Below are positions 1-64,000 of a stretch of 64,000 nt of DNA, piece after piece. The stretch is from a virus. The stretch is from positions 88,337 to 152,336 of the IMG/VR virus record IMGVR_UViG_3300023179_000017, one strand, 5' to 3'. Every line of letters begins with the position of its first letter. Positions within the stretch are counted from its first letter, which is position 1. The notes under the pieces were generated by a model. That model saw only the letters and a list, made by a program, of their open reading frames with translations, was not told the origin of the DNA and made no database searches. The translations under genes and the position numbers were made by a program.

Positions 1-19
1 GGCTGTGTTGCGAGCATAA

Positions 20-754
20 CTACCTCACAAGGCTTTTAAACCAGTCAGCTATCCGGTCTAGGTTTCTTACGGCCCCTATGCCAGAAGCTTTTGATTTGTG
101 TGTTACGTAATACGTCATTTGGTTATAGAGGTCCCACGCGCTGTGTCCTTCTGATAGAACGTTCTCAACTGCTTTGGGAATAACGTTGTTGTTGATAGCT
201 CGTTGGAGCTGCTCTCTATAAACTTCCGGAGTCCAAGTAATGTCGGTCAAGTTTTTCCAACTCTCAACACTCTTTTGGAATCCGTAAATGACAGAGTCTG
301 GATCAGGAAATTCTATTCCTTTAGTTCCGGTGTGCCTAAAAGTCATGGAGAACATGTCTTTAGATGACATCATGCCGTTTAAGCATTTAAGCACTAAAGC
401 GCCGACACGAAACTGTACCGACATGGAAGCGTTGTAGGCGTTCTTAATATAGACACGCATACCAACCACCTCTCCTGTTCTAACAGCAAGTGTTTTATTG
501 GCGTAGGTATATTCTCCAATCAGAATGGCGCCGTTCTTGCTGGTCATGTACTTTCGTTCTGGTGTGCCTAGTTTTTGAACGAACCCTTCGGCAGCGTTCA
601 TCACATCTTTGTGAAGCACAAGGTTATACCGATTACTGACAGCAGCAATGGGAAGGTTATTATCTTCTCTGACAACAGCCCTTACCCTTGGAACCTCTAC
701 TCCATCTCTTGTGTAGACGTTTTGTAGCGATACGGGGAAATCGTAAGTTTGCAT
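20..754 (-). CDS. DUF932-like phage protein
   Basis: This 244-residue protein resembles the DUF932 (phage/plasmid-like TIGR03299) family, which is common in large phages and plasmids and has no settled biochemical role. The N-terminal AVSNRYNLVLHKDV segment and the central block with conserved GxR and LKCLNGMM-type residues fit that family. The start follows an AAAGGAGAA ribosome site. It is the last gene of the left minus-strand run inside the window. Family assignment is by eye; the function is unknown. Confidence 0.75.
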   Translation of the reverse strand: MQTYDFPVSLQNVYTRDGVEVPRVRAVVREDNNLPIAAVSNRYNLVLHKDVMNAAEGFVQKLGTPERKYMTSKNGAILIGEYTYANKTLAVRTGEVVGMRVYIKNAYNASMSVQFRVGALVLKCLNGMMSSKDMFSMTFRHTGTKGIEFPDPDSVIYGFQKSVESWKNLTDITWTPEVYREQLQRAINNNVIPKAVENVLSEGHSAWDLYNQMTYYVTHKSKASGIGAVRNLDRIADWFKSLVR

Positions 755-766
755 TGTGTTCTCCTT

Positions 767-994
767 TTAGGCCCACAGGGCGTTAACGTTTTGAAGGTGC
801 TTAGCAATACCCAGTTTTCTAGCTACTGAGTATTCGTTAGCCGTCCAAGCAAGTATTTTCTTTTTCTTTTTTAAATCTTGGATCTTGAAAATGGCAGCCA
901 TCAGGGTGTCAAAGTCTTTCACCCCGAACGCGATGCCTTCTTTCTTTTTGTATTTGACCCCGACAAAGTATTTATATCTAGCTTTCTTTTTCAT
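767..994 (-). CDS. Small Lys-rich protein, paralogue of the next gene
   Basis: A 75-residue basic protein of unknown function. It shares with its upstream neighbour (1006..1242) the order MKK, KY..V.V.Y, GV.D...L, a KKK cluster, a Trp, then EY..A+K.G, so the two look like a tandem duplication that has diverged strongly. It lies 12 bp downstream of that neighbour in the same orientation. No catalytic motif is visible. Confidence 0.65.
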   Translation of the reverse strand: MKKKARYKYFVGVKYKKKEGIAFGVKDFDTLMAAIFKIQDLKKKKKILAWTANEYSVARKLGIAKHLQNVNALWA

Positions 995-1005
995 TTTTTT
1001 TCCTT

Positions 1006-1242
1006 TTATTTTTTTGGTTTACTAGAAGAAACCGAAGTGGTTATTTTTTTTAAGAACCCGTATTTTTTTGCATCCGTGTACTCAAATACCCCCCAACCAA
1101 TTACTCCTTCTTTGTTTTTTTTCTTTGTGGGCATTGCTAATGCCAGATCTATTAAGCAATTTAGGTCTTCGACCCCTAAGACACAGGACTTCCCATCTAT
1201 ATAGTCGACAACCATTACATATTTGTGTTTTTGCTTTTTCAT
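1006..1242 (-). CDS. Small Lys-rich protein, paralogue of the preceding entry
   Basis: A 78-residue protein with the same pattern as 767..994 (MKK start, KY..V.V.Y, GVEDLN, KKK run, W..FEYTDAKKYG). Its start codon overlaps the stop of 1239..1580 by ATGA, so translation is probably coupled. The function is not recognised. Confidence 0.65.
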   Translation of the reverse strand: MKKQKHKYVMVVDYIDGKSCVLGVEDLNCLIDLALAMPTKKKNKEGVIGWGVFEYTDAKKYGFLKKITTSVSSSKPKK

Positions 1243-1580
1243 GCGTACCTCATATAGAGCTCTTTGGCGTTAAAGAATAATAGAAGCTTTTTAATGTCCT
1301 CTAGGCTTGTTTTGACATCGGCTGTATCTCCGGTTTCTTCGTCGCAGCCCATGACTATTCCGTTTCCAATAAACGGCTGGTCGGCTCCGTCAACCTCGAA
1401 GGCGTACTGCCAAGGCTTTAAAAGGCCTTCATCATCACAGTAGAAGGTGTCGCCGTTCTCTAGAACGTAGGCAGAACAGATTCTTCCTCCGACAGCTTTT
1501 TGAGCGAACTCTAGGGTGTCACCCTCGATGTTTACTTCTTCAACGGTCTTGGTTTCGCTGTTAATTGTGTACGATTTCAT
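1239..1580 (-). CDS. Hypothetical early protein
   Basis: 113 residues, acidic, with no recognisable domain. An in-frame start exists 48 bp further upstream, but the ATG at 1580 directly follows a CAGGAGA ribosome site and is preferred. The gene overlaps its upstream neighbour by 20 bp and its downstream neighbour by ATGA, typical of a compact phage operon. Confidence 0.65.
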   Translation of the reverse strand: MKSYTINSETKTVEEVNIEGDTLEFAQKAVGGRICSAYVLENGDTFYCDDEGLLKPWQYAFEVDGADQPFIGNGIVMGCDEETGDTADVKTSLEDIKKLLLFFNAKELYMRYA

Positions 1581-1845
1581 GTGTGTCTCCTGTTTTCTTT
1601 CTTGAATAAATTGGGGCGTCATTCCCATCGATTAGTCTATCTATCTGATGAGATACCTCTTCCCAGTGGGCTCCGTTTGCGTGGCCCAATAAATCTAGCA
1701 CCGTGCAGAACCCGCCGCTTGGGTTTAGAATGGTGTACCTCTGGTGAATCTCGGTTAGAGGCGCATCTTTCCACGTTGCTGTATATCCTCGGTATTCAAG
1801 TTTCTTTTCAGATAGTAAGACTGTTAGTTTGTGTTTGATTGCCAT
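1561..1845 (-). CDS. Hypothetical early protein
   Basis: A 94-residue protein of unknown function. The only notable features are a short LDLLGHANGAHWEEVSHQID segment and a mostly soluble composition. It is the middle gene of the 1.0-2.5 kb minus-strand set and overlaps the next gene by 20 bp. Confidence 0.6.
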   Translation of the reverse strand: MAIKHKLTVLLSEKKLEYRGYTATWKDAPLTEIHQRYTILNPSGGFCTVLDLLGHANGAHWEEVSHQIDRLIDGNDAPIYSRKKTGDTHEIVHN

Positions 1846-1848
1846 GGT

Positions 1849-2037
1849 TTATACTGGAAGCTCTTCTTGCTTCGTATCCTTTCTAATTAGTCGTTCTGCT
1901 GCACTAGACAGCATGGTTGATAGTCGTTCGGCCTCAAGCGGCGTCATTGCAAATGACTCCACCTTGGTTTCAAACTCTACGACCACGATGTTTTTCTTTT
2001 CGTCTATCCATATTTTTAATCCTAACCCTTCGCTCAT
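1849..2037 (-). CDS. Hypothetical small protein
   Basis: 62 residues with an IVVVEFETKVESFAMTPLEAERL core, suggesting a small beta-strand followed by helices, as in some small regulatory or clamp-like phage proteins. This is only a shape guess. It sits 3 bp from its upstream neighbour's stop and precedes 1561..1845 in the operon. Confidence 0.6.
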   Translation of the reverse strand: MSEGLGLKIWIDEKKNIVVVEFETKVESFAMTPLEAERLSTMLSSAAERLIRKDTKQEELPV

Positions 2038-2039
2038 AT

Positions 2040-2300
2040 TTACCCCCTTGTAAAAAGCGATTGATTAAAAAGCCTTTGTTGAAAATTTACTGGCTCGTAC
2101 ACCGTTGCCTCGACTGAAAAGTCGCTGGGGCATCTGATGGGCGTTGACCAGTAAAATTTTTCTAACGCTTGCTTTTCTGAGTCTTGCAAACTTCTTCCCT
2201 CGACGTAGTAGTGATATACGCCATTGGGCCTGATGTGTTTATCATCAGGATGAAGTGCTTCGTCTGGAACAAGTTGTTTAACTACTATCGTGATTAACAT
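2040..2300 (-). CDS. Hypothetical early protein
   Basis: An 86-residue protein of unknown function beginning MLITIVVKQLVPDEALHPDD. It contains a YHYYVEGRSLQDSEKQALEKFYW segment. The start follows a GGGGGAGA ribosome site. There is no membrane segment, signal peptide or metal site. Confidence 0.6.
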   Translation of the reverse strand: MLITIVVKQLVPDEALHPDDKHIRPNGVYHYYVEGRSLQDSEKQALEKFYWSTPIRCPSDFSVEATVYEPVNFQQRLFNQSLFTRG

Positions 2301-2309
2301 TCTCTCCCC

Positions 2310-2495
2310 CTAGAGATTTAAGTAACCAAGTTTCACTAACATTAGTTGGAAAATGGTTGAGAACACTGCCATACCTAGTGCCGAAGAAAATTTCATCGTT
2401 CCTGAGTGGCCACGAACAATCGTCACCAAACCGGAAAGACAAAACCACCCTGTTGCATGAGCAAGCAGTAAACTTAAGATGTTGATATATTGCAT
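2310..2495 (-). CDS. Small membrane protein
   Basis: 61 residues with two likely membrane helices (residues about 5-25 and 38-58) separated by a short basic loop (VRGHSG). It is the first gene after a promoter-like GGGTATAAGA element at 2511..2520 and follows a GGAGG ribosome site. It could be a holin-like or host-membrane-modifying early protein, but nothing in the sequence decides that. Confidence 0.65.
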   Translation of the reverse strand: MQYINILSLLLAHATGWFCLSGLVTIVRGHSGTMKFSSALGMAVFSTIFQLMLVKLGYLNL

Positions 2496-2510
2496 GATTT
2501 CCTCCTTGGT

Positions 2511-2520
2511 TCTTATACCC
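2511..2520 (-). promoter_or_regulatory. Putative early promoter element GGGTATAAGA
   Basis: Read on the minus strand this is GGGTATAAGA, 16 bp upstream of the start of 2310..2495. The same ten bases or a one- or two-base variant recur upstream of several minus-strand genes (4641, 41477, 41962, 47936, 54131, 63563). The TATAAG core resembles a -10 box, but no common -35 is visible. Confidence 0.5.
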
Positions 2521-2769
2521 TTAAAACAACGTTGGTTGATTACGCTGTTCCATTTCTTTTTTTAGCTTTTGATGAAGAGAAAGCGCCATCTCAGACGCTT
2601 CAATAATCACTCGAGCGATTAGCTCTTCATCCGTTTCGTTTTCTTGTCTTAAGGAATAGGCCCACCCAGGGATCTCGGATGTTCTACTGTATTTGGCAAG
2701 ATCTAATAAAATCTTTTTTACAGTAGGAAACCCAAGATTCTGAATGAGCCCATCTTTTACGATGGGCAT
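2521..2769 (-). CDS. Hypothetical soluble helical protein
   Basis: 82 residues, mostly helical by composition, ending in LHQKLKKEMEQRNQPTLF. It lies immediately downstream of the DNA polymerase gene, 13 bp from its end, and just before the promoter-like element at 2511. The function is unknown; position suggests co-expression with the polymerase. Confidence 0.6.
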   Translation of the reverse strand: MPIVKDGLIQNLGFPTVKKILLDLAKYSRTSEIPGWAYSLRQENETDEELIARVIIEASEMALSLHQKLKKEMEQRNQPTLF

Positions 2770-2782
2770 ATATGTCTCCTTG

Positions 2783-4624
2783 TTATCCTTTAGTCCAGTA
2801 AGAATTTACTGTTCCGTCTACTTCCATGGGGACGACCTTCATCCACCGCTCGGCTGATTGGCGCATCAGTTTCAGTTTCTCTTCGTGGAAAGAAGCTGAG
2901 TCTGCTTTGTCTGTTCTTGTTACGATTTCGTCATAGATGGCATTTACAAAGTGTGTTCTGATGCGATTCTTTTTAGCGTAGTTTCGAATGTCGATCATGG
3001 CTTGTTTGGTAATATCCGCATTGACCGATTGAATAAGGAAGTTTCCTCCCTCTCGCTCAATCTTTGCGAGTGCGCCTTGGTAGTCTGGATCAGACGTTCC
3101 AAGTCGATAGCCGTTTGGGTCAGGTTTTGCCCAGTAACGCCTTCTGCCGTTTAGATTAGAAAGGTAGCCTTGGCTTACTGCCGTTCGGCCAGACTCCCTT
3201 AAGAAGTTCACAGCGGTTCGGTACTTTTCACAGTACTTGTAGTAGATGTTCTTGGCTTCTTCTCTTGTGATAGGAAAGCCGTCCCCTACAAGTTTTTCAT
3301 ATAGGCTGTAAGGACCCATACCGTAAGCAATACCGAAGTTCAGCGTCTTTGCTGGGGTTCTGAGTTTTTTATGCTCGTTGTTTTTGGTGACCTCAACCCC
3401 GTAGATATCTGAAGCAACCGCACAGTGGATATCTTCTCCCTTTTGAAATACTTCGATCATTTTTTGATCGCCTGATATCTCAGCTAGGATTCTAGACTCA
3501 CAGCCAGAGAAGTCATCGCTCTCGACCACTTCGTTTTCAAAGCAAACAAAGCAGTGTCGAAAGTCGTTCTCTCTGGGGATGTTAAGTGGGTTCACATCAC
3601 TTTCACCAGAAGCAGGGCGCCCGGTGTCAGTTCCTATCTGCCACATGTTTGGATGAATCATTCCTGTAGTGGGGTGAATTGCTTTTAGGAATGGTTCCCC
3701 GTATGTGTTGATTCTTTTTTGTAAACCTCTCCACTGTTTTAGCTGCTGCACAAAGGGGATGTCTTTTAATTTTTTAAGTACCTTGTCGCTGGTACTTTTA
3801 ACAGGAACAAAGATATCTTCCCCAGTTACGGGGTCTTTTTCTTTGACTCTGATTTTCATCTGATTAAAAAGACTTACCATTTGGCTTGGTGAGCCATAGT
3901 TGATATCTACTTCGCCAAAAAGGTCGAGCCCTAAAAATTTAGAGGCATACTCGTCCATCTTGGCTTTGACTTCGTTAGCTTGTTTAGTGTGCTTAGTAAT
4001 AAGCTCTCTCCAAGCCTCGACGTCGATTCGCATTCCAGCAAACTCCATATCTGCAAATGCCGAAAGCGCATTGCACTCTAAAAGCATAGTGGGGATAAGG
4101 CCATCTTGCTTTATCACTTCAACATACTTTTGCATGAGTGGGATTAAATGCTTTACGTCGTTTGCAGCGTACTCAAGTTGCTCTTTTGAGAAGTCGCCTT
4201 TGTGTCCAATGAAACTTTTTTGAAGCTCCTTGTCCATTTCAATTCCAAGCCTACCTCTCATGACATCTTCTAAACTAAAGCCATTTCTTTTAAGGCCGGC
4301 TGTGCAGATTTTTTCACAAAGAAGGGAATCCCTTAAGGCTTCCATTTCAATTTTGAAATTACCTTTCAGCATTTTGTAGTCGAACTTTAGGTTATGTCCG
4401 ATTTTTAAAATTTCGTGGCTTTCAAAGAAAGGTCGTAGAGGCTCGATGCTTACTTTTCTAGCATCGATAACGTATTGTTCTTCAGGGCGTCCAATTTGAA
4501 CAAGCGTGACTTTATCGGTGTGCGGATCTAATCCGGTGGTTTCGGTGTCAACTCCCCATGCTGGCTGCTTCAAGAGCAGTGGCAAAAGAGACTCGACATC
4601 TTTTGTGTCAGTTATGTATTTCAT
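2783..4624 (-). CDS. polA-like: Family A (Pol I-type) DNA polymerase with 3'-5' exonuclease
   Basis: A 613-residue replicative-type phage polymerase. The proofreading domain is N-terminal: Exo I VDTETTGLD (about residue 20), Exo II IGHNLKFDYK (about 96) and Exo III YAANDVKHL (about 153). The polymerase domain carries motif A ESDDFSGCESRILAEISGD, motif B RTPAKTLNFGIAYG and motif C IYDEIV near the C-terminus. No 5'-3' exonuclease domain is present, as in many phage Pol I enzymes. Motif C has Tyr where Pol I enzymes usually have His (HDE), while the metal-binding Asp is kept. The start follows GGGGGAA and a GGGTATAAGA promoter-like element. Confidence 0.95.
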   Translation of the reverse strand: MKYITDTKDVESLLPLLLKQPAWGVDTETTGLDPHTDKVTLVQIGRPEEQYVIDARKVSIEPLRPFFESHEILKIGHNLKFDYKMLKGNFKIEMEALRDSLLCEKICTAGLKRNGFSLEDVMRGRLGIEMDKELQKSFIGHKGDFSKEQLEYAANDVKHLIPLMQKYVEVIKQDGLIPTMLLECNALSAFADMEFAGMRIDVEAWRELITKHTKQANEVKAKMDEYASKFLGLDLFGEVDINYGSPSQMVSLFNQMKIRVKEKDPVTGEDIFVPVKSTSDKVLKKLKDIPFVQQLKQWRGLQKRINTYGEPFLKAIHPTTGMIHPNMWQIGTDTGRPASGESDVNPLNIPRENDFRHCFVCFENEVVESDDFSGCESRILAEISGDQKMIEVFQKGEDIHCAVASDIYGVEVTKNNEHKKLRTPAKTLNFGIAYGMGPYSLYEKLVGDGFPITREEAKNIYYKYCEKYRTAVNFLRESGRTAVSQGYLSNLNGRRRYWAKPDPNGYRLGTSDPDYQGALAKIEREGGNFLIQSVNADITKQAMIDIRNYAKKNRIRTHFVNAIYDEIVTRTDKADSASFHEEKLKLMRQSAERWMKVVPMEVDGTVNSYWTKG

Positions 4625-4640
4625 AATTCCCCCATGCGGT

Positions 4641-4650
4641 TCTTATACCC
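4641..4650 (-). promoter_or_regulatory. Putative early promoter element GGGTATAAGA
   Basis: An exact minus-strand GGGTATAAGA followed by AACC, as at 2511..2520, located 17 bp upstream of the polymerase start. Being identical in sequence and offset at two genes 2.1 kb apart supports a shared promoter. Confidence 0.5.
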
Positions 4651-4666
4651 AATGGCGGAATGCTTT

Positions 4667-4912
4667 TTACTGTAGTTGTCGTATCTGGATGATCTTAGCT
4701 TCTTCTGTATCTGTAGCTCTTCTTTTTTCATGCCACGGATGACCCGGCCCTTCTCTGTAAAGAGATCGTGCTTCTTCGGTCCATTCTGCTATTTGGACGT
4801 TTGCGATCTTAGCTACTAGGCCATATATCATGTTGAATAAATCTCGTATAGCAGGGTTTGTGATTTTTGTTTTTTGATTGCTAAAGTGCTCCGGCGTAAA
4901 ATGCCAGTCCAT
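4667..4912 (-). CDS. Hypothetical early protein
   Basis: 81 residues with a WHFTPEHF N-terminus and a helical middle (LFNMIYGLVAKIANVQIAEW). It is transcribed towards the polymerase gene and follows a GGAGC ribosome site. No family is recognised. Confidence 0.6.
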   Translation of the reverse strand: MDWHFTPEHFSNQKTKITNPAIRDLFNMIYGLVAKIANVQIAEWTEEARSLYREGPGHPWHEKRRATDTEEAKIIQIRQLQ

Positions 4913-4975
4913 ACTTTTGCTCCAAATTGGGTTGGTTTAATGAGCGGGTAAAAAAGCGAAGATAGTAGAATGATT

Positions 4976-5254
4976 CTACAGTATTTGCGTAGATTTTTCG
5001 TTCTGCGGTAGGTCGAGTTTATAGTTGATATCGTCTTTTTTTCTAAGGCCCTGCACCATGGATTTTCTAAAAGCGCTTCGTTGGTAGCCCACTTCTTTAA
5101 GATAGTTAAACACGAGTTTTTCAATGAGCTCGCTTTTGTTTACTTGGTTAGAGCCGCAGTAGTCGTAGAAGTCGTCTCTTAGCGTGCCGTGGATATACAC
5201 GGTGACACATTTTCTCAAAGGTTCGTTGGGTTTTCTTCGGGGCCTAATTCTCAT
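4976..5254 (-). CDS. Ribbon-helix-helix-like DNA-binding protein
   Basis: A basic protein of 92 residues (97 if the upstream ATG at 5269 is used). The segment KCVTVYIHGTLRDDFYDYCGSNQVNKSELIEKLVFNYL has the strand-helix-helix pattern of Arc/MetJ/CopG repressors, with the turn replaced by SNQVNKSEL. There is no ribosome site before either ATG. A TATAAT at 5262..5267 lies so close to the 5254 ATG that the transcript may be leaderless. A palindrome at 5286..5297 just upstream is a candidate operator. It probably controls itself and the divergent gene at 5397. Confidence 0.6.
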   Translation of the reverse strand: MRIRPRRKPNEPLRKCVTVYIHGTLRDDFYDYCGSNQVNKSELIEKLVFNYLKEVGYQRSAFRKSMVQGLRKKDDINYKLDLPQNEKSTQIL

Positions 5255-5285
5255 GCCATTATTATACATTACTTTATAAAATGTT

Positions 5286-5297
5286 TTGTATATACAA
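5286..5297. promoter_or_regulatory. Palindromic operator candidate
   Basis: A perfect 12-bp palindrome TTGTATATACAA in the divergent intergenic region between the ribbon-helix-helix-like gene (minus) and the secreted-protein gene (plus). Proteins of this fold bind short palindromes next to their own promoters. Its role is inferred from position only. Confidence 0.4.
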
Positions 5298-5396
5298 CCA
5301 CATGACTACATAGACTACCCATGTCAAATAGAAAATGATATACTGAGTCAAAGCTCGCTCAAATCATAAATCCATAACAATTCAGGGAGAGGAACT

Positions 5397-5696
5397 ATGA
5401 AGGCACTTCTGTGCTTACTGGTGCTCTTTACTGCTGCGTATGCAGATGAAGCTGAGCTGTATGACGAAGACCAAGCATACTACGAAACAAAACAATTTTA
5501 TTCGGGTGATGAAATATCGCCCTACCACGAACGACAGTTCTATTCTGACGGGGAAGTAGACTCAGATAGCCCGGGGCAGTTCTATTATACCCCGAACGAA
5601 GAACCTAATTATTCGAGCCTATTTACCGACCGGGAGTTTGAGGAAATTGTAGTTCCAAAGCTGATGGAAAAGCTCGACTCTCAATTAACCGAGTGA
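5397..5696 (+). CDS. Small secreted acidic, Tyr-rich repeat protein
   Basis: 99 residues with a clear Sec signal peptide (MKALLCLLVLFTAAYA, cleavage after AYA). The mature part is very acidic and holds three imperfect repeats centred on QFY: KQFYSGDE, RQFYSDGE and GQFYYTPNE. The start follows GGGAGAGG. It is an isolated plus-strand gene between minus-strand operons, with its own divergent promoter region. No homologue is recognised; it would act outside the cytoplasm. Confidence 0.7.
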   Translation: MKALLCLLVLFTAAYADEAELYDEDQAYYETKQFYSGDEISPYHERQFYSDGEVDSDSPGQFYYTPNEEPNYSSLFTDREFEEIVVPKLMEKLDSQLTE

Positions 5697-5911
5697 TCTT
5701 GCTTGGGGTGTTGAAACAAAACCGTGTCGATGAGCTCCTGGTCCTGTTTTTTTACCTTTAAGATAAAGTCGTTCGCATCCTCGATTACCTTATGTTGGTA
5801 GGTAATAAAGTCGACTAGTTTTTGCTGGTGCTTACTGTATTTGTAATTCAAGTAAAAGCCTGCTGCGCAGGCTCCTTGTACAAAGAAGAAGAGATACCAC
5901 CAGTATTCCAT
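5681..5911 (-). CDS. Small N-terminally anchored membrane protein (spanin-like shape)
   Basis: 76 residues starting MEYWWYLFFFVQGACAAGF, one N-terminal membrane helix followed by a soluble, helical, charged tail of about 55 residues. An in-frame start exists 30 bp upstream, but the ATG at 5911 forms a TAATG junction with the preceding gene. The topology resembles an inner-membrane spanin or a small holin partner; no lysis motif confirms it. Its 3' end overlaps the convergent gene 5397..5696 by 16 bp. Confidence 0.55.
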   Translation of the reverse strand: MEYWWYLFFFVQGACAAGFYLNYKYSKHQQKLVDFITYQHKVIEDANDFILKVKKQDQELIDTVLFQHPKQDHSVN

Positions 5912-6153
5912 TAGAAGCAGCTCACATAGACTTGTCCACATCGCACCATCGGTTGATGTGGATTAGAATAATCACTTCCTACCATAACCTGATTTATGTA
6001 AGGGCAGGTATTGCCATAGTAAGTGAAAACTTGATTTATCTGGGCTTGGCAAAAAATCCTTGCTACTTCTTGCCCATAGGCCCGAAGAGCAATAACCCCC
6101 AGTAAAAGGATAGCTACAATCAGTAGCTTGGCGTGTGCGCTTAGTTTGAACAT
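5911..6153 (-). CDS. Small exported Cys-containing protein
   Basis: 80 residues with an N-terminal hydrophobic segment (KLLIVAILLLGVIALRAYG) that is either a signal peptide or an anchor. A short domain with four Cys (about residues 35, 50, 72, 79) follows, which could form two disulfides in the periplasm. A GGGGG ribosome site precedes the start. It is coupled by TAATG to the next small membrane protein, so the pair may work together at the envelope, possibly in lysis. Confidence 0.55.
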   Translation of the reverse strand: MFKLSAHAKLLIVAILLLGVIALRAYGQEVARIFCQAQINQVFTYYGNTCPYINQVMVGSDYSNPHQPMVRCGQVYVSCF

Positions 6154-6161
6154 AGAGCCCC

Positions 6162-6383
6162 CTATTTTTTATTTAGCGGTTGAAAGTCAACAACGCAAAC
6201 TGTGTGGGAGTCCCCGCCTATATTATAAGGTCGGATGTACCAAGGGTGCTTCCCGTTGCCCTTTTGGGCGTACCATCTGGGCTGTGCTGCCAACCACTCG
6301 GCCACTATCGCTTGTGCCACTTCGGCGGCTTCTTCGGCAGATTTGCCCTCAAATCTTTTTGGGTCGAATACTGGTTTGTCCAT
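6162..6383 (-). CDS. Hypothetical small protein
   Basis: 73 residues; an alanine-rich helix (SAEEAAEVAQAIVAEWLAAQ) is followed by a Trp/Tyr-rich C-terminal segment (RWYAQKGNGKHPWYIRPYN). No family is recognised and no good ribosome site is visible. It precedes the envelope-protein pair in the same direction. Confidence 0.5.
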   Translation of the reverse strand: MDKPVFDPKRFEGKSAEEAAEVAQAIVAEWLAAQPRWYAQKGNGKHPWYIRPYNIGGDSHTVCVVDFQPLNKK

Positions 6384-6568
6384 GATTTAAATAGAATACC
6401 AACGGCTCACATTTCTGTCGTTGGGTATTTACATGGTTTTTAAAGAACGCTAACGCATCGCATTTAATAGGTAAAAAAAAGATATCCGTACTTATTAAAT
6501 ACGCACGGGGCACCCAACCCCTGGGCACCCCGCCGTTGTTTGTTTCTCAACCACCTAGAGGAAACAAG
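6384..6568. other. Intergenic stretch with a hairpin
   Basis: 185 bp without a convincing gene. A hairpin at 6394..6429 (AATACCAACG against CGTTGGGTATT with one bulged G) lies just upstream of the gene at 6162..6383. The bases GGGCACCC occur twice as a direct repeat near 6509-6530. A plus-strand 24-codon ORF from 6571 runs antisense to the next gene and is not called. Confidence 0.4.
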
Positions 6569-6670
6569 TCATGAGCATTCATCTAAAAGCTCTAAAAACA
6601 ATTTTCTTAGTTCGTTTAGAAGAACGGAAAAACACCCGACCGTAGCACACGCAATTACAATTGCAACCAT
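6569..6670 (-). CDS. 33-residue single-span membrane mini-protein
   Basis: The open frame extends upstream to a GTG at 6766 with no ribosome site, but the ATG at 6670 follows a strong GGGGGG site. The short form is 33 residues with a single membrane helix (MVAIVIACATVGCFSVLL) and a short charged tail. The function is unknown. If the longer form is real it would be 65 residues. Confidence 0.45.
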   Translation of the reverse strand: MVAIVIACATVGCFSVLLNELRKLFLELLDECS

Positions 6671-6767
6671 TTTACCCCCCAGTATAAATAGTCTTACGTA
6701 ATTCTTATTCCATACTTTGGTTTCTTTTTGATCCCACGCATACGTCATCTGGGTATTGTAAAACACA

Positions 6768-6812
6768 AAAACGCCCCTAAGAAGACCCAGAGAGTCTAAG
6801 GGGCGTTTTTCT
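6768..6812 (-). terminator. Bidirectional intrinsic terminator
   Basis: The stem ACGCCCCT/AGGGGCGT is flanked by A-rich sequence on the left and TTTTT on the right, so it can terminate in both directions. It separates the ribbon-helix-helix-like mini-gene (6819..6986) from the next minus-strand gene. Confidence 0.7.
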
Positions 6813-6818
6813 TAAAGC

Positions 6819-6986
6819 TTATCCGTTTAACGATGCTTGAGTGATCCACTCAGTGACGTTGCCAGCCGTTTTGTTTTTGGCAAGCTTTTGGATAACTTTG
6901 AAATCCTGTTTTCTAAAACGAATCAGCTTTGCGATTGTTTTAGGAGCAGCGATTTTTTCTGTTTTCTTTGCGATTTTCTTTTTCAT
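6819..6986 (-). CDS. 55-residue ribbon-helix-helix-like regulator
   Basis: A short basic protein: a KKKIAKKTEK N-terminus, then LIRFRKQDFKVIQKLAKNKTAGNVTEWI, which follows the strand-helix-turn-helix plan of Arc-type repressors. It is followed by an intrinsic terminator and preceded by a perfect 21-bp inverted repeat 21 bp upstream of the ATG, giving a self-contained autoregulated-repressor layout. DNA binding is inferred. Confidence 0.55.
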   Translation of the reverse strand: MKKKIAKKTEKIAAPKTIAKLIRFRKQDFKVIQKLAKNKTAGNVTEWITQASLNG

Positions 6987-7007
6987 AAACTACCTGCATG
7001 TTTTAAG

Positions 7008-7028
7008 TATCAGAAACCGTTTCTGATA
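7008..7028. promoter_or_regulatory. Perfect inverted repeat, operator candidate
   Basis: Two 10-bp arms TATCAGAAAC / GTTTCTGATA separated by a single C, just upstream of the 55-residue regulator gene. The arms are exact and the spacing is tight, as for a dimeric repressor site. It lacks a T-tract and is therefore not a terminator. Confidence 0.55.
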
Positions 7029-7084
7029 TCTGGATACATACACCCATTAAAAATAAACGTCTACACTTAGTATGGTATATCCGT

Positions 7085-7516
7085 TTATCTTTCGTAAACC
7101 ATGTTGAGTAGTTTTGGTTGATATCTGATCCAAGCCTTGCCAATCTGGTCTGAATCGAAACCAACGTAGGTATTGTCAGGCGCTTGAAACTTGACATACC
7201 CCTTTTGAGCCAGCCGGTCTAAACCGACGAGGCTTTTTGGCGCGGGAATCCCTGCGTGTTCAAACCCCCAAATAAGGTCGCCAATAAGCCCTTCTTGGAC
7301 TTCTTTTTGCCTTTCAAAGCAGCTAAACAGCGCATGAAGAACGATTTGCGCTTCGGCGGGCAAGTCCGACGGGATTTCTTTGTGCGTTTCATAATAGGGC
7401 CTCACTTTCTTGAGTTCTTGTGGTTTGTTTTCTATCTGTGCTTCTAACGTCATCACCGACGCAGGAGGAGCAGCATCTTCTGGAGGAGTTGAATCAAGGT
7501 GTTTAAAGTCTTTCAT
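7085..7516 (-). CDS. Hypothetical protein
   Basis: 143 residues of unknown function. A proline-rich, acidic N-terminal third is followed by a helical region (EAQIVLHALFSCFERQKEVQEGLIGDLIWGF) and a C-terminal segment (LAQKGYVKFQAPDNTYVGFD) that looks like the end of a winged helix. The start overlaps the stop of the upstream gene by ATGA. Confidence 0.6.
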   Translation of the reverse strand: MKDFKHLDSTPPEDAAPPASVMTLEAQIENKPQELKKVRPYYETHKEIPSDLPAEAQIVLHALFSCFERQKEVQEGLIGDLIWGFEHAGIPAPKSLVGLDRLAQKGYVKFQAPDNTYVGFDSDQIGKAWIRYQPKLLNMVYER

Positions 7517-7683
7517 AACTTTGTTTCCTTCTGTACCAGAAAATTTTTAACATCAGTCGGCAAGAGTTTTAAAAGCTCTGGCGTCACAGTAATTGTCATC
7601 GGTGGCAGTTTTACTCCTTGTTTGTAAGACCGCACCCAAGAGATTACTTTTTCTGCTAACTCTTTTAGCTCTTTCGACTCCAC
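7513..7683 (-). CDS. 56-residue hypothetical protein, GTG start
   Basis: A small gene with a GTG start after a GGGGGA ribosome site and an ATGA overlap with the downstream gene. The sequence begins MESKELKELAEKVISWV and contains LPPMTITVTPELLKLLP. No family is recognised. The tight overlap and good ribosome site support it as real. Confidence 0.55.
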   Translation of the reverse strand: MESKELKELAEKVISWVRSYKQGVKLPPMTITVTPELLKLLPTDVKNFLVQKETKL

Positions 7684-7748
7684 TTTTTATCCCCCGTTTG
7701 ATGATATATACGTTATATAGCCGTGTTGGGTAAGTCCGTCACGAATTT

Positions 7749-8702
7749 TTAGTATTGGTAAAAATGCGTGTTCTCAACGTGGGACTTCTCACTGAAGTGA
7801 GGAACAGGCCCTGGCTTACCTAATACATAGTCGAGTGCGTGCAACATTTTAGAATCTAGGTTATCTAAATGATGCACCAAGATAGCTTCTAGCGTCGCCG
7901 GTTTTACTGGCGAACCCCAGTCAATTCTTCCGTGATGAGACGCAACGATATGCATTAAGTGGGCTTTTTCTAATTTATGATCTGACCCCTTTGGAGAAAA
8001 CTTACTTGCCGTTTTATCTATCCAAGCAGGGCCCACAACGATGTGCGGAGTTAAGATCCCAACAGGGCTTAATCCCACGATGGGTTTAGAAAAATCGTAC
8101 TCAACAATTTTTCCAGCATCGTGAAGCATGAGCCCAAAGAGAACTTTATCTCGGCTTATTTTTTCGCAGTACCTATCTTGATAGTGTTTAATGACGGGTT
8201 CTGCGATTAGACACAAAGAGTGCACGTGCTCTAAAAGGCCGCCGTGCCAGGCGTTGTGCATCTTAGCGGCAGCCGGCGCTCTTTTAAAAGCTTCTATCAC
8301 CTCTTGGTGTTTCATCAGGATCTCTTCGGTCACATACTTAGTTAGGGGCTCTTTAAAGGTAGCAACGATGTTTACTAGATCATTCCACATCTCTTCGATG
8401 TCAAACTTGGAGGTTCTAATAAACTCGTGAAAGGGCCGTTCGCTTGGTTCAGCTTCTAATAAGTTGATTTGAAGGGCTCCGTTATATTCTTCAACTTGTC
8501 CGACAAGTTTAATAACCGACCCTTCTGTAATAAAACCGTGGACCTCTTGTTGGTAGTCCCATTTTTTTGCAACGATTGAGTGGTCTTTGTCTCTAAGGGT
8601 AATGTCTAGGTAAGGCTTTCCGTTTTTAGTTGTCGCTACTTTTAGTTTTTCAACAAGCGCATTAATTTTGGCAATATCGCCTTTAGAAAGTTTTGAAATC
8701 AT
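7749..8702 (-). CDS. OB-fold/HD-domain 3'-5' exoribonuclease-like protein (YhaM/CBF1 type)
   Basis: 317 residues. The N-terminal 90 or so form an OB-like nucleic-acid-binding domain (GKPYLDITLRDKDHSIVAKKWD, VIKLVGQVEEYNG). The rest is an HD metallo-phosphohydrolase domain with His in WHGGLLEHV, the HD pair in LMLHDAGKI, HIV, and HHLDNLD. This order matches YhaM/CBF1 exoribonucleases, about 310-320 residues. It would degrade RNA or single-stranded DNA from the 3' end in the cytoplasm. The start follows AAGGATG. Confidence 0.85.
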   Translation of the reverse strand: MISKLSKGDIAKINALVEKLKVATTKNGKPYLDITLRDKDHSIVAKKWDYQQEVHGFITEGSVIKLVGQVEEYNGALQINLLEAEPSERPFHEFIRTSKFDIEEMWNDLVNIVATFKEPLTKYVTEEILMKHQEVIEAFKRAPAAAKMHNAWHGGLLEHVHSLCLIAEPVIKHYQDRYCEKISRDKVLFGLMLHDAGKIVEYDFSKPIVGLSPVGILTPHIVVGPAWIDKTASKFSPKGSDHKLEKAHLMHIVASHHGRIDWGSPVKPATLEAILVHHLDNLDSKMLHALDYVLGKPGPVPHFSEKSHVENTHFYQY

Positions 8703-8846
8703 GTGTCATCCTTGGTGTAACAATTTTAATAAGATATCTTTCTTTTGTACAATTTTAAACTCAGAACTTATATCCGAGTGTTTTTAAATGACACCCAAAG
8801 ACATTTGCTGATAGCATTTTACGTTTGATGTAGAATAATAAAAACA
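8703..8846. promoter_or_regulatory. Divergent promoter region at the start of the virion module
   Basis: 144 bp between the divergently transcribed exoribonuclease gene and the first virion gene. TAGAAT lies only about 12 bp before the ATG at 8847, which has no ribosome site, so the first transcript may be nearly leaderless. A 7-bp inverted pair (GTGTCAT at 8703, ATGACAC at 8788) flanks the region. The promoter call is weak. Confidence 0.3.
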
Positions 8847-10817
8847 ATGAAGCCCGAAAAAAAGAAAAATAAAAAAGACGAGTCTTATTATAAAAGCCCC
8901 ATGATGCGGGCATTTCAAGCTGGGACCGGCCTTGGGATGGTTAGAGGGAACCTAATTCCCGCCACCTCACCAATAAAAGGCTACACCAACCTGTGGCACG
9001 GTACGCCAATCGCCAATTTATATCCTGGGGAACACGGCAAGGGAATTTTTCAAGAGGGGCTTACCACAGAATTTGCTGGAAAAAATAAGCGCCTTAACTA
9101 TGCCCTTATGTCTAATGCGGTAATGCGAGACACAGAAGAATTTTTAAAAAAGAAGAAAATTAAAATAACCCCAGAGATTGAAAAAGCGCTTTTTGAAGAA
9201 ACCGAAAAAATGATGGAGCTTGGGGGCACCTCTTTTGAACGAATTCTAAAAAGCGCCCCCTCGGTAGCAAAGCGATTGGGATTAGACGAAAAAGAACTGG
9301 CTGAATTTTATAAAACCCGTGCGGGCGATTTAGGAAAACGTATTTATTTTGGTAAGTCGCCAGAGAGCGTTGCGTTTTGGGCAAACGAGGGAAAGAACGA
9401 AATCCACTTTTTGTTTGAAAAAATGAAACAAGAAGCAGGGCAGGACTTAAGCTCTCGTAGAAAGGCCGTTGTTTCAGGTTTAAAAAAAGGGTTTAAAGAT
9501 TTTGGAGAAGTTTTAGCCGAGCAGTTTTCTGGTGGCATGTATTCAGACATAAGAGCAAAAACTCATTACGGAAAACCGGCAGAGGCTGTAAAAGTTAAAG
9601 ACTTGGGCGAATTAGCCAACGCAATAAAACACCATAGCAAAGAAGACGTGAATGTTATTTTTAGATCCAGCGTCCCAACTAAATCGCTAGATTATTTAAA
9701 AGACTTTCCAGTATTAAGGCATGGGATAGCCTCTTTACCCAGCGTTAAAATGCTGCTTGGTAAGTATATTCCGCAAAGTGATCCCTCTAAAGACTTGTCG
9801 ATTGCTGAAAACCTTTCGCCAGAGTTTATTAACCAGGCTCATGTAGTAGATAGAAAAACAGGAAAGCTATTAAAAAGCTTCCATGTCCAGTCAGCAAAAA
9901 AACAGCCCTTTCAGTTTTTAGGCGGCAAAGGAAATAGAATCGCCGGCCTTAAAAAAGCCACCATACCAATTATCATGACAGCCGCCGGCGCTAAGATTTT
10001 TTTAAATGCTTTTAAAGGAATAGGAAGTAAGCCCCCGAAAGAAGAAAAAACTGCTGCGGTAGATCCAAAAACACTAGCAAAAGTTTTTGCTGTTCCTGCT
10101 GCTGCTGTAGGAGGTTCCTTTGCAACTGCAGCCGCCATTCAAAAATTACTGGGTGTAAGAGAGCCTGCTCTTATTACAGAAGAAGAAGCAAAAAAAATGA
10201 AAATGGAACAGCTGCTCGCTCAACAGGCTGACGAAATTAGATATTTAAAAAACACAGCTCCTGCAGCAGGTTTAGCATCAGGAATTCTTGGGGCAGGTAT
10301 CGGAGCTGCGTTAACAAAACATCGTGGGATTGGTGCTATAGCGGGCGGGTATCTTGGATCTACCTTGGGTATGGGCGCCGCAACCGTCCTACTTGAAGCT
10401 AGACAGAACCAGATAGATCCGGAAAACTCAGGCCTTGCCGGAATGCTTTTGAGTAACTCAGACAAAGGAAAAGAGTTTATCAGAAAGAACCCAAAACTAT
10501 TTGCAGGTCTGTCGCAAACAGCGGCGACCGGATTGGCAGCTGCGTTGCCGTATTATGTTGCTAAAAAGTATTACCCTTGGCACGCGCAAAAAGTAAAACG
10601 ATTGGTTAGCCGTGCGTCTAAACCAAGTGAAGCGCTCGTCCGATTTGTCGATGAAAATGCAACCAAAATTTTACCCCTTATTTTATTAGGCGGACCAGCA
10701 TCACAGTATTTAAGTTATTTGGCAGCGGAGCAAACTACAAAAGGTATAGGAAAAGGTGTGGGGGCTGTTCGATCCGCGGCTAAATCTTTTGGTAGCGATA
10801 AAAAAGATGCTGCTTAA
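8847..10817 (+). CDS. Large virion-module protein with ADP-ribosyltransferase-like N-terminus
   Basis: 656 residues. Residues about 48-75 (LWHGTPIANLYPGEHGKGIF, then EGL) and about 165-180 (RIYFGKSPESVAFWA) match the HGT...I..GL and YF...P..A..(Y/W)A pattern of mono-ADP-ribosyltransferase folds. The C-terminal half is Gly/Ala-rich with several hydrophobic segments, including AAGLASGILGAGIGAALTKH and a second near residue 560. Motifs KTAAV and RKNP recur in other proteins of this module. Being the first gene of the late operon, it may be packaged and injected like T4 Alt. The enzymatic role is inferred from motifs only. Confidence 0.55.
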   Translation: MKPEKKKNKKDESYYKSPMMRAFQAGTGLGMVRGNLIPATSPIKGYTNLWHGTPIANLYPGEHGKGIFQEGLTTEFAGKNKRLNYALMSNAVMRDTEEFLKKKKIKITPEIEKALFEETEKMMELGGTSFERILKSAPSVAKRLGLDEKELAEFYKTRAGDLGKRIYFGKSPESVAFWANEGKNEIHFLFEKMKQEAGQDLSSRRKAVVSGLKKGFKDFGEVLAEQFSGGMYSDIRAKTHYGKPAEAVKVKDLGELANAIKHHSKEDVNVIFRSSVPTKSLDYLKDFPVLRHGIASLPSVKMLLGKYIPQSDPSKDLSIAENLSPEFINQAHVVDRKTGKLLKSFHVQSAKKQPFQFLGGKGNRIAGLKKATIPIIMTAAGAKIFLNAFKGIGSKPPKEEKTAAVDPKTLAKVFAVPAAAVGGSFATAAAIQKLLGVREPALITEEEAKKMKMEQLLAQQADEIRYLKNTAPAAGLASGILGAGIGAALTKHRGIGAIAGGYLGSTLGMGAATVLLEARQNQIDPENSGLAGMLLSNSDKGKEFIRKNPKLFAGLSQTAATGLAAALPYYVAKKYYPWHAQKVKRLVSRASKPSEALVRFVDENATKILPLILLGGPASQYLSYLAAEQTTKGIGKGVGAVRSAAKSFGSDKKDAA

Positions 10818-10906
10818 AAAGCTTTGTATATCTACTTTACTCAAACTTCTTGACGACCCCAATATCCTTCAATAGCCTTTTTCGTGGAAGACACAAAGGA
10901 GGCTAT

Positions 10907-11122
10907 ATGGACGAACAAGCAAAGGTAATTCCGTTTCCAACAAAAGAAGGCTTACTTTCTCCAGAACTGAGAAAGCGATTTGAACAATCAATTTCTGATA
11001 AAACAGAAAAGCCACAGGAAGTTGTGGCCATACTAGAAAAAGAAGCGTGCACCGCCATCATTGCATGGGAGCGCCGCGTTGCAAAAGAACTTGCAGAAAG
11101 ATTGGTGAAGCTCTTTGTCTGA
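10907..11122 (+). CDS. 71-residue hypothetical protein
   Basis: The ATG at 10907 follows a perfect AAAGGAGG site and is preferred over an upstream in-frame ATG at 10850. The protein is helical and charged (RKRFEQSISDKTEKPQEVV, AIIAWERRVAKELAERLVKL). It overlaps the next gene by 8 bp. The function is unknown. Confidence 0.6.
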   Translation: MDEQAKVIPFPTKEGLLSPELRKRFEQSISDKTEKPQEVVAILEKEACTAIIAWERRVAKELAERLVKLFV

Positions 11123-11441
11123 TTTAATAGGACCAGATGGGAAGCCGATTCCCAAGACGCTATGTGTTGAATATGGCGGTAGGCTTTATCCCTACCGCCT
11201 TGTTAACCCGGAGCAGCTTAACAATAAAGACCCTCGCATTGGTCTTTTGGGTGTGCTGATTCAAATGGGTGACCAAACACAACTCACTTGGTTATCGCTT
11301 CTTGCACTTGCAAAAGATATCTATTCTCGAAACCCGAAAGGCACCAGAGAGTTTCAAAAACTGGCTGAATCGGTCGGTTTAGTTATAATAGACGGGGAGC
11401 GCCATGAGCTTGATGTTGCTCAGGAGCTGGGTAAAATATAA
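11115..11441 (+). CDS. Hypothetical protein, TTG start
   Basis: 108 residues starting at a TTG inside the end of the preceding gene. It begins SDLIGPDGKPI and contains LLGVLIQMGDQTQLTWLSLLALAKDIY. The position between the ART-like protein and internal virion proteins suggests a structural or assembly role, not otherwise supported. Confidence 0.55.
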   Translation: MSDLIGPDGKPIPKTLCVEYGGRLYPYRLVNPEQLNNKDPRIGLLGVLIQMGDQTQLTWLSLLALAKDIYSRNPKGTREFQKLAESVGLVIIDGERHELDVAQELGKI

Positions 11442-11521
11442 GATAAAATGTTGGCTCGCTCTTCGGTGTCGGGCTATACTCTTTTAAAGACGTCTAACTA
11501 ATCCGCTGAAAAGGAAACGCT

Positions 11522-12433
11522 ATGTTTTTCGATTCGAGCGATCTTGTCGAGTCTAAGTACTCGATGGATCATTATCGTGAGTGGGCCGGAGAGATTGCAA
11601 ATTCGTACTTCAATGCGAATGCGCTTCCTACCGTTACATTAACTAAAATTGCACAAGTAGAAGAGCTCACACCCCACCAAATTCAACTTCTTGCCGCTGA
11701 AGCTAATAAACTTATTCATCACCATAAATATGGTTCAGCAGAAGAAAAGTATTTTGCAGCCGAGTTTCCTTTAGCTGATGCCAAAGCTGCTATTCAGTCC
11801 CTGCAATTAGATGGTGGGGAAGTAAAAGTAGCAAGCGAGTTTGTGGCACCAAAACTTTCGGACCAAGGCCCGGATGCCTATGAAATGTTTGGCATTAAGC
11901 CAGAAACCATGGACAAGACTGCGGAAGTAAAACACCGCCTAAAATACGCTGAAGAAAAGTCAGCGCTTCTTAATCAAAAACTAGAAGACCAGATTTTCAT
12001 TACAAAAACCGCCATGGAAGACGCGTCTAGAGAATTTATTAAACAAGCCAGACAACACCTATTAGATGAGGGCAGCTCCCCTTCTAGAATGAAGGTGCTT
12101 GGCCTGTTTGACCACTTTGTAAAGGTAGCGCAAGTTCCAGCCGGAAAACGACTTCTTGCCAAGCTTGCTTACGTCCTTATGAAGGAAGGTAAGCTTGAAC
12201 CCAAGCCAGCGCAAAAAGCCATTGATTACTTTACTAAAGAAGGTGATCAGAAGGCCCCCGCTGAAATGATAAGCGAAAACTTGCCTGCCCAAATCGTTAA
12301 TGGCCAACACCCTTTGTATGTCACTTTACAGACTGTTGGAAAACATGAAGCAAACCTTCTTCGTTACACACAAGAGGGCGCGCTCGTTAAGGACAAGGCT
12401 CGAGTTCTCAAACAAAAAATTAGGTCTTTATAA
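11522..12433 (+). CDS. Virion-module protein with multiple K-x-A motifs
   Basis: 303 residues, soluble and largely helical. It contains at least five hydrophobic-K-x-A tetrads (TKIAQ, VKVASE, DKTAEV, TKTAME, VKVAQV), the recurring short motif of this module. A GAAAAGGAAA ribosome site precedes the ATG. No homologue is recognised. It could be an internal head protein or scaffold component processed by the prohead protease (inference). Confidence 0.6.
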   Translation: MFFDSSDLVESKYSMDHYREWAGEIANSYFNANALPTVTLTKIAQVEELTPHQIQLLAAEANKLIHHHKYGSAEEKYFAAEFPLADAKAAIQSLQLDGGEVKVASEFVAPKLSDQGPDAYEMFGIKPETMDKTAEVKHRLKYAEEKSALLNQKLEDQIFITKTAMEDASREFIKQARQHLLDEGSSPSRMKVLGLFDHFVKVAQVPAGKRLLAKLAYVLMKEGKLEPKPAQKAIDYFTKEGDQKAPAEMISENLPAQIVNGQHPLYVTLQTVGKHEANLLRYTQEGALVKDKARVLKQKIRSL

Positions 12434-12434
12434 C

Positions 12435-12665
12435 ATGATGAAAATGTTTGAGCTTGCCTCTAAACGCCATTCCGAAATTATGAAGTGTGCGTTTGTAGGA
12501 TCTGTGGTTGGAGCAGCGGGAGGGTATATTGCCAAACATCCCATCAAGTCTTTGTTAGGCGGACTAACGGTTTATTCGACAGCCTCAGACATGGCGGCTG
12601 GTGCTAGAAGGCTTGCTAAGCCTGGGGTTCAGAGGGTTTTACCCGGAATGACCAGAACTTTTTAG
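12435..12665 (+). CDS. Small Gly/Ala-rich membrane-associating protein
   Basis: 76 residues starting at the ATG at 12435, one base after the stop of the previous gene; a longer frame upstream is overlap. It has two hydrophobic parts, one before and one after IAKHPIKSLLGGLTVYS. The KHP followed by a Gly-rich hydrophobic stretch resembles the tail of ElaB/YqjD/DUF883-type membrane proteins and recurs in neighbouring genes. Function unknown. Confidence 0.55.
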   Translation: MMKMFELASKRHSEIMKCAFVGSVVGAAGGYIAKHPIKSLLGGLTVYSTASDMAAGARRLAKPGVQRVLPGMTRTF

Positions 12666-12675
12666 TGGAGTGCTT

Positions 12676-13815
12676 ATGAAATATTCGTGGCTTGAAAAAT
12701 TAGCTGAAGAAGGAAAAATCAGCCGAGGTTGTTTAAACGACATCTATAAGGATGTTGACCAGCTAATCAAGGAAGCAGTTTCTCCAGAGAGAGCGGCTAA
12801 ATTACAAGAGTGGGGAAAATTAGTTGGCAATTTAACTCTTTATGCTGGTGTTACCGGCGTTGTTAATCACGTATTAAAAGGCATCGATCAAAAGATGGAA
12901 GATTCTGACGTTGCAAAGACCATCCGACAAAACAAGTTGAATATTATGCAAATGCCAGAGTTTGCTAAAAACCCAGAGAAAACAGAAGCCAGATTTAATG
13001 AGATCGTTTCCGTAGCACCTCACGTAGCGGCAAATCAGAAGCTCATGGAAAATCTTCTAAGACACAAGATGCACAGTGGACTTACGGATTCGGACGTTCA
13101 ATCTCTTTCAATGATTCAAGCTCAATACATGAGACAGCCATACCGAACAGAAAGAGTTCAAAAAAAATTAGCTTCTATTAGACCAGAGGTGTTGGGAAGT
13201 ATTTTAGCTGATGTTCATTTATTAAAAACGGCAGAGCTGATTAGACCGGCAGTTGGCGTTGGACAAAGAATTAAAAACTTCGCAAGCCGTGTCGGCCACC
13301 TTGTGTCAGCCCCACTTTTTATTGGTGCTGGAGCCGCAGCAACAAACTCTGTTTTAAAGAAGCTTGATGAAATAAAACTAGAAAAAAGCTTAGAAACTTC
13401 TTTTAGAAAAGCTATGGCACTTAGCAGTGCTGACAAAGAACCGTTGCATGAAAACCCAGAAAAAGCCAGACAAGCCTTCAGTGCATTAGCCCATTTTGCC
13501 CCGCATGTGGCGCTAGAGCCACAAGCAGCTAGAGCCTTCATGGTAAAAATCGTTTCCTATGATCAGGGTGTAAACACGGGCGACATTAAAGACCTCAGCG
13601 AAATCCAAAAGAATCTGTCTGCTGTAGAACGAAGAAGCCCGCTTATTGAAGGTTTTGTTGCCGGCAGCAATTTTGTGGGAGCACCTGGAATTGCTCAAAA
13701 TGCTTTCCAAGACGCCGGACAAAACTTTATGTTTGAGGGAAAAGACGAGTACCGAGACAAAGATAGTGGCAAACTTTACTATAAAAACCCCGCTCCGAAA
13801 GGCGATAAGAAATAA
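12676..13815 (+). CDS. Virion-module protein with an internal duplication
   Basis: 379 residues starting at the ATG at 12676 behind GTGGAG. The N-terminus holds WLEKLAEEGKISRG. Two related units follow: one around residues 85-150 (NPEKTEARFNEIVSVAPHVA and a LTDSDVQSLSMIQ end) and one around 245-315 (NPEKARQAFSALAHFAPHVA and a GDIKDLSEIQ end), each preceded by a hydrophobic stretch. The repeat suggests a gene-internal duplication. It abuts the prohead protease gene with no gap. Role unknown, probably an internal head protein. Confidence 0.6.
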   Translation: MKYSWLEKLAEEGKISRGCLNDIYKDVDQLIKEAVSPERAAKLQEWGKLVGNLTLYAGVTGVVNHVLKGIDQKMEDSDVAKTIRQNKLNIMQMPEFAKNPEKTEARFNEIVSVAPHVAANQKLMENLLRHKMHSGLTDSDVQSLSMIQAQYMRQPYRTERVQKKLASIRPEVLGSILADVHLLKTAELIRPAVGVGQRIKNFASRVGHLVSAPLFIGAGAAATNSVLKKLDEIKLEKSLETSFRKAMALSSADKEPLHENPEKARQAFSALAHFAPHVALEPQAARAFMVKIVSYDQGVNTGDIKDLSEIQKNLSAVERRSPLIEGFVAGSNFVGAPGIAQNAFQDAGQNFMFEGKDEYRDKDSGKLYYKNPAPKGDKK

Positions 13816-16800
13816 ATGGATAAGCTTCTTTTATTTCGGGGAAAGTCCGAGAACGGCATTTTTACCTATGTCATCGACTCGGAAAGACCGTTCTTAGAAA
13901 AGACGGCGGCGGAATACCACCCAACTATTGCGGCTTATATCAACTCAGCAAAAAAGATGCCCGGAAAAACCCAGATCCTTCTGACAGCCTTGGGAGCCGG
14001 AGAGTGGTGGGGAAACAACGTCAACGGAGATTACTTTCCAGAAGCAGCCCTTGCTCATGAGGGGGATGACTACGGGTATAAAACCTTTGTCACGACCGCC
14101 AAGATATATAAGCACCACATAAACAAAGATCCAAAAGCCGCTTACGGGGATGTGGCTCTTTCTGTTTACAACCCCAAGTACCACCGGGTTGAGCTGATCG
14201 TAGTAATAGACAATGAAAAGGCACCCGACATCGCGTCTCGTATGGAGAGCGGAGATTATCCAGACTGGTCGATGGGGTGTCTGTTGTCTGGCAGCAAGAT
14301 TCGGTTGGCAGACGGAAGAACCAAGCTTGTAGAGAATATTGCGGTTGGGGATTTTGTTCTAAACAAATTTGCAAAGCCAGGAAAAGTAACCGAGCTTCAC
14401 CCAAGACCTTACGCTGGGGAGGTTTTCAGATTTCAGTTTGTAAATGGAGCTTCTTCTTGGATGACCCACGAGCATCCGGTACTGGTTTATAAGAAAGATC
14501 AGATAAAAAACGGAGCCCGCATTAAAGAAGGCTCTGAGTTTGGCTTGCCGGAATACCTTGGGGCCGACTCCGTGGAGCTGGGAGATTACCTCTGCACCCC
14601 GTATGATCAAACCGTTTTGACACCAGAATACGCTACAAAAGATTTGGCTAGGGTGTTGGGGTGGTATCTTGCCGAGGGCCACGTTGTTAGAAATAAAGAA
14701 AAAGAGCCCAGCGGAATTCAGTTTTCGGTGCATCAGGACGGTTCTATTTTTTCAGAGATAGAGACTCTCTGCAAAGCCTTGAATAGTCGAAATACCCCAG
14801 TTATTTCCAACCACTCTTCGTCGCCTGTTGGAAAAATTGTTTCTGTTTATGATGACCGAATTGCCAAGCTTTGTTTACAACTAGCCGGAAGCTACTCTCA
14901 CAATAAGGTTTTAGATGCTACCGTAATGCAGTGGGACCCAGAGATTCAAATGCAGCTGTTGGGGACCTATTTGGAAGGGGATGGCTGGCAAGAACAGAAT
15001 CCGGAATCCAAACATTATGGAAGTTGTTATTGGAGTACTTGCAACGAGACGTTGGCCTATCAAATTTCTCAGTTGCTGTTGAGAAATGGGATCGTTTCTA
15101 GAGTAGGCATTAATAACCACCAAGACACTGGTTTTAACCATGTGGATACCAGAGAGTACGTGGTAGAAATCCGGTCTAATTTTGCAAATCAGTTTGTGGG
15201 CATCGCCCCTAAAGTAATTCAAACCCCAGAGAGGGAAAAAAACTCCCAAAAAAGAATCGTACACAACGGCCTTTTGCTTGTTCCGGTGCGATCCGTTGAG
15301 CGGTCTTATTTTGAAGGCGCTGTTTTTAATTTTGAAGTTGAGGGAGAGCACTCCTATGTGGCAGACGGTATTGTCACGCACAACTGTCGAGTACCTTTCG
15401 ATGTGTGCTCTATTTGTGGTAACAAAGCGCCTACAAGACAGCAATATTGCGAGCACTTAAAGTACTACATGGGAAAGATACACCCCGACACAGGAAAAAT
15501 GGCTTACGCCATCAACACCCGTCCAAAGTTTTTTGATATCAGCCAAGTTCTAATTGGCGCTGACAAGATTGCAAAGACCTTAAAAAAAGTAGCGCACGCT
15601 TCACTTCCTATTAAGCCAGTTAGTTCTGCGCTTCTTGCTGAAAAAATGGCAGTCAATAAAGCCGCAGCCATTACTAAAGAAATACCTGCGTCTGAGCCCC
15701 CCGCTTCTCAAAAAGAATTGGGAGAGGGTATTGCTGCTGTAAAAGCCCAAGAGCCGGTTTTGCCGCGAGATGTTTTGGATTCCTTAGGTAAGCAGGATTT
15801 ATCAAAGGTAATGTCCACACTATCTTTTATGGGCATTCTTCCAAAACCCCAAGAGTTTCAACGGGTCGTTTTAATATCGATAGGGAAAAAACAACTGGCA
15901 GATGATCTTGATTCAAAAAACATGTGTTTTGATCCTATGATGACCCCAGATCCAAAACCGGTTCATGAAAAGATTTTAAATATCAGCGGCGACTGTTTTT
16001 GCCCACACATCATGAAGATGATGATGCCGCACATGGAATCTCGAAGCTACGCGGCTCCCCACTTATCCAGACGGGTTATTATTTTAAGTAAGACAGCAAA
16101 TAAAGAAGTTCTTCCCACCTTTATTAAATTTGCGGAAGACGGCGAACGAAAACCACTAGGTATTTTACCTTTAATGGCTTTGATAGCTGGCCTTTATGCT
16201 GCAATTGGTAAAAAGTCGCCTACCGAAGTTGTTGGTACGGTAGACAGAGTAATTGAAAAACACCCTATGTTGGCCGTCGCTTTAGCTGCATCCGCCCCCA
16301 CCATTTTTAATCACGTGGCCGGAACTAATGTAATGGGACAAGGGGCTAACTCAATTCCTGTCGCTAACCCAGATACCAACGACATGGCACAGCGCATTGA
16401 AGAGCAACGACAGCAACCGTTTCTAAAAGTAGGTTCTTTTTTTGGTCCTTTTTCTAGACGGGTATTCTTAGGAATACCTGCGGTTTATATGGCTTCTGGA
16501 GTTTTGCAAAAACACAAGAATGCAAACCCCCACGATCAAGAATCCAGAATCAGAAAGTTTGTTCGACAATATCCAGACGTGGTTGGGATGGGTCTTGGAA
16601 TTGATGCCCTTATGTCATTTAGAGGAAAAGGAACTAATCAGATATTTAGGGGAATCAAAAAAGGTTTAGATGCCGCATCAAAGCCTTTTGCAAAAACCGG
16701 AACTGATAAAACCGCTGGGCCGCAAGATTATATATCGGGCAGCGTCATTTGGCCGCTAGCTTACGGGCCAGCCGGATTGCCGGCAAGAATGATTGGTGGT

Positions 16801-16893
16801 TTTGCGGACCAAGTCATTTTGGATGGCGCCAAAAAGATTTTGTCAAACAAAAACAAGAGGAATAAACTTAATACAAACAACGGGGAGAATTAA
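13816..16893 (+). CDS. Prohead protease precursor interrupted by an intein, with long C-terminal extension
   Basis: 1025 residues before splicing, 656 after. The N-extein (1-154) has the prohead-protease layout: NNVNGDYFP, HHINKDPKAAYGDV with candidate His100/101, then SGDYPDWSMGC with candidate nucleophile Ser152. The C-extein resumes with CRVPFDVCSICG and YCEHL, a probable zinc site (Cys524, 531, 534, 545, His547), and INTRPKFFDIS. A long tail contains EKHPMLAVALAAS and further hydrophobic segments. Residues 155-523 are the intein. Family assignment rests on motif order; the nucleophile is inferred. Confidence 0.75.
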   Translation: MDKLLLFRGKSENGIFTYVIDSERPFLEKTAAEYHPTIAAYINSAKKMPGKTQILLTALGAGEWWGNNVNGDYFPEAALAHEGDDYGYKTFVTTAKIYKHHINKDPKAAYGDVALSVYNPKYHRVELIVVIDNEKAPDIASRMESGDYPDWSMGCLLSGSKIRLADGRTKLVENIAVGDFVLNKFAKPGKVTELHPRPYAGEVFRFQFVNGASSWMTHEHPVLVYKKDQIKNGARIKEGSEFGLPEYLGADSVELGDYLCTPYDQTVLTPEYATKDLARVLGWYLAEGHVVRNKEKEPSGIQFSVHQDGSIFSEIETLCKALNSRNTPVISNHSSSPVGKIVSVYDDRIAKLCLQLAGSYSHNKVLDATVMQWDPEIQMQLLGTYLEGDGWQEQNPESKHYGSCYWSTCNETLAYQISQLLLRNGIVSRVGINNHQDTGFNHVDTREYVVEIRSNFANQFVGIAPKVIQTPEREKNSQKRIVHNGLLLVPVRSVERSYFEGAVFNFEVEGEHSYVADGIVTHNCRVPFDVCSICGNKAPTRQQYCEHLKYYMGKIHPDTGKMAYAINTRPKFFDISQVLIGADKIAKTLKKVAHASLPIKPVSSALLAEKMAVNKAAAITKEIPASEPPASQKELGEGIAAVKAQEPVLPRDVLDSLGKQDLSKVMSTLSFMGILPKPQEFQRVVLISIGKKQLADDLDSKNMCFDPMMTPDPKPVHEKILNISGDCFCPHIMKMMMPHMESRSYAAPHLSRRVIILSKTANKEVLPTFIKFAEDGERKPLGILPLMALIAGLYAAIGKKSPTEVVGTVDRVIEKHPMLAVALAASAPTIFNHVAGTNVMGQGANSIPVANPDTNDMAQRIEEQRQQPFLKVGSFFGPFSRRVFLGIPAVYMASGVLQKHKNANPHDQESRIRKFVRQYPDVVGMGLGIDALMSFRGKGTNQIFRGIKKGLDAASKPFAKTGTDKTAGPQDYISGSVIWPLAYGPAGLPARMIGGFADQVILDGAKKILSNKNKRNKLNTNNGEN
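14278..15384 (+). mobile_element. Intein with LAGLIDADG homing endonuclease, inserted in prohead protease
   Basis: 369 residues, precursor positions 155-523. Block A is CLLSGSKIRLADG with Cys1, block B is MTHEHPV (Thr217, His220), blocks C and E are the dodecapeptides LGWYLAEGH (about 281-289) and LLGTYLEGDG (about 381-390), and the end is HSYVADGIVTHN followed by Cys. Every residue needed for class 1 splicing is present, and both dodecapeptides keep an acidic residue, so the endonuclease may be active. Insertion is three residues after the presumed catalytic Ser. Confidence 0.95.
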
Positions 16894-16894
16894 A

Positions 16895-17515
16895 ATGCCT
16901 ACATTACAAGATATACTTGAAAAGGATTTAGGACTAGGTTCTGAACAGCCACAAACAGAAAAAGTGGCTTCTCAGGACGTTGCTGAAAGCGACGACATAG
17001 AGAAATTGGCGATGGAAATTGGGCTCATCAATGAAGAAGATGTAACCAACTCCGCGTCACAGGAGCAAACAACCGAACTTAAAAAGGAGGCAAAAATGTC
17101 ACTCGATAATCTGTACAGTGAACTGTTTCCTGGTGACGCAGACGTAGTCGGCGCCACTCAGGAAAAAGTTGCAAGCGAAGAAAACGAAATGGAAAAACAA
17201 GCTGCCGCTGTTGAAGAAGCAATTGGCGAATTAGCTTATGACCATTTTGAAAATTTAGTAGATGCCCATATTACAAAAATGGCTTCTGCTATTTGGGAAG
17301 AAATGCAAAAAGAAGCTGGTGCTGATCAAGCTATGGCCAGCAACGAAGTTTCCGACGGACAGGGAGTTGATACAACCCCAGAAGTTGAAGACTCTGTAAA
17401 AGAAACAAGCCCAGAAGGCGCTGTTGGTGAATACGAACAGAAAAAAGGACCTATGGGAGAATTGAAACAGGCTGCACTGAGAAAACAAATTCTCTTGTCG
17501 CAACTTGAAGGATAA
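16895..17515 (+). CDS. Acidic internal or scaffold-like protein rich in K-x-A motifs
   Basis: 206 residues beginning MPTLQDILEKDLGL; the ATG at 16895 follows GGGGAGAA. The protein is strongly acidic and helical. It carries EKVASQ, EKLAME, KKEAKM, EKVASE, EKQAAA, TKMASA, QKEAGA and KQAALR, that is, about one K-x-A every 25 residues. The composition and position between the protease and the capsid gene fit a scaffold or internal protein that is cut many times during maturation. This is inference; no homologue is recognised. Confidence 0.6.
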   Translation: MPTLQDILEKDLGLGSEQPQTEKVASQDVAESDDIEKLAMEIGLINEEDVTNSASQEQTTELKKEAKMSLDNLYSELFPGDADVVGATQEKVASEENEMEKQAAAVEEAIGELAYDHFENLVDAHITKMASAIWEEMQKEAGADQAMASNEVSDGQGVDTTPEVEDSVKETSPEGAVGEYEQKKGPMGELKQAALRKQILLSQLEG

Positions 17516-17527
17516 GGGGGAATACAA

Positions 17528-18124
17528 ATGACATACGAACAATTAAGCGCAGAAGATCAGGCATTGTTAGATACCCAATTTCCAGCAGAACTTGAAAAAG
17601 AAGCTGCTGCAGAATTGCAACAAGCTCAGGAGCTATACAGCATTGGTTTTGAAAAACTAGCTGTTGAAGCTGCTGATACCTTGGACAAATTGGCAGAAGA
17701 AAAAGAAGAAGAAGAAGAGAAAGAAGAAAAGCCAGAGCTTTCTGAAGAGCACAAGAAAGAAGCTGCTGCTAGAGCTTCTTTTATCGCCAGAGCTTATTGC
17801 GATGGTTTGATGAAGCTTGGACAGGAAAGACACGGAAACGAGCTTCATTATTTCATTCCCGCAATTGACGAAAAAATTGCTGGTTGGAAAGAATGGCCAC
17901 GACAAGCTTGGGAATCTACTAAAGGTATGGCTTCCAAAGGCGTCGGCAAAGCTAAAGAGCTTGGCGGAAAGCTAAAAGATAAAACTAAAGGGCACGGCGA
18001 AAAAGCAAAAGAAATGGTTGAGAAACATCCTCACCGTTACGCTGCTGGTGCTTTTACTGGTGGTGCACTTGTTGGATCATACGCACACCACAAAATGACT
18101 AAGAAAAAAGATAAGAAGAAGTAG
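17528..18124 (+). CDS. Charged coiled protein with C-terminal membrane-like segment
   Basis: 198 residues. An Ala/Glu/Lys-rich helical region with a long run of alternating E and K near residues 58-70 is followed by KGVGKAKELGGKLKDKTKG. The C-terminus EKHPHRYAAGAFTGGALVGSY has the (E/Q)-K-H-P plus Gly-rich hydrophobic pattern of ElaB/YqjD/DUF883-type tails. The gene follows AAGGGGGAA and ends before an intrinsic terminator. Likely a virion or membrane-contact protein; function unknown. Confidence 0.6.
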   Translation: MTYEQLSAEDQALLDTQFPAELEKEAAAELQQAQELYSIGFEKLAVEAADTLDKLAEEKEEEEEKEEKPELSEEHKKEAAARASFIARAYCDGLMKLGQERHGNELHYFIPAIDEKIAGWKEWPRQAWESTKGMASKGVGKAKELGGKLKDKTKGHGEKAKEMVEKHPHRYAAGAFTGGALVGSYAHHKMTKKKDKKK

Positions 18125-18133
18125 TTCTATTTT

Positions 18134-18167
18134 TAAAGGGACGGGTTTAACGATCCGTCCCTTTTAA
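18134..18167 (+). terminator. Intrinsic terminator
   Basis: The stem AAAGGGACGG / CCGTCCCTTT with loop GTTTAACGAT is followed by TTAAAAA. It lies 10 bp after the stop of 17528..18124 and 21 bp before the next ATG, so it probably sets relative expression inside the late operon. Confidence 0.65.
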
Positions 18168-18188
18168 AAATACTCTCCGAGGTTACCT

Positions 18189-18530
18189 ATGACAAAAGAA
18201 GCAAAACAATCATTCTTGGGGTGTCTAAACAGCGCCGAAATCGATGCCTCTGGCAGATTGCAAGTTGAAAAAAGCGCTGGCGTTTTTGGGACTTCGATTT
18301 TGGGTGATACCGCGAAAAAAACTGTTGCTGGCGTGGCTAACCTTGGAAAAAGCCTTTCTAATAAATCTTCTGGTTGGGCCAATTCTAGCGGAGTTAAACG
18401 TGTTGTTGGCAACGCAGGTAAAACCGTAGGTGGCTTTGTACAACGAAACCCTGGGGAAACTTTAGCGGGTGCCGGACTGCTTGGTGCCTACCAGCTAGGA
18501 AAAAGAAGCGGGGAGAGCAAAAGACGATGA
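18189..18530 (+). CDS. Gly-rich small virion-module protein
   Basis: 113 residues. Near the N-terminus is SFLGCLNSAEI, with some likeness to the GF-x-K-x-A tags of later genes. Gly/Ser-rich segments follow, and the C-terminus has VQRNPGETLAGAGLLGAY, again the R/K-N/H-P plus hydrophobic motif. Its stop overlaps the next start by ATGA. Confidence 0.55.
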   Translation: MTKEAKQSFLGCLNSAEIDASGRLQVEKSAGVFGTSILGDTAKKTVAGVANLGKSLSNKSSGWANSSGVKRVVGNAGKTVGGFVQRNPGETLAGAGLLGAYQLGKRSGESKRR

Positions 18531-18991
18531 GAAACTTAGAACAACTTTTAGCTGATGCAGATGCTATTATTGAAAAAAGAGCTTCTGTAAATCAGCCAGA
18601 AACACAAAACACAGAAACCGATGAAGATATTGCTAAATTAGCAAACTATCTCTTGGCTGGCGAAGAAAAGACAACCGAGTCACAAGAAGAAACGATTTTT
18701 GAAAAAGCCGCTCACGCAGTAGCTATTGTTGAAACGATTCAGAACATTGAACAGATTAAAAAGCTTGCTGAGTTTGAAAAGCGTGCTTTAGAAGCAGGGC
18801 ACCCACAAGAAGAGGTGGATGCTTATATTGATAAACTAGCTTTAACGATACCCACTAAATATGTGGCCGGATTAACAGCGTTGGGCGGGGCCGGGGCACT
18901 TGGCGCACACGCAGGTAAAAAACGCGGATATAACAAAGCCTTAAAAGACATCAATACTGCGCTTGAGGCTTATGAAAGTCAGCCCGAATGA
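18527..18991 (+). CDS. Small virion-module protein with K-x-A motifs
   Basis: 154 residues. The N-terminal half is acidic and helical with EKRASV, AKLANY and EKAAHA. The C-terminal part has a hydrophobic Gly-rich segment (YVAGLTALGGAGALGAHAGK). It overlaps both neighbours by 4 bp. Function unknown; composition matches the other probable head-interior proteins. Confidence 0.55.
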   Translation: MRNLEQLLADADAIIEKRASVNQPETQNTETDEDIAKLANYLLAGEEKTTESQEETIFEKAAHAVAIVETIQNIEQIKKLAEFEKRALEAGHPQEEVDAYIDKLALTIPTKYVAGLTALGGAGALGAHAGKKRGYNKALKDINTALEAYESQPE

Positions 18992-19464
18992 CAGAGTTTT
19001 TTTTAAATGGGTTTATTAAACAGGCGGCTAAGTATAGCCCCACCCATTTAGATTTTAAATCTATGTCTAAGCGTCTACGAGCTGGATATAGAAAACAAAC
19101 GGGCGGGGTGTCTGGATTAGGTGGGATGTTGATGATGTTGCCTGCAGAGCTTGCGGCTAAAGTGGTTGGCAAAAAAGCAAGGTTAGCTAGAGCCGTACGA
19201 CGAGCTAATACGGCAGCGCTGGCGGCAGACACAGCTCTTGGAAAATATCCCCACAAATTTATGTCCAAGATGCCGTTTGGAAAAGAGTTGTTTGTTCAAA
19301 AAGATATGCTGCCGATGGGAAAGGGCATTCATAAAGAAGTGAAGCGCACTTCTGTTTTAGCACCAGCAAGTAAGTTAACGTCAGTCGCTTCTCCCGTTAT
19401 TGTTGGAATAACGCTGGATAAGCAGATGAGAAAACTAAAAAGAAAACCTGAGCAAAATGGATAA
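18988..19464 (+). CDS. GF-x-K-x-A tagged small protein
   Basis: 158 residues starting MTEFFLNGFIKQAAKYS, so the tag FFLNGFIKQA sits at residues 4-13. The rest is basic with hydrophobic segments (GGMLMMLPAELAAKVV). ATGA overlap with the upstream gene and 8-bp overlap with the downstream gene. The tag is shared with at least eight other proteins of the module. The protein's own function is unknown. Confidence 0.55.
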   Translation: MTEFFLNGFIKQAAKYSPTHLDFKSMSKRLRAGYRKQTGGVSGLGGMLMMLPAELAAKVVGKKARLARAVRRANTAALAADTALGKYPHKFMSKMPFGKELFVQKDMLPMGKGIHKEVKRTSVLAPASKLTSVASPVIVGITLDKQMRKLKRKPEQNG

Positions 19465-19774
19465 CCAGCTAAGAAAACTAGCCGCTGAGAAAATGCTTCA
19501 GCTTCATAAGACGAATAAGGAGCATGAAAAGCGGGCACACGCGCTTCGTTTGATTTACAAACAAGCGGAACTTGGCTTTGGCGAAGTCCCTCGCTCATAT
19601 CGGGAGCTACAAGAAAAGGTAGCATCTCTCTTAAATCAAGACCTAAACGTAGTGGAAAAAGCCCTGGAACTGACCGGTGGTAACATGAAGCTTGGAGAAC
19701 TTGCACAGCAAGACTTCTCCGTTAGCGCAGATGCCACAGAGCAATTTCAGGCAGCCATAATTGGCGAACTGTAA
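19457..19774 (+). CDS. Hypothetical helical protein upstream of decoration and capsid genes
   Basis: 105 residues beginning MDNQLRKLAAEKMLQLHK, helical and charged, with EKRAHA and EKVASL. It lies just upstream of the decoration protein, where scaffold-like or assembly genes often occur in phages. No family is recognised. Confidence 0.55.
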   Translation: MDNQLRKLAAEKMLQLHKTNKEHEKRAHALRLIYKQAELGFGEVPRSYRELQEKVASLLNQDLNVVEKALELTGGNMKLGELAQQDFSVSADATEQFQAAIIGEL

Positions 19775-19789
19775 CATAGGAGAAAAACA

Positions 19790-20269
19790 ATGACTGGTAT
19801 TTCAGAAATCAGAACAGTTCCAGTCGGCGAAGACCTGACTAGCGAAAGCCTTGCGCTGTCTGTCGTGCGTGGGATGGAAAGAGCCCACCGCGTAGACCAC
19901 AAAGCCCATGCTGGTTTGAGCTTAGCCGCTGGGGAATGGGGAGTATTGGGTAACGATGGTACGGTATCACGTCCTGGCACTTCTTCCGTCGCTAACACTT
20001 ATTTGTGCCTTGCAGGTACAGATCGTTTCGACGCAAAAGCAACTGGGAATGTAACTCTTGCAGTTAGCTCTCCTCTAGTTGTTAAGTCAAACAAGTATCA
20101 TGTCGGCGGCTCGTACGCTGCTGGTACTTTGTTAACCGTAAAAGATCTCGGCGGCGGCGAAGCTAGTGTTTCACCTGCTGCTGACGGCGATCATGTGGTG
20201 GCAATGGTGGTCAGTGTTGGATCAGGATACCTGGTCTATCAAGTGGTCCCCACACCATTTAAGAAATAA
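19790..20269 (+). CDS. Probable capsid decoration protein
   Basis: 159 residues with no lysine-rich tag, mainly beta by composition: FDAKATGNVTLAVSSPLVV, GGSYAAGTLLTVKDLGGGEA and SPAADGDHVVAMVVS. This beta-rich plan and the position immediately before the major capsid gene are typical of head decoration or stabilisation proteins. A TAGGAGAAAAA ribosome site precedes it. Assignment rests on context and composition. Confidence 0.65.
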   Translation: MTGISEIRTVPVGEDLTSESLALSVVRGMERAHRVDHKAHAGLSLAAGEWGVLGNDGTVSRPGTSSVANTYLCLAGTDRFDAKATGNVTLAVSSPLVVKSNKYHVGGSYAAGTLLTVKDLGGGEASVSPAADGDHVVAMVVSVGSGYLVYQVVPTPFKK

Positions 20270-20280
20270 GGGAGGCGACC

Positions 20281-21192
20281 ATGAACGAACTAGACGCAAC
20301 CACGTTTAACAATCTCTTTATCGAGAGATTGGATACTACCGAAGGGCTGCAAAAAACTGCAGCCGCTGGTGCGGCATTCGTCCGAGCCAAAATCCGTGAA
20401 ATCGGATTTGCTCGACGAGTTCTTCCACCTGAATCTGTAACCCGCGCCGATACGACACGATCCACCGATCACGATACGTTGATCAAGATCGTAGACATCG
20501 AGCACGACTCTAAAGCAATGGCTGTGAACTTCGCATCCGAAGCTGATGAGCGATATATCCAAGGCAAGCGCTATGCTCTTCCTTTCTTCAAGGTTGAATC
20601 CGAGAAGTTTGTGAAAAGCGAAGGCGAACTTCTTGCTTATGATTATCCAATCACTAAGGTCATCGAAGAAAACAGCATCAAAGATATTCAACGCGTTGAA
20701 GACGAAAAATTCGTTGAATATGCTGAAGCTGCTGTCACCATCACCGGAAAACGGTTGGTGTCTGCTGCTACTGCTGTAGACAGAAAAGCGCTAACCTCGC
20801 TTTTCAAAATGATCGATTACGATCAGTTGGTGTCTGCTACTGTTCTTATGAACACTGTAGACTTCGACGACTACATGGTTCAGCCAGCAACTGAAGTCGG
20901 TTCTCCGCTAGCTTCGGAAGTCACTGTAAATGGATACAAATATCCTACAGTGATGAAACGAAAGCTCGTGGTTACCAACAAGCACGATATCGTACTTCCC
21001 GGACATATCTGGGGATTCACAGATCCTGCTTACCTTGGTAACTTCTTCATCTTGAACGATGTAAAGTTCTGGATTAAGAAAGAAGCTGACTTGGTAATCT
21101 GGAAGACATGGGAATATGTTGCTGAAGGTTTCGGTAACATTAAGGCAATGGCAAAGTTAGAACTTGCTGTTCCAAGCCCAATTCCAGATTAA
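20281..21192 (+). CDS. Major capsid protein
   Basis: 303 residues, HK97-fold candidate. Soluble, with alternating strand and helix segments, and preceded by a strong AGGGAGG ribosome site. The N-terminus contains EGLQKTAAAGAAF, a K-T-A motif at residues 25-27 that could be the cleavage site removing an N-terminal delta segment. Position after the protease and decoration genes and before the connector genes fits. The C-terminal LELAVPSPIPD is plausible for a capsid end. No single motif proves it. Confidence 0.75.
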   Translation: MNELDATTFNNLFIERLDTTEGLQKTAAAGAAFVRAKIREIGFARRVLPPESVTRADTTRSTDHDTLIKIVDIEHDSKAMAVNFASEADERYIQGKRYALPFFKVESEKFVKSEGELLAYDYPITKVIEENSIKDIQRVEDEKFVEYAEAAVTITGKRLVSAATAVDRKALTSLFKMIDYDQLVSATVLMNTVDFDDYMVQPATEVGSPLASEVTVNGYKYPTVMKRKLVVTNKHDIVLPGHIWGFTDPAYLGNFFILNDVKFWIKKEADLVIWKTWEYVAEGFGNIKAMAKLELAVPSPIPD

Positions 21193-21205
21193 GTGAATTG
21201 TTGGG

Positions 21206-21231
21206 TGGGTACTCCCTCTGGGGGTACTCAC
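21206..21231 (+). terminator. Hairpin after the capsid gene
   Basis: The stem GGTGGGTAC / GTACTCACC with one G-T pair follows the capsid stop by about 14 bp. No T-tract follows, so it may stabilise the capsid message rather than terminate. Function inferred. Confidence 0.45.
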
Positions 21232-21256
21232 CCGGCTTTAATTGAGGAGAACACAA

Positions 21257-21772
21257 ATGGAAAAATACAGAATTATCAATACCACCGTTAAGCCAGTTCG
21301 ATTAGATGCGAATGGAAAAGACACTAGAAAAACCATTGAGCGTGTAGGACACGGAGTTCAGTGGCGAGACGAACAAGATAGGGTCATCAATCTTCAAGCC
21401 AACAAACAGTATTTCGTAAATAGAATTGACGGCGGGCTTTTAGGGCTTGCTAGAGCAGGTTTGATTAAAATTGAAAAGGTAGATGACGTCACAGACGTTT
21501 TAAGTGAGCATGTCTACCAACCAAAGACCGTCGTGGCACAAGCGACTGCCAAAAAAGCCACAGCTGTTCAAATGGGTTTAGATGACCACGCTGAAGCAAG
21601 CGGAAAAGAGTACGAAGGCGCAGTCAACCCGGACGGAGATCCTAACTTCTTAGTCACCGCTCACAGAGATAAGTCGAAGAGAGTAAGGAGACAAAGAAAT
21701 GCCGACACCACAGGAACAGAGATCTCAGGAAAGGCTGAACAAAGCGAAGAAGTATCTGCGACTCTTTCTTAG
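21257..21772 (+). CDS. Hypothetical post-capsid protein
   Basis: 171 residues. The ATG at 21257 follows TTGAGGAGAA and is preferred to an upstream in-frame codon. The first 80 residues (YRIINTTVKPVRLDANGKD and GLLGLARAGLIKIEKVDD) look like a small beta domain; the C-terminal 90 are charged and probably flexible. It overlaps the next gene by 74 bp in another frame, which is unusually long here. Confidence 0.6.
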   Translation: MEKYRIINTTVKPVRLDANGKDTRKTIERVGHGVQWRDEQDRVINLQANKQYFVNRIDGGLLGLARAGLIKIEKVDDVTDVLSEHVYQPKTVVAQATAKKATAVQMGLDDHAEASGKEYEGAVNPDGDPNFLVTAHRDKSKRVRRQRNADTTGTEISGKAEQSEEVSATLS

Positions 21773-22172
21773 AGATACCCCAGAATTAAATAGGCTAATT
21801 GGAAAGCAAGAGTCGGATGACGACTTGTTGCAGTTTGCTATTGAGATGGCGATAGACGATTGGAACACCACTGTTCCAGTTATCGGCAACACTAGCATCT
21901 GCAACTTTCCAAGCCTGTATCTTTTAATGACGGCTGCCACAATCCAAGTCCTTAAAATGCAGGGGTTGTATCAGGCTCGAAACGAACTTAATTACAATAG
22001 TGGCGGCTCTAGCTTTATTCGTTCCAACAAAACAAACTACTATCAGTCTTGGATGCTTAACTTTGCCAACGAGTATGAGCTAAAGAAAAGAAACTTAAAA
22101 ATTTACCAGAACGTAATGCGCGGTTGGGGAGGCATTGCTTCGGAATATGACAGGATTGGGTATAGCTGGTGA
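21699..22172 (+). CDS. Probable head-tail connector protein
   Basis: 157 residues beginning MPTPQEQRSQERLNKAKKYL behind a strong AAGGAGAC site, so the start is convincing despite the 74-bp overlap. The pattern LLQFAIEMAIDDWN and PSLYLLMTAATIQVLKMQGL is typical of small helical adaptors that follow capsid genes. Assignment by position and helix pattern. Confidence 0.5.
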   Translation: MPTPQEQRSQERLNKAKKYLRLFLRDTPELNRLIGKQESDDDLLQFAIEMAIDDWNTTVPVIGNTSICNFPSLYLLMTAATIQVLKMQGLYQARNELNYNSGGSSFIRSNKTNYYQSWMLNFANEYELKKRNLKIYQNVMRGWGGIASEYDRIGYSW

Positions 22173-23038
22173 GCTGCGGTACTTTACAGAATATTAGCTT
22201 TTCTGATTTAAAGACGGCGGTTCTAAGCACAGGGCCTATCTCTCGAATCCTTGTTAAGTGGGATATTGCACCCACCACTCAAAACCTAAATAACCTTTTA
22301 TTTCATGTATATCGTGGTGAGAGCCCAAACGAGCTTACTCAGATATCAGAAAAGCCTATTCCGGCAAATGGACTTCGAGAGTTTGTAGACTACACCGGAA
22401 AGCTAAAGAACTTTGAGAAGGTTTATTACTATCAAGTAAAAGCCCATGAAATCATAGACGGGGTAACGGTTCAGACTTTTCCTTCTCCTGTAGAGTCGAT
22501 GGAGGGGAATCCAGACTTAGTGGCTATGTACATTATTGAGGAGCATCTATTTGCTTTTCAAAAAGTATTTGGAACCCCTATTATTATTTTTAAAAAGATG
22601 CGAGAAGGCGACTCTTGCCCAGTGTGCTGGGACCCTGTTTTAAAGCGGGTGACTAAAAGTAATTGCAAGACCTGTCACGGAACAGGTTTTGTGCAGGGGT
22701 ACTACGCCCCTCTTGAGGGATGGGCCGATTTAAATCCAGACCCTAAGCTTTACCAGATAGCTGATTGGGGCCAGAAACAGCCCAGCCAAACAGATATGCA
22801 GTTTACGAACTATCCGCTGCTTGGCGTCGGGGATGTGGTGGTCGAGCTAAAGCAGAATAGGTACTGGAGAATAGTAAACGTAAGGAACACTGAAAAGAAT
22901 AGGACCACGATTCTTCAGGTTGCTCGCCTTGATGAGATTAATAGATCCGATGTGGAGTTAAGCCTTAATATACCAGACGAGATGCGTATGAGGCTTTTAA
23001 ACGAATTAGATGCTAGAGAAAAGACGCCGGAGTTCTAA
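22169..23038 (+). CDS. Neck/connector protein with zinc-finger-like motif
   Basis: 289 residues with a GTG start overlapping the previous stop. An N-terminal fibronectin-like beta domain (residues about 20-110) is followed by a Cys cluster: CPVCWDP, 14 residues, then CKTCHGTGF, which likely binds zinc. The C-terminal half is beta-rich. Zinc-containing neck proteins in this position occur in other contractile-tail phages. Good coding quality; exact role inferred. Confidence 0.6.
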   Translation: MSCGTLQNISFSDLKTAVLSTGPISRILVKWDIAPTTQNLNNLLFHVYRGESPNELTQISEKPIPANGLREFVDYTGKLKNFEKVYYYQVKAHEIIDGVTVQTFPSPVESMEGNPDLVAMYIIEEHLFAFQKVFGTPIIIFKKMREGDSCPVCWDPVLKRVTKSNCKTCHGTGFVQGYYAPLEGWADLNPDPKLYQIADWGQKQPSQTDMQFTNYPLLGVGDVVVELKQNRYWRIVNVRNTEKNRTTILQVARLDEINRSDVELSLNIPDEMRMRLLNELDAREKTPEF

Positions 23039-23385
23039 TGAACAAATTAGCCGAACCATCATTAAACGCACAGCTGCCGGAAACCCACGAAGATATTCAA
23101 CAAATGTATAGCTCTACAAAAAATACGCCTAAGAGTGATGGGTATTTCTGGGATGGGTTTAACAAAGCTGCGGCGGCCCGCGTTAATTTAGGAATGAAGT
23201 CTTTACGTTCTTATGGGGGTGCTCCTGGGCTAAAACCCACATCCGGGGTAGCCACAGCCGCTGCCTTTAAACCCAATCAACTACCTCTTCCAAAGCCGGT
23301 GGCGGCCAACAGAAACTTAGATGCGGCGGTTTTAAAACCACAGGCAAAGCATCAGGTTCATCACACCGGAAGGCTAAACATATGA
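23038..23385 (+). CDS. GF-x-K-x-A tagged small protein (internal tag)
   Basis: 115 residues. The tag YFWDGFNKAAAAR is internal at residues 36-47, after an acidic segment. The remainder is Pro/Ala-rich and probably disordered. TAATG coupling to the connector gene upstream. If the tag marks a cleavage site, the product would be split into an N-terminal and a C-terminal part. Confidence 0.55.
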   Translation: MNKLAEPSLNAQLPETHEDIQQMYSSTKNTPKSDGYFWDGFNKAAAARVNLGMKSLRSYGGAPGLKPTSGVATAAAFKPNQLPLPKPVAANRNLDAAVLKPQAKHQVHHTGRLNI

Positions 23386-23516
23386 AAAAGAAGAAACTAG
23401 TCTTGCCGGGTCAAAAAACGGTCAAAACCTTGAAAGAAGCCTTCGAGGATATTAAACAAACTTTGGGTACCCTACACGTACAAACCCGTGATAATCTCAA
23501 GAGAAAACACAGATGA
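23382..23516 (+). CDS. 44-residue basic mini-protein
   Basis: MKKKKLVLPGQ start, helical middle (LKEAFEDIKQTLGTL), basic end (KRKHR). It overlaps the upstream gene by 4 bp and the downstream gene by ATGA, which supports real translation despite its size. Function unknown; by position it may be a small connector or tail-assembly accessory. Confidence 0.5.
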   Translation: MKKKKLVLPGQKTVKTLKEAFEDIKQTLGTLHVQTRDNLKRKHR

Positions 23517-24154
23517 TTACTGACGGAAATATAGGTAAGGGCGCCCTTCGAAAAAGCACTATTGTGGACGCACAATCTATTCCGAATGTAGCTATCTTTC
23601 TTAAGCGCACTACGATAGAATTTTTACAGATTCTATTCTCTCAACGAGCAGAGGGTAGCTATCATTACGATAAGGATGACACAAGAACTGAAATACAGAT
23701 ATCCGATCAGCATACAGCTGACTTGGAAGCGATACACGTTAGGCCAGCAATCGTGGGCGTAAGAGGCCCATTAAGTTGGCAAGGGCTGGGATTAGGCGGC
23801 AACGCTTTTGAACAGCAAAGTAGAACGACAGGAAATACAACATTTAATGATCTGCTTACAGGATCAGTGGCTTTTTCATGTTTGAGTAGAGAAGGAACTG
23901 AGGCAGAGCAGTTGGCGCACTTAGTGTTCAACAGCTTTAAGTTTTTTCGACCCGTCCTTCAAAAATACGGATTTTTTTCTATCAAAAGCCTCAACATCGG
24001 TAGCGAGTCATTAATAGTTCAAGAAGGGGATGACGATGATCTCTATCTTGTTCCTGTTTATGTAACGGCGCAAATTCAAGACAGATGGACGCTGACGGAT
24101 GATGCAGCTAGAAAACTAGAAAAAATCATCACAGAAGTATTAACAAGTCCATAA
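23513..24154 (+). CDS. Probable tail terminator/completion protein
   Basis: 213 residues, soluble alpha/beta, directly upstream of the sheath gene. Motifs such as DARSIPNVAIFLK-like DAQSIPNVAIFLK, AEQLAHLVFNSFKFF and YLVPVYVTAQIQDRWTLTDD are consistent with tail-terminator proteins, whose last strand and helix read similarly. Assignment is by order and general pattern. Confidence 0.55.
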   Translation: MITDGNIGKGALRKSTIVDAQSIPNVAIFLKRTTIEFLQILFSQRAEGSYHYDKDDTRTEIQISDQHTADLEAIHVRPAIVGVRGPLSWQGLGLGGNAFEQQSRTTGNTTFNDLLTGSVAFSCLSREGTEAEQLAHLVFNSFKFFRPVLQKYGFFSIKSLNIGSESLIVQEGDDDDLYLVPVYVTAQIQDRWTLTDDAARKLEKIITEVLTSP

Positions 24155-24163
24155 GGAGAAACT

Positions 24164-26578
24164 ATGGCGTATCGTCGACCCGCAGTAACAGTTATTCAAG
24201 AGTTTATCGGATTAGTCCCTGCTCTTGCACCATTCACTCTTCCTACTGTAGCAGTAGGCCCATGCTACCAATTGGTAGACAACGATTTAGTGGGCACTTA
24301 CTCAGGAGTGCAAAGAGATTATGAATTTGCAAGCATGATGCCTGGAGCACACCCAGATATCCAGCCGCTTGATCCAAAAGATCCAATGCCAGCAACTAAG
24401 AAGCCAGTTTCTATGGTTTTAAAAAACGTAGAGCTTGGAGTGGTCGCTGAGAGCACAACAGGAGCTGCAAGCGGAGTTAACTTTACAGACGCAACCCCTA
24501 ACAAATTTCAAAACGTACAAGCGGGCGATGTAGTCGTCGTTATGGAGTCTGAAGAAGTGGTGGTTGTAGAAGCGCAGACAGACGGAGCAAGCGTTTCAAC
24601 ACCCGGCTCACGCGATGTTTTGACTGCCGGAACAGCAGGCCAATTTGCAAACGTAAAAGCTGGTGACAGCGTTACGGTAGTCAGTGGAACTAACACTAAC
24701 ACCGGAACCTACTCAGTTTTGGTAAACGTAGGCGGTAACTCTATTAAATTAGACGGCGATATCAACACCGGCGGCGGCGCTGCTTCAGACGTTGCTTACC
24801 ATATTAATGGGAACAGAGGAACAGACACTGCTGGAAACTATGTAGTTAGAAGCGTGACTGATAAAAACACTTTGGTTCTTCAAAGCGCTTTTGAACAAGC
24901 AGAAGCTCCTTTGACCTACATGGTAAAAAGAAAAGTTTCTCAGCTTGCTTGGACAGAGTTCTCAGTTTCTGAAGACGGGGTTAGCATGGCTGCTGACTTG
25001 CAAACTGAAGGATATCCAATCTTAGCTGCTGATGTAAGACTGAGCTACCGCGCTTTGAGAAATGATAAAGCTTCTAGCATCAGGCAATATTCAAGACTTG
25101 CAGACCTCCAAGCAGATTTCGGTGTGACACAAATCACCCCTCAAAATCCGCTTGCTTATGGATTGTCCATCATGCTCCAAAACACCACAACACCTGTGTA
25201 TGGACTAGGACTTGATGAGAACGCAATCCCGGACGAAACTCTTTCTTACCAAAGAGCTGCCGACGTACTTGCTCAAAGCGATATGTACGCAATCGTCCCT
25301 CTCACACAAAATCCGGTAATTCACCAATCGATGAAAGCTCATGTTGAGGGAATGTCCTCTGAACAAAAAGAGCGAGTCGTTTTGGTAAACAGAACTTTAA
25401 AAAGAGAAGAAACAGTACAGCTTCGATCCACAATGGAAACAGGCCTTCCTGGATCTCGAGTAGTCGTGAACACTCAATTAGCTGGTTCTGTATCAGGACT
25501 TAGCTTAAACGTTCTAAACGACGCAACAGCCGATGTTTTCATGAACGTCCTTCCTGGCGACACGCTGGTAGTCGTCGGAGGCGCAACTGAAGGCAACTAC
25601 GTAGTAGAGAGCAAAACCAACTCTAACTCAATTACCTTAGATAGCAATATCGCAACTGGTTCCGCTAGCGGAGTTAGCTATTACATTGCTCGACAAGACG
25701 GACTTGGAGCAGATGGAGTGACCCTCTATGATAGAAGCGCAACCTTCATCAGCGACGGAATTGCCGCTGGCATGATGGTTAGAATCTTCTCTGGCGAATT
25801 AGCTGGGGACCATAAGATTGCTTCCGTAGTCAGCGAAACAACCCTTTCTTTAGCACAAGTACCTGGCGTCACAAGCCTTCAAACAGGTCTTGATTACTCG
25901 GTAGTAAGAGAGCTTACAAAATATGAACAGTCTGAGTTCTTAAAAGGCTACAGCGCCGCTCTTGCTTCACGAAGAGTGGTCAACGTATGGCCTGATGTGC
26001 TCGTAGCTCCAGTTGGTCAAGTATTGCAAGACTTGCCTGGTTTTTACGGCGCCTGTGCTTTGGGTGGAATGACTTCTGGTCTTCCAACACAGCAAGGGTT
26101 CACAAATTTATCCATCAGCGGTTTCTTAGGACTAAGACACAGCTCTGGATATTTCAATGATGATTTGTTGGATAACATTGCAGATGGCGGAACCTTGATT
26201 CTTGCACAAGATGTAGATCAAGCTCCTCTTTATGTAAGACACCAATTATCCACAGACCGATCTGCGATTAAGTTCCAAGAGTATAGCTTCACAAAGAACG
26301 TGGACTATGTCTCTAAGTTCTTAAGAAAAACCTATGCAGGGTTTATCGGTAAATGGAACATTGTTGATTCAACAAAAGACGAGCTTAGAAGCACAGCGAA
26401 AGCAGCTCTTTCGTTTTTAAAGGATGATACTCGGCTACCGAGAATTGGCGGGGTCATTAAGGGCGGAAGGTTAACTCAGTTAGTGGAAGATCCGGCTAAC
26501 ATCGACACGTTGTTGATGACGTTCGCCCTTGATATGCCGATTCCATTGAATAACTTAAAAATCACCGTCCAGGTCTAA
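24164..26578 (+). CDS. Contractile tail sheath protein with inserted beta repeats
   Basis: 804 residues, the longest tail gene here. The C-terminal 250 residues match sheath proteins: WPDVLVAPVGQVLQDLPGFY, a LPTQQGFTNLSISG stretch, and IGKWNIVDSTKDELRSTAKA before the end. The middle carries repeated beta modules with the frame F.NV.AGD.V.V...G.Y.V...NSI.LD..I.TG, about residues 160-215 and 455-510. A TAAGGAGAAAC ribosome site precedes it. This shows a myovirus-type virion. The inserts probably decorate the sheath surface. Confidence 0.85.
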   Translation: MAYRRPAVTVIQEFIGLVPALAPFTLPTVAVGPCYQLVDNDLVGTYSGVQRDYEFASMMPGAHPDIQPLDPKDPMPATKKPVSMVLKNVELGVVAESTTGAASGVNFTDATPNKFQNVQAGDVVVVMESEEVVVVEAQTDGASVSTPGSRDVLTAGTAGQFANVKAGDSVTVVSGTNTNTGTYSVLVNVGGNSIKLDGDINTGGGAASDVAYHINGNRGTDTAGNYVVRSVTDKNTLVLQSAFEQAEAPLTYMVKRKVSQLAWTEFSVSEDGVSMAADLQTEGYPILAADVRLSYRALRNDKASSIRQYSRLADLQADFGVTQITPQNPLAYGLSIMLQNTTTPVYGLGLDENAIPDETLSYQRAADVLAQSDMYAIVPLTQNPVIHQSMKAHVEGMSSEQKERVVLVNRTLKREETVQLRSTMETGLPGSRVVVNTQLAGSVSGLSLNVLNDATADVFMNVLPGDTLVVVGGATEGNYVVESKTNSNSITLDSNIATGSASGVSYYIARQDGLGADGVTLYDRSATFISDGIAAGMMVRIFSGELAGDHKIASVVSETTLSLAQVPGVTSLQTGLDYSVVRELTKYEQSEFLKGYSAALASRRVVNVWPDVLVAPVGQVLQDLPGFYGACALGGMTSGLPTQQGFTNLSISGFLGLRHSSGYFNDDLLDNIADGGTLILAQDVDQAPLYVRHQLSTDRSAIKFQEYSFTKNVDYVSKFLRKTYAGFIGKWNIVDSTKDELRSTAKAALSFLKDDTRLPRIGGVIKGGRLTQLVEDPANIDTLLMTFALDMPIPLNNLKITVQV

Positions 26579-26590
26579 TCGGAGGAATAA

Positions 26591-27292
26591 ATGGCAACAA
26601 CTTCTTTTTCAAACTGGGACTTTTACAATTATCATGTACAAAGTGACCTTATCGGTGGGCAGTTCGTTAGTGCAGAATCGACACTGGTAGCTGCAGGTCC
26701 CCCATCAGTATCTCAAACTTCTGGTGGTGGAACAAACGGCGGCGTATATCCGATTGGGCTTTTAGAGTCGGTCGGTCTTCAACAGTCTAAACAACTTCAA
26801 AGAATCTTTGAAATTGGTTCTTCCAGATCCTACTTCATTCCTGGAAGAGTGATCGGGTCCTTATCGATTGGACGAACTTTCTACTTTGGGCCGAGCCTTC
26901 TAAGAGTTCTTTACGCTTACTATCGAAGCAACGCCAACAACATCGTGTTTGGTCAAACACCGGCAGGTTCTACAACAGTAGTAGACGGACTTACAGTTCC
27001 AGATCCAAATGCTGTATTGTTAGATGTTGTCGATCAAGCCTCTTTACACTCTTTAAAGCGAAGCCCCGGTGAAGACTACTTCTTCATTGAGCTTGCCTCA
27101 GATTTATTTAACCAGCCAACTGGTATGGCGATTTATTTTAAAGACCAGAACGCAGTAAGTGTCGGAGCTCTTTACCTAGAGTTCTGCTACGTCCAAGGAC
27201 ACCAGATGTCGATTTCATCGGGATCGGTTCTTGTGATGGAAGGCGTTTCGATGCAGTACGACAGAATCGTTCCAATCAAAGTATTGGTTTAA
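26591..27292 (+). CDS. Tail tube protein
   Basis: 233 residues following the sheath by 12 bp, with a CGGAGGAA ribosome site. Beta-rich: IFEIGSSRSYFIPGRVIGSL, IGRTFYFGPSLLRVLYAYY and VLVMEGVSMQYDRIVPIKVLV, which is the expected pattern of a tube subunit ending in strands. Assignment is strong from order and pattern. Confidence 0.75.
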   Translation: MATTSFSNWDFYNYHVQSDLIGGQFVSAESTLVAAGPPSVSQTSGGGTNGGVYPIGLLESVGLQQSKQLQRIFEIGSSRSYFIPGRVIGSLSIGRTFYFGPSLLRVLYAYYRSNANNIVFGQTPAGSTTVVDGLTVPDPNAVLLDVVDQASLHSLKRSPGEDYFFIELASDLFNQPTGMAIYFKDQNAVSVGALYLEFCYVQGHQMSISSGSVLVMEGVSMQYDRIVPIKVLV

Positions 27293-27302
27293 TTTTGAGT
27301 AT

Positions 27303-27515
27303 ATGCGCGGCGCGTTCACTTTAGATATGTTCTTCCTAGGGTTTATCAAAAGAGCCTATCAAGAAAGTTCTGACGAAACTTTAAATCTATTTTTTAAGCC
27401 AGAAAAGAAATTGCCTACTCTTGTTGATGGTATAGAGTTTAGCCCAGAAGAAGATGCGGTAGACGCTTCTTCTGGACAACCTACTATGTTTAGTCATATG
27501 GGCGGAGTCTTATGA
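27303..27515 (+). CDS. GF-x-K-x-A tagged small protein
   Basis: 70 residues (about 62 if the ATG at 27327 is used). The tag MFFLGFIKRAYQE lies near the N-terminus (residues 9-18 of the longer form). The remainder is acidic. Ribosome site weak. Short overlap with the next gene. No other domain. Confidence 0.5.
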   Translation: MRGAFTLDMFFLGFIKRAYQESSDETLNLFFKPEKKLPTLVDGIEFSPEEDAVDASSGQPTMFSHMGGVL

Positions 27516-27733
27516 ACAATAATTTTTGGGCGGATTTGAAAAGCGAGCTTGGTTCTGGTCTAAAAAGAAGTCAGAGCCAGCTGAAACTAAACCCGCTTCC
27601 GGCGGTGTTGAATATTTGGGCTCGACAACTGCGGAGAAAAGACAATGTGCTGACCAAACAACATGATAAGAATTTAAAAAAAATGGAAGCACAAATAAAA
27701 AAAGATTACCCCGGAATATATCTTTATAACTGA
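27512..27733 (+). CDS. Small basic protein
   Basis: 73 residues starting MNNNFWADLKSELGSGL, a distant echo of the tag pattern (F-W-x-x-L-K). The rest is basic and helical. It overlaps the upstream tagged gene by 4 bp. Function unknown. Confidence 0.5.
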   Translation: MNNNFWADLKSELGSGLKRSQSQLKLNPLPAVLNIWARQLRRKDNVLTKQHDKNLKKMEAQIKKDYPGIYLYN

Positions 27734-27746
27734 CGAGGAGACAGCC

Positions 27747-28172
27747 ATGTTCAAAATCGCAAAAGACGCCACCAAAGAAGAGATTAGAGAAACACTACAA
27801 AAACACGAAGATCGTGAGACCCCAGAGCAAGAAGCTCAGGAGTCAAAAAAAGAACAAAAGATTGAAATGAAGGCAGGCATTCACGAGAAGCACGCTTTCT
27901 TTTTAAACGGATTTGAAAAGCGCGCCAAAGAAATGACGGAAAAAGAAAGATCGAAGCTGATTTGGAATGTGTCTGCTGACGTTGGGTCACTTGCTGGAGC
28001 GGGCGTTGGTGCTTACAAAGCCTATGGAGCATTGCCAGAATCTGTTAAAGCCCCCATCAGAGAGGGCGCCGCAGGTTACATAAGAGGGGTTTTATTGGGG
28101 TCGTTAGCAGGCGCATTAACCGCCGGTTTGCTGACCCGTAATAAAAAAAGAAAGGTAAAAAATGAATACTGA
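27747..28172 (+). CDS. GF-x-K-x-A tagged protein with propeptide-like N-terminus
   Basis: 141 residues. A charged, Glu/Lys-rich N-terminal 50 residues precede the tag AFFLNGFEKRAKE (residues 50-62). A Gly/Ala-rich hydrophobic C-terminal part follows (VGSLAGAGVGAYKAYG, YIRGVLLGSLAGALTAGLL). Strong ribosome site GACGAGGAGAC. If cleavage occurs at the tag, the first 60 residues would be removed. Confidence 0.55.
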   Translation: MFKIAKDATKEEIRETLQKHEDRETPEQEAQESKKEQKIEMKAGIHEKHAFFLNGFEKRAKEMTEKERSKLIWNVSADVGSLAGAGVGAYKAYGALPESVKAPIREGAAGYIRGVLLGSLAGALTAGLLTRNKKRKVKNEY

Positions 28173-28626
28173 TAAATTTTTAAAGGGGTTTGAAAAGCGA
28201 GCAAGGCTACTTGAAAATGCAAATGCGAACGCTGTTGCTGATGGAGCTATTGGGCTTCATCCTTTTGGCACTACCGTTTCTTCGTTGCTCTCAGACAGGC
28301 CGGAGGGGCACAGCCGTGGATCAGAGTGGTTAGGTAGGACGGCAGGCTCGCTGGCTGGTGGGTTGGCTGGTGGGTTGGCTGGATACCGTCTCAATTCTAA
28401 TTCTGGGCTAAACTCTATACCATTAACAGCGGCATCGCTACAGGCAGCTATTATGTTAGGATCTTTTCTGGGAGAGGCTGGCGCTAGCAGGTTGCTAAAT
28501 AAAAAATACTACGAGAACGGAAGATTAAAACCTGAGTACAAAAAAGGAAAACAAAAATTACCACCTCCAGTTCCTTTAAAACAACCAAAGCAGGAATATG
28601 CTAAAAAAACTCAAGAAGGAAAATAG
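28162..28626 (+). CDS. GF-x-K-x-A tagged Gly-rich protein
   Basis: 154 residues starting MNTDKFLKGFEKRARLLENA with the tag at 6-14. A hydrophobic Gly/Ala-rich middle contains the short repeat GGLAGGLAG, encoded by near-identical 12-bp units. The C-terminus is basic and Pro-rich. It overlaps the previous gene by 11 bp. Function unknown. Confidence 0.55.
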   Translation: MNTDKFLKGFEKRARLLENANANAVADGAIGLHPFGTTVSSLLSDRPEGHSRGSEWLGRTAGSLAGGLAGGLAGYRLNSNSGLNSIPLTAASLQAAIMLGSFLGEAGASRLLNKKYYENGRLKPEYKKGKQKLPPPVPLKQPKQEYAKKTQEGK

Positions 28627-28628
28627 TT

Positions 28629-29195
28629 ATGGAATATTTCATCAAAGGATTTGAAAATCGGGCAATGCAAAAAGAAGCGTCCCTCGCCAACATAGGCGGC
28701 AAGCTTATTGGAAGAACTGTCGGTGCGGCAAAAAAAACTACATCCGCTGCTAAAAGCCTAGTGGGAAAAACTACCGCGGCGGTCAAAAATACCATAAACA
28801 CAACTAAAAAATCCCTTGATGAAGGTCGGCGTCTTTCGCGCATCAACTATAAAAGAGGTCTGCAAGGGCGCGGCGATATCAACATGGCCAAACGACCTAA
28901 AGTTCCTGCTGGTGGGGTTATGGGACCAACTTTAAAAGGAGTCGCCGGAAACAAGTCTACTATGTCAGCTACTAAAGCAGACGTTCCTTCTCTAAAACCA
29001 AGTTCTGATGGGATTATGGGACCAACTTTAAAAGGAGTCGCCGGAAACAAGTCTACTATGTCAGCTACTAAAGCAGACGTTCCTTCTCTAAAACCAAGTT
29101 CTGATGGGATTAATCCATGGTGGGCAGCAGCTGGCGTAGGAGCGGGCATGGCGGGGAGCTCTCTCTTACATAGACAAAAAGAAGAATCTAGATAA
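28629..29195 (+). CDS. GF-x-K-x-A tagged protein with a duplicated 32-residue unit
   Basis: 188 residues starting MEYFIKGFENRAMQKEAS; tag at 4-12, followed by a K-E-A. A basic Lys/Thr-rich part follows, then two identical 32-residue units starting MGPTLKGVAGNKSTMSATKA, then a WWAAAGVGAGMAGSSLL end. The DNA of the two units is identical (96 bp), so the duplication is recent or still being homogenised. Confidence 0.6.
   Translation: MEYFIKGFENRAMQKEASLANIGGKLIGRTVGAAKKTTSAAKSLVGKTTAAVKNTINTTKKSLDEGRRLSRINYKRGLQGRGDINMAKRPKVPAGGVMGPTLKGVAGNKSTMSATKADVPSLKPSSDGIMGPTLKGVAGNKSTMSATKADVPSLKPSSDGINPWWAAAGVGAGMAGSSLLHRQKEESR
28918..29112 (+). repeat. Perfect 96-bp tandem duplication
   Basis: Positions 28918..29013 and 29014..29109 are identical, and identity continues for 3 more bases. 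The unit is in frame (32 codons) inside the tagged gene 28629..29195. Copy number could vary between isolates. Confidence 0.95.
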
Positions 29196-29260
29196 TGAAA
29201 AAGTTTTTTATTGGATTTGAAAAGCGCGCTTCTAACTTTATAAAAAGTTTTGTGAGGTAA
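29195..29260 (+). CDS. 21-residue ORF made almost entirely of the tag
   Basis: An ATG in a TAATG junction with the upstream stop gives 21 residues starting MKKFFIGFEKRASNFIKSF. Residues 4-12 are the same tag as in the longer neighbours (FFIGFEKRA) but no body follows. Three bases after its stop the next tagged gene starts at a GTG. It may be a free tag peptide or the remnant of a deleted tagged gene. Confidence 0.5.
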   Translation: MKKFFIGFEKRASNFIKSFVR

Positions 29261-29263
29261 CTT

Positions 29264-30658
29264 GTGGGTTTCTGGGAAGGTTTTGAAAAAAAAGCTCGCT
29301 GCTGGAAAGGCTACAAACCCGTACCTGGAAAAAAACCGCTTAGCAAAGGCTCGTGTGAAAAGATAGCTGACGACAAAACACTATATCGACCAAAGCCTTC
29401 TACCCGACCTGGGAAGAAATACATGGTCTACGTAAAAGGCCAGTCTGGAAACCCAAGGCTCATTCATTTTGGAGCGACAGGTTACAAACACAATTATTCA
29501 GAAGAAGCTAAGAAAAACTTTAGAGCTCGCCACAATTGCGAGGGAGCAAGTAAAGACACCCCTAAGTGGTGGGCCTGTAATTATCTGTGGGGCACCAAAC
29601 AACCTGTTGGTACAAAGACAAATAAAAGCATTACAAAATCCGCAGGGGCTAAAACCAAAGCTTTAGTCAAATACATAGGGTCCACAGCGAAGGAAGAAGC
29701 ATTGCACGAGCCAGAAAATGTATATCGCTGGCTTAGACGAGAAGTACACAGAAAATCGCTTAGAGACGCGGCCATAGGGGGAATTGGCGGAGCTGTTGCA
29801 GGAGCTGCACTCCCACAATCCGGCCCAGACAAGATTACACCAGAGCAAAAAGAAAAGAATAAAGAGTTTATGAACTGGTGGTCGTCACTCTCAAACTATG
29901 AACGTTCTAAAGAAGAAAACCGGCGCATCTTTAACTCTGGCTACGTACAAACTAAAGGCCAAAAAAGGCTTGGTGCGGCTATTGCTGGCGGATTAGGTTT
30001 GGGGACGGGTACTTTATTAGCAAGTGGCGTTGCTAGAAATGCGCGCGCAACTAGGGCGCAATTAAAATATGAAAACAGTTTGAAGGGGGCGTTTTGGCAC
30101 ACACCTAGCGGAATGGTGACGAGTCTCGACCCAAATGAAACTGCCAAGAACATTATAACTAAGTTTAAGGACGTAATTCATAAGCGCCCGCCAATTACTG
30201 TAAGGCACGGATTTTCTAATGACGTCGAACAAGTACCAGCAGCCGATGCTTACAACGAGCTTATGCAGCGTTACAAAAGACGGAGACCGGCGTTTATGAC
30301 CAGTGGTCCTTTTGCATCCCCCGAATCCCGAGCCGCCGACATACTACAAAATGAGATTGCAGGAAAAGTTTTTGAACAAGCGCGTACGGCAACAAAAGGT
30401 AATATCCCTGGAATTGTTAGCCGCCTTAAAGCTGAAGGAATAAAAGACTACAAGCAATTTGCTAGGAAGTACCACCCCGACGTACAGAGCGCAGATACGC
30501 CAAAAGAAATATCGGATAACTTTAGCGAGATATACAAAGCCTTTAGAGGAAATACCAACGACTCGGATGAAATTATTGAAAAGATTATTCGAGAGAATCA
30601 GGAAAAGATTAGAGCCGCAAATGCTGCCGTGAAGAAGTTTAAGCCTAGAGGAGAGTGA
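29264..30658 (+). CDS. Tagged multidomain protein: DUF5872-like N-terminus and C-terminal J-domain
   Basis: 464 residues with a GTG start. The tag FWEGFEKKA is at 3-11. Then CWKGYKPVPGKKPLSKGSCEK and a MVYVKGQSGNPRLIHFGATG segment ending in WWACNYLWG, resembling a small domain common in giant-virus and phage proteins (DUF5872-like). A Gly-rich hydrophobic part follows (about 165-185 and 235-255). Near residue 395-430, FARKYHPDVQ and FSEIYKAFRG form J-domain helix II, the HPD loop and helix III. A J-domain on a protein tagged for the virion suggests an injected Hsp70 partner. Inference. Confidence 0.6.
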   Translation: MGFWEGFEKKARCWKGYKPVPGKKPLSKGSCEKIADDKTLYRPKPSTRPGKKYMVYVKGQSGNPRLIHFGATGYKHNYSEEAKKNFRARHNCEGASKDTPKWWACNYLWGTKQPVGTKTNKSITKSAGAKTKALVKYIGSTAKEEALHEPENVYRWLRREVHRKSLRDAAIGGIGGAVAGAALPQSGPDKITPEQKEKNKEFMNWWSSLSNYERSKEENRRIFNSGYVQTKGQKRLGAAIAGGLGLGTGTLLASGVARNARATRAQLKYENSLKGAFWHTPSGMVTSLDPNETAKNIITKFKDVIHKRPPITVRHGFSNDVEQVPAADAYNELMQRYKRRRPAFMTSGPFASPESRAADILQNEIAGKVFEQARTATKGNIPGIVSRLKAEGIKDYKQFARKYHPDVQSADTPKEISDNFSEIYKAFRGNTNDSDEIIEKIIRENQEKIRAANAAVKKFKPRGE

Positions 30659-30692
30659 TTAGGCTTCTCAATACAACAATACCTACTTTAAT

Positions 30693-31199
30693 ATGAGCAA
30701 ATTCTGGAAGGGCTTTCGAAAGCATGTCTCCACTGTAGCTATCATTTGTGGGGACGAAATGCTGATTGGACGTAGAAAAGATAACGGCAAGTGGACCAAT
30801 CCGGGCGGGCATTTGAATAAAGACGAAGACCCCGCGGCTGGCGCTATTAGAGAGGTCAAAGAAGAGTCCGGTGTCGACTGTGAAAAATTAGAACACCTCG
30901 TCACAAAAAAAGTCATAAGCCCAATAGGGAAGCGCCTAGTCATTCATGCCTTTAAATGCAAACTTTCCAAAAAACCTAAAACAACTACTGAGCTAGATCC
31001 AGATAATGAGATATCATCATGGAAGTGGATATCTATTAAAGATGGCCTTCCAGACGAAATCTTAAAGAATCTCCACAGCCCTAAGAATGTTTTACTAGAG
31101 GCTTTGGGGCTTCAGAAAAAGGCCGCCACAATAACGCAGAGCGGTAGTGGCGAGTTCTGGTCTGGGTTTAATAAGCACGCATCCACCAACCCCCTTTAA
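30693..31199 (+). CDS. Nudix hydrolase with tags at both ends
   Basis: 168 residues. The Nudix box is complete: G-HLNKD-E-DPAAGAI-RE-V-K-EE-SG-V (about residues 37-60), so hydrolysis of a nucleoside diphosphate derivative is expected. The N-terminus is MSKFWKGFRKHVST and the C-terminus contains EFWSGFNKHAST: two versions of the module's tag bracket the enzyme. The upstream ribosome site is weak. It may be packaged and delivered with the genome (inference). Confidence 0.85.
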   Translation: MSKFWKGFRKHVSTVAIICGDEMLIGRRKDNGKWTNPGGHLNKDEDPAAGAIREVKEESGVDCEKLEHLVTKKVISPIGKRLVIHAFKCKLSKKPKTTTELDPDNEISSWKWISIKDGLPDEILKNLHSPKNVLLEALGLQKKAATITQSGSGEFWSGFNKHASTNPL

Positions 31200-31212
31200 G
31201 GAGGACGGACCC

Positions 31213-31434
31213 TTGAGAGTCAAAGCCGAAGACCTAAAGATGCTCATGGACTATCTAGAAAAAGAAATTGTTGATACAGTAGATATAGATATCGGAAGCG
31301 ACAAATTCTCTATTGGCTTCAAATTTGTAGATGAAGAAAACAGAGAGTGCAACATCATTATCTATCAAGATATCAGAGACATGAAGCCAGACCTGATAAA
31401 AAAGATGGCTTTAAATACCAGGATCAAAAAGTGA
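31213..31434 (+). CDS. Small hypothetical protein, TTG start
   Basis: 73 residues. The start is chosen at TTG 31213 because AAGGAGG ends 8 bp before it; an upstream in-frame ATG lies inside the Nudix gene. Sequence RVKAEDLKMLMDYLEKEIVD then beta strands (FSIGFKFVDEENRECNIIIY). Overlaps the next gene by GTGA. Confidence 0.5.
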   Translation: MRVKAEDLKMLMDYLEKEIVDTVDIDIGSDKFSIGFKFVDEENRECNIIIYQDIRDMKPDLIKKMALNTRIKK

Positions 31435-31601
31435 AAAAACTTCAGTTTGAAGTAGACGAACAAACCTACCAAGATGTTGAGGCAGCAGCTAAGTCTCTTA
31501 AAGTGTCTGTGGAAGATTTTGTAAAGTCTATGTTCATTCAGGGCTTGCTCGCTCTTAATACTGCTGTGGAGGTTATGCGCAAAAAACAACAAGGGGGATA
31601 A
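31431..31601 (+). CDS. 56-residue ribbon-helix-helix-like protein
   Basis: The GTG at 31431 overlaps the previous stop as GTGA. The sequence KLQFEVDEQTYQDVEAAAKSLKVSVEDFVKSMFIQG has the beta-helix-helix pattern of Arc/CopG proteins. It may be a small DNA-binding regulator encoded at the end of the late operon. A longer frame start upstream is not preferred. Confidence 0.5.
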   Translation: MKKLQFEVDEQTYQDVEAAAKSLKVSVEDFVKSMFIQGLLALNTAVEVMRKKQQGG

Positions 31602-32399
31602 ATGAAATGTTTCATTCTCTTGCTCTTTATTTGCACATCGTTACACGCTTTAGATAGAGGGATAGTCGATAGTCCAAAAACAAAAAACTCAGCACTTCTA
31701 GTCAGCGCCGCAAACGGCCTTCCCGGCCTTGAATACGACATCAAAAACTTAGAAGAAATCACTACCCACAAAAGCAACAACTTCTTTGTAAAGAAGCTTC
31801 AAAAAGGAAAAGGTACAGCAAGTAACATTGCTGAATCTCTTTTTGAGTTGGCCAACGACTCAACTAAAGACGCTACCTATCTTTTTTATTTTACAGGCCA
31901 TGGGTCCAAAGGATCTATTCTTACTGAAGATAAGACCCTGCGGATTGAACAGATTAGACAGGCCCTCGTACTTGGCCGCCAGAATCACGGACCTATGAAA
32001 AGGCTCGTGTTTATTTTGGACTCTTGCTTCTCGGGCTCTTTGATCGACCCGCTTAGAAACCTAAAACCCTTTGCCCTGTTAGATTCGGAGATTGCTTCTC
32101 AGAGTATGCTTCAAGATGTCATTGATATTTTTGAAACAAGAGACGGGGAGGAGCCTCTGTATCAGTCCCTTCTAGCTTTTGTATCGGCTCAATCCGACGA
32201 GACTTGCCTTGCTGGAAGCTCGGGTTCTGCCTTTACGGTAGCTCTAAAGAAAGCTTGGATCAAAGGAATGGAAAGCGGATATACCATCAATCAGCTTATC
32301 TCTGAAACCAAGAAACTCACCAATGGCAGCCACCCAGCCGCAAGGCTTGTGCCTAGTTCATTAGGTGAGGAGAAGCTGTATGTTGAAGAGGTAAAATAA
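31602..32399 (+). CDS. Secreted caspase-like (clan CD, C14-type) peptidase
   Basis: 265 residues. The signal peptide MKCFILLLFICTSLHA is followed by a caspase-fold domain: YDIKNLEEI, FYFTGHGS with the catalytic His and FILDSCFSGS with the catalytic Cys. SAQSDETCLAG and SAFTVALKKAW follow, also typical of bacterial metacaspase-like enzymes. It would act outside the cytoplasm, on phage or host envelope or on neighbouring cells. The start overlaps the previous stop (GGGATAAATG). Its 3' end overlaps the convergent zinc-repeat gene by 47 bp. Confidence 0.85.
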   Translation: MKCFILLLFICTSLHALDRGIVDSPKTKNSALLVSAANGLPGLEYDIKNLEEITTHKSNNFFVKKLQKGKGTASNIAESLFELANDSTKDATYLFYFTGHGSKGSILTEDKTLRIEQIRQALVLGRQNHGPMKRLVFILDSCFSGSLIDPLRNLKPFALLDSEIASQSMLQDVIDIFETRDGEEPLYQSLLAFVSAQSDETCLAGSSGSAFTVALKKAWIKGMESGYTINQLISETKKLTNGSHPAARLVPSSLGEEKLYVEEVK

Positions 32400-33327
32400 A
32401 AGAGGTCTTTAACCTTCCCGACTTAGCGGCTCTTACGTTCTCATATCTAATTCGGCTGTAGTGTTTTTTACAGAGCCCCTTAGAAAAAGCTGCTACCCCT
32501 GTCTCACATTGAAGACAGTGTTTTATTTTGACGGGCCGTTCGTAGTCCATAGCGAGGCCTTTTTTGTATCGATAGTAGTGTATCGAGCAAAGACCTCGGC
32601 ACCGGGCGGGCTTGTTGCATCCTGTAGTTTTATCAACCCCAAACTTGCAGGTCTTTCCTTTATTTTTTATTTCTTTTACCAAAGGTTTTTTTAAGATGTG
32701 CCTTGCGTAGTGAGTGCGGCAAAGGAGCTTACAGTAAGCTGGTTTTTGGCAGACCTTACAAACCTTGCCTTGGTTTTTAAAAAGTCGTGGTTTTAATCGA
32801 TTGCCATGAAAGTCATACACACCGCGAACGTGGGAATCGATATGCTTTTTACAAAACCCGTTCCCCCGTGGCCTCTTACCACACCCAACAACTTTGCAGA
32901 TATCTAGCTCCCCGTATTTCCAAATACGGATTCGCTTCCCAGTCTCTCTTCCCTCAAAGTCGATAATCCCTTTTCGATACTGGTTGTAGTGGGTCGGGCA
33001 AAAGCCTTTTGTAATCTTTCCTTTCTTACCACACACAAAACAAGGAAAGTCCCTAGCATACCGAACACGGCGAATATTAGGGTTCTGTGTTCCATCAGAA
33101 AGAAGTGCCCCTCGTTTATAAGCCCAGGAGTGCCTCTCACAAAACCCATGCCTTCTTGTTTTCTCTTCACACTCTTCAACTTTACACGTGCCACCCCTGA
33201 CTTGAATGGGTTTGATAATCACTAGGTCTTGGGTCATGTTTCCTTTTTCAACCCACTTCCTGTGTTTATTACAAAGACCCCACCGCTGTATCCTCATGTT
33301 GTAGCATGAAGGAAAGCGACATCTCAT
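32353..33327 (-). CDS. Seven-repeat zinc-knuckle protein
   Basis: 324 basic residues built from seven units of the form C-x2-4-C...(R/K)..G-(F/L)-C-x2-H. The GFC or GLC..H ends are LCNKH, FCERH, FCPTH, FCKKH, LCRTH, LCSIH and LCKKH. Each unit resembles the zinc-binding half of HNH-type proteins and should bind one Zn. Such arrays bind DNA or RNA; target unknown. ATGA overlap with its upstream gene, and 47 bp antisense overlap with the caspase gene at the 3' end. Confidence 0.7.
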   Translation of the reverse strand: MRCRFPSCYNMRIQRWGLCNKHRKWVEKGNMTQDLVIIKPIQVRGGTCKVEECEEKTRRHGFCERHSWAYKRGALLSDGTQNPNIRRVRYARDFPCFVCGKKGKITKGFCPTHYNQYRKGIIDFEGRETGKRIRIWKYGELDICKVVGCGKRPRGNGFCKKHIDSHVRGVYDFHGNRLKPRLFKNQGKVCKVCQKPAYCKLLCRTHYARHILKKPLVKEIKNKGKTCKFGVDKTTGCNKPARCRGLCSIHYYRYKKGLAMDYERPVKIKHCLQCETGVAAFSKGLCKKHYSRIRYENVRAAKSGRLKTSFILPLQHTASPHLMN

Positions 33328-33788
33328 ACTAGGGTACCTAACACTTCAAAGAGCTTAAGATTTAGTTTGTTGATGGATTCTTCAGATACATTCCACGAGC
33401 TTGCTAGGTCGACCGCTTTAAAAGTAATCTCTTGGATTTCCCAATCTTGCATAGGAAGCCAAATTTTTACTTCTACCGTTTGGGGAATAACGTCATTCAT
33501 CACTTTAGCAATCGCATATACCACTCTATCAATTGAAACTTTAAACGGCTTCTTCGTGTGATGGGCGCTAATGTGCCAGACGTAATCTTCCCCATGCCAG
33601 CCATGCTGAATCCTTATCCACCCAGATACCTGGTCAACCAAAGAGGGAGCCGAAATCTGATCGGGCTGACCCCCTGTGACTCGTGAGAAGCTATTTGGAT
33701 CTGTGACTAGCGGTTTAATCACCTCCATAAAAGTTTCTACTTGTTCTTCCGGAGTATTGAATATGTCATCAAGGATGTTCTTTTCCAT
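33324..33788 (-). CDS. Hypothetical protein
   Basis: 154 residues. The ATG at 33788 is in a TAATG junction and behind GGGGG, preferred over the upstream in-frame start. Acidic N-terminus, then a beta-rich middle (SGWIRIQHGWHGEDYVWHIS, VEVKIWLPMQDWEIQEITF). No family recognised. Confidence 0.6.
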   Translation of the reverse strand: MEKNILDDIFNTPEEQVETFMEVIKPLVTDPNSFSRVTGGQPDQISAPSLVDQVSGWIRIQHGWHGEDYVWHISAHHTKKPFKVSIDRVVYAIAKVMNDVIPQTVEVKIWLPMQDWEIQEITFKAVDLASSWNVSEESINKLNLKLFEVLGTLV

Positions 33789-34216
33789 TACGCCCCCAAA
33801 GTTTGGTAGATTAAATCCTGAGGATCTAACCACATAGTTTTAAAACGACTAAGCCCATCTTTAAAAGAACCCGTATCCCAATTACCATTTTCTGGTATAG
33901 CGGTATGCGGGATTAAAAACATTTCTTTTGTTTCGCCAATAGCCACAAGACCAAATGCCAAATTGCCAGAGAGCTTAACACTTTCTAAAAAGGTTTGCTG
34001 CTCTCCAGTAAAAGGGTGTTTTAGTAGTTGTGCTTTGTCGCTGGGCCATTCTCTTGCGTATTTACATTCGAGTGCCAGCGTCTTTCCAAAACCAAAAATA
34101 AGAAAGTCGCTAATCCCAATAGTAAATTTATCAGAGGCCTTAATCATAAAAACTCTAGGTTGTAGCCGCCTAAGTGCTTTACTTAAGGCGGCATTGAATT
34201 CATTTTCGTTCTTCAT
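33788..34216 (-). CDS. VRR-NUC/PD-(D/E)XK-like nuclease
   Basis: 142 residues. The key pattern is KFTIGISDFLIFGFGKTLALECKYA, i.e. G-x-x-D ... E-x-K, with FNAALSKALRRL at the N-terminus, as in VRR-NUC Holliday-junction-type nucleases. It likely cuts structured DNA in recombination or repair. ATGA overlap with the upstream gene, TAATG with the downstream one. Confidence 0.7.
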   Translation of the reverse strand: MKNENEFNAALSKALRRLQPRVFMIKASDKFTIGISDFLIFGFGKTLALECKYAREWPSDKAQLLKHPFTGEQQTFLESVKLSGNLAFGLVAIGETKEMFLIPHTAIPENGNWDTGSFKDGLSRFKTMWLDPQDLIYQTLGA

Positions 34217-34824
34217 GGGAAAAGCTCCATCGTCCAGTCCCGCACAACACCGTCATTTATCTTATTCATCTCCACGGAGTTAATTTTTCCGTGGTCGATA
34301 TTTGTAATAATGTGTGGGCGCTGTTTTTTTGTTTCAAATACAGAGTTAATAATTTGCGGTGCTGGTTTAGTCTCTAGCACTACCCTTAGCTCATCAGAGT
34401 TTAAACAGGGCATTGTTCTCCATTCTTTTTCGTACTTGTCTGAATAGCGTGGAATCCACGTGTGATTCGTCATATGTACAACAAGAGGAGAGAACTTAAA
34501 CCAGTTCCACCCTTTAGCTAGAATGTCGCCCAAGGTGTTTTTAAGAACACTTTGAGCTTCTTCTTTACTAGCTTCTGGGTGCGGTAACCCAAGATCCTGC
34601 CTGACCATCATCTCAAATAGGTCAATGGCTGCTTCTTGATGGAGCAAAACATTTTCTCTGTAAGCTTTAATATCTTTGTCTAAAACTGCTTTTTGAATAG
34701 CGCCGACTAGGTGTCTAAGGTAACCATCAAAAGGCGGCAGTTTTTTAGCGAAGTCTACAAACCCGTTAAGCGAGTCTCTAGACACAGAGTCCCTATAGGA
34801 CTCGAAGTGGTCATGTAAATTCAT
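34213..34824 (-). CDS. Hypothetical protein next to SSB
   Basis: 203 residues, helical N-terminal half (FESYRDSVSRDSLNGFVDF, AAIDLFEMMVRQDLGLP) and mixed C-terminal half. It follows SSB in the operon by 8 bp and overlaps the nuclease gene downstream, so a role in DNA metabolism is likely but unspecified. Confidence 0.6.
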   Translation of the reverse strand: MNLHDHFESYRDSVSRDSLNGFVDFAKKLPPFDGYLRHLVGAIQKAVLDKDIKAYRENVLLHQEAAIDLFEMMVRQDLGLPHPEASKEEAQSVLKNTLGDILAKGWNWFKFSPLVVHMTNHTWIPRYSDKYEKEWRTMPCLNSDELRVVLETKPAPQIINSVFETKKQRPHIITNIDHGKINSVEMNKINDGVVRDWTMELFP

Positions 34825-34832
34825 AGTTGCTC

Positions 34833-35252
34833 CTACTGGATGAGTTCTTCAATCCGCTCAATGGCAGATTTTAGATCTCGACTTTTTCGTAGGATTTCCA
34901 CAGCTTGTTTTAAACCTTGACGATAGTTGACTGTATCAAGCGAATCATCCGGATATACTGCAAAGGTTCTCACCCTTGTGTGGTCTTGTCCGTCAACACT
35001 GTCCTGACGAAGATAACCATCAATCGTATATCGACTTCCCTGTTTTACTTTTTGTGCCGTTACTTCAGCGCTCTTACCGAGGCTTTCGATTTTGATAATA
35101 TTGGCTTTTAATTGAGCGCTTCCGTTCTTATCGATGAACCGCTCATTAACTTGGATAGTAAAAGTAGCGAAGGGTGTTTTAGATGCGAGTCTGGTTAGTA
35201 CAGGTTGGGTAATAACTAAACCGCTGATCCAGACTTTGTTGATATCGCCCAT
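34833..35252 (-). CDS. ssb: Single-stranded DNA-binding protein
   Basis: 139 residues. The N-terminal 110 form an OB fold: NKVWISGLVITQPVLTRLA, FATFTIQVNERF, LKANIIKIESLGKSAE and VKQGSRYTIDGYLRQD. The C-terminus is helical (LKSAIERIEELIQ) rather than the acidic DDDIPF-type tip of bacterial SSB. Its ribosome site GGGGAG is partly inside a long hairpin at 35260..35300. Confidence 0.85.
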   Translation of the reverse strand: MGDINKVWISGLVITQPVLTRLASKTPFATFTIQVNERFIDKNGSAQLKANIIKIESLGKSAEVTAQKVKQGSRYTIDGYLRQDSVDGQDHTRVRTFAVYPDDSLDTVNYRQGLKQAVEILRKSRDLKSAIERIEELIQ

Positions 35253-35259
35253 GTGTTCT

Positions 35260-35300
35260 CCCCGTAATATGCTGTGTAATAAACACAGAATATCACGGGG
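35260..35300 (-). promoter_or_regulatory. Hairpin that would sequester the ssb ribosome-binding site
   Basis: Two 18-base arms (35260..35277 and 35283..35300) pair at 16 of 18 positions around an AATAA loop. On the message the 3' arm ends in GGGG, the start of the GGGGAG ribosome site 5 bp from the ssb ATG. There is no T-tract, so termination is unlikely. Translational control, possibly by SSB itself, is inferred. Confidence 0.6.
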
Positions 35301-35319
35301 ATAAACTGAATGGAAATCA

Positions 35320-36327
35320 CTAATTGGTTAATCTAGCCACGTTTCCATGAAGCTCTAATCGCTTTTTAGCGGCGATTTGAGCCAGCTGGCCGTTTCTAGA
35401 AAGGGTATGATAAAGCGCGTCGGCCTTACCGTGGTTAGGATGATGCTTACATTCCGTGTACTTACAAAATTTAGATCCGCAGTTAGCGTTTCCAAATACT
35501 TGAATACCGCCATTTAAGCACTTCTCACAAATGTGTCGGTTGACCCCGTTTAGGTAAACCATTTCCACACACCACGACGAAAGCCCACAGCTTACGCAGC
35601 TTTCTGGCTGCCTATTTAAACGAGTGACATGTTCACTTGCAATCGGTACTCCCTCATACAAATAAGCGTATCCTTCCTTGTAAGCTTGATAAAACAGGTC
35701 ATGATTATGAGTCCTAAATTCACGGCCAAAAGGACCTGCTATCCACAAGAAGGTAGCCCAAGCGGGTAACTTGAAGTAAGCGTTGATGACCTCTGTGTTG
35801 CCACCAGACGCTCTTTCAAGCCATTTCCTTGTTTCATTTGACACCGAGTCGATTCCCTCAGCAAAAGAATAAAACAGGGCGTCTTCAATTTCTTGGCCCA
35901 TTCCATAAGGCAAGCTTTCAAGGCCTGGCTTTGCAATGAGCTCGTTAAAGACCACCTCGTCTTGCCCTTTCACATAAATAAAGGTCTCAAGCTTTTCTGG
36001 GTTCGCTTCGTGTTTTTGGTTATCGATAGTAACTTCGTAAGCGTACTCCATCCAGTCTTCACAAACTTCCACATCGCTCACACCACACAGAAGTGAGTAA
36101 GGTGCGAAGGTATCCAAGTAGGAAAGGGTGACGCCAGCTCCTACGTCTATGACTTCTTTTGGCGGAACTGTAATATTAAAACGTTTAAATTGCTCCTCAC
36201 AGAAGAGAACGGCCTCGTCTGGAACGTTACCATAATAGTCTACGTTCATTATTCCGTAGCCTGTGTCAGCAACCCAGTCGTATAGCGAGTGTTCCTTCTG
36301 ATAGGTTTTGTTTCCTCCGATACGCAT
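35320..36327 (-). CDS. Hypothetical zinc-binding protein
   Basis: 335 residues. The N-terminal two thirds are soluble alpha/beta; residues about 240-310 hold Cys/His clusters: CVSCGLSSWC, HICEKCLNG, then CGSKFCKYTECKHHPNHG. It could bind two or three zinc ions. It precedes ssb in the operon. Function unknown. A GAGGAGAAT ribosome site precedes the start. Confidence 0.6.
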   Translation of the reverse strand: MRIGGNKTYQKEHSLYDWVADTGYGIMNVDYYGNVPDEAVLFCEEQFKRFNITVPPKEVIDVGAGVTLSYLDTFAPYSLLCGVSDVEVCEDWMEYAYEVTIDNQKHEANPEKLETFIYVKGQDEVVFNELIAKPGLESLPYGMGQEIEDALFYSFAEGIDSVSNETRKWLERASGGNTEVINAYFKLPAWATFLWIAGPFGREFRTHNHDLFYQAYKEGYAYLYEGVPIASEHVTRLNRQPESCVSCGLSSWCVEMVYLNGVNRHICEKCLNGGIQVFGNANCGSKFCKYTECKHHPNHGKADALYHTLSRNGQLAQIAAKKRLELHGNVARLTN

Positions 36328-36605
36328 AGTATTCTCCTCAAATCTAGTGGTTTGGCAGTTACGCCAGATTTAAAATTTCCAACTCTTGAAACAAGACTCC
36401 AGTGTGGGTGCAACAAAAACTGTGGGGTCTTTGCTGAATAAAGCGCCCACTTCACAGGCCGCTTCCCATACTGAATAAACCTTGTTCCATTTTTATAATT
36501 TAAATAGTCCCATCCCCGACCAAGCCAACGAAAGCTTGACCAGTAGCAATCAACCGAATGCCCTGAACGGAACCTTGGTGCTAATTTTTTTATACCAAGC
36601 CACAT
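36249..36605 (-). CDS. Hypothetical basic protein in overlapping frame
   Basis: 118 residues, Trp/Arg-rich (WSSFRWLGRGWDYLNYKNG, KWALYSAKTPQFLLHPHW). It overlaps the upstream gene by 56 bp and the downstream gene by 79 bp. The start follows a strong AAGGGGGAG site and the gene fills a 222-bp gap, which argues for a real gene. Confidence is limited by the long overlaps and unusual composition. Confidence 0.5.
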   Translation of the reverse strand: MWLGIKKLAPRFRSGHSVDCYWSSFRWLGRGWDYLNYKNGTRFIQYGKRPVKWALYSAKTPQFLLHPHWSLVSRVGNFKSGVTAKPLDLRRILCVSEETKPIRRNTRYTTGLLTQATE

Positions 36606-36939
36606 GCTCGTCTCCCCCTTCTGACCAACAAAACAGCAAGGCTGCCCATGCTGCTAAATGCAGTTGGTCGATTGTAATTGATTCAAATAGTTGTGCTTTG
36701 AGTCGGTACTCGAGAGGACCGATTAAGGCGTACTTCTCTGGCTCTGTGAGACCTGGGTGTTGATATCTATCAACCGCCTCATCAGCAGACCTAGGAAAAT
36801 AATTGTTGTCAGAGACGTACTTAAGTACGAACTCACCAATGACATTGATGCATCTGTTGCTTGGGGCTTGCGCCTCAAAGCGAACAAATTGATCAAAGAT
36901 AAAACAAGCTAACTCTGTCGGTATTGTCCACGGAAACAT
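36550..36939 (-). CDS. Hypothetical protein
   Basis: 129 residues, soluble and helical; includes FIFDQFVRFEAQAPSNRCI and LHLAAWAALLFCWSEGGDEH. Strong ribosome site GTAGGAGGA. No family recognised. Confidence 0.6.
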   Translation of the reverse strand: MFPWTIPTELACFIFDQFVRFEAQAPSNRCINVIGEFVLKYVSDNNYFPRSADEAVDRYQHPGLTEPEKYALIGPLEYRLKAQLFESITIDQLHLAAWAALLFCWSEGGDEHVAWYKKISTKVPFRAFG

Positions 36940-36958
36940 AATCCCATCCTCCTACGGG

Positions 36959-36987
36959 TAAGACCCCATAGAAGAAGTGGGGTCTTA
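36959..36987 (-). terminator. Hairpin overlapping a stop codon
   Basis: TAAGACCCCA / TGGGGTCTTA around a 9-base loop, with the stop codon of 36985..37344 inside the stem. No T-tract follows, and the ribosome site of the next gene starts a few bases later. Role: weak terminator or message-end protection (inference). Confidence 0.45.
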
Positions 36988-37344
36988 TGTTAATTCAAAT
37001 TTTGTAACCTTCATGTCGGGTTGACCGTTGCCATCTAAGCAATCTTCAAACTCAACAGAAAAGTGTTTAGTGCGCGGTGTAAGATATTCATCGGTGGTTG
37101 TTTTTAAAACACGGATGACTACTTCGCCTTCAGCTTGATAAGCATTGTCCGCATAAGTCTTATTCCCGATTCCTTTGGGACTGTGTTGCAGACTTGTCAC
37201 ATCAACTTTTGTGGCAAACCACAATTCATCTGTGGGTGCTACTGTTGGGATATGGTCTCTTACGACCACTTCTGGTTTTTCTTCGGGTGTGTACTCAACT
37301 ACATTCCCTCTGTTCTTACCGCCAGTGACGCCTTTGATTTTCAT
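36985..37344 (-). CDS. Hypothetical protein
   Basis: 119 residues with a beta-rich pattern (ELWFATKVDVTSLQHSPKG, GEVVIRVLKTTTDEYLTPR, KHFSVEFEDCLDG). Acidic. No family recognised. Start follows a TAGGAGGAAAC site. Confidence 0.6.
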   Translation of the reverse strand: MKIKGVTGGKNRGNVVEYTPEEKPEVVVRDHIPTVAPTDELWFATKVDVTSLQHSPKGIGNKTYADNAYQAEGEVVIRVLKTTTDEYLTPRTKHFSVEFEDCLDGNGQPDMKVTKFELT

Positions 37345-37358
37345 TGTTTCCTCCTAAA

Positions 37359-37811
37359 TTATTTTTCTGGTGCCTGATATAAATTAACCCCGTCTGAAAC
37401 ATATTCCCCATCAGGTAAATTTTTAAGGGGGCTTACGTTAGCCCGTTTCCGGCTATGTTCAGTCCGAAGCATTTCGTCTTGCTGAGTTTTTTGTAGATGC
37501 TCTTGGTAGGATCGGGTGTACTGATTTTCAATCCTGCCCGTCTTCATGTAATGAAGTTTAGTTTTAGAGATGTAAGTAGTCGAGCCATCTTTGTTTTTAA
37601 TGGCGACTGCTTTTCGTCCATTCTGATCAAACTCTATCTCTGTTGTTTGTTTTACCTGAATAGGTTTGAAGCCAGCGTACTGGCCAGTTTGACCGCAAGT
37701 CGGGCAAGGGGCCGACCGGGGCATGTCATCCCCGGCCTTACCCCTCATCAGAAACTCATGCCCAACACAGTTGTAGATGTACTCGTAATCGAGGTCTTGC
37801 AACCATCCCAT
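37359..37811 (-). CDS. Zinc-ribbon protein
   Basis: 150 residues. Residues about 14-42 form a ribbon-like site: YNCVGHEFL ... APCPTCGQTG, recalling the FmdB-type N-terminal ribbon. The rest is basic and flexible. The start lies 8 bp from the RecB-like nuclease stop. Likely nucleic-acid associated; role unknown. Confidence 0.55.
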   Translation of the reverse strand: MGWLQDLDYEYIYNCVGHEFLMRGKAGDDMPRSAPCPTCGQTGQYAGFKPIQVKQTTEIEFDQNGRKAVAIKNKDGSTTYISKTKLHYMKTGRIENQYTRSYQEHLQKTQQDEMLRTEHSRKRANVSPLKNLPDGEYVSDGVNLYQAPEK

Positions 37812-37819
37812 GTGTTCTC

Positions 37820-39130
37820 CTAATAGTTACTTTTGCTTGTCCAGCCTCTAAAGCTTGATTCCCTCTTTCGGGGGAATAGCTCAGCTAGTTCTCTTACTAG
37901 CTCTGGGTTCTCTGCTCTCCAAATCCCTTTGGAAGCAGTTTGACTAAAGGCCATAAAGTCTTTTGGATCAACCCCATGCTTCTCAAAGATAGCATAGGCT
38001 TGGATCCGTAACTTTTTGTTCACTTCATCCCAGTCGATAGAAGCTTGCTCTGGAACTCTATATTCGTAAGTTTTTCCAGGAATGGCAACAACATTACCAG
38101 CCTTGGCAAACTCCTTAAGCTCCGACTTAGCAATATCAACTACGTCCTCTAACACATTTAGAATCCCAGCAATCTTTACTGCCTGATGCTGATTGCCATT
38201 TATTTTAAACGCTGCTTGGGGAGCAACGGTGACCTTTCCGCTTTCGTCTATTTTCATAAACTCAGCGACCGCTGGACACTGCGTAATAAACGGGCAGTAC
38301 TGGCAATTCTTGTGGGGGGTAGCTTCCCAAGAGGTCTTACTCTCGATGATCCCGATATTGGTCAATACAACGTCTTCTACCCGTGCTAATTCAGCGTGCG
38401 TCCACACATACGGCTTTGAGTACACGCCATAGCGTGAGAAGTGTAGAACGGTCTGCACACTGTCTAGAAACGGATATACACGGCTAATAACCCAAGCGTA
38501 GATACCCATCTGAAGGGTGTTTGCCTCCTCCATGTTGGGCTGCGTCTTGTGGTCATAAATAATGGCCTGCGTCGTATCGTCCGAGATAAGTAGGATATCT
38601 GCTCGACCGCGAATCCAGGCTTCTGGGTCGTCGTAGTCACACTCTTGAAAAGATATCCGCTCCTCTTTTCGCTTTACCGTTTTAAATACCGGCTGACCCG
38701 TTTGGTCATACTCAACCAGCGTGTCATCGTATTCATCTTGGTAAGCGTCCATCTTGCCGTCTTTCATCTTAGGCTTAATGGCAAGGCGCATCTCAATTCC
38801 TGCGTCCTTAGTCAGAACAGCGGGTGGGTGTCGGATATATCGTTCTGCCATATCAAGAATTAGTTCAGTCTCTTGATAAGCGGCAGGGTGCCTTTGAATG
38901 GCTTCGATAACCCACTCCCTCACTTCTGTTTCACTAAAGCAGGTGCTTTCTGATTCTATGAATTTTTTGGTAATCTTTTCGAAGACCTCATGCATCGCAG
39001 AACCGCGAGCTTGAGGTAGGTTCTCTGTTTTAATACCAGAGTTAGGTTCTATATATTGTTTTCTAAACGCATACCCACAAACACCAGTCTCAAGACGAGA
39101 CGGGCTGTAGGGCCCATACTTCAACTTCAT
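37820..39130 (-). CDS. RecB/Cas4-family PD-(D/E)XK exonuclease with Cys cluster
   Basis: 436 residues starting at ATG 39130 behind GGAGG. Features: SPSRLETGVCGYAFRKQYI, ARGSAMHEVFEKI, WIRGRADILLI, IIYDHKTQ (D..D-x-K core) and LQMGIYAW. The C-terminal KNCQYCPFITQCP together with Cys near residue 18 forms a four-Cys set as in Cas4/AddB-type Fe-S nucleases. Probably processes DNA ends for recombination. A promoter-like ACTTATACCC (plus strand) lies 70 bp upstream. Confidence 0.85.
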   Translation of the reverse strand: MKLKYGPYSPSRLETGVCGYAFRKQYIEPNSGIKTENLPQARGSAMHEVFEKITKKFIESESTCFSETEVREWVIEAIQRHPAAYQETELILDMAERYIRHPPAVLTKDAGIEMRLAIKPKMKDGKMDAYQDEYDDTLVEYDQTGQPVFKTVKRKEERISFQECDYDDPEAWIRGRADILLISDDTTQAIIYDHKTQPNMEEANTLQMGIYAWVISRVYPFLDSVQTVLHFSRYGVYSKPYVWTHAELARVEDVVLTNIGIIESKTSWEATPHKNCQYCPFITQCPAVAEFMKIDESGKVTVAPQAAFKINGNQHQAVKIAGILNVLEDVVDIAKSELKEFAKAGNVVAIPGKTYEYRVPEQASIDWDEVNKKLRIQAYAIFEKHGVDPKDFMAFSQTASKGIWRAENPELVRELAELFPRKRESSFRGWTSKSNY

Positions 39131-39142
39131 TGTGTCCTCCAA

Positions 39143-39535
39143 CTACTGATAGTTTTTTTTACTTGGCCGTATAGATTCCATTTCTCCGGCCTTTAAAGAA
39201 CTTATACCCGTCTTACGGGGGCTCTTTACGACTACGATTTCCGTGTTGCCATCTAAAGCATCATGCAAATCAGAGTCTGGTATCCAAATTGTTTCGCTAT
39301 CAGTTTCGCCTACTATTGCTACCCCTTTAAACTCCTGGGTAAGCGCATCCAACATGGTCGCTGTGTGCTCTTTATTCTTTCGATAAACTCTATCTATAAT
39401 GCACCTATAAACCACATCGGCTGACCGAATAAACCCGCCTTTACAATAAACATAGACAATATCGTTTACGACTTGTTCAAGGTCCTCATGTCCTTCCAGA
39501 AGTTTTTCAATTTCTGGATGTAAATTGATAGGCAT
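39143..39535 (-). CDS. Hypothetical protein
   Basis: 130 residues: helical N-terminus (EKLLEGHEDLEQVVNDIVY), then a small beta domain (GVAIVGETDSETIWIPDSD). The last third is charged. A copy of the promoter-like element (39200..39209, GGGTATAAGT on the minus strand) lies within its 3' part and could drive the nuclease gene downstream. Confidence 0.6.
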   Translation of the reverse strand: MPINLHPEIEKLLEGHEDLEQVVNDIVYVYCKGGFIRSADVVYRCIIDRVYRKNKEHTATMLDALTQEFKGVAIVGETDSETIWIPDSDLHDALDGNTEIVVVKSPRKTGISSLKAGEMESIRPSKKNYQ

Positions 39536-39575
39536 AGCTAGATTGTAGCATAGGCAAAACTGCTAAGCATGATAG

Positions 39576-39818
39576 CTATTTAACGCCTTGAGACTGTTCT
39601 GTTAATTTTTCAGATTCGGTCTCTAGGCTATTAAGAAGCTGCTTAAAAGAGGCTACCGAGGCCGATAGCTCCTTTACAACTTCAGCTAGGGCTGAGTACT
39701 GCTCGGATACCCCAAAACTAGAGGCAAGCTTTGTAAGAAGCTCTACTTGGGCATATTGGCTTGATAGTGCACGGGCCACTTCTGGGTGGATGTGCTTGTG
39801 TAGTTCACTCGTCTTCAT
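39576..39818 (-). CDS. 80-residue helical protein
   Basis: Starts at ATG 39818 behind AGGAGA. The sequence is one long amphipathic helix pair (LASSFGVSEQYSALAEVVK, ELSASVASFKQLLNSLETE), so a coiled-coil dimer is likely. Function unknown. Confidence 0.55.
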   Translation of the reverse strand: MKTSELHKHIHPEVARALSSQYAQVELLTKLASSFGVSEQYSALAEVVKELSASVASFKQLLNSLETESEKLTEQSQGVK

Positions 39819-39942
39819 CTTGTATCTCCTCATCTGAAAGAAGGACCTCTGTTTGATCCTTTTCCTTAATCACAGGCGTATCTGGAACCATCTCCAGGTT
39901 ATCCCTCGTTGTCTCCATCAGGCTATTCTTGTTCGTCTCCAT
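39805..39942 (-). CDS. 45-residue acidic mini-protein
   Basis: METNKNSLMETTRDNLEMVP start with a GAGGAG ribosome site, very acidic end (LSDEEIQDEDE). It overlaps both neighbours (14 and 20 bp). Small acidic proteins of this kind are frequent among early phage genes and may mimic DNA or act as adaptors; nothing here proves that. Confidence 0.5.
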   Translation of the reverse strand: METNKNSLMETTRDNLEMVPDTPVIKEKDQTEVLLSDEEIQDEDE

Positions 39943-40147
39943 GTGTCAGCTCCTCGCCTAGCTCTTTCATAACTTCACCAACTAGGTGTTGTCGGGAAAT
40001 GCCAAAGGCTAGGTCTATCTTACCAGACACCCCCTCAGGAATGCAGAGATTCAGGGCGACCTGCTTAAGAAATATCTTAGCGGCCACCCTTATCTCTTCT
40101 TCTCTTTCTCTCTTAAACTTATCTGAGTCTAAGGGGCATGACGACAT
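39923..40147 (-). CDS. Hypothetical protein
   Basis: 74 residues with a basic helical N-terminus (KFKREREEEIRVAAKIFLKQ) and acidic C-terminus. It overlaps the end of the sliding-clamp gene by 29 bp, so it is translated with it. Function unknown. Confidence 0.55.
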   Translation of the reverse strand: MSSCPLDSDKFKREREEEIRVAAKIFLKQVALNLCIPEGVSGKIDLAFGISRQHLVGEVMKELGEELTHGDEQE

Positions 40148-41168
40148 GCAAGTAGCCTCTTTCTTTTAGTAAAACAGGTTCATTTGATGAACGCACTTCA
40201 ATGTCTATGACATCGGAAGTCATTTTTTGAAGCGCTTGTTGAATATATGAACCGTTTAACCCAACGACCACTTCCGGCGAATCGTAGTCACACTCAATCG
40301 AGTAGTTGGCATTCCCAAGCTCACTAGATGAAGCCTGCAATGTCAGCCTACCCTGTGCAAACTCAAACCGCGTGGTGGTCATCTCATCCGCCACTATCTT
40401 AGTCACAGAAATAGCCTTAGCCAAGTCGTCACGTTTCACACGCGCTAAATGGAAAGGGCTTTGGGGAATTACCCGCTCATAGTCTGGGTACTTAGAATCG
40501 ATTCTTCTAATCGTACAAGCTACCCCAGGCTGCATGATATGAAGGCTAGTGCCATCAAAGCTTACGCTTACTTCTGGGTTAGTAAATATCCGAGAAATAA
40601 TGTTTAGCTCATTTGCTGGAATGAGCGCCTGTCCCTCCAGTTCTACCTCGTGAGTTACCATTGCAAGCCTGCGGGCGTCGGTTGCAACAGCGTGACCAGA
40701 GGCTAAACAAACAGAACCCAAGTGAGGCCTAGACTCGTCAGCTGAAGCTGCAAAAGATACCTTCTTTACGACTTCAAAGAAGTTGGGCCAGGTTCTAAAA
40801 GTAAAGTTAGAGTAGTTTGGAGTAATCGGATAGTTCTCAGCGTCCATTGTGGTTAAATGGATAGCCGATATCGGATTCTTAATTTGAAGCATGTCCCCCA
40901 GGGTCACTTCTAATTTACTTTCTGGAAGCTGACTCACCACTTCATAAAGGGCTTTACCTGCAACGCAAGTAGCGCCAGGGGTTTGCACCACGGCCTCTCC
41001 GTGAGACTTCAAAGAGGTGGTTAGATCACACCCCGTTAAAAATACTTGGTTGTTGTCTGCTTCTATTTTAATGGCATTAAAAACAGGTAACTGTTTTGCT
41101 GTTCCTACCACTGGCAACACCAGCTTAATTAAATCTAATAAGTTTTTTCTCTCTATTACAAATTTCAT
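40119..41168 (-). CDS. dnaN-like: DNA polymerase III beta-type sliding clamp
   Basis: 349 residues starting at ATG 41168 behind GGGGGG. Three-domain clamp pattern: MKFVIERKNLLDLIKLVLPV, LPVFNAIKIEADNNQVFLTG, LIPANELNIISRIF, VSVSFDGTSLHI, IDSKYPDYERVIP and the ending HVVMPLRLR, the usual C-terminus of beta clamps. It would give processivity to the phage Pol I-type polymerase. An intrinsic terminator ends only 14 bp upstream of the start. Confidence 0.9.
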   Translation of the reverse strand: MKFVIERKNLLDLIKLVLPVVGTAKQLPVFNAIKIEADNNQVFLTGCDLTTSLKSHGEAVVQTPGATCVAGKALYEVVSQLPESKLEVTLGDMLQIKNPISAIHLTTMDAENYPITPNYSNFTFRTWPNFFEVVKKVSFAASADESRPHLGSVCLASGHAVATDARRLAMVTHEVELEGQALIPANELNIISRIFTNPEVSVSFDGTSLHIMQPGVACTIRRIDSKYPDYERVIPQSPFHLARVKRDDLAKAISVTKIVADEMTTTRFEFAQGRLTLQASSSELGNANYSIECDYDSPEVVVGLNGSYIQQALQKMTSDVIDIEVRSSNEPVLLKERGYLHVVMPLRLR

Positions 41169-41182
41169 GTGTCCCCCCATTT

Positions 41183-41210
41183 AAAAAAAAGAGCCCCCGA
41201 AGGGGCCCTT
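41183..41210 (-). terminator. Intrinsic terminator abutting the clamp gene
   Basis: On the minus strand GGGCCCC-TTCG-GGGGCTC is followed by eight T. It is a textbook terminator with a stable tetraloop, yet its T-run ends 14 bp before the clamp ATG and leaves no room for a promoter between. The clamp must be made by read-through. Confidence 0.85.
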
Positions 41211-41218
41211 TCATCGGA

Positions 41219-41404
41219 TTATACACCTTTAGCTTTTTTATAAATCCAGCTAAACGATTCTTTGATAGCTACGATAAGAACGCCTGCTAGTGCACCGCCT
41301 ATTGCGGCACCTGCTGCGAAAGCAGCTCCCTCCTTTAAATTGTTCATTGTTTGGTTGTTATTGTTTTTGTGAAGTTTGAGTACGTTGTTTTTAAATGGTT
41401 GCAT
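41219..41404 (-). CDS. Small membrane protein
   Basis: 61 residues with one Gly/Ala-rich membrane segment (GAAFAAGAAIGGALAGVLIVAI) and basic ends. A GGAGAA ribosome site precedes the ATG at 41404. Terminated by the hairpin at 41183..41210. Could be holin-like; function unknown. Confidence 0.6.
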   Translation of the reverse strand: MQPFKNNVLKLHKNNNNQTMNNLKEGAAFAAGAAIGGALAGVLIVAIKESFSWIYKKAKGV

Positions 41405-41476
41405 TGTGTATTCTCCGATGCTCGCAATTATTATGAAAAGTAGTTACTAGCAAGCGATTAGTAATTACTATGTATT

Positions 41477-41486
41477 TCTTATACCC
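41477..41486 (-). promoter_or_regulatory. Putative promoter element GGGTATAAGA
   Basis: An exact minus-strand GGGTATAAGA 73 bp upstream of 41219..41404 and a few bases from the end of the preceding gene. Same sequence as at 2511, 4641, 47936 and 63563. Confidence 0.5.
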
Positions 41487-41489
41487 GCA

Positions 41490-41900
41490 TTAGACAGCAA
41501 ACTTTGTTGGTTCGACGCCTAATATCCTTATTATCTTTTCTGCTTCCGCAAGACATATCTTCTGTCCTACTAACGGCAAGTGATAAGACATCACTCCTAC
41601 CTCGTCTAAGAACTTCTCAGATGCGATAGAGAGTGAAAGCCAAGCTTGTTCTGACCTCATCTTGTATAGAAAGTCAGTTAGGCCTTTCAGATACTTGTGT
41701 TCCGCAGACCCTTTGTTTGGTGCTATCTTTGCCAAGAAGGAATCGACCGCTTCTTTAAAAACTGTTTCGACCGCATCAGTTTCCTTTTTCTGTTCAGTTG
41801 ATTCCTTTATGGGCTCTGGTTTCTTTTCAGTAGGTGCAAAACACTCCTGCACCTTGTTTGAAACCAATAGACCAATCCACCCAACCCAAATAGGTAGCAT
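41490..41900 (-). CDS. N-terminally anchored membrane protein
   Basis: 136 residues: a hydrophobic N-terminus (MLPIWVGWIGLLVS), a Pro/Glu/Lys-rich linker (residues about 22-45) and a soluble helical domain (FLAKIAPNKGSAEHKYLKG onward). Strong AAGGAGGGAA ribosome site. Function unknown. Confidence 0.6.
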   Translation of the reverse strand: MLPIWVGWIGLLVSNKVQECFAPTEKKPEPIKESTEQKKETDAVETVFKEAVDSFLAKIAPNKGSAEHKYLKGLTDFLYKMRSEQAWLSLSIASEKFLDEVGVMSYHLPLVGQKICLAEAEKIIRILGVEPTKFAV

Positions 41901-41961
41901 TTCTGTTCCCTCCTTCTAGATGTATAAATAAAAATGAAAAGCAATATTGCTTATCTAAACT

Positions 41962-41971
41962 ACTTATACCC
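41962..41971 (-). promoter_or_regulatory. Putative promoter element GGGTATAAGT
   Basis: Minus-strand GGGTATAAGT, 61 bp upstream of 41490..41900, one base different from the commonest form. A palindrome lies about 28 bp further upstream. Confidence 0.5.
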
Positions 41972-41999
41972 AGAAGTGTTTGATTTTTTTGTTGTTTTT

Positions 42000-42012
42000 A
42001 GTGTAATACACT
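42000..42012. promoter_or_regulatory. 13-bp palindrome near a promoter-like element
   Basis: AGTGTA-A-TACACT, exact arms of six bases, 28 bp upstream of the promoter-like element at 41962..41971 and 9 bp past the end of 42022..42639. Operator role is a guess from position. Confidence 0.35.
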
Positions 42013-42021
42013 ACACCGTTT

Positions 42022-42639
42022 TTACATGAAGTGGTCGATGATATCAGGAATGATATTGTTCTCGGCTTGTTTAAGCTCGGTTTCCATTTCCGATTTAAGT
42101 GTGGATACATCTTTTTCGTTGGATACTCTAACATGGCAGGTGCTCGTAATTAGTACCGTGTAGTTTCCACGGGTCGTGGTCACTGTATATCCGATATCTG
42201 ATTTCTCTAGTAGGCCCTTAGCAGCTCCTCCTACCACGCCATCTGTATGAAATTGAGCAATCAGTTTTCTGTCATCGGCTACAATATGAAAGTGGCCTCG
42301 AATCTCAGCGTCCACGCCCTTGTGTTCATTCTTTACAAGAACGTCGTATCTACTTCCTGAAAGCCCTTCATAGACATCCTCCACGGGTCCGTACAATACT
42401 TTGTAGGATTCTGCGAATACCTCGTTCTCAACGTGGCGTTTTAATCTTTCGTAACTTGTCTTATCCGCAGAAAAACTACAGACAGAGTGAATGGTGCCTT
42501 TCATGATGCCACCTTCAACAACAGGATTACTACCCCATTCAGGAGTACCGCACTTCCACACCGACCCATTCACATTCAAGCTGAAAGGATTTGTAATGAC
42601 TGAAAAGACGCCGATGATAAGAGCTGCGATACTTGCCAT
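42022..42639 (-). CDS. Exported protein of unknown function
   Basis: 205 residues with an N-terminal hydrophobic segment (MASIAALIIGVFSVITNPFS) acting as signal peptide or anchor, then a beta-rich domain (YDVLVKNEHKGVDAEIRGHF, IGYTVTTTRGNYTVLITSTC). Three Cys. Acts in the envelope if exported. One base separates it from the upstream gene. Confidence 0.6.
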   Translation of the reverse strand: MASIAALIIGVFSVITNPFSLNVNGSVWKCGTPEWGSNPVVEGGIMKGTIHSVCSFSADKTSYERLKRHVENEVFAESYKVLYGPVEDVYEGLSGSRYDVLVKNEHKGVDAEIRGHFHIVADDRKLIAQFHTDGVVGGAAKGLLEKSDIGYTVTTTRGNYTVLITSTCHVRVSNEKDVSTLKSEMETELKQAENNIIPDIIDHFM

Positions 42640-42640
42640 A

Positions 42641-42958
42641 CTAGTAGTTACCTTTGTCTAGAAGTCTCTCAAGAGAGTTGAGGGACTTTAAATGCGGTTT
42701 TAATACCGCAACAATTTCCCTCCTTATTCTCTTAATTGCTATACACAGCGCATCCTCGCTCTTTCCAGAAAGAGATCGCGCAACTTCTGGGGCTGTCTCT
42801 AGTGTCGACAAAGACTGTTCCAACAACGCTTCGTCAATAGCCTCTTGGCTTAACTGAACGCAATCAGAACAGATAGAAGCTAGATTGCTTGTCACAATCC
42901 TATCTACCTCGTTTTTGTCTTTGCCGCAAAAGCTGCACTTAGGTACCAGCACAGCCAA
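42641..42958 (-). CDS. ClpX-type zinc-binding-domain protein
   Basis: 105 residues. The N-terminus KCSFCGKDKNEVDRIV followed by ICSDCVQL matches the C4 zinc-binding domain of ClpX, which dimerises and receives adaptors such as SspB. No AAA+ domain follows, only a helical C-terminal part. It could occupy or redirect ClpX adaptor sites in the host (inference). The gene overlaps its upstream neighbour by 20 bp. Confidence 0.75.
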   Translation of the reverse strand: MAVLVPKCSFCGKDKNEVDRIVTSNLASICSDCVQLSQEAIDEALLEQSLSTLETAPEVARSLSGKSEDALCIAIKRIRREIVAVLKPHLKSLNSLERLLDKGNY

Positions 42959-43178
42959 CTCCGTCCATAACGTCTTTCACAGTTTGATAAGCTGGGGGTG
43001 GCTTTCGATAAACAATTAGATCGATTGCTTGAACCTCTAAACTCTTTACATTGTGGTCATGCCAATATTTCCAACCAAAAGAAGCGCGGCACCCTGTCTT
43101 TTCCATCCACTTCGCAAACTCTTCGTTAAAGTTATTTACTATCTGTGTCAGTTCCTTCGATACTTCCTCTTTGTTCAT
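42939..43178 (-). CDS. Hypothetical protein
   Basis: 79 residues starting at ATG 43178 behind AAAGGAGGA. Contains IVNNFNEEFAKWMEKTGCRA then WKYWHDHNVKSLEVQAIDLI. Overlaps both neighbours. No family recognised. Confidence 0.55.
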   Translation of the reverse strand: MNKEEVSKELTQIVNNFNEEFAKWMEKTGCRASFGWKYWHDHNVKSLEVQAIDLIVYRKPPPAYQTVKDVMDGVGCAGT

Positions 43179-43587
43179 TGTGTTCCTCCTTTTTAAAATG
43201 TTGTTTGATATAAGCTCTGCCTTTAGGTGTGGGGTACACAAAGGCCCTGGCCCCTGTGGTCTTACCGCTCACCGAGTCCATAACACCAATAATCTTGCAC
43301 TCCACATATCCCCAGTTCTCTAAATCGTTGAGCTCTCCTTTTGTCACCCCAAGTGCCATAAGCTCAGCTCTTAAAGTAGGTAGCGCTCTATAGGTTTGTT
43401 TGATTGACTCAATAAACGAGTTCAAAGCCTCCATAGCTTCTGAATGGCCTTTTTTAAACTTAGAATCAGGCTCCTCGTAAGGTACAGACGGAAGAGGCAG
43501 CGCCTTATCCTTGTCTCCCTCTTTACAAAAGGGAGCCACGCCTTCTGGTGTAAACTTGGTGAAAAACTTTGGAATTAAGTCTGTCAT
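43132..43587 (-). CDS. Probable winged-helix protein
   Basis: 151 residues. The segment LMALGVTKGELNDLENWGYV, then FVYPTPKGRAYIKQHF, reads like a winged helix with a wing and a final helix. The N-terminal 50 residues are Pro-rich. It overlaps the downstream gene by 47 bp. DNA binding inferred. Confidence 0.5.
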   Translation of the reverse strand: MTDLIPKFFTKFTPEGVAPFCKEGDKDKALPLPSVPYEEPDSKFKKGHSEAMEALNSFIESIKQTYRALPTLRAELMALGVTKGELNDLENWGYVECKIIGVMDSVSGKTTGARAFVYPTPKGRAYIKQHFKKEEHNEQRGSIEGTDTDSK

Positions 43588-43588
43588 T

Positions 43589-44383
43589 TTATAATCCTCT
43601 TATCTTTTTAAAGGCATCTTCAAACTCTTGGTCAGGATCTTTCCCTCCCTCCCAGTTAATGTCTAGTCCCTTCCACGTTTCGTTCTTTAGTTGGTCTTGC
43701 GTTGGAAAGATGGGCTCTAGTTCTGCTACATGAAAGCCCATGTAATTGACACCACAATTTTTAATCTTGATCTTGTCGCCTGGCTTACTGCCGGCAGGAA
43801 CCCAAACGGTTTTTAATCCGTACATGGTTTGAACCTGCGCTTCGCCACCTTTGAGCATCGTTTCTAAAGGAACCCTGTCCTCAGTAAAGACATCAAGCCC
43901 CTGCATTTTAAATCGTGGATGTGGAGCAGCCGCAATGAGTACGATAAGATCCCCAACAATTTGCCCGCACTTTAATCCTTTGCCACTAAACCGCATCTCA
44001 TGGTTGTCTGGGCATCCAATTGGCAAATCAAGTTTTACGGTGATGATATCTTGGTGTTCTTTTAGAACGGGGTCTAGAGCAAGGTTTACTTCCATTTGGT
44101 TGTAACTAAGCACCACTTGTTTTCCAAAGAACCTGTCTTCAAAAGAAACGGGCATCGTCACTTTGATATGAAGATTGTTTCTCTTATCTTTTTTTGTGCT
44201 TTCCCTTCGGTAAGAAGGGTCTGTCACCATCTTGTAAGCGTGCATAACTTCACAGAACAGGTTTTTATCTCCGCCCTTATCGGGGTGGTGTTTATTGCAC
44301 TGTTCCCTCCACGCCTTTTTTATTTCTTCCGGCGAATAATTCTTTTCCGGGTTCAAGCCCAAGGTTGTTAAGTAGTCTTTCAA
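43589..44383 (-). CDS. DnaJ/CbpA-like co-chaperone
   Basis: 264 residues with TTG start behind AGGAG. The J-domain has DYLTTLGL, IKKAWREQCNKHHPDKGGD with the HPD motif, and EVMHAYKMVTDP. Two C-terminal substrate-binding domains follow (PVSFEDRFFGKQVVL, DLIVLIAAAPHPRFKMQGLD) without the zinc-finger region, as in CbpA. It probably recruits host DnaK for phage replication or assembly. It overlaps the kinase gene by 92 bp. Confidence 0.85.
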   Translation of the reverse strand: MKDYLTTLGLNPEKNYSPEEIKKAWREQCNKHHPDKGGDKNLFCEVMHAYKMVTDPSYRRESTKKDKRNNLHIKVTMPVSFEDRFFGKQVVLSYNQMEVNLALDPVLKEHQDIITVKLDLPIGCPDNHEMRFSGKGLKCGQIVGDLIVLIAAAPHPRFKMQGLDVFTEDRVPLETMLKGGEAQVQTMYGLKTVWVPAGSKPGDKIKIKNCGVNYMGFHVAELEPIFPTQDQLKNETWKGLDINWEGGKDPDQEFEDAFKKIRGL

Positions 44384-44903
44384 GGATGGCTCCTACGATT
44401 TCTTCGGTTGTGATTATACCGCTATTTACTATGACCTTAAACTTGATTACCCAATCATCTAAATCTATTTCTGACGGGTGCTTATCGTTCTCTCTCCAAT
44501 TAGAACACCGAGCCATTCTTATATCGGTGTTACACTCTAGACGCACCGTGAAGGCTTCTGGAAAAGCCATAAACTCATTTTTAAATCTCAAGTCATCAAT
44601 AATGCACACGTCTTTTTTATTCTGTGCATACCAGTTCTGTGCGCACTTAACCCAGATATCTTTATCTATGGTGTTTCTTCCGTATTCTGTTCCAAGCATC
44701 TGAAGAAGCGGCCCGTCTTTTACAATGTTCCTAACAATCCCGTACTTTTCTAAAACCGCTATCACGCCATCGTGCATCTCATAAAGCGGTTGAGCAAACT
44801 TATACTTCTTGACTATAAATCCGTTTTTAGTCAGTTTCTTTTCTAACAGATTAGAAGCGGTGGTTTTACCAGAACCCTGCTTCCCCGAAAGCATAATCAA
44901 CAT
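44292..44903 (-). CDS. Deoxynucleoside monophosphate kinase
   Basis: 203 residues. P-loop SGKQGSGKTTASNLL at the N-terminus, then FAQPLYEMHDGV, LLQMLGTEYGRNTIDKDIWV and VCIIDDLRFKNEF, the pattern of T4 gp1-type dNMP kinases. It would supply dNDPs for phage DNA synthesis. The last 92 bp overlap the J-protein gene in another frame; an intrinsic terminator ends 12 bp upstream of its start. Confidence 0.85.
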   Translation of the reverse strand: MLIMLSGKQGSGKTTASNLLEKKLTKNGFIVKKYKFAQPLYEMHDGVIAVLEKYGIVRNIVKDGPLLQMLGTEYGRNTIDKDIWVKCAQNWYAQNKKDVCIIDDLRFKNEFMAFPEAFTVRLECNTDIRMARCSNWRENDKHPSEIDLDDWVIKFKVIVNSGIITTEEIVGAILERLLNNLGLEPGKELFAGRNKKGVEGTVQ

Positions 44904-44915
44904 GAGCTAACCCCT

Positions 44916-44950
44916 AAAAAAAAGAGAGCCGGTTTTTACACCAGCTCCCT
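44916..44950 (-). terminator. Intrinsic terminator abutting the kinase gene
   Basis: Minus-strand GAGCTGGT / ACCGGCTC (one G-T pair) followed by TCTTTTTTTT. Like the terminator before the clamp gene it stands immediately in front of the next ribosome site (AGGGG). Confidence 0.8.
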
Positions 44951-44957
44951 TATTCGA

Positions 44958-46034
44958 CTAGATAAGACCGTCGCTGTTTGGTTGAGGAACAGTTTTTTGG
45001 GGCTTTGGTGGAACCTGTACCTTAGCCTTATCCTGTAACTCAGCGATGCGGGTTTTTAAATAATCCGCAACAGCAGATTTTTGGTCTTTGGCACTTTCGA
45101 ACTTTCTAACTGTAAGATGCCTTGTCTTTGAGGTGTTTGCTTCGGGCTTTTTCATCAGCACAGCAAGCTCATCAAAGAGAGGCAATAAATCAGGATCTTC
45201 TGAAAGAAGTTTAGAAGTGTCTGCTGGTTCCTGCACTTCTGCTGCCCCCGATTCAAGCTCTAGAACTTCATTAGTAGAGGCTTCAATCAGCTCTTTTGCA
45301 GGAGCTAACATTCTACCTCTAATCGCATCAAGAACTTGTCTTACTTGCGCTCCATGTTCTTTTGCAAATTGTTCGTTGTATTCAATCTGCATAACGTAGT
45401 GAACTCGGCTTTGTTTTTTGCCATCAGAGTCCGTAAACGTAATCGATGTAGGCGCGCGATAAATTCGAAATGGCATGTCATTTACTCTGCCTGCCACTTT
45501 ACGAATGTGACCTAGTACCGACACAAAGTTTCTAATCGATGCAATACTATTGGTATCAATCTGAAATACACCTGTGGGCGTAACCAGAGGAAGCATAGCA
45601 TATACACTCATCGATGGTCGGCACTGTTGAATGCCACGACTGTTTTTCCAGTCAGGGCATTGCTCAGCTAAACAAGGGCGCTTAGGAGCGTGTCTTGTGG
45701 CCGGGTCACGTTTTAATAAGTAAGTCGCTTCTTGTCCGTCACCGTAACACTGAAGCTGACCACCAATCATTTTTCCGTCTTTGTCTTTTACTCCGCCCGA
45801 ATACCACTTATAAAAGTAAGGCATTACGTTTTGTGGTTCTGGATCTAAAAACACCACATCAAGTGAAGTGGGGTTTTTACCGTAAACCGCTTCTACGCCT
45901 GGAGCGTCTGTCAAAACAAAGTGCGGTGTTTCTACCGGATATTCTTTTCCGTTTTGACTGACTTTCTTTTCACCAAGTCGAATCTTTCCGATAATGGGTA
46001 CTCGTGCTTGGTCTTCAAATGACTTAATTGCCAT
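44958..46034 (-). CDS. Recombination-directionality-factor-like / gp3-like phage protein
   Basis: 358 residues. The N-terminal half (IPIIGKIRLGEKK-like PIIGKIRLGEKKVSQNGKEY, PVETPHFVLTD, a LQCYGDGQEATY block and a four-Cys region CLAEQCPDW...IQQC) resembles the gp3-like RDF family found in many lytic phages. The C-terminal part is a helical, acidic tail ending NSDGLI, nearly the ending of 57289..57732. In lytic phages the family's role is unclear, perhaps ssDNA annealing or replication. Family assignment by motif order. Confidence 0.65.
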   Translation of the reverse strand: MAIKSFEDQARVPIIGKIRLGEKKVSQNGKEYPVETPHFVLTDAPGVEAVYGKNPTSLDVVFLDPEPQNVMPYFYKWYSGGVKDKDGKMIGGQLQCYGDGQEATYLLKRDPATRHAPKRPCLAEQCPDWKNSRGIQQCRPSMSVYAMLPLVTPTGVFQIDTNSIASIRNFVSVLGHIRKVAGRVNDMPFRIYRAPTSITFTDSDGKKQSRVHYVMQIEYNEQFAKEHGAQVRQVLDAIRGRMLAPAKELIEASTNEVLELESGAAEVQEPADTSKLLSEDPDLLPLFDELAVLMKKPEANTSKTRHLTVRKFESAKDQKSAVADYLKTRIAELQDKAKVQVPPKPQKTVPQPNSDGLI

Positions 46035-46085
46035 AACTAGTTCCTTTCTAAATTTAGGTTCCTTACATATATCTTTTACCCAAAA

Positions 46086-46274
46086 CTACTCAGTTTTTAA
46101 GTCTAGCTCTGTGAGCTTAGACCGAACCTGTTGTAGCTCTAGTTCCACCCCTGTTTTCTCAGAGGCGATTTTTTCTGGGTTAGAAAGAAGGGCTTGAATC
46201 TTTCTCATGAGCTCTGCTTCCCGTACTCTTAGTTCTTCGTGCAGAACTTCTTTTTTAATCCCGTACTTCTCCAT
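46086..46274 (-). CDS. Coiled-coil mini-protein
   Basis: 62 residues, almost entirely heptad-like (VREAELMRKIQALLSNPEK, ELELQQVRSKLTELDLKTE). Overlaps the upstream gene by 20 bp. Function unknown. Confidence 0.55.
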   Translation of the reverse strand: MEKYGIKKEVLHEELRVREAELMRKIQALLSNPEKIASEKTGVELELQQVRSKLTELDLKTE

Positions 46275-46623
46275 TGTCTTTCTCCGATTTAATGGCTCCT
46301 AAAAGTAAACCCTGCTTTAATCCGTCAAACCACATCTGGGTTCCGTACTCTAAAAGCCTTGCAGTCAAAAGGGCTTTCGTAGCAGCGTTTAAGTTCTCTC
46401 CCCCTAAGGACTCGACCAGCGTCTTTTGTCCAAGGGTTGCTCCACGAAACACATCTTTTAGTTTTTCGCTATCAGAAACAAAAGCCCCACCGTCCGACTT
46501 AAAAGCAAAGCCGCAAGCCTGACACGCATAGACCGCAATGCTTCTGTCGTGATTTTTAAGAGGAGTGATGTTGATAGCTACACTCTTACACTGAGGGCAG
46601 TCCGCTCTATCGCCAGGCTTCAT
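46255..46623 (-). CDS. Zinc-ribbon protein
   Basis: 122 residues. CPQCKS and CQACGF are separated by 24 residues, a typical ribbon. The C-terminal half is helical and ends in TQMWFDGLKQGLLLG. ATGA overlap with the upstream gene. Likely nucleic-acid or protein-binding; role unknown. Confidence 0.6.
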   Translation of the reverse strand: MKPGDRADCPQCKSVAINITPLKNHDRSIAVYACQACGFAFKSDGGAFVSDSEKLKDVFRGATLGQKTLVESLGGENLNAATKALLTARLLEYGTQMWFDGLKQGLLLGAIKSEKDNGEVRD

Positions 46624-47168
46624 AAACCTTCCTCAATTGAGTCAGCGCTTAGAGGTGTCACTTTTCCTTTTCGTTTGCCACGAACAGGCCTTCTTCTCTC
46701 AGCCCACGGATCAGTAAACCCTGCCACTTCAGCAAAGAGCGATTCCCCGTCTACCACAACGGGTTGTTTGATAGGGGCGTCGGCTTTAGCTTCTAGATTG
46801 GGGTCTTCGACCCGCATGTCGTTATCTAAGTCTGCGTCACTAACCCCGCCTTGTTTGGGAACAAAAGCTGCTTCATCAGTCACGCCAGCTACCTGCTCTG
46901 GTTCTGGGCTGTCATCAATATCGCCTAATCCATCAGATATCTCAGTGGTATCTACATAGGCATTTCTTTTGGGTGTGGGTACTTTGATTTTGCCTGGGGT
47001 TAAATCAAGCTCCAAAGCAATTCGTTTGGTGAGCTCTCGTTCTAGTTGTGTTGAAACTAGCTCGCTTAGCTCTGTTGTAATTTCCTCAATGGGCTTTCCA
47101 CTAAGGGTTGCGTATCCTTTAAGAACCCTGAACGCTTTGTCCGTCAGAGAGAGTGTTACTTCCGTCAT
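46620..47168 (-). CDS. Protein with short N-terminal DNA-binding-like domain and acidic linker
   Basis: 182 residues. The N-terminal 60 (VTLSLTDKAFRVLKGYATLS, GKPIEEITTELSELV) suggest a strand-helix-helix fold. The middle is acidic and disordered, and the C-terminus is basic (RRRPVRGKRKGKV). A charged bipartite layout of this kind fits a DNA-associated protein. Its start overlaps the upstream gene by 50 bp. Confidence 0.5.
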   Translation of the reverse strand: MTEVTLSLTDKAFRVLKGYATLSGKPIEEITTELSELVSTQLERELTKRIALELDLTPGKIKVPTPKRNAYVDTTEISDGLGDIDDSPEPEQVAGVTDEAAFVPKQGGVSDADLDNDMRVEDPNLEAKADAPIKQPVVVDGESLFAEVAGFTDPWAERRRPVRGKRKGKVTPLSADSIEEGL

Positions 47169-47346
47169 GTGTCTTCCTTTCCATCATTTCGATGAATCCT
47201 TTAAGTGCTTCTTCTGGTGTATCTGCCTTTGGAGGCGGCGAACTATTAAACCGCATCCAAAGAACGATATACTTACCGTCCGAAAGATTTTCTATTTCTA
47301 CGGGTCTTCCTGCTAATGCTTCAGCTTTTTTAAGCAGCTCTTCCAC
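47119..47346 (-). CDS. Hypothetical protein
   Basis: 75 residues (LLKKAEALAGRPVEIENLSD, GKYIVLWMRF, TPEEALKGFIEMM). Overlaps the downstream gene by 50 bp and its upstream neighbour by 17 bp. No family recognised. Confidence 0.5.
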   Translation of the reverse strand: MEELLKKAEALAGRPVEIENLSDGKYIVLWMRFNSSPPPKADTPEEALKGFIEMMERKTHDGSNTLSDGQSVQGS

Positions 47347-47512
47347 TAAAGACCCTCCTAAATTCTGATGCTGTGATGCCTATCTTTTTTGCTTCTTCTG
47401 GTTTTGGAACAATCCAACCAGAAGTGATATTGCAAAGTCGATAGTAGTTAATGCCAAGTTTTGCGGCGGCTACTCGTAGCGTGCCGTATTTCTTTTTCAA
47501 TCGTTCTTTCAT
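47330..47512 (-). CDS. Helix-turn-helix protein
   Basis: 60 residues starting at ATG 47512 behind GAGAG. RVAAAKLGINYYRLCNITSG is a Cro/XRE-like helix-turn-helix, followed by PKPEEAKKIGITASEFRRVF. Probably a small phage regulator. The upstream 170 bp hold a terminator and no convincing gene, so this may start its own transcript. Confidence 0.65.
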   Translation of the reverse strand: MKERLKKKYGTLRVAAAKLGINYYRLCNITSGWIVPKPEEAKKIGITASEFRRVFSGRAA

Positions 47513-47576
47513 CGTTACTCTCAAAAGGTTTTTGAATAAGGAAAGCCTAAACAACAACTACAACAATGGCAATAAG

Positions 47577-47618
47577 TAAAAAAAAGAAGACAGGTATAAA
47601 ACCCATCTTCTTTTTAAA
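47577..47618 (-). terminator. Intrinsic terminator
   Basis: AAAAAGAAGA / TCTTCTTTTT around a 15-base loop, usable in both directions, between the exported protein gene (47685..47900) and the helix-turn-helix gene. A 61-codon frame covering this hairpin (47558..47743) is not called. Confidence 0.65.
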
Positions 47619-47684
47619 AGTAGCGGCGTAAAACAATCCCTGCGAGGGTATTGGAAAGGATGCCACTCTTTTATGCCACGCAGC

Positions 47685-47900
47685 CTAAATAGACTGCGCT
47701 GTGCGGTCACTAACTGTGCAAGAAACTTGAACAATTTTGCCAAGTTCTAAATAGTGTTCAAACTTCTCTAAAAATTCCTCATAGCTTCCTGTCTCAAAGC
47801 CCCGAGGACAATCGATTCGGTTATTTGGATATCTGGTGCAAGCTCGCCATTGACAGACATTCTGCCCAGAAAGAAACGCAGCAAGTAAAAAAGCAATCAT
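47685..47900 (-). CDS. Small exported Cys-containing protein
   Basis: 71 residues with a short signal-like N-terminus (MIAFLLAAFLSGQN), four Cys and a helical middle (SYEEFLEKFEHYLELG). AAAAGGAGAAAA ribosome site. It is a one-gene transcript bracketed by a terminator-promoter pair upstream and a terminator downstream. Confidence 0.6.
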   Translation of the reverse strand: MIAFLLAAFLSGQNVCQWRACTRYPNNRIDCPRGFETGSYEEFLEKFEHYLELGKIVQVSCTVSDRTAQSI

Positions 47901-47935
47901 GATTTTCTCCTTTTATTTATGATTAATCACAAAAA

Positions 47936-47945
47936 TCTTATACCC
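47936..47945 (-). promoter_or_regulatory. Putative promoter element GGGTATAAGA, directly after a terminator
   Basis: An exact GGGTATAAGA on the minus strand, 9 bp after the T-tract of the terminator at 47955..47989 and 36 bp before the start of 47685..47900. This terminator-promoter-gene order is the best single argument that the element is a promoter. Confidence 0.6.
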
Positions 47946-47954
47946 GAAAAAAGC

Positions 47955-47989
47955 AAAAAGGGGAGGGCCCACTTAAGGACCCTCCCCTA
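47955..47989 (-). terminator. Intrinsic terminator
   Basis: AGGGGAGGG / CCTCCCCT on the minus strand followed by TTTTTGCTTTTTT. It ends the transcript carrying the SbcC-like gene and 48010..48204. Confidence 0.8.
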
Positions 47990-48009
47990 TCGATTCAACA
48001 GAGACACAA

Positions 48010-48204
48010 TTACTGTTTATCGTCTACAGGAGTAACATCAAAGAGTTTTAAACGCAAGCTTTGAGCCACCTTACTCCAATAGTCAATTCGGTTTAGAAAA
48101 TAAGATAGCTCTTCACCCGTAGGCTTATCATCCATTACTTTATTTTCGTACCGCATCAACATTGCATTCGCACTCTTTAGTTCTTCAATTAACGATTTAC
48201 TCAT
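48010..48204 (-). CDS. Small helical protein downstream of SbcC-like gene
   Basis: 64 residues, helical (LIEELKSANAMLMRYENKVM, LNRIDYWSKVAQSLRLKLF). ATGA overlap with the SbcC-like gene suggests joint function, for instance as a small partner of the ATPase. Unproven. Confidence 0.55.
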   Translation of the reverse strand: MSKSLIEELKSANAMLMRYENKVMDDKPTGEELSYFLNRIDYWSKVAQSLRLKLFDVTPVDDKQ

Positions 48205-49916
48205 ACTTCTCCTCTGATAGTTAGGTCTGAACTGTCTACCTCAGCCAAGAAAACCTGACCGTTTGTTTTTCTTAATTCATCCACCAAGTCGGCGTTGTCT
48301 ACGAAAAACATATTTAAAGGCCGTCTTGAGACTTCGTTTATTTTTGACGAAATTTGCAAGGCAACCTTCATTTGCTGTCCAGTAGATAAAAGGCCATACG
48401 GAAGGCCGCCAACAAGTACATGGATTTCGTCATCGATATACACCTTAATATCTTCCATTTCAAATACAGAAGATTGCAGCTTCAACTCTTCCGAGGGAAG
48501 TAGCCTTAGCCCACCTTCTATTTTTTCTAATCTAGATATCAATTGTAAATTCGACTCGATTTGTTGTTGGAGCCCTTCGATATTTACCTTTGATTCTGCT
48601 ATGCGTTTTTGCACATAGTCATACTGCGCCCTTGCTGATTTTAATTTATCCACAGCTAGCTTTACTTCTTTATACTTAGCCTCGTCGAAGTTTTCTTCTG
48701 GGGGGTTAGGTATATCTGCTATCTGCGGAACCTCAACATCTTTAAGAGAAGCAAGTTGCAGTTCAAGGCGCTGTTTAACAGCAACGGTTCGATTGTTTTC
48801 CTCAACTGTTCTTAAGTAGTCAGCTTTCTTTCTATCGTGCTCTAACTGGGCTTGGTGGATCTCTTCTTGAACGCTTGCGTTGTAAGCAGAGACCTTAGCC
48901 AGTTCGTCATGATAGGCAGAAAGGATTTCTTCGTTTTTCTTTCTAACCCTTTCTTTATGTTTCATCCCCACGGTTTGACCGCAGGTAGGACAATGATCTG
49001 TTTCTACCGTCTGAGCTAAAGAAGGGGCTTCTGGCAGTGGCTTTTTCTTAGCCAGCAAAGAAGCCAAGTCCAAAGGTTCGTATTCTGGTCTTGCAACGAT
49101 ATGCAAAGAATCTATCTCAGCCTTAAGTTCACTTCGTTTTTGAGCTCTCATTTGGTTCTCTAAAACGATGTTGTCTCTATGGCGTCTGACGGTCTCAGAT
49201 ACGTTTCTTTGACTTAAATATTCTTTCCATTGTCCCTTTAGAATCTCAAGCCTAGAAAGGACTATCTCTTCATCTTTTGCTTCTGGAAACGGTAGCGGCT
49301 TTAAGGATTCTAGTTCTTTAATTTGGCCCTGAAGTATGGCAACGCCTCGTTCTAAGTCGCGCCGGTCTTTAGCTGCATAAGAAGCTAGAAGTTCTGCTCT
49401 CTTGTCAAAAGGGTATAATGAAAGCTCTTCGTTAGTTAGCCTAAACCCCACTATCTTTTCAAAGAGCTCCTTACGGTCAACCTTCGGCATGACTTCAGCG
49501 ATAACACGCTGCTGTCTGTCGGTAGATAACCCAAAGAAGTGACCAGGTAAAAAGATAGAAAGAAATAGGTCTGAGCTTCCCATCATTTGCTCAAGCTGAG
49601 ATTGGGTAAGGGTAGTGCCCACCCCCTCTCTTGTGAGTTTAATGGTAGAGCCTCCCTTGCGATTAAGAGTTCTTACAATCTCTGCCTTGTCTGTTTGAAG
49701 GGTGATGCGGCAACCCTCTTCGCCGCTTGAGATAAGATGTTGTGGGTTTCTTGTTCCTAAGGAGTCCGTACCGCAGAAGCCAAAGACGATAGCTTCTTTA
49801 ATAGTAGACTTTCCTGACCCGTTGCGTCCTGTAATCCTATTCAGGCTTGGGCTAAAGCGATAGTTAGCTTTGGCTTTCCCCCTAAAATTTTCCATGACTA
49901 TCTGTTTCAAAGCCAT
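48201..49916 (-). CDS. SbcC/Rad50-like recombination ATPase (T4 gp46 type)
   Basis: 571 residues. Walker A GRNGSGKST at about 30, long coiled coil with zinc-hook CPTC at about 311, ABC signature LLSTGQQMKVALQI and Walker B NMFFVDNADLVDE near the C-terminus. Length is close to T4 gp46. The residue after the Walker B Asp is Asn rather than the usual Glu. No SbcD/gp47 nuclease is visible nearby, so the partner is outside the window or replaced. Functions in DNA-end resection. Confidence 0.9.
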   Translation of the reverse strand: MALKQIVMENFRGKAKANYRFSPSLNRITGRNGSGKSTIKEAIVFGFCGTDSLGTRNPQHLISSGEEGCRITLQTDKAEIVRTLNRKGGSTIKLTREGVGTTLTQSQLEQMMGSSDLFLSIFLPGHFFGLSTDRQQRVIAEVMPKVDRKELFEKIVGFRLTNEELSLYPFDKRAELLASYAAKDRRDLERGVAILQGQIKELESLKPLPFPEAKDEEIVLSRLEILKGQWKEYLSQRNVSETVRRHRDNIVLENQMRAQKRSELKAEIDSLHIVARPEYEPLDLASLLAKKKPLPEAPSLAQTVETDHCPTCGQTVGMKHKERVRKKNEEILSAYHDELAKVSAYNASVQEEIHQAQLEHDRKKADYLRTVEENNRTVAVKQRLELQLASLKDVEVPQIADIPNPPEENFDEAKYKEVKLAVDKLKSARAQYDYVQKRIAESKVNIEGLQQQIESNLQLISRLEKIEGGLRLLPSEELKLQSSVFEMEDIKVYIDDEIHVLVGGLPYGLLSTGQQMKVALQISSKINEVSRRPLNMFFVDNADLVDELRKTNGQVFLAEVDSSDLTIRGEV

Positions 49917-50300
49917 AATGTGTCCTCCAACCAGTCGTCAACCAGTACGCATCCGCCTTTTTTCAAAAGTGGATACATTGTTTAATAAATAAAAACAAGC
50001 TCTTACTTAGTTTGCAGCCACTCAGCCACTATTTTAAGGCCATCACTGACATAAGAAAAGGAAAACACACGATGACACGCAGTATATACGTAAATAAAAT
50101 ATATATATTACTGTTTATAATTATTTATGTATAAGTGGTTGTGTTCTTAATTTTTCATATCTTTTGTCACCTAAAAACAAGCACTTAAGTGTGCAGCCAC
50201 TTGTCGAAAAAAAGTGGCTGCAAGTGGCTTAAAGCGGTTGTCGACAAGGCGCACCAATGGCGTTAATGGTATAGAAAGAGCTTATTGTTTTGCTTATACC
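49917..50300. other. Non-coding region with repeats and AT-rich core: candidate replication origin
   Basis: 384 bp without a gene. A related sequence occurs twice (49991..50022 and 50173..50201), both starting AAAAACAAGC and ending TGCAGCCACT. The second is followed by an 11-bp inverted copy (50192..50202 TGCAGCCACTT against 50212..50222 AAGTGGCTGCA). A palindrome TTGTCGACAA lies at 50238..50247. Between the repeats is an AT-rich stretch (about 50090-50150). A variant promoter-like GCTTATACCT (plus) is at 50292..50301. It could be an origin, a regulatory leader, or both. Confidence 0.45.
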
Positions 50301-50552
50301 TTACTCGACGAGTTCTAGGACGGCGCGTTGTTTGTATTTGGAAGAGAAGGCGAAGAGGATACGTCGGACGGAGTGGATGTTGTTTCCTTGTTTGCCGATG
50401 ACTTTTCCTAAGTCCTTCTTGCTGACGACGATTCGAAAGACAACCGTGTCATTAGACATATGGCTTTTCACTTCGACAGATCCTGGTTCATCCACCAGGG
50501 CGCCAATGAGATAGGTTAGTAATTGACAACCTTCGGTTTGAAATTGGTCCAT
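50301..50552 (-). CDS. KH-domain RNA-binding protein (KhpA-like)
   Basis: 83 residues, the full length of KhpA/YlqC. The KH core is VVFRIVVSKKDLGKVIGKQG with the GxxG loop IGKQGN and SVRRILFAF. KhpA binds RNA broadly and partners KhpB in bacteria. A phage copy may affect host or phage message stability or translation. Base composition is somewhat more GC-rich than its neighbours, suggesting acquisition from a cellular source. Confidence 0.85.
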   Translation of the reverse strand: MDQFQTEGCQLLTYLIGALVDEPGSVEVKSHMSNDTVVFRIVVSKKDLGKVIGKQGNNIHSVRRILFAFSSKYKQRAVLELVE

Positions 50553-50672
50553 ATATTTTTTAATCTAAAAAAGGGTTAGTACTTCTCTATATAATTTATC
50601 ATGTCTTTAATCCCGTAACAGCTAAAATAAAAGGGCATAGTTTATTTACTAACCTATTAAGGAGATAAGACC

Positions 50673-50786
50673 ATGATGGGGGGTTTAGCTATTGTACCTT
50701 TGATAATTTTTGGGGTGGGGGCGGCTGCGGGGAGCGCTTTGACAGGGATTGCTACCTGGCTATTTATGAAAAAGAAAAAGAAGTAG
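50673..50786 (+). CDS. 37-residue membrane mini-protein (plus strand)
   Basis: MMGGLAIVPLIIFGVGAAAG start, one Gly/Ala-rich membrane span, and a lysine-rich tail (MKKKKK). A strong AAGGAGATAA ribosome site precedes it and a hairpin terminator follows. It is the only plus-strand gene in this minus-strand area. Positive tail inside, so N-out topology is likely. Function unknown. Confidence 0.6.
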   Translation: MMGGLAIVPLIIFGVGAAAGSALTGIATWLFMKKKKK

Positions 50787-50787
50787 G

Positions 50788-50815
50788 GAGCCTTAATTTC
50801 TTAAGGCCCCTTATT
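50788..50815 (+). terminator. Terminator hairpin
   Basis: GCCTTAA-TTTC-TTAAGGC followed by CCCCTTATTTCCTTTT, immediately after the plus-strand mini-gene and before the convergent minus-strand gene. Confidence 0.55.
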
Positions 50816-50820
50816 TCCTT

Positions 50821-51264
50821 TTATTCGATTATTTTAAAAGTATCCAAACGAAGATCTCGGTTGAACATACATGAAATGCAATACCTGTTGGTTTCAAGCT
50901 GGAACTTTTTATAATAGTGTTTTACCAATTCTATTTTGGTTTCTTCCGATGCATCTTTTGGGAACTTGTTGTTTTTTTCCATTGAGTTATAAATGTGTCT
51001 TATTGCTTTTTTTAGAGTTTTTCTAGTTGCGAGTAACGCCCTTAAATTTGGGTTTACGATAGATTTGTGATGTAGAATTATTTTTTTAGCCTTGGTCAGC
51101 GGTGCAGGCCAAAACACAAACATAGGTTCGCCACACTTTTGACAATTCCCAACTATTTCACACTCAATTGGACCCATCGTGTGCTTGCCCGAGTTCTTTT
51201 TTGCTTTTTCTATCAGATCCCTATAATCAACATTGAACTTATCTCTTCTTTTTTTAATATCCAT
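50821..51264 (-). CDS. Zinc-binding protein, tandem paralogue 1
   Basis: 147 residues, closely related to 51328..51762 over the whole length, including the start MDIKK..D.FNVDYRDLIEK and the end TFKIIE. Two Cys pairs (NCQKCGEP and YCISCMF) could bind one zinc. The intergenic DNA upstream is also duplicated, so the duplication covered gene plus leader. Function unknown. Confidence 0.65.
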   Translation of the reverse strand: MDIKKRRDKFNVDYRDLIEKAKKNSGKHTMGPIECEIVGNCQKCGEPMFVFWPAPLTKAKKIILHHKSIVNPNLRALLATRKTLKKAIRHIYNSMEKNNKFPKDASEETKIELVKHYYKKFQLETNRYCISCMFNRDLRLDTFKIIE

Positions 51265-51281
51265 GTGTATCTCCTCTGTTA

Positions 51282-51316
51282 TAAAAAGAAGCGGTAATGC
51301 CGGACCATCCGGTACT
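51282..51316 (-). terminator. ATGGT-loop hairpin with T-run, copy 1
   Basis: Minus strand: CCGGATGGTCCGG followed within 10 bp by TTCTTTTTATAA and then the AGAGGAGAT ribosome site of 50821..51264. First of six related intercistronic hairpins. Confidence 0.6.
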
Positions 51317-51327
51317 CTCGTTTCCTT

Positions 51328-51762
51328 TTATTCGATTATTTTAAAAGTACCCAAACGAAGAGCTCGGTTGAAATCACATGAAGTGCACCCGATGGTTTCA
51401 ATCGCGAACATTTTACAATAGGATTTTATCAACTTGGTTTCTTCCGATGCATCTTTTGGGAACTCGTTGTTTTTTTCCATTAAGTTATGAATTTCTATTA
51501 TTCGTTTTTTTAGATCTTCTCTATCTGCGAGTAACGTTCTTAACTCTGGGTTTACGATAGATTTGATAAGTAGAATTATTTTTTTAGCCTTGGTCAGCGG
51601 TGCAGGCCAAACCATAAAAATAGGATCGCCACACTTTTGGCAATTCCCAACTATTTCATACTCAATTGGACCTATCGTGTGCTTGCCCGAGTTCTTTTTT
51701 GCTTTTTCTATCAGATCCCTATAATCAACATTGAACCCATCTCTTATTTTTTTAATATCCAT
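51328..51762 (-). CDS. Zinc-binding protein, tandem paralogue 2
   Basis: 144 residues, the second member of the pair with 50821..51264. The C-terminal third differs most (KLIKSYCKMFAIETIGCTSC against the other copy), while the zinc pairs CQKC and CTSC are kept. Start behind AAGGAGAT. Function unknown. Confidence 0.65.
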   Translation of the reverse strand: MDIKKIRDGFNVDYRDLIEKAKKNSGKHTIGPIEYEIVGNCQKCGDPIFMVWPAPLTKAKKIILLIKSIVNPELRTLLADREDLKKRIIEIHNLMEKNNEFPKDASEETKLIKSYCKMFAIETIGCTSCDFNRALRLGTFKIIE

Positions 51763-51779
51763 GTGTATCTCCTTTGTTA

Positions 51780-51814
51780 TAAAAAGAATAGGGGAGCCAG
51801 AACATCCGGTACTC
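51780..51814 (-). terminator. ATGTT-loop hairpin with T-run, copy 2
   Basis: Minus strand: GAGTACCGGATGTTCTGGCTC with T-run TTCTTTTTATAA, directly before the ribosome site of 51328..51762. The stem differs from copy 1 on both sides but still pairs. Confidence 0.55.
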
Positions 51815-51824
51815 TCGTTTCCTT

Positions 51825-52019
51825 TTATTTTTTTGATATATACATGCCCATTTTCATTCCAAGGGCGAGAATCGTGCCTGTTACTAGAACGCCAATCAAT
51901 GATGATTTAAGCACGTTTAGTTTGGTCGCAAGGTACAGGAACTCAAACACCGGAAATCCGATGAGCATTATTCCAAATACCAGCAACCCCCAGGGGAACT
52001 GTTTTATTTTTTTAATCAT
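51825..52019 (-). CDS. Two-span membrane mini-protein
   Basis: 64 residues with two hydrophobic segments (WGLLVFGIMLIGFPVFEFLY and SLIGVLVTGTILALGMKMGM) and lysines at both ends. Weak ribosome site. Part of a cluster of seven small membrane proteins between 51.8 and 53.3 kb. Function unknown; host-membrane or holin-like roles are possible. Confidence 0.55.
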   Translation of the reverse strand: MIKKIKQFPWGLLVFGIMLIGFPVFEFLYLATKLNVLKSSLIGVLVTGTILALGMKMGMYISKK

Positions 52020-52035
52020 ATTGTTTTCTTTTGTT

Positions 52036-52071
52036 TAAAAAGAATAGGGAAGCCAGACCATCTGACTCCCC
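52036..52071 (-). terminator. ATGGT-loop hairpin with T-run, copy 3
   Basis: Minus strand: GGGAGTCAGATGGTCTGGCTTCCC, bulge of one T, followed by TATTCTTTTTAAAC and the next gene's start region. Nearly identical to copy 4. Confidence 0.65.
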
Positions 52072-52081
52072 AATTTGCTTT

Positions 52082-52291
52082 TTACTTTTTAGGTAGTGCG
52101 GCAAGTGCACATAAGAATGTGTAAATGCCCACCGTTCCTATAACGCCCGGTATAGCAATGCCGAGCAGTATCGAGCTCAACATGGACATGTGGAAGTGAG
52201 TGTGCAATACGTAGCCTGTAACTGCATATATTGCAGTCCACACTGCGAACATTATCGAACTAGCAATTATCGTACTTTTATCGATACCCAT
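52082..52291 (-). CDS. Two-span membrane mini-protein
   Basis: 69 residues, two hydrophobic segments. The C-terminus VGIYTFLCALAALPKK recurs in the 34-residue neighbour 52355..52459, showing exchange of segments between genes. AAAGGAGAAAAC ribosome site. Function unknown. Confidence 0.6.
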   Translation of the reverse strand: MGIDKSTIIASSIMFAVWTAIYAVTGYVLHTHFHMSMLSSILLGIAIPGVIGTVGIYTFLCALAALPKK

Positions 52292-52308
52292 TGTTTTCTC
52301 CTTTGTTA

Positions 52309-52344
52309 TAAAAAGAATGGGGAAGCCAGACCATCTGACTCCCC
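52309..52344 (-). terminator. ATGGT-loop hairpin with T-run, copy 4
   Basis: Minus strand: GGGGAGTCAGATGG then TCTGGCTTCCCC, followed by ATTCTTTTTATAAC and the ribosome site AAAGGAG of 52082..52291. Confidence 0.65.
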
Positions 52345-52354
52345 GATTGGCTTT

Positions 52355-52459
52355 TTACTTTTTAGTTAGTGCGGCAAGTACACATAAGAATGTGTAAATG
52401 CCCACACAAGCGCCAATCGCTGCCGCTAACCCGTCTTGTCCTGTAGGTTTGAATGACAT
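52355..52459 (-). CDS. 34-residue chimeric membrane mini-protein
   Basis: MSFKPTGQDGLAAAIGACVG followed by IYTFLCVLAALTKK. The first half matches the start of 52909..53118 (MSYKPTQRDGIAGAIGA), the second half the end of 52082..52291. It therefore looks like a recombinant of two neighbours. GAAAGGAAAAAC ribosome site. Function unknown. Confidence 0.6.
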   Translation of the reverse strand: MSFKPTGQDGLAAAIGACVGIYTFLCVLAALTKK

Positions 52460-52473
52460 AGTTTTTCCTTTCA

Positions 52474-52513
52474 TAAAAAACAAAGGACCCCACACCATGT
52501 AGAGCCCTTTAAT
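52474..52513 (-). terminator. ATGGT-loop hairpin with T-run, copy 5
   Basis: Minus strand: GGGCTCTACATGG then TGTGGGGTCC, a ten-pair stem, flanked by AAA/TTT and followed by TTTGTTTTTTATG. The stem is different from copies 3 and 4 while the ATGGT centre is kept. Confidence 0.65.
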
Positions 52514-52530
52514 GTCCGCTCTTCATAACT

Positions 52531-52674
52531 TTAAAAGATTCCTAAGAATTTCTTTTTAGGCTTTGAAGAAAAGGCATATTCCCAGAGTTCTTTCACTCCG
52601 AAGAATATTGCCGATGCTATGGCAGCGCTAACTGCCGTTTGTAGATTTTCTTTACCTTGTGGTCCTAGTTTCAT
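52531..52674 (-). CDS. 47-residue membrane-associated mini-protein, paralogue A
   Basis: MKLGPQGKENLQTAVSAAIA, an amphipathic or membrane helix, then VKELWEYAFSSKPKKK. It aligns throughout with 52689..52850 (GKE.L.TA.SAAI, KE.W.+AF.SKP), 14 bp upstream. GGAGGTACTT ribosome site. Function unknown. Confidence 0.6.
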   Translation of the reverse strand: MKLGPQGKENLQTAVSAAIASAIFFGVKELWEYAFSSKPKKKFLGIF

Positions 52675-52688
52675 AAGTACCTCCTTAG

Positions 52689-52850
52689 TTAAGCAGTTTT
52701 AGTTTCTGCTTTAGGTTTTGGTGCTTCAACGGGTTTAGAATGGAACGCCCAATCCCAAACCTCTTTGATCGTCAAGATCACAATCGCAGTGATGGCTGCG
52801 CTTGTGGCTGTCTTGAGATGTTCTTTGCCTTCGTTTCCGAGCTTAAACAT
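52689..52850 (-). CDS. 53-residue membrane-associated mini-protein, paralogue B
   Basis: MFKLGNEGKEHLKTATSAAI then TAIVILTIKEVWDWAFHSKP and a Pro/Lys/Ala-rich tail. Paralogue of 52531..52674. AAGAGGTAAC ribosome site; a terminator hairpin lies immediately upstream. Confidence 0.6.
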   Translation of the reverse strand: MFKLGNEGKEHLKTATSAAITAIVILTIKEVWDWAFHSKPVEAPKPKAETKTA

Positions 52851-52869
52851 AGTTACCTCTTATGTAAGT

Positions 52870-52898
52870 AAAAAGCCCCATATTGCTATGGGGCTTTT
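52870..52898 (-). terminator. Bidirectional intrinsic terminator
   Basis: AAAAGCCCCATA / TATGGGGCTTTT around a four-base loop, between 52909..53118 and 52689..52850. The loop does not belong to the ATGGT set. Confidence 0.75.
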
Positions 52899-52908
52899 AT
52901 ATAAGTGA

Positions 52909-53118
52909 TTAGCTAGCAGCTTGAGCAGGTTGAGAATCTTTCTTCTCTTCTGCTTTAGCAGGTTGAGAATCTTTCTTCTCTTCTGCTTTAACAGGTTGAG
53001 AATCTTTCTTCTCTTCCTTACCTCCGAAGAGGTAATCGTACGTTTTAATTCCGACGAACATTAGAATCGCACCGATTGCTCCAGCGATTCCATCTCTTTG
53101 TGTAGGTTTGTATGACAT
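52909..53118 (-). CDS. Membrane mini-protein with C-terminal repeats
   Basis: 69 residues. MSYKPTQRDGIAGAIGAILM with one membrane span, then three copies of EEKKDSQP(V/A)(K/Q)A encoded by near-identical 30-bp units at 52914..53008. Charged repeats of this kind may vary in number. AAAGGAGAAAAC ribosome site. Function unknown. Confidence 0.65.
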   Translation of the reverse strand: MSYKPTQRDGIAGAIGAILMFVGIKTYDYLFGGKEEKKDSQPVKAEEKKDSQPAKAEEKKDSQPAQAAS

Positions 53119-53135
53119 TGTTTTCTCCTTTGTTA

Positions 53136-53294
53136 TTATCGCTTTTGCGATAAGTTAGTTTTTCTCCAGATCATCTTTTGATCCGAATCTTTTTCGTTTT
53201 TAGTAATTGCGTGAATTAGTACCAAAACGCCGTTAGAAACGGCGCAGATAATAAGTCCTGCAACTCCATCAGCGAATCCGTTATTGTTAGGCAT
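53136..53294 (-). CDS. 52-residue membrane mini-protein
   Basis: MPNNNGFADGVAGLIICAVS then NGVLVLIHAITK (one span) and a charged tail. The N-terminal DG(V/I/L)AG resembles the start of its neighbours. GGAGAAT ribosome site. Function unknown. Confidence 0.55.
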   Translation of the reverse strand: MPNNNGFADGVAGLIICAVSNGVLVLIHAITKNEKDSDQKMIWRKTNLSQKR

Positions 53295-53324
53295 GGTGTA
53301 TTCTCCACGTTATAGCGATCACAT

Positions 53325-53345
53325 TTATTGAAACCATTTCAGTAA
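53325..53345 (-). other. ATGGT-loop hairpin, copy 6 (no T-run)
   Basis: Minus strand TTACTGAAATGGTTTCAATAA, nine pairs with one G-T, between the lipoprotein gene and the 52-residue gene. An outer pair AACGTG/CACGTT extends it. The ATGGT centre matches the other five, but no T-tract follows. Confidence 0.5.
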
Positions 53346-53360
53346 ACGTGAGCGTGCCTT

Positions 53361-54020
53361 CTATTCTTTTTCTTCTGTGGTCGTAACAGGGATGGTGTTT
53401 TTGATTTCAAAAGCGTCATCAAGAGTCACCTCTTTTTTACGTTCTTGAATCCAAACTCCGTTGTTGAATCTGCCTTTGGCTTCATACCGTGTACTAGCTA
53501 ACCCTGCTTTTACACGGGCTGTTGCCATCTCTTGTTGGCAGACGCTGTTGAACTTTGAAAGAGTTTTACTCATCTCTTTCAGAGTGGCAGCGTATTGACG
53601 AGCAGCTTTTAGCCTATCTAGGTAGAACTCTCGTTTTACAACTTTGAGTTCATCTGTAGATGTAAGCCCAATCTGCTCTTTAACTTCTGAAGCTGATTTC
53701 ATGTTGTCGACTTCTGGTATTTCAACTGGTTTTCCGTTGCCCCCGAGCCGTGTATCAGCAACGTCTTTTCTGCATTGGAAAAGCTCTTGATAAAGAAGCT
53801 CTAGTCTCCGTTCGTTATCGGAGTTTTCGATATCTTGAATCTTAAGCTCTGCTTCTGCAGTACGTTCTTTTTGGATAATGACTTGGCGGTCGTTATCGAC
53901 CCCAATCTTTTCATCGTCTATGTTCCCATAAACGGTGATGGCATTATCCACTTGCCTTACTTTGTAGTGGTTGGACGAGCAAGCTGATATAATCAACGAT
54001 AGTAATATGAGTCGTTTCAT
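53361..54020 (-). CDS. Lipoprotein
   Basis: 219 residues. Lipobox LIISAC at residues 9-14 after a basic start (MKRLILLSLIISACSSN), so it is exported and lipid-modified at Cys14. The mature part is helical and charged with a long middle (EAELKIQDIENSDNERRLEL). Possible roles are superinfection exclusion or outer-membrane spanin; sequence does not decide. ACGTTCTCC-preceded start with GGAGAAC site. Confidence 0.7.
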   Translation of the reverse strand: MKRLILLSLIISACSSNHYKVRQVDNAITVYGNIDDEKIGVDNDRQVIIQKERTAEAELKIQDIENSDNERRLELLYQELFQCRKDVADTRLGGNGKPVEIPEVDNMKSASEVKEQIGLTSTDELKVVKREFYLDRLKAARQYAATLKEMSKTLSKFNSVCQQEMATARVKAGLASTRYEAKGRFNNGVWIQERKKEVTLDDAFEIKNTIPVTTTEEKE

Positions 54021-54179
54021 ACGTTCTCCTTTGATATGTAGAATTAAGTTGAAAGAGATCCTGCTAGTTACTTGCTGACCCGACCCCTTTTAGAAAGGAG
54101 CCTAGTCAACAAATAACTAGATTACACAATACTTATACCAAAAAAGCCTGTATTTACGGCTATTTAGGGGGTTTTAGGG
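54021..54179. promoter_or_regulatory. Divergent intergenic region with promoter-like element
   Basis: 159 bp between the lipoprotein gene (minus) and the HNH gene (plus). It holds TGGTATAAGT on the minus strand at 54131..54140, a variant of the recurrent GGGTATAAGA, and an 11-base inverted pair (CTAGTTACTTG at 54064, CAAATAACTAG ending 54120, one mismatch). Confidence 0.4.
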
Positions 54180-54521
54180 GTGTTTTTAAGGTTTTTTAAG
54201 GATATAAAAAGGCGCCAAGGGACCCGTAGGTCCTGGAAATGGCGGTGGGTCAGGGCCAGATATCTAGATATCTACTCAGAATGTGCCGTCTGTGGGTCTA
54301 CCAAAGCCCTAGAAGTGCACCATGTAGTGCCCATTCATGTAAATAAAACCCTAGAATTGAAGTTTAGTAACCTAATTACCCTCTGTGAATCTAAGAAAAA
54401 CGGGGTTAACTGCCATTTATTCTACGGTCACTTGGGGGATTACCGCTCTTTTAACAAGCATGTAAGGGCAGATGCGGTAAAATGGAGTGGAAAATTACGA
54501 AAAAGACCCTATAAAAAGTAA
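54180..54521 (+). CDS. HNH endonuclease
   Basis: 113 residues, GTG start. CAVCGSTKALEVHHVVPIH, then LITLCESKKNGVNCHLFYGH: HNH core with two zinc Cys pairs. Basic N-terminus (RRSWKWRWVRARYL). Free-standing, so it may be a homing endonuclease or a packaging or host-DNA nicking enzyme. Transcribed against the surrounding minus-strand genes, as expected for a mobile gene. Confidence 0.85.
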   Translation: MFLRFFKDIKRRQGTRRSWKWRWVRARYLDIYSECAVCGSTKALEVHHVVPIHVNKTLELKFSNLITLCESKKNGVNCHLFYGHLGDYRSFNKHVRADAVKWSGKLRKRPYKK

Positions 54522-54607
54522 ATAACAGTTGTATTGTTGTATATCAGAACTGTTCGTTCATCTCTTTTAAGCTCAGTTACAATCAAATTTTAATAAGGAG
54601 GATGTAT

Positions 54608-55504
54608 ATGAAGGCATTTTTTGTCGTTTTGTGCTTTTTGTCGTCGTTGGTAAGAGCAGATATCGGGTTAATGAAGCCTAATCAGGACGCTGATAAGGCA
54701 TTGAAAGAGGTTTTAGCTGAAAAAACTAATACTAGAGAGGGAAGTACCTGGGAAGCAGGGCCTAATTGGACGCTCAATTACAAGATTGAGACCATTACAG
54801 GGCTTAATGTACCTAAGGATTGGAAGAAAAACGCTGTGTTTGAGACGGTAAAGCTAAGAGAAGCCCTTCCTAAGTCTTGGGATTGGCGAGAAACCCTAGG
54901 AAGTAACCTTCCACCGATTAAGAATCAAAGAAGCTGTGGCTCTTGCTGGGCGTTTGGTACGGTGGCAGCCTTTGAATTTGCCTATTCGATGAAGAATAAG
55001 TCGGTTCGTCAGTTCTCAGAGCAAGAATTAGTTAGCTGTTCTAGCTATGGTAGCTGTGGGGGAGGATTTTTTGCCCACGGATATCATGTAAAACCTGGAG
55101 CAGCCCTTAGTTCTGACTTCCCTTATGTCGCTTCTAATGCCAGATGTAAGCCAAACCTAAAACATGAGGACAAATTGGTAGGCTTTAAGTTCCTGGGGTC
55201 TAAGAATAAGAACCCAACGACCGAAGAATTAAAGGCTGCTATTAAACAGTATGGGGCGATACCCGTTACTGTCACTGCAAACAACGCTATGAGTGCTTAT
55301 AAGGGTGGTATCTTCACTGGTTGTACTGCAATGCCAACTAATCATATCGTTGCTTTAGTCGGTTGGGGCTATGATGAGAAGACCAAGAAGGAATACGCCA
55401 TCATGAGGAACAGCTGGGGAGAGAGTTGGGGCGAAAAAGGATATATGCGTATGCCTTGGGGATGTAGCAGACTTGGGGAAGATGCCACTTTGGTGGAATA
55501 CTAA
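54608..55504 (+). CDS. Secreted papain-like (C1A) cysteine protease
   Basis: 298 residues starting at the ATG at 54608, 7 bp after AAGGAGG. Signal peptide MKAFFVVLCFLSSLVRA. A short pro-region, then LPKSWDWRE and PIKNQRSCGSCWAFGTVAAF (oxyanion Gln and catalytic Cys), ELVSCSSYGSCGGGF, TNHIVALVGWG (His) and MRNSWGESWGEKGYMRM (Asn). All four catalytic positions are intact, so activity is expected outside the cytoplasm. Such enzymes are rare in phages. Confidence 0.9.
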   Translation: MKAFFVVLCFLSSLVRADIGLMKPNQDADKALKEVLAEKTNTREGSTWEAGPNWTLNYKIETITGLNVPKDWKKNAVFETVKLREALPKSWDWRETLGSNLPPIKNQRSCGSCWAFGTVAAFEFAYSMKNKSVRQFSEQELVSCSSYGSCGGGFFAHGYHVKPGAALSSDFPYVASNARCKPNLKHEDKLVGFKFLGSKNKNPTTEELKAAIKQYGAIPVTVTANNAMSAYKGGIFTGCTAMPTNHIVALVGWGYDEKTKKEYAIMRNSWGESWGEKGYMRMPWGCSRLGEDATLVEY

Positions 55505-55512
55505 ACTCCTAT

Positions 55513-55686
55513 ATGCACAAGATATGTCCTGAATGTCATTGGGGCTACTTGTTAGATCATCCTGATAAGTCTTTACCGTTCTATAAGAAGTGCCCTGTCT
55601 GTGGATATAGCGTACAAGTTAAAAAAAAGGAGGGGACTGTTATTGTGTCCCCTCCTCCTTGCCCTCCTGAGGAGGGTGATCTGTAG
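55513..55686 (+). CDS. 57-residue zinc-ribbon mini-protein
   Basis: MHKICPECHWGYLLDHPDKS then CPVCGYSVQVKKK: two Cys pairs 22 residues apart, a zinc ribbon. A Pro/Cys/Glu-rich tail follows. It starts 8 bp after the protease stop with no clear ribosome site, so translation may be coupled. Its 3' end runs through a minus-strand terminator and 47 bp into the convergent gene. Confidence 0.5.
   Translation: MHKICPECHWGYLLDHPDKSLPFYKKCPVCGYSVQVKKKEGTVIVSPPPCPPEEGDL
55621..55660 (-). terminator. Intrinsic terminator in convergent overlap
   Basis: Minus strand: GGAGGGGAC / GTCCCCTCC around a nine-base loop, followed by TTTTTTTT. It ends the 55.6-63.5 kb minus-strand operon and overlaps the stop codon of 55640..55822 as well as the plus-strand mini-gene. 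Confidence 0.85.
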
Positions 55687-55822
55687 TATTTGTCTCTTTC
55701 TCCATAATGACTTTATAGAGAGCGTCTTTTGTACCTGTATAGACGACTTCGTATTTGGGATTTTTATTTAAGCCAGATGTTATTTCGGCAACTGGCTTTA
55801 CGTATTTATCTACGTTGTTCAA
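55640..55822 (-). CDS. Small hypothetical protein, TTG start
   Basis: 60 residues with TTG start behind GGAGG and a TTGA overlap with the upstream gene. Sequence YVKPVAEITSGLNKNPKYEV and a charged C-terminus. Last gene of its operon; its stop lies in the terminator stem. Confidence 0.55.
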   Translation of the reverse strand: MNNVDKYVKPVAEITSGLNKNPKYEVVYTGTKDALYKVIMEKETNTTDHPPQEGKEEGTQ

Positions 55823-56253
55823 TGTACCTCCGTTAAAGATATCCCGACCATCTCACACCAGTCTTGTATATTGGTTATGTATTTAGTTTTTTCTTCATCT
55901 GTCATGCCTGGGTCTTTTTTAAGGTCGGTAATATGCTTAATGATTTCTTCTCTGGTGACTAGTTGATAGCTTTTGACTGGATAGCCCTCAACTGTCATCC
56001 AGGCCCCGTTCCTAAAGATGATTTCGTGGTCGTCGCTATTCCACTGAGTGATGTGCCCGTCTCTAATAACCGCATCGCCCTCTTTAAAAGGCTTTGGGGT
56101 CAGGAGCATCATAATGTCGTTAGTCACGGACTCGAGTCTATCCCCTATAGAGAAGCGCTCAATCAGTTCATTTTGCTCAGCGCTTAAGTGCGCTGGGTCT
56201 AGCATCGACACTAGATCATCTAGGTTGAATATGGCTTTATCTTTTTGACTCAT
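55819..56253 (-). CDS. Hypothetical acidic protein
   Basis: 144 residues starting at the ATG at 56253 behind GGTGAT. Acidic, helical ends with a beta middle (PFKEGDAVIRDGHITQWNSD, DHEIIFRNGAWMTVEGYPVK). No family recognised. Confidence 0.55.
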   Translation of the reverse strand: MSQKDKAIFNLDDLVSMLDPAHLSAEQNELIERFSIGDRLESVTNDIMMLLTPKPFKEGDAVIRDGHITQWNSDDHEIIFRNGAWMTVEGYPVKSYQLVTREEIIKHITDLKKDPGMTDEEKTKYITNIQDWCEMVGISLTEVH

Positions 56254-56257
56254 TTTA

Positions 56258-56701
56258 TCACCATGAAGACATGTAGTAGTATTGCCCATCCGGTGTAAGT
56301 CTACACAGCATAGCTAAAGTGTCAGCTATCCCTTTCCAGTAGTCGTCATCCATTTCAGTAGATCCTAAAAAGAACCCCTCTGCTGGGGGCAACAAGTTTG
56401 GGTTTTTGTCTGCGAGCGCGTTGAGGCAGGTATCTTTTAATTCCATAAGCGTTTCGTAGCTTACTACGTACTTTCCACAATCATCGATCCCGCACTGTAC
56501 GTGCGTTACGAACCAGTTGTGGATTTGATTGCATTTTCTCCATGATCCTACTTCTTCGGTAATGTCCATAACTTTGGACAACTGAATAACAGAGTTTTGT
56601 TCTTCAAATTTATCATCATATATTTTTACTTCTATTTTTTTGTCTGGGTTAGCCAGCGGATGCAGCCTGTGCTTTTTAATTAACGTCATATTAAGATCCA
56701 T
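56258..56701 (-). CDS. Hypothetical protein
   Basis: 147 residues: a short beta N-terminal part (KIEVKIYDDKFEEQNSVIQL) then VGSWRKCNQIHNWFVTHVQC and a helical end. Overlaps its upstream neighbour by 11 bp. Function unknown. Confidence 0.6.
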   Translation of the reverse strand: MDLNMTLIKKHRLHPLANPDKKIEVKIYDDKFEEQNSVIQLSKVMDITEEVGSWRKCNQIHNWFVTHVQCGIDDCGKYVVSYETLMELKDTCLNALADKNPNLLPPAEGFFLGSTEMDDDYWKGIADTLAMLCRLTPDGQYYYMSSW

Positions 56702-57002
56702 TTTTTACTCCTTTGGTTTTTCGTTTAGGTTTTCCTTGAAGCCATAACTCAAAAGCTTCGTTGTATTTCTTTTTATCAAGCATACGGTATTCTATCGTCT
56801 CTCGTTTTGTCTTGTAATTTGTGCGCGTCTGAATCAAATAAGGTGACTTTCTAGATTTCTTTATTTTTTTCAAATGCTTAACAATTATTGGAACCGCAAG
56901 GCCAGCAAGGTAGGCAAGGTCCAGAAGGTTCCGCCAGTTTTCGTCTAACATAACCTGATTTATTCTCTCACTTTGCTTCTCTTCTATTTCTTTTAAATTC
57001 AT
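56691..57002 (-). CDS. Basic hypothetical protein
   Basis: 103 residues, Lys-rich (HLKKIKKSRKSPYL, GKPKRKTKGVKNGS), with a hydrophobic segment LLDLAYLAGLAVPIIVKHL. ATGA overlap with the upstream gene. Could bind nucleic acid. Confidence 0.55.
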   Translation of the reverse strand: MNLKEIEEKQSERINQVMLDENWRNLLDLAYLAGLAVPIIVKHLKKIKKSRKSPYLIQTRTNYKTKRETIEYRMLDKKKYNEAFELWLQGKPKRKTKGVKNGS

Positions 57003-57241
57003 GACATCACCCTAGCTAGAACGGGTTTATTCATGCTAAAGCAGACAAGTCTTTTTTTATATCCGTTACCGATATTGATAGCGTTGAAAAAGAAGACGGC
57101 TCGTCCGAGCTCGCCTGTAAAAGAGTATTTGGTTTTGTAGGCAGATTTCTTGTATCCCACTTGTACTTCAAATAGCGATTGATTTGAGTACGCAATCTTT
57201 TTGCCGTCTAGCTCGGCTTCTTTTAGTTTAATTGGTTCCAT
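56999..57241 (-). CDS. Hypothetical protein
   Basis: 80 residues starting at ATG 57241 behind AAAGGAGGA. Mostly beta (KKIAYSNQSLFEVQVGYKKS, LGRAVFFFNAINIGNGYKKR). No family recognised. A hairpin stands just upstream of its ribosome site. Confidence 0.55.
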   Translation of the reverse strand: MEPIKLKEAELDGKKIAYSNQSLFEVQVGYKKSAYKTKYSFTGELGRAVFFFNAINIGNGYKKRLVCFSMNKPVLARVMS

Positions 57242-57260
57242 TGGGTCCTCCTTTAGAATA

Positions 57261-57283
57261 GGACCCCGAGAGAACCCGGGGCC
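57261..57283 (-). terminator. GC-rich hairpin before a ribosome site
   Basis: Minus strand GGGCCCCG / CGGGGTCC around an eight-base loop with only a weak T-stretch (TATTCT). It separates the primase-helicase tail from 56999..57241 and again abuts the next ribosome site. Confidence 0.5.
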
Positions 57284-57288
57284 CCCGA

Positions 57289-57950
57289 TCAAATAAGACC
57301 GTCTGCGTTTTCCCTAACTTCTGTTGAGTTAGGGATTTTGCTGACCAGTCGTGGTTTTGTAGCAAGGCCCATCTTGGAAAGGCTAACTAGCCAGAACCGA
57401 GAGGCTTGAATACCTTGCTTTCTTCTTTGAACCGTATGTCGGTGTCGGTCGTGTTTTACAATCACCCCAGAAGAAATGAGCTGATTGCCAACCGAGGTCA
57501 TAGAGCCAGTAATGTGACCTGTGACGTTTTTCTTTACCACCTCAATTACCCGTTCAGGCATGAGGTAGGCGTGGTCTGGGTCATCTTGTGGATCTACGAA
57601 CCCGACCATTTCGGCATTAGGTTCATCGAAGTTGGCAAGACCCTGAATGCGGGCCTTACCTGCTACCAGAAGCGCAATGAGATTACTCAAGAATACGTTT
57701 CCGGCTTGCTCGTCAGAGCATCTAACAACCATGAGTCCTTTGACATCTTGGATATATGCCCAGCACTCATCAAGAAGCGTTTTTGATTCTTTGTTCTGAA
57801 TAATACCTTTGTATTCTAGGAACTGAATAAAGAGCTGCCAGCCTGTGTAGGCAAGGCTTAGGTTATTACAGATACGAGAATCGTTAGTTTGGTTATTTAC
57901 TTCTGCCTGTAACTCTTCTCTAACATCTGCAAGCCTTTTGATGATCTCAG
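57289..57950 (-). CDS. C-terminal part of the primase-helicase in a shifted frame
   Basis: The first ATG is at 57732 (147 residues, ribosome site AAAGGA), but the same frame stays open with protein-like sequence up to about 57950: LDKSEIIKRLADVREELQAE, then NNQTNDSRICNNLSLAYTGW and LLDECWAYIQDVKG. This text continues naturally from the primase-helicase, whose own frame ends within about 40 bp in low-quality sequence. It is either the product of frameshifting, a split gene, or the result of a missing base in the read. The end NADGLI matches the end of 44958..46034. Confidence 0.6.
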
Positions 57951-60557
57951 ACTTATCCAGTTGAAGAACCAGTGAATGTAGTGTGGAGTAACGCCTCTGT
58001 AGTTATCAGAGTGCACTCGACACTGTTCCCAAGCACTTCGGCTTTTCATTTGGTCTACCTTCGGATAGGCAATCAGAATAAGTCGACCAATGAAAGAAGC
58101 TTCGTTCTCTGGTGTTAGTTCGCCTGTCATTATGTACAAGCTTCGGTTTACTTTAGCGCCTCGTTGTTTTCCTTCTTTGGTGAGAGCACCTCTAACGGAA
58201 TACTCGTAAGCGTTGTGAACCGTATTGATGACGTTTGTCGTTTGAGACAGGTTGATAGCTTTATAGTCGTCCGCCATGAGGAGCGCATCTCGGAACATAT
58301 ATCCGTAATCGGTCATACTGTTTCCGGTCGTTCTCCAGTTAGCGGGGCCTTTAAAGTCACCCCAGAATCTTTGAAGCATTTTCGCAAGCTCCGTTTTACC
58401 GTAGCCGCTGGTTCCTTCTAGCCATAGGACGGGACGGAACTCCAGTCCCAAGTAAGAGATAAGCCCCGCCATCATGGAGTGGCCCATTCCCACCATTGCA
58501 GGTCCTCTGGGAAATGCTTGAAAGAAATCCCTCTTAAAGTGAAGAAGGGTTTCTGTTAACTCACTGTCAGACAGCAACTTAAAGTCTAGGTTGCTTGCAT
58601 GGTCTTTGTCTCTGATATCGACAGGTTTGGAAGTGTTTGGTTTTACTCCCTCTTTGTCGACTAGGACTGAAGGCATGAGATAGCTTCCGTCATACCATCC
58701 TTGTGTACCATAGAACACGGTTCGTTTTCTTCTTGCCGTGTGACTATCGTGCTCCATGACGGCTTGTCTTAGTAAAGGCAAGTCGGATGGAAGGATGTTA
58801 AATGAGGAGCCGCCAATCTGACTAAAGAAGACGAGCATTTCGGAAGTATCCCACCAAGTTCGTTCAGGTATTTCAAACTGTACCTCTCGGTCTTGGCTTC
58901 GATACTTTCCTACAAATGTCAGCGACTTCTTTTTATTGTCATCAATCACTGAGCGTTCTTCTTCTATGTAGATATCAAACGTAGCAAAGGTTCTTACTTC
59001 TTCGCTATTTCCTTTGCCTGGCTTAATGACGGCATAACCGTGTGGATGAATCTTTTGGTAAAGATTACTTCCCACAGCAATGATGTCGTCTCTTTTCTTA
59101 GCGGTATCGGCAAACTCTTTTTCCTTTTCAGCTTTGGCTTCCTTAAACATTTTTGCCAAATCGCTCTTCTTAATAAGTTTCAAAGAGTCGATTTTGTTCT
59201 TTAAGAAAGCTTGCTGATTAGAATCAAATACGGTTGCCCGCTTAGTTAAGTCAGCAAGGCGTTGTGGAATGTTTGCTTCCGGCTCGTTCTTTAGGTCTTC
59301 GACTTCTTTGATGAGTTTAGCTAGGTAGTCCTCGCCTGATCCAAACGCATAGCGAATGGGGCTTGGTTCTGGCCACTCACTTTCAGGTAAGTCGTTTCTA
59401 ACTGTAACAACGCCGTCCACACGTTCGATAGGTGGTTTCTTATTAAAGCACTTTGTTCCTTTGACGCAGACGCCGACTTCTTGGAGCTTCTTACAAGTCC
59501 AAGGAGCGTAGTCTTTGTCGATAGACTGTTGGAGCTGTTTTAAATCAGCGTCCGATTTTGCCCATCCAGGAACATTCTTTTGAAACCACTCAAGCCCGTC
59601 TGAAGTGTGCATTGCCATGTGGAACATTGCCATCCCCTCAAAGTGGGAAGGCTGGATTCCAGTAAGGCATTTGTCTTTTAGATTTCTAAAAGCCTGACAC
59701 CCTTCTAGGACTTTTTCATAAGAGCCGCTCAGTGGTGGTTGCCATTTAGTTCTTTTGTTAGTGTTCTTCTTTCCTACAAGGCCACTGACTTCGGCTACCT
59801 TAATTCCTTCTTTCTCCATCACGCGGTTTAATTCTTCTTGTGTGATGACAGGAATTTTTGAAAGGTATTCCCACTGCTCGATAATCACTTGATTGCTATC
59901 ATCGACAAAGCAATTCTTTCCCTTAGAAAAGTTAGGCTCAATCATAGGCGGCTTGATACCGTTTCCGATACCGCTTGTGATGCGTAACTGTTTTGGGAAT
60001 ATTTCTGGAACTGCTTTTAGTCCCTGATGAACAATGTTGATGATTCCGGCTTTATCGAGAAGGTCCATTGCAAAGGCATGGAACTTCTCAGATGGGATAC
60101 CTTCGGAAAAGAAGAAGTACAGGTGAAACCCAGCTCCTGTGCTTCTTGCAATTCCATAAGGTACTTTCATTCGCCTTGCGATGCTGGCTACTCTCTTCAC
60201 ATCATCGAACGTATATCCAATCTCTTCTTTACCTGGCTTCATGTCGAAGTCGATAGCCCCAAAACGGGTGGTACCGTCTTCATGAAGTAAGTAAACGAGT
60301 TGGGATTCTTCTCCTGTGATGTGTTTTATAACTGTGTCTTCTGATACAGGTGTGTAGACCCTGATTTCACAAGCAGAGCAAGGAATGCCATCTTTAAGTC
60401 GGATATGGCAGTTGGGTTTCCAATAGTTGTCGCAAACAGGGTTGTAGCCGCGTTTAACGGTTCCATCCTCAGTTGTGTGCTCCCATTGCCGACCATAGAC
60501 ATCCCGTCGGCCATGGAAGCGAGACATGAATAGCCTCGCTTTTTCTTTAATGTTCAT
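57897..60557 (-). CDS. Primase-helicase (AEP-type primase with SF3/DUF927-like helicase)
   Basis: 886 residues starting at ATG 60557 behind GGGGGAAA. The N-terminal primase has FGAIDFDMKP (metal Asp pair) and ARSTGAGFHLYFFF, matching archaeo-eukaryotic-type primases; a zinc-like CDNYWKPNCHIRLKDGIPCSAC precedes it. The helicase has Walker A LEGTSGYGKTEL and Walker B ALLMADDYK. It would open the fork and prime replication with the Pol I-type polymerase and clamp. The last 16 or so residues (NWISLRSSKG and on) look like out-of-frame text; see the preceding entry. Confidence 0.85.
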   Translation of the reverse strand: MNIKEKARLFMSRFHGRRDVYGRQWEHTTEDGTVKRGYNPVCDNYWKPNCHIRLKDGIPCSACEIRVYTPVSEDTVIKHITGEESQLVYLLHEDGTTRFGAIDFDMKPGKEEIGYTFDDVKRVASIARRMKVPYGIARSTGAGFHLYFFFSEGIPSEKFHAFAMDLLDKAGIINIVHQGLKAVPEIFPKQLRITSGIGNGIKPPMIEPNFSKGKNCFVDDSNQVIIEQWEYLSKIPVITQEELNRVMEKEGIKVAEVSGLVGKKNTNKRTKWQPPLSGSYEKVLEGCQAFRNLKDKCLTGIQPSHFEGMAMFHMAMHTSDGLEWFQKNVPGWAKSDADLKQLQQSIDKDYAPWTCKKLQEVGVCVKGTKCFNKKPPIERVDGVVTVRNDLPESEWPEPSPIRYAFGSGEDYLAKLIKEVEDLKNEPEANIPQRLADLTKRATVFDSNQQAFLKNKIDSLKLIKKSDLAKMFKEAKAEKEKEFADTAKKRDDIIAVGSNLYQKIHPHGYAVIKPGKGNSEEVRTFATFDIYIEEERSVIDDNKKKSLTFVGKYRSQDREVQFEIPERTWWDTSEMLVFFSQIGGSSFNILPSDLPLLRQAVMEHDSHTARRKRTVFYGTQGWYDGSYLMPSVLVDKEGVKPNTSKPVDIRDKDHASNLDFKLLSDSELTETLLHFKRDFFQAFPRGPAMVGMGHSMMAGLISYLGLEFRPVLWLEGTSGYGKTELAKMLQRFWGDFKGPANWRTTGNSMTDYGYMFRDALLMADDYKAINLSQTTNVINTVHNAYEYSVRGALTKEGKQRGAKVNRSLYIMTGELTPENEASFIGRLILIAYPKVDQMKSRSAWEQCRVHSDNYRGVTPHYIHWFFNWISLRSSKGLQMLEKSYRQK

Positions 60558-62359
60558 TGTTTCCCCCACATATCTAGCAAGAGCTGATCTGGATCAATCA
60601 GCTTTTGTTGGTTCCGATTCTTTAATTGCAGTACTTCGTATATGGCGGTGTCGATAGAGTTCTTACACAGTAGGTAGTAAACAAACATGGGATTTTTTTG
60701 CCCTGCTCGTTCAATTCTTTTAATCGACTGATAGTTGTCTTCAGCACTATGGTCGATTGAAAAGAACACCATGTAATGCGCCATTGTAAAAGTAATTCCG
60801 TGAGCTGCGGATTTAGGATGTAGTATTGCAATCCTCACTGAATTATCTTTGATAAAGGAATTGATGTTTTCCATATTCCTTTTTGAAGTGTTACCTCCAT
60901 ATACAGAAACTGCGTTGTGGTGCTTATACCTATCTTCTATCAATCTTATTTCCCACTGATACTGCGCATAGATGACTACTTTTTTATCGATTCCTATTTC
61001 GTCTTCGATAAGAGAGTCAAGCTCTGTTAGTTTTGGATTATTTGGCAGAGGGTGCGCTTCTTCTAAGTGGTCGATAATAAAGCCGCTAGTGATTTGTCTA
61101 AGCTTCATGATTTGGGCCACACGAACAGGAGCCGTGATACGCTGGTCGTCAATAACGACTCGTAAGCGTTCCTTCATATCCAAGTAGTGTTTCTTCTGCT
61201 CTGAGTCCATATCAAGCATACGCCGAATCGTTGTGAGTTCGGGCATGTCTTGAAGGTGGTCTCTAAGCCTTGCTCTAAAAGAAGCTGGGTTAATAATCGA
61301 AGATACTTTTTCAATCGCATCTGATTTAGGCACCCATTTTTTTGGAGTCTTGTATGTCATGGGCCGGTTTCTCAGTTCTTTAGGCCGCATGTCAACTACT
61401 TGCATATAGCTACTTTGAAAATCGTTGTAGGTCGGCTCTAAAAAAATACCGTCCGGATCTAAAAAGTAGAATTGGCCCCACAAGTTGTGTGGTCCGTTTG
61501 GTGCTGGTGTTCCGCTCATGATGACTCGCCAGTCTGCATTATGAGCTACCTCTAATAACGCTCTTCCAAACTGCCCTCCTTTGATGTGCTGATTTAATCC
61601 ATGAAATCCTTTTAAGATAGTGCTTTCATCAACTACTATTTTTTCAAAGTTCTTTTCTTTTAAGTAGTCTTTAAAAACACGAAGGCCGTCATGGTTAATT
61701 AAGAACACATCGGCATCAGAGTTTAGCTTGTCCAAGATTTTTTCCGTTCGCTTTTTACCGCTAGGTTCCCAAAGGGTTACGACTTTTAAGTCAGTAAACT
61801 TTTGAGCGTCTTCCATCCAACCAGATTCCAGAGTGGCGAGCTTGGCACAGATAAGAGTTTTTCCTCTTTGGATAATCCCATCTTTGATGTGCTGTTCCGT
61901 AGAGGTCAGCACAATATAGGTTTTACCCATTCCGCAGTCTGCAAACAACGCAGCACGTTTTATATTTTTTAGAAATACAACGGCTCTGTGTTGGTACTCT
62001 GCAAGTGGTGGTAACTTGTAGTTGTACGTTGGAAGCCTTTCTATAGGCAATTGTTTTATTTTAAGTGATCGCTCAACCATGTCATTGATTTCTTCTTGAC
62101 GCTTTAGTAGTCGAGCAATTTCTGGAGTTTGCGGTATTGCGACATTAGGAAATTGTTGTTGTAGTCGTCTTAGATTTTGAACACTGATATTAAGTAAAAA
62201 AGCACAGGCTCGTTTGCTGTGCCGCGCATATCCTTTTAAGTGTTTCCAGTGATGCACCACATCGCTTGGAAATATGACACTTCTTGGATCTGCGCCTGGA
62301 GGAAGCTGCCCATCCCAATTAAGGACAAGGCAGTCCTTCCAAGTCGATACTGTGTTCAT
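60554..62359 (-). CDS. SNF2-family DEAD-like helicase/translocase
   Basis: 601 residues. Motif I ALFADCGMGKTYIVL, motif II IVVDESTILK (DEST instead of DEAH), motif III MSGTPAPNGPHNLWGQFYFL, motif IV KVVIYAQYQWEIRLI and motif V/VI YQSIKRIERAGQKNPMFVYY. Phage SNF2-like proteins of this size act in replication restart or recombination. ATGA overlap with the primase-helicase suggests a joint role. Confidence 0.85.
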   Translation of the reverse strand: MNTVSTWKDCLVLNWDGQLPPGADPRSVIFPSDVVHHWKHLKGYARHSKRACAFLLNISVQNLRRLQQQFPNVAIPQTPEIARLLKRQEEINDMVERSLKIKQLPIERLPTYNYKLPPLAEYQHRAVVFLKNIKRAALFADCGMGKTYIVLTSTEQHIKDGIIQRGKTLICAKLATLESGWMEDAQKFTDLKVVTLWEPSGKKRTEKILDKLNSDADVFLINHDGLRVFKDYLKEKNFEKIVVDESTILKGFHGLNQHIKGGQFGRALLEVAHNADWRVIMSGTPAPNGPHNLWGQFYFLDPDGIFLEPTYNDFQSSYMQVVDMRPKELRNRPMTYKTPKKWVPKSDAIEKVSSIINPASFRARLRDHLQDMPELTTIRRMLDMDSEQKKHYLDMKERLRVVIDDQRITAPVRVAQIMKLRQITSGFIIDHLEEAHPLPNNPKLTELDSLIEDEIGIDKKVVIYAQYQWEIRLIEDRYKHHNAVSVYGGNTSKRNMENINSFIKDNSVRIAILHPKSAAHGITFTMAHYMVFFSIDHSAEDNYQSIKRIERAGQKNPMFVYYLLCKNSIDTAIYEVLQLKNRNQQKLIDPDQLLLDMWGKQ

Positions 62360-62369
62360 TGTGTTCTCC

Positions 62370-62573
62370 CTATGCGTCTAAGTAATCTCGATGACCTAGC
62401 TCTGCAGTTAGGTCATCAGATAAATATTCGTGTAAGTCCAAATCAAGTCCAAGGTTATCTGCGACAAAGAATTCTTTTAGAAACTCTCTGGAACAGTTTT
62501 CAATCACTTGGGCTAAGAATGTTCTTACTTGGTCTGGGTGCTCTTCGCACATATATTCTGATAGTCTGTTCAT
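62370..62573 (-). CDS. Small acidic protein
   Basis: 67 residues, acidic, beginning MNRLSEYMCEEHPDQVRTFL, helical. Lies 10 bp upstream of the SNF2-like helicase gene. No family recognised. Confidence 0.55.
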   Translation of the reverse strand: MNRLSEYMCEEHPDQVRTFLAQVIENCSREFLKEFFVADNLGLDLDLHEYLSDDLTAELGHRDYLDA

Positions 62574-62584
62574 GATTTTTTCCT

Positions 62585-63112
62585 TTACTTTGCGGCATAA
62601 AGCCTTAGTACGTTTTTCGCTGGGTTATACTCGCATAGCTGCACTGAGCATTTGTCGCACTCTTTTTGTCCACCGCTTAGTTGTCTAACTTTTTCATTGT
62701 CAGACAATGACGCGCATCGATTGCAGATGTGCTTGCCATCGATAGTGCGTGTGCAGTGTGCAAGAATGCCGCAGTCATCGCAGCCATACTTTTCCATCTT
62801 TTCTACTTTGATTGTGTGAGGCGGAACAAACATGCCTCTTACAATCGCTGCTCTTAAGAAGTAGATATCATCTCCTTGCACCATCTCTCTTGTTTCAGTG
62901 AGTTCGTACATGTGGTCTGACTGGCCTTTCTTCCAATCAAACCCAAATAGTTTTACAAAGTACTCTTTGCCAGCATTGGTTGTTGTAAGCCACTCAAGCA
63001 TTGCAGAAACAAAAGCTGCTGCAGTTGAGTGGTCTGGGTGGATATCTAGTTCTTCAAGTCTATTGAGGATCTGATTCACTACTGTTGGGTCTGGGGGTTG
63101 CAGGTAACGCAT
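62585..63112 (-). CDS. Zinc-binding protein
   Basis: 175 residues starting at ATG 63112 behind GGAGGAG. Residues about 115-165 hold CDDCGILAHC, HICNRCAS and CDKCSVQLC, suggesting two zinc sites. Overlaps the upstream gene by 53 bp. Nucleic-acid or protein contact inferred. Confidence 0.6.
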   Translation of the reverse strand: MRYLQPPDPTVVNQILNRLEELDIHPDHSTAAAFVSAMLEWLTTTNAGKEYFVKLFGFDWKKGQSDHMYELTETREMVQGDDIYFLRAAIVRGMFVPPHTIKVEKMEKYGCDDCGILAHCTRTIDGKHICNRCASLSDNEKVRQLSGGQKECDKCSVQLCEYNPAKNVLRLYAAK

Positions 63113-63530
63113 TGATATCTCCTCCGCTTTTAATGTAGTCATCTACTATTTTTGCTAAGTCGCCGATGGACCTAGCTAGTGATGTGATTTGTTTTATTGC
63201 ATTGGGTTTAGTGTTTGAGACTAATAAGTTTTGAACTACAAGCAGCGCATCTGAGACGGCTGCTACTTTTAATTCATCAGGACATAGCCGAAACCAGTTT
63301 TTGATGTTGATTTTGTTCTTAGCTATTAGCTCTTCTTTTGCTCTGTCGTTCTTAAGTTCTTTGTGTGCCGCAGCTTCGATATCTTTGGCTTGCAGGGTGA
63401 TGTAGTAGCACTCCTCAAACAAGTCTTTAAGTACTTTCGCTGGGTTGTAGCCACAAGCAGAACAGGGGTAGCTTGTGCTAAGTTCTTGACCGCACTGGCT
63501 ACAAAAATCGACGCTCTTTACTTTTGCCAT
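63060..63530 (-). CDS. Zinc-ribbon helical protein
   Basis: 156 residues. N-terminal ribbon FCSQCGQELSTSYPCSACGY, then a helical body (DIEAAAHKELKNDRAKEELI, IKQITSLARSIGDLAKIVDD). First gene of its operon, behind TAGGAGAC and the promoter-like element at 63563. Confidence 0.6.
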   Translation of the reverse strand: MAKVKSVDFCSQCGQELSTSYPCSACGYNPAKVLKDLFEECYYITLQAKDIEAAAHKELKNDRAKEELIAKNKINIKNWFRLCPDELKVAAVSDALLVVQNLLVSNTKPNAIKQITSLARSIGDLAKIVDDYIKSGGDINALPATPRPNSSESDPQ

Positions 63531-63562
63531 AGAATGTCTCCTAAGATAATATTGTCTAACGG

Positions 63563-63572
63563 TCTTATACCC
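63563..63572 (-). promoter_or_regulatory. Putative promoter element GGGTATAAGA
   Basis: Exact minus-strand GGGTATAAGA 33 bp upstream of 63060..63530, in the 56-bp gap to the divergent plus-strand gene at 63587. Confidence 0.5.
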
Positions 63573-63586
63573 ATATTGGAGGACAC

Positions 63587-64000
63587 ATGAATATTAAAAC
63601 GAACGCCCCTGTGCGGGGGTCTTTTGGAATACCGCCTGAAATGCAAGAAGCCATGAATAAAAAACAGGAAAAGAAAGAACCTGTTTCGGCTCCTATCCCA
63701 CCAGCCGCTGAAGAAGTGGCACCTAAAGAACCAATACCCAAAGAAGCAATTACCAATGCCTCAGTCGACGATTCTGATCCGATTCGGATTTTAGAAAGAC
63801 TCGGCGGCAAATTTGATAATGACGATTTTCAAAAGCTTTTGTTCAAAGGCTACTACGAGACAGAACTCGATGTAGTGAAGGGAAGATTTAGAGCTACGTT
63901 TAGAACTTTGACTGGAGCTGAGTACGATGAAGTGGATGAGCTCTTAGCTTTGGAAGTAAAAAATACGGAGATGACAAACGACGGTTTTATGGCGAGACGG
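63587..64000 (+). CDS. Partial plus-strand gene at the right edge, possibly a second virion operon
   Basis: 138 codons and still open at the edge. MNIKTNAPVRGSFGIPPEMQ start behind TGGAGGAC, a Pro/Glu/Ala-rich disordered segment, then a folded part (IRILERLGGKFDNDDFQKLL and RFRATFRTLTGAEYDEVDEL). The latter faintly resembles tail-assembly-chaperone-type proteins, which often precede the tape-measure gene. This is a weak guess; the gene opens a plus-strand unit. Confidence 0.5.
   Translation, partial: MNIKTNAPVRGSFGIPPEMQEAMNKKQEKKEPVSAPIPPAAEEVAPKEPIPKEAITNASVDDSDPIRILERLGGKFDNDDFQKLLFKGYYETELDVVKGRFRATFRTLTGAEYDEVDELLALEVKNTEMTNDGFMARR

Follow-up and report, generated by a model that had tools for sequence, protein, structure and literature searches.

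Intrinsic (rho-independent) terminators consist of a stable G+C-rich stem with a short loop and a U-tract directly after the stem, and they also occur within operons. Hairpins can have another origin as well, as template switching can create and maintain them and single events can make paired changes (PMC8794818). CsrA/RsmA-binding hairpins, in turn, are short, are centred on a loop with GGA and lie near ribosome sites. Here we describe an array of hairpins between small phage genes, called H0 to H6 or by their first position, which resembles each of these systems in part. Like intrinsic terminators within operons, H3, H4, H5 and the 52871 hairpin have an 11-14 bp stem, a short loop and a U-tract; unlike them, the hairpins are followed by the next ribosome site within a few bases with no promoter between, H6 has no U-tract, and the cores of H1 and H2 are weak. 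As in the template-switch (quasipalindrome) evolution of hairpins (PMC8794818), new stem sequence still pairs and homology stops at the apex; such an event is one possible origin of the stems here. The short, loop-centred form and the position near ribosome sites are shared with CsrA/RsmA sites, but the array loop is AUGGU, without GGA in it.

Hairpins between small membrane-protein genes

The window analysed, a stretch of 64,000 nucleotides, forms the end (positions 88337-152336) of an uncultivated-virus record of 152,336 bases. By PHROGs the record belongs to a tailed phage, with terminase large subunit, portal, major head protein, DNA polymerase and helicase, and no close relative of it was found in the collections searched. 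The small genes of the array all lie on the minus strand, so that the hairpins are to be read on that strand.

51825-52019, 52082-52291, 52355-52459, 52531-52674, 52689-52850, 52909-53118 and 53136-53294, minus strand: seven small ORFs, membrane proteins by sequence reading

Some of these seven ORFs (51825-53294) are mosaic paralogues, and neither of the two examined for families (52909-53118 and 52082-52291) gave a significant match. In one small membrane protein the C-terminal tail contains an in-frame tandem repeat, EEKKDSQPAKA (52919-53016, minus strand). The surroundings hold the following genes.

50301-50552, minus strand: KhpA/KhpB-type KH-domain protein, a putative RNA chaperone, adjoining the array (PF13083, E 2e-15)
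50673-50786, plus strand: lone opposite-strand small membrane-protein ORF whose end falls within H0
54602-55504, plus strand: papain-family cysteine protease, signal-like sequence at the N-terminus (PF00112, E 8e-51)
57897-60569, minus strand: primase with the AEP domain of TOTE conflict systems (PF22548, E 9e-45)

An SbcC-like ATPase is a further neighbour of the array. The primase had no tblastn match among 50,697 phage records.

The sequence-only reading had placed hairpins at six positions between the small genes, and all six are present, on the minus strand, as H1 to H6. Three more array hairpins were absent from its list (H0, 52871-52898 and 53136-53153).

53319-53351, minus strand: H6, stem of 15 positions including one mismatch, AUGGU loop, T-run absent
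53136-53153, minus strand: 53136 hairpin, 7-bp TTATCGC-AAAA-GCGATAA, before the ribosome site of gene 52909-53118
52871-52898, minus strand: 52871 hairpin, terminator-like, GCAA loop, T-run after the stem, before gene 52689-52850
52481-52511, minus strand: H5, terminator-like, 14-bp stem, loop AUGGU, then GUUUUUU
52320-52344, minus strand: H4, 11-bp stem GGGGAGTCAGA/TCTGGCTTCCC, TGG loop, followed by (C)ATTCTTTTT, ahead of gene 52082-52291
52047-52071, minus strand: H3, 11-bp stem and loop the same as in H4, then TATTCTTTTT, before gene 51825-52019
51790-51816, minus strand: H2, weak chimeric hairpin, loop ATGTT, then ATTCTTTTT, before gene 51328-51762
51296-51316, minus strand: H1, inner stem CCGGA/TCCGG with a mismatch farther out, TGG loop, before gene 50821-51264
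50780-50817, minus strand: H0, strong hairpin at the array end, GAAA loop, 3' half GGCTCCCTACTTCTTTTT

H5 immediately precedes the ribosome site of gene 52355-52459, and H6 lies between a lipoprotein-like gene (53361-54020) and the small membrane-protein gene 53136-53294. The described order of T-run and then ribosome site was recovered for H1-H5, with 5-6 T and the ribosome site directly after, and not for H6. The T-run of H1, CTTCTTTTT, begins a few bases beyond the hairpin. H0 may terminate transcription from either side.

Stability differs strongly along the array. In 39-nt folds compared with shuffles, H3, H4 and H5 were strong (z -3.6, -3.2 and -4.65), whereas the cores of H1 (z -0.44) and H2 (z +0.34) were no better than shuffles. 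With the outer A-tract/T-run pairing included, H1 reached z -3.3 and H2 z -2.1; H6 had moderate stability, with z -2.8 when folded as 46 nt and -1.7 as 63 nt. In longer context, z was -4.9 for H4, -5.4 for the 52871 hairpin and -2.8 for the 53136 hairpin. The statement that the stems remain paired is only partly true: it was not borne out by the H1 and H2 cores, and the arms of H2 come from two different hairpins. The stable G+C-rich stem with a short loop that marks a terminator is found in H3, H4, H5 (z -3.2 to -4.65) and the 52871 hairpin, but not in the H1 and H2 cores; the U-tract begins 0-3 nt from the stem in H3, H4 and H5, while in H1 and H2 the T-run is farther off and the stem weak.

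A recurrent loop in the array

The loop itself is a UGG triloop with an A-U closing pair in five of the six named hairpins and UGU in H2. The sequence-only reading had called ATGGT constant apart from one ATGTT; the three additional array hairpins carry GAAA, GCAA and AAAA loops. When the 279 ATGGT sites of the 152-kb record were ranked by constrained hairpin energy, H3, H5, H4, H6 and H1 were all among the best seven, and these five lie within 2 kb. The same closing pair and loop were common to four of six separate gaps, against at most two gaps in shuffles (0 of 2000 as high), in a test in which the gaps were chosen after the data were seen and H1/H2 and H3/H4 were each counted once because of the duplications described below. 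Strong hairpins with other loops stand just 5' of ribosome sites elsewhere in the phage (window 21193-21256, 41181-41218 and 57242-57288), so that this placement is habitual in the genome, and only the loop is a local trait. Unrelated-looking stems with one common loop remain a modest puzzle.

Duplication and probable mosaic recombination within the array

Self-comparison revealed two duplications that include hairpins.

51321-51829, minus strand: tandem-duplication unit with H2 and gene 51328-51762, a copy of 50814-51332 (H1 and gene 50821-51264)
52290-52405, minus strand: duplicated gene 3' end, H4 and leader, a copy of 52020-52132 (with H3)

The H1/H2 unit spans 519 bp at 88%, its proteins being 77% identical, and the H3/H4 duplication spans 116 bp at 93% identity. 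In addition, H4 matches H2/H1 over 60-62 bp at 77-82%, and this similarity starts at the loop and runs through the 3' arm, the T-run, the ribosome site and the gene start. When arms were swapped in silico, the 3' arm of H2 paired with the 5' arm of H3/H4 at -20.5 kcal/mol, compared with -6.0 with its own 5' arm. H2 is a chimera, with a 5' arm of H1 type and a 3' arm of H3/H4 type. Furthermore, the 3' half of H0 can be aligned to those of H2 and H3 (0 of 1000 shuffles as good) despite its GAAA loop, and the 12-mer AATAAAAGGAAA precedes H2, H1 and H0. The different loop on a related 3' half in H0, together with the mismatched arms of H2, shows that strict conservation holds for neither the loop nor the stem of this family.

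Gaps and leaders were taken from simple-script gene calls that missed three array genes; these were entered manually before leaders were compared. Out of the roughly 160 leaders in the genome, the ones most similar to the leader after H5 were those after H4 and H3, whereas the leader of H6 resembled the array no more than it did unrelated genes. The stems of H5 and H6 were not significantly similar to those of the other hairpins (5' arm p 0.06-0.9), and common descent of H6 with the rest is only a possibility.

Searches beyond the record covered both protein and RNA. Neither the small proteins or the 147-aa paralogues nor the neighbouring SbcC-like, primase and helicase genes led to a locus homologous to the array in the collections searched. 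A 17-base hairpin pattern matched four viral contigs, which we took as chance, since three of the matches belong to the coding sequence of a RecA-like gene and the fourth forms no stable hairpin; a 21-base leader pattern had no match in the same collections. Rfam gave only matches below the gathering score, none of them at H1-H6.

Paired changes in the stems

The sequence-only reading had seen compensatory change around a fixed loop and concluded that the RNA element is under selection. Across the six hairpins 90% of cells were paired, and nine of ten pairs had changes on both sides. Six unrelated triloop hairpins of the same genome, however, gave a mean of 9.45 two-sided pairs, so that the count shows only that each of the six is a hairpin, and we rejected it as a sign of selection. 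Within H3/H4 or within H1/H2 there was no two-sided change, the stems of H3 and H4 being identical and H1 and H2 having the same 5' arm. Between these two groups one pair goes from G-C to A-U with the G-U of H2 as intermediate, a change that fits either drift or recombination. In the comparison of H4 with H5, 11 of 11 stem pairs are kept through three two-sided and three one-sided changes, with an ungapped stem similarity that is not significant (p 0.06). This comparison alone lends weak support to maintained pairing, and a template switch could give the same. The conclusion of selection does not hold in that form for a set in which four of the six hairpins are two duplicate pairs, one is a mismatched chimera, a related hairpin has another loop, and the collections searched yielded no homologue from another genome. 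As to the functions offered with it, an attenuator, being terminator-like, agrees with H3, H4 and H5, and recombination at hairpins agrees with H1/H2 and the duplications.

Discussion

We consider it probable (roughly 0.68) that the hairpins are leaky terminators before ribosome sites and that they were spread through tandem duplication and through mosaic recombination, with template-switch repair perhaps involved. The array would have grown by duplication of blocks consisting of hairpin, ribosome site and gene, or of gene end, hairpin and ribosome site, and mosaic recombination would have had its break points at or near the hairpin apex. What H1-H4 have in common in loop, 3' arm, T-run and leader is mostly inherited, and for H5 this is probable, judging by its leader; in H2, recombination would have broken the match of the arms. 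H3, H4, H5 and the 52871 hairpin are most likely partial intrinsic terminators or 3'-end stabilisers, and they may lower expression stepwise through the operon, with part of the polymerases passing on into the following gene. Since there is no promoter room between hairpin and ribosome site, the downstream genes need such read-through or a promoter inside the preceding gene. That the stems differ and still pair could reflect selection for termination or one-step rewriting by replication template switching. What counts against leaky terminators spread by duplication is that the stems of H5 and H6 are dissimilar yet have the same loop, which the shuffles did not match, and that H6 has no U-tract. 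Two other roles were considered and rejected: a leader peptide starting from the AUG in the loop, for which the frames differ between copies and only that of H5 is in frame with its gene, and TATAAC as a promoter, which lies only a few bases 5' of the ribosome site with no leader left.

The loop identity in four separate gaps and the pairs kept between H4 and H5, whose leaders are homologous, could also be explained if AUGGU were the recognition loop of a phage or host RNA-binding protein that coordinates expression or stability of the small genes, the stems merely presenting the loop. We regard this as unlikely, as H1-H4, and probably H5, are explained by shared descent, the loop is UGU in H2 and GAAA in H0, and the H1 and H2 cores are weak; moreover, no Rfam family reached its gathering score and the loop is without the GGA of CsrA sites. 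A narrower form, in which the AUGGU triloop is a dedicated site, perhaps for the adjacent KhpA-like KH protein, that sets termination or translation of the small membrane-protein genes while the stems drift, draws on the position of the KH gene beside the array and is very doubtful: that gene seems to be a separate unit, and we found no link of KhpA-type proteins to an AUGGU loop. Should the loop prove to be bound by a protein, control of a whole operon in this manner would be new for a phage.

Stable hairpins between close-set genes without promoter room would likewise suit sites at which RNA is processed or 3' ends are protected, so that the operon transcript is cut into stable pieces of one gene each, like that of the T7-like early region. 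Typical RNase III substrates are larger than stems of 11-14 bp, and the U-tracts after five of the hairpins are what a terminator needs and not what a processing site needs, which makes this reading improbable too. It is most unlikely that the array is a chance selection of same-loop hairpins from a hairpin-rich genome. Other pentamer loops are as frequent genome-wide (TTTTA 8, CGATG 6), a long ORF elsewhere contains one strong ATGGT hairpin (record position 5319), and three array hairpins with other loops had been omitted; but clustering in six neighbouring gaps was absent from 2000 shuffles, and the duplications are plain. Chance is already unlikely for H1-H5, and for H6 alone it is possible.

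Leaky terminators carried along by duplication and recombination bear on how such arrays are read. A constant loop with changing stems, which is commonly read as a sign of selection, can largely stem from tandem duplication and recombination of terminator-bearing gene blocks, and H2, with halves of different origin, is a clear example of a pattern made by recombination.
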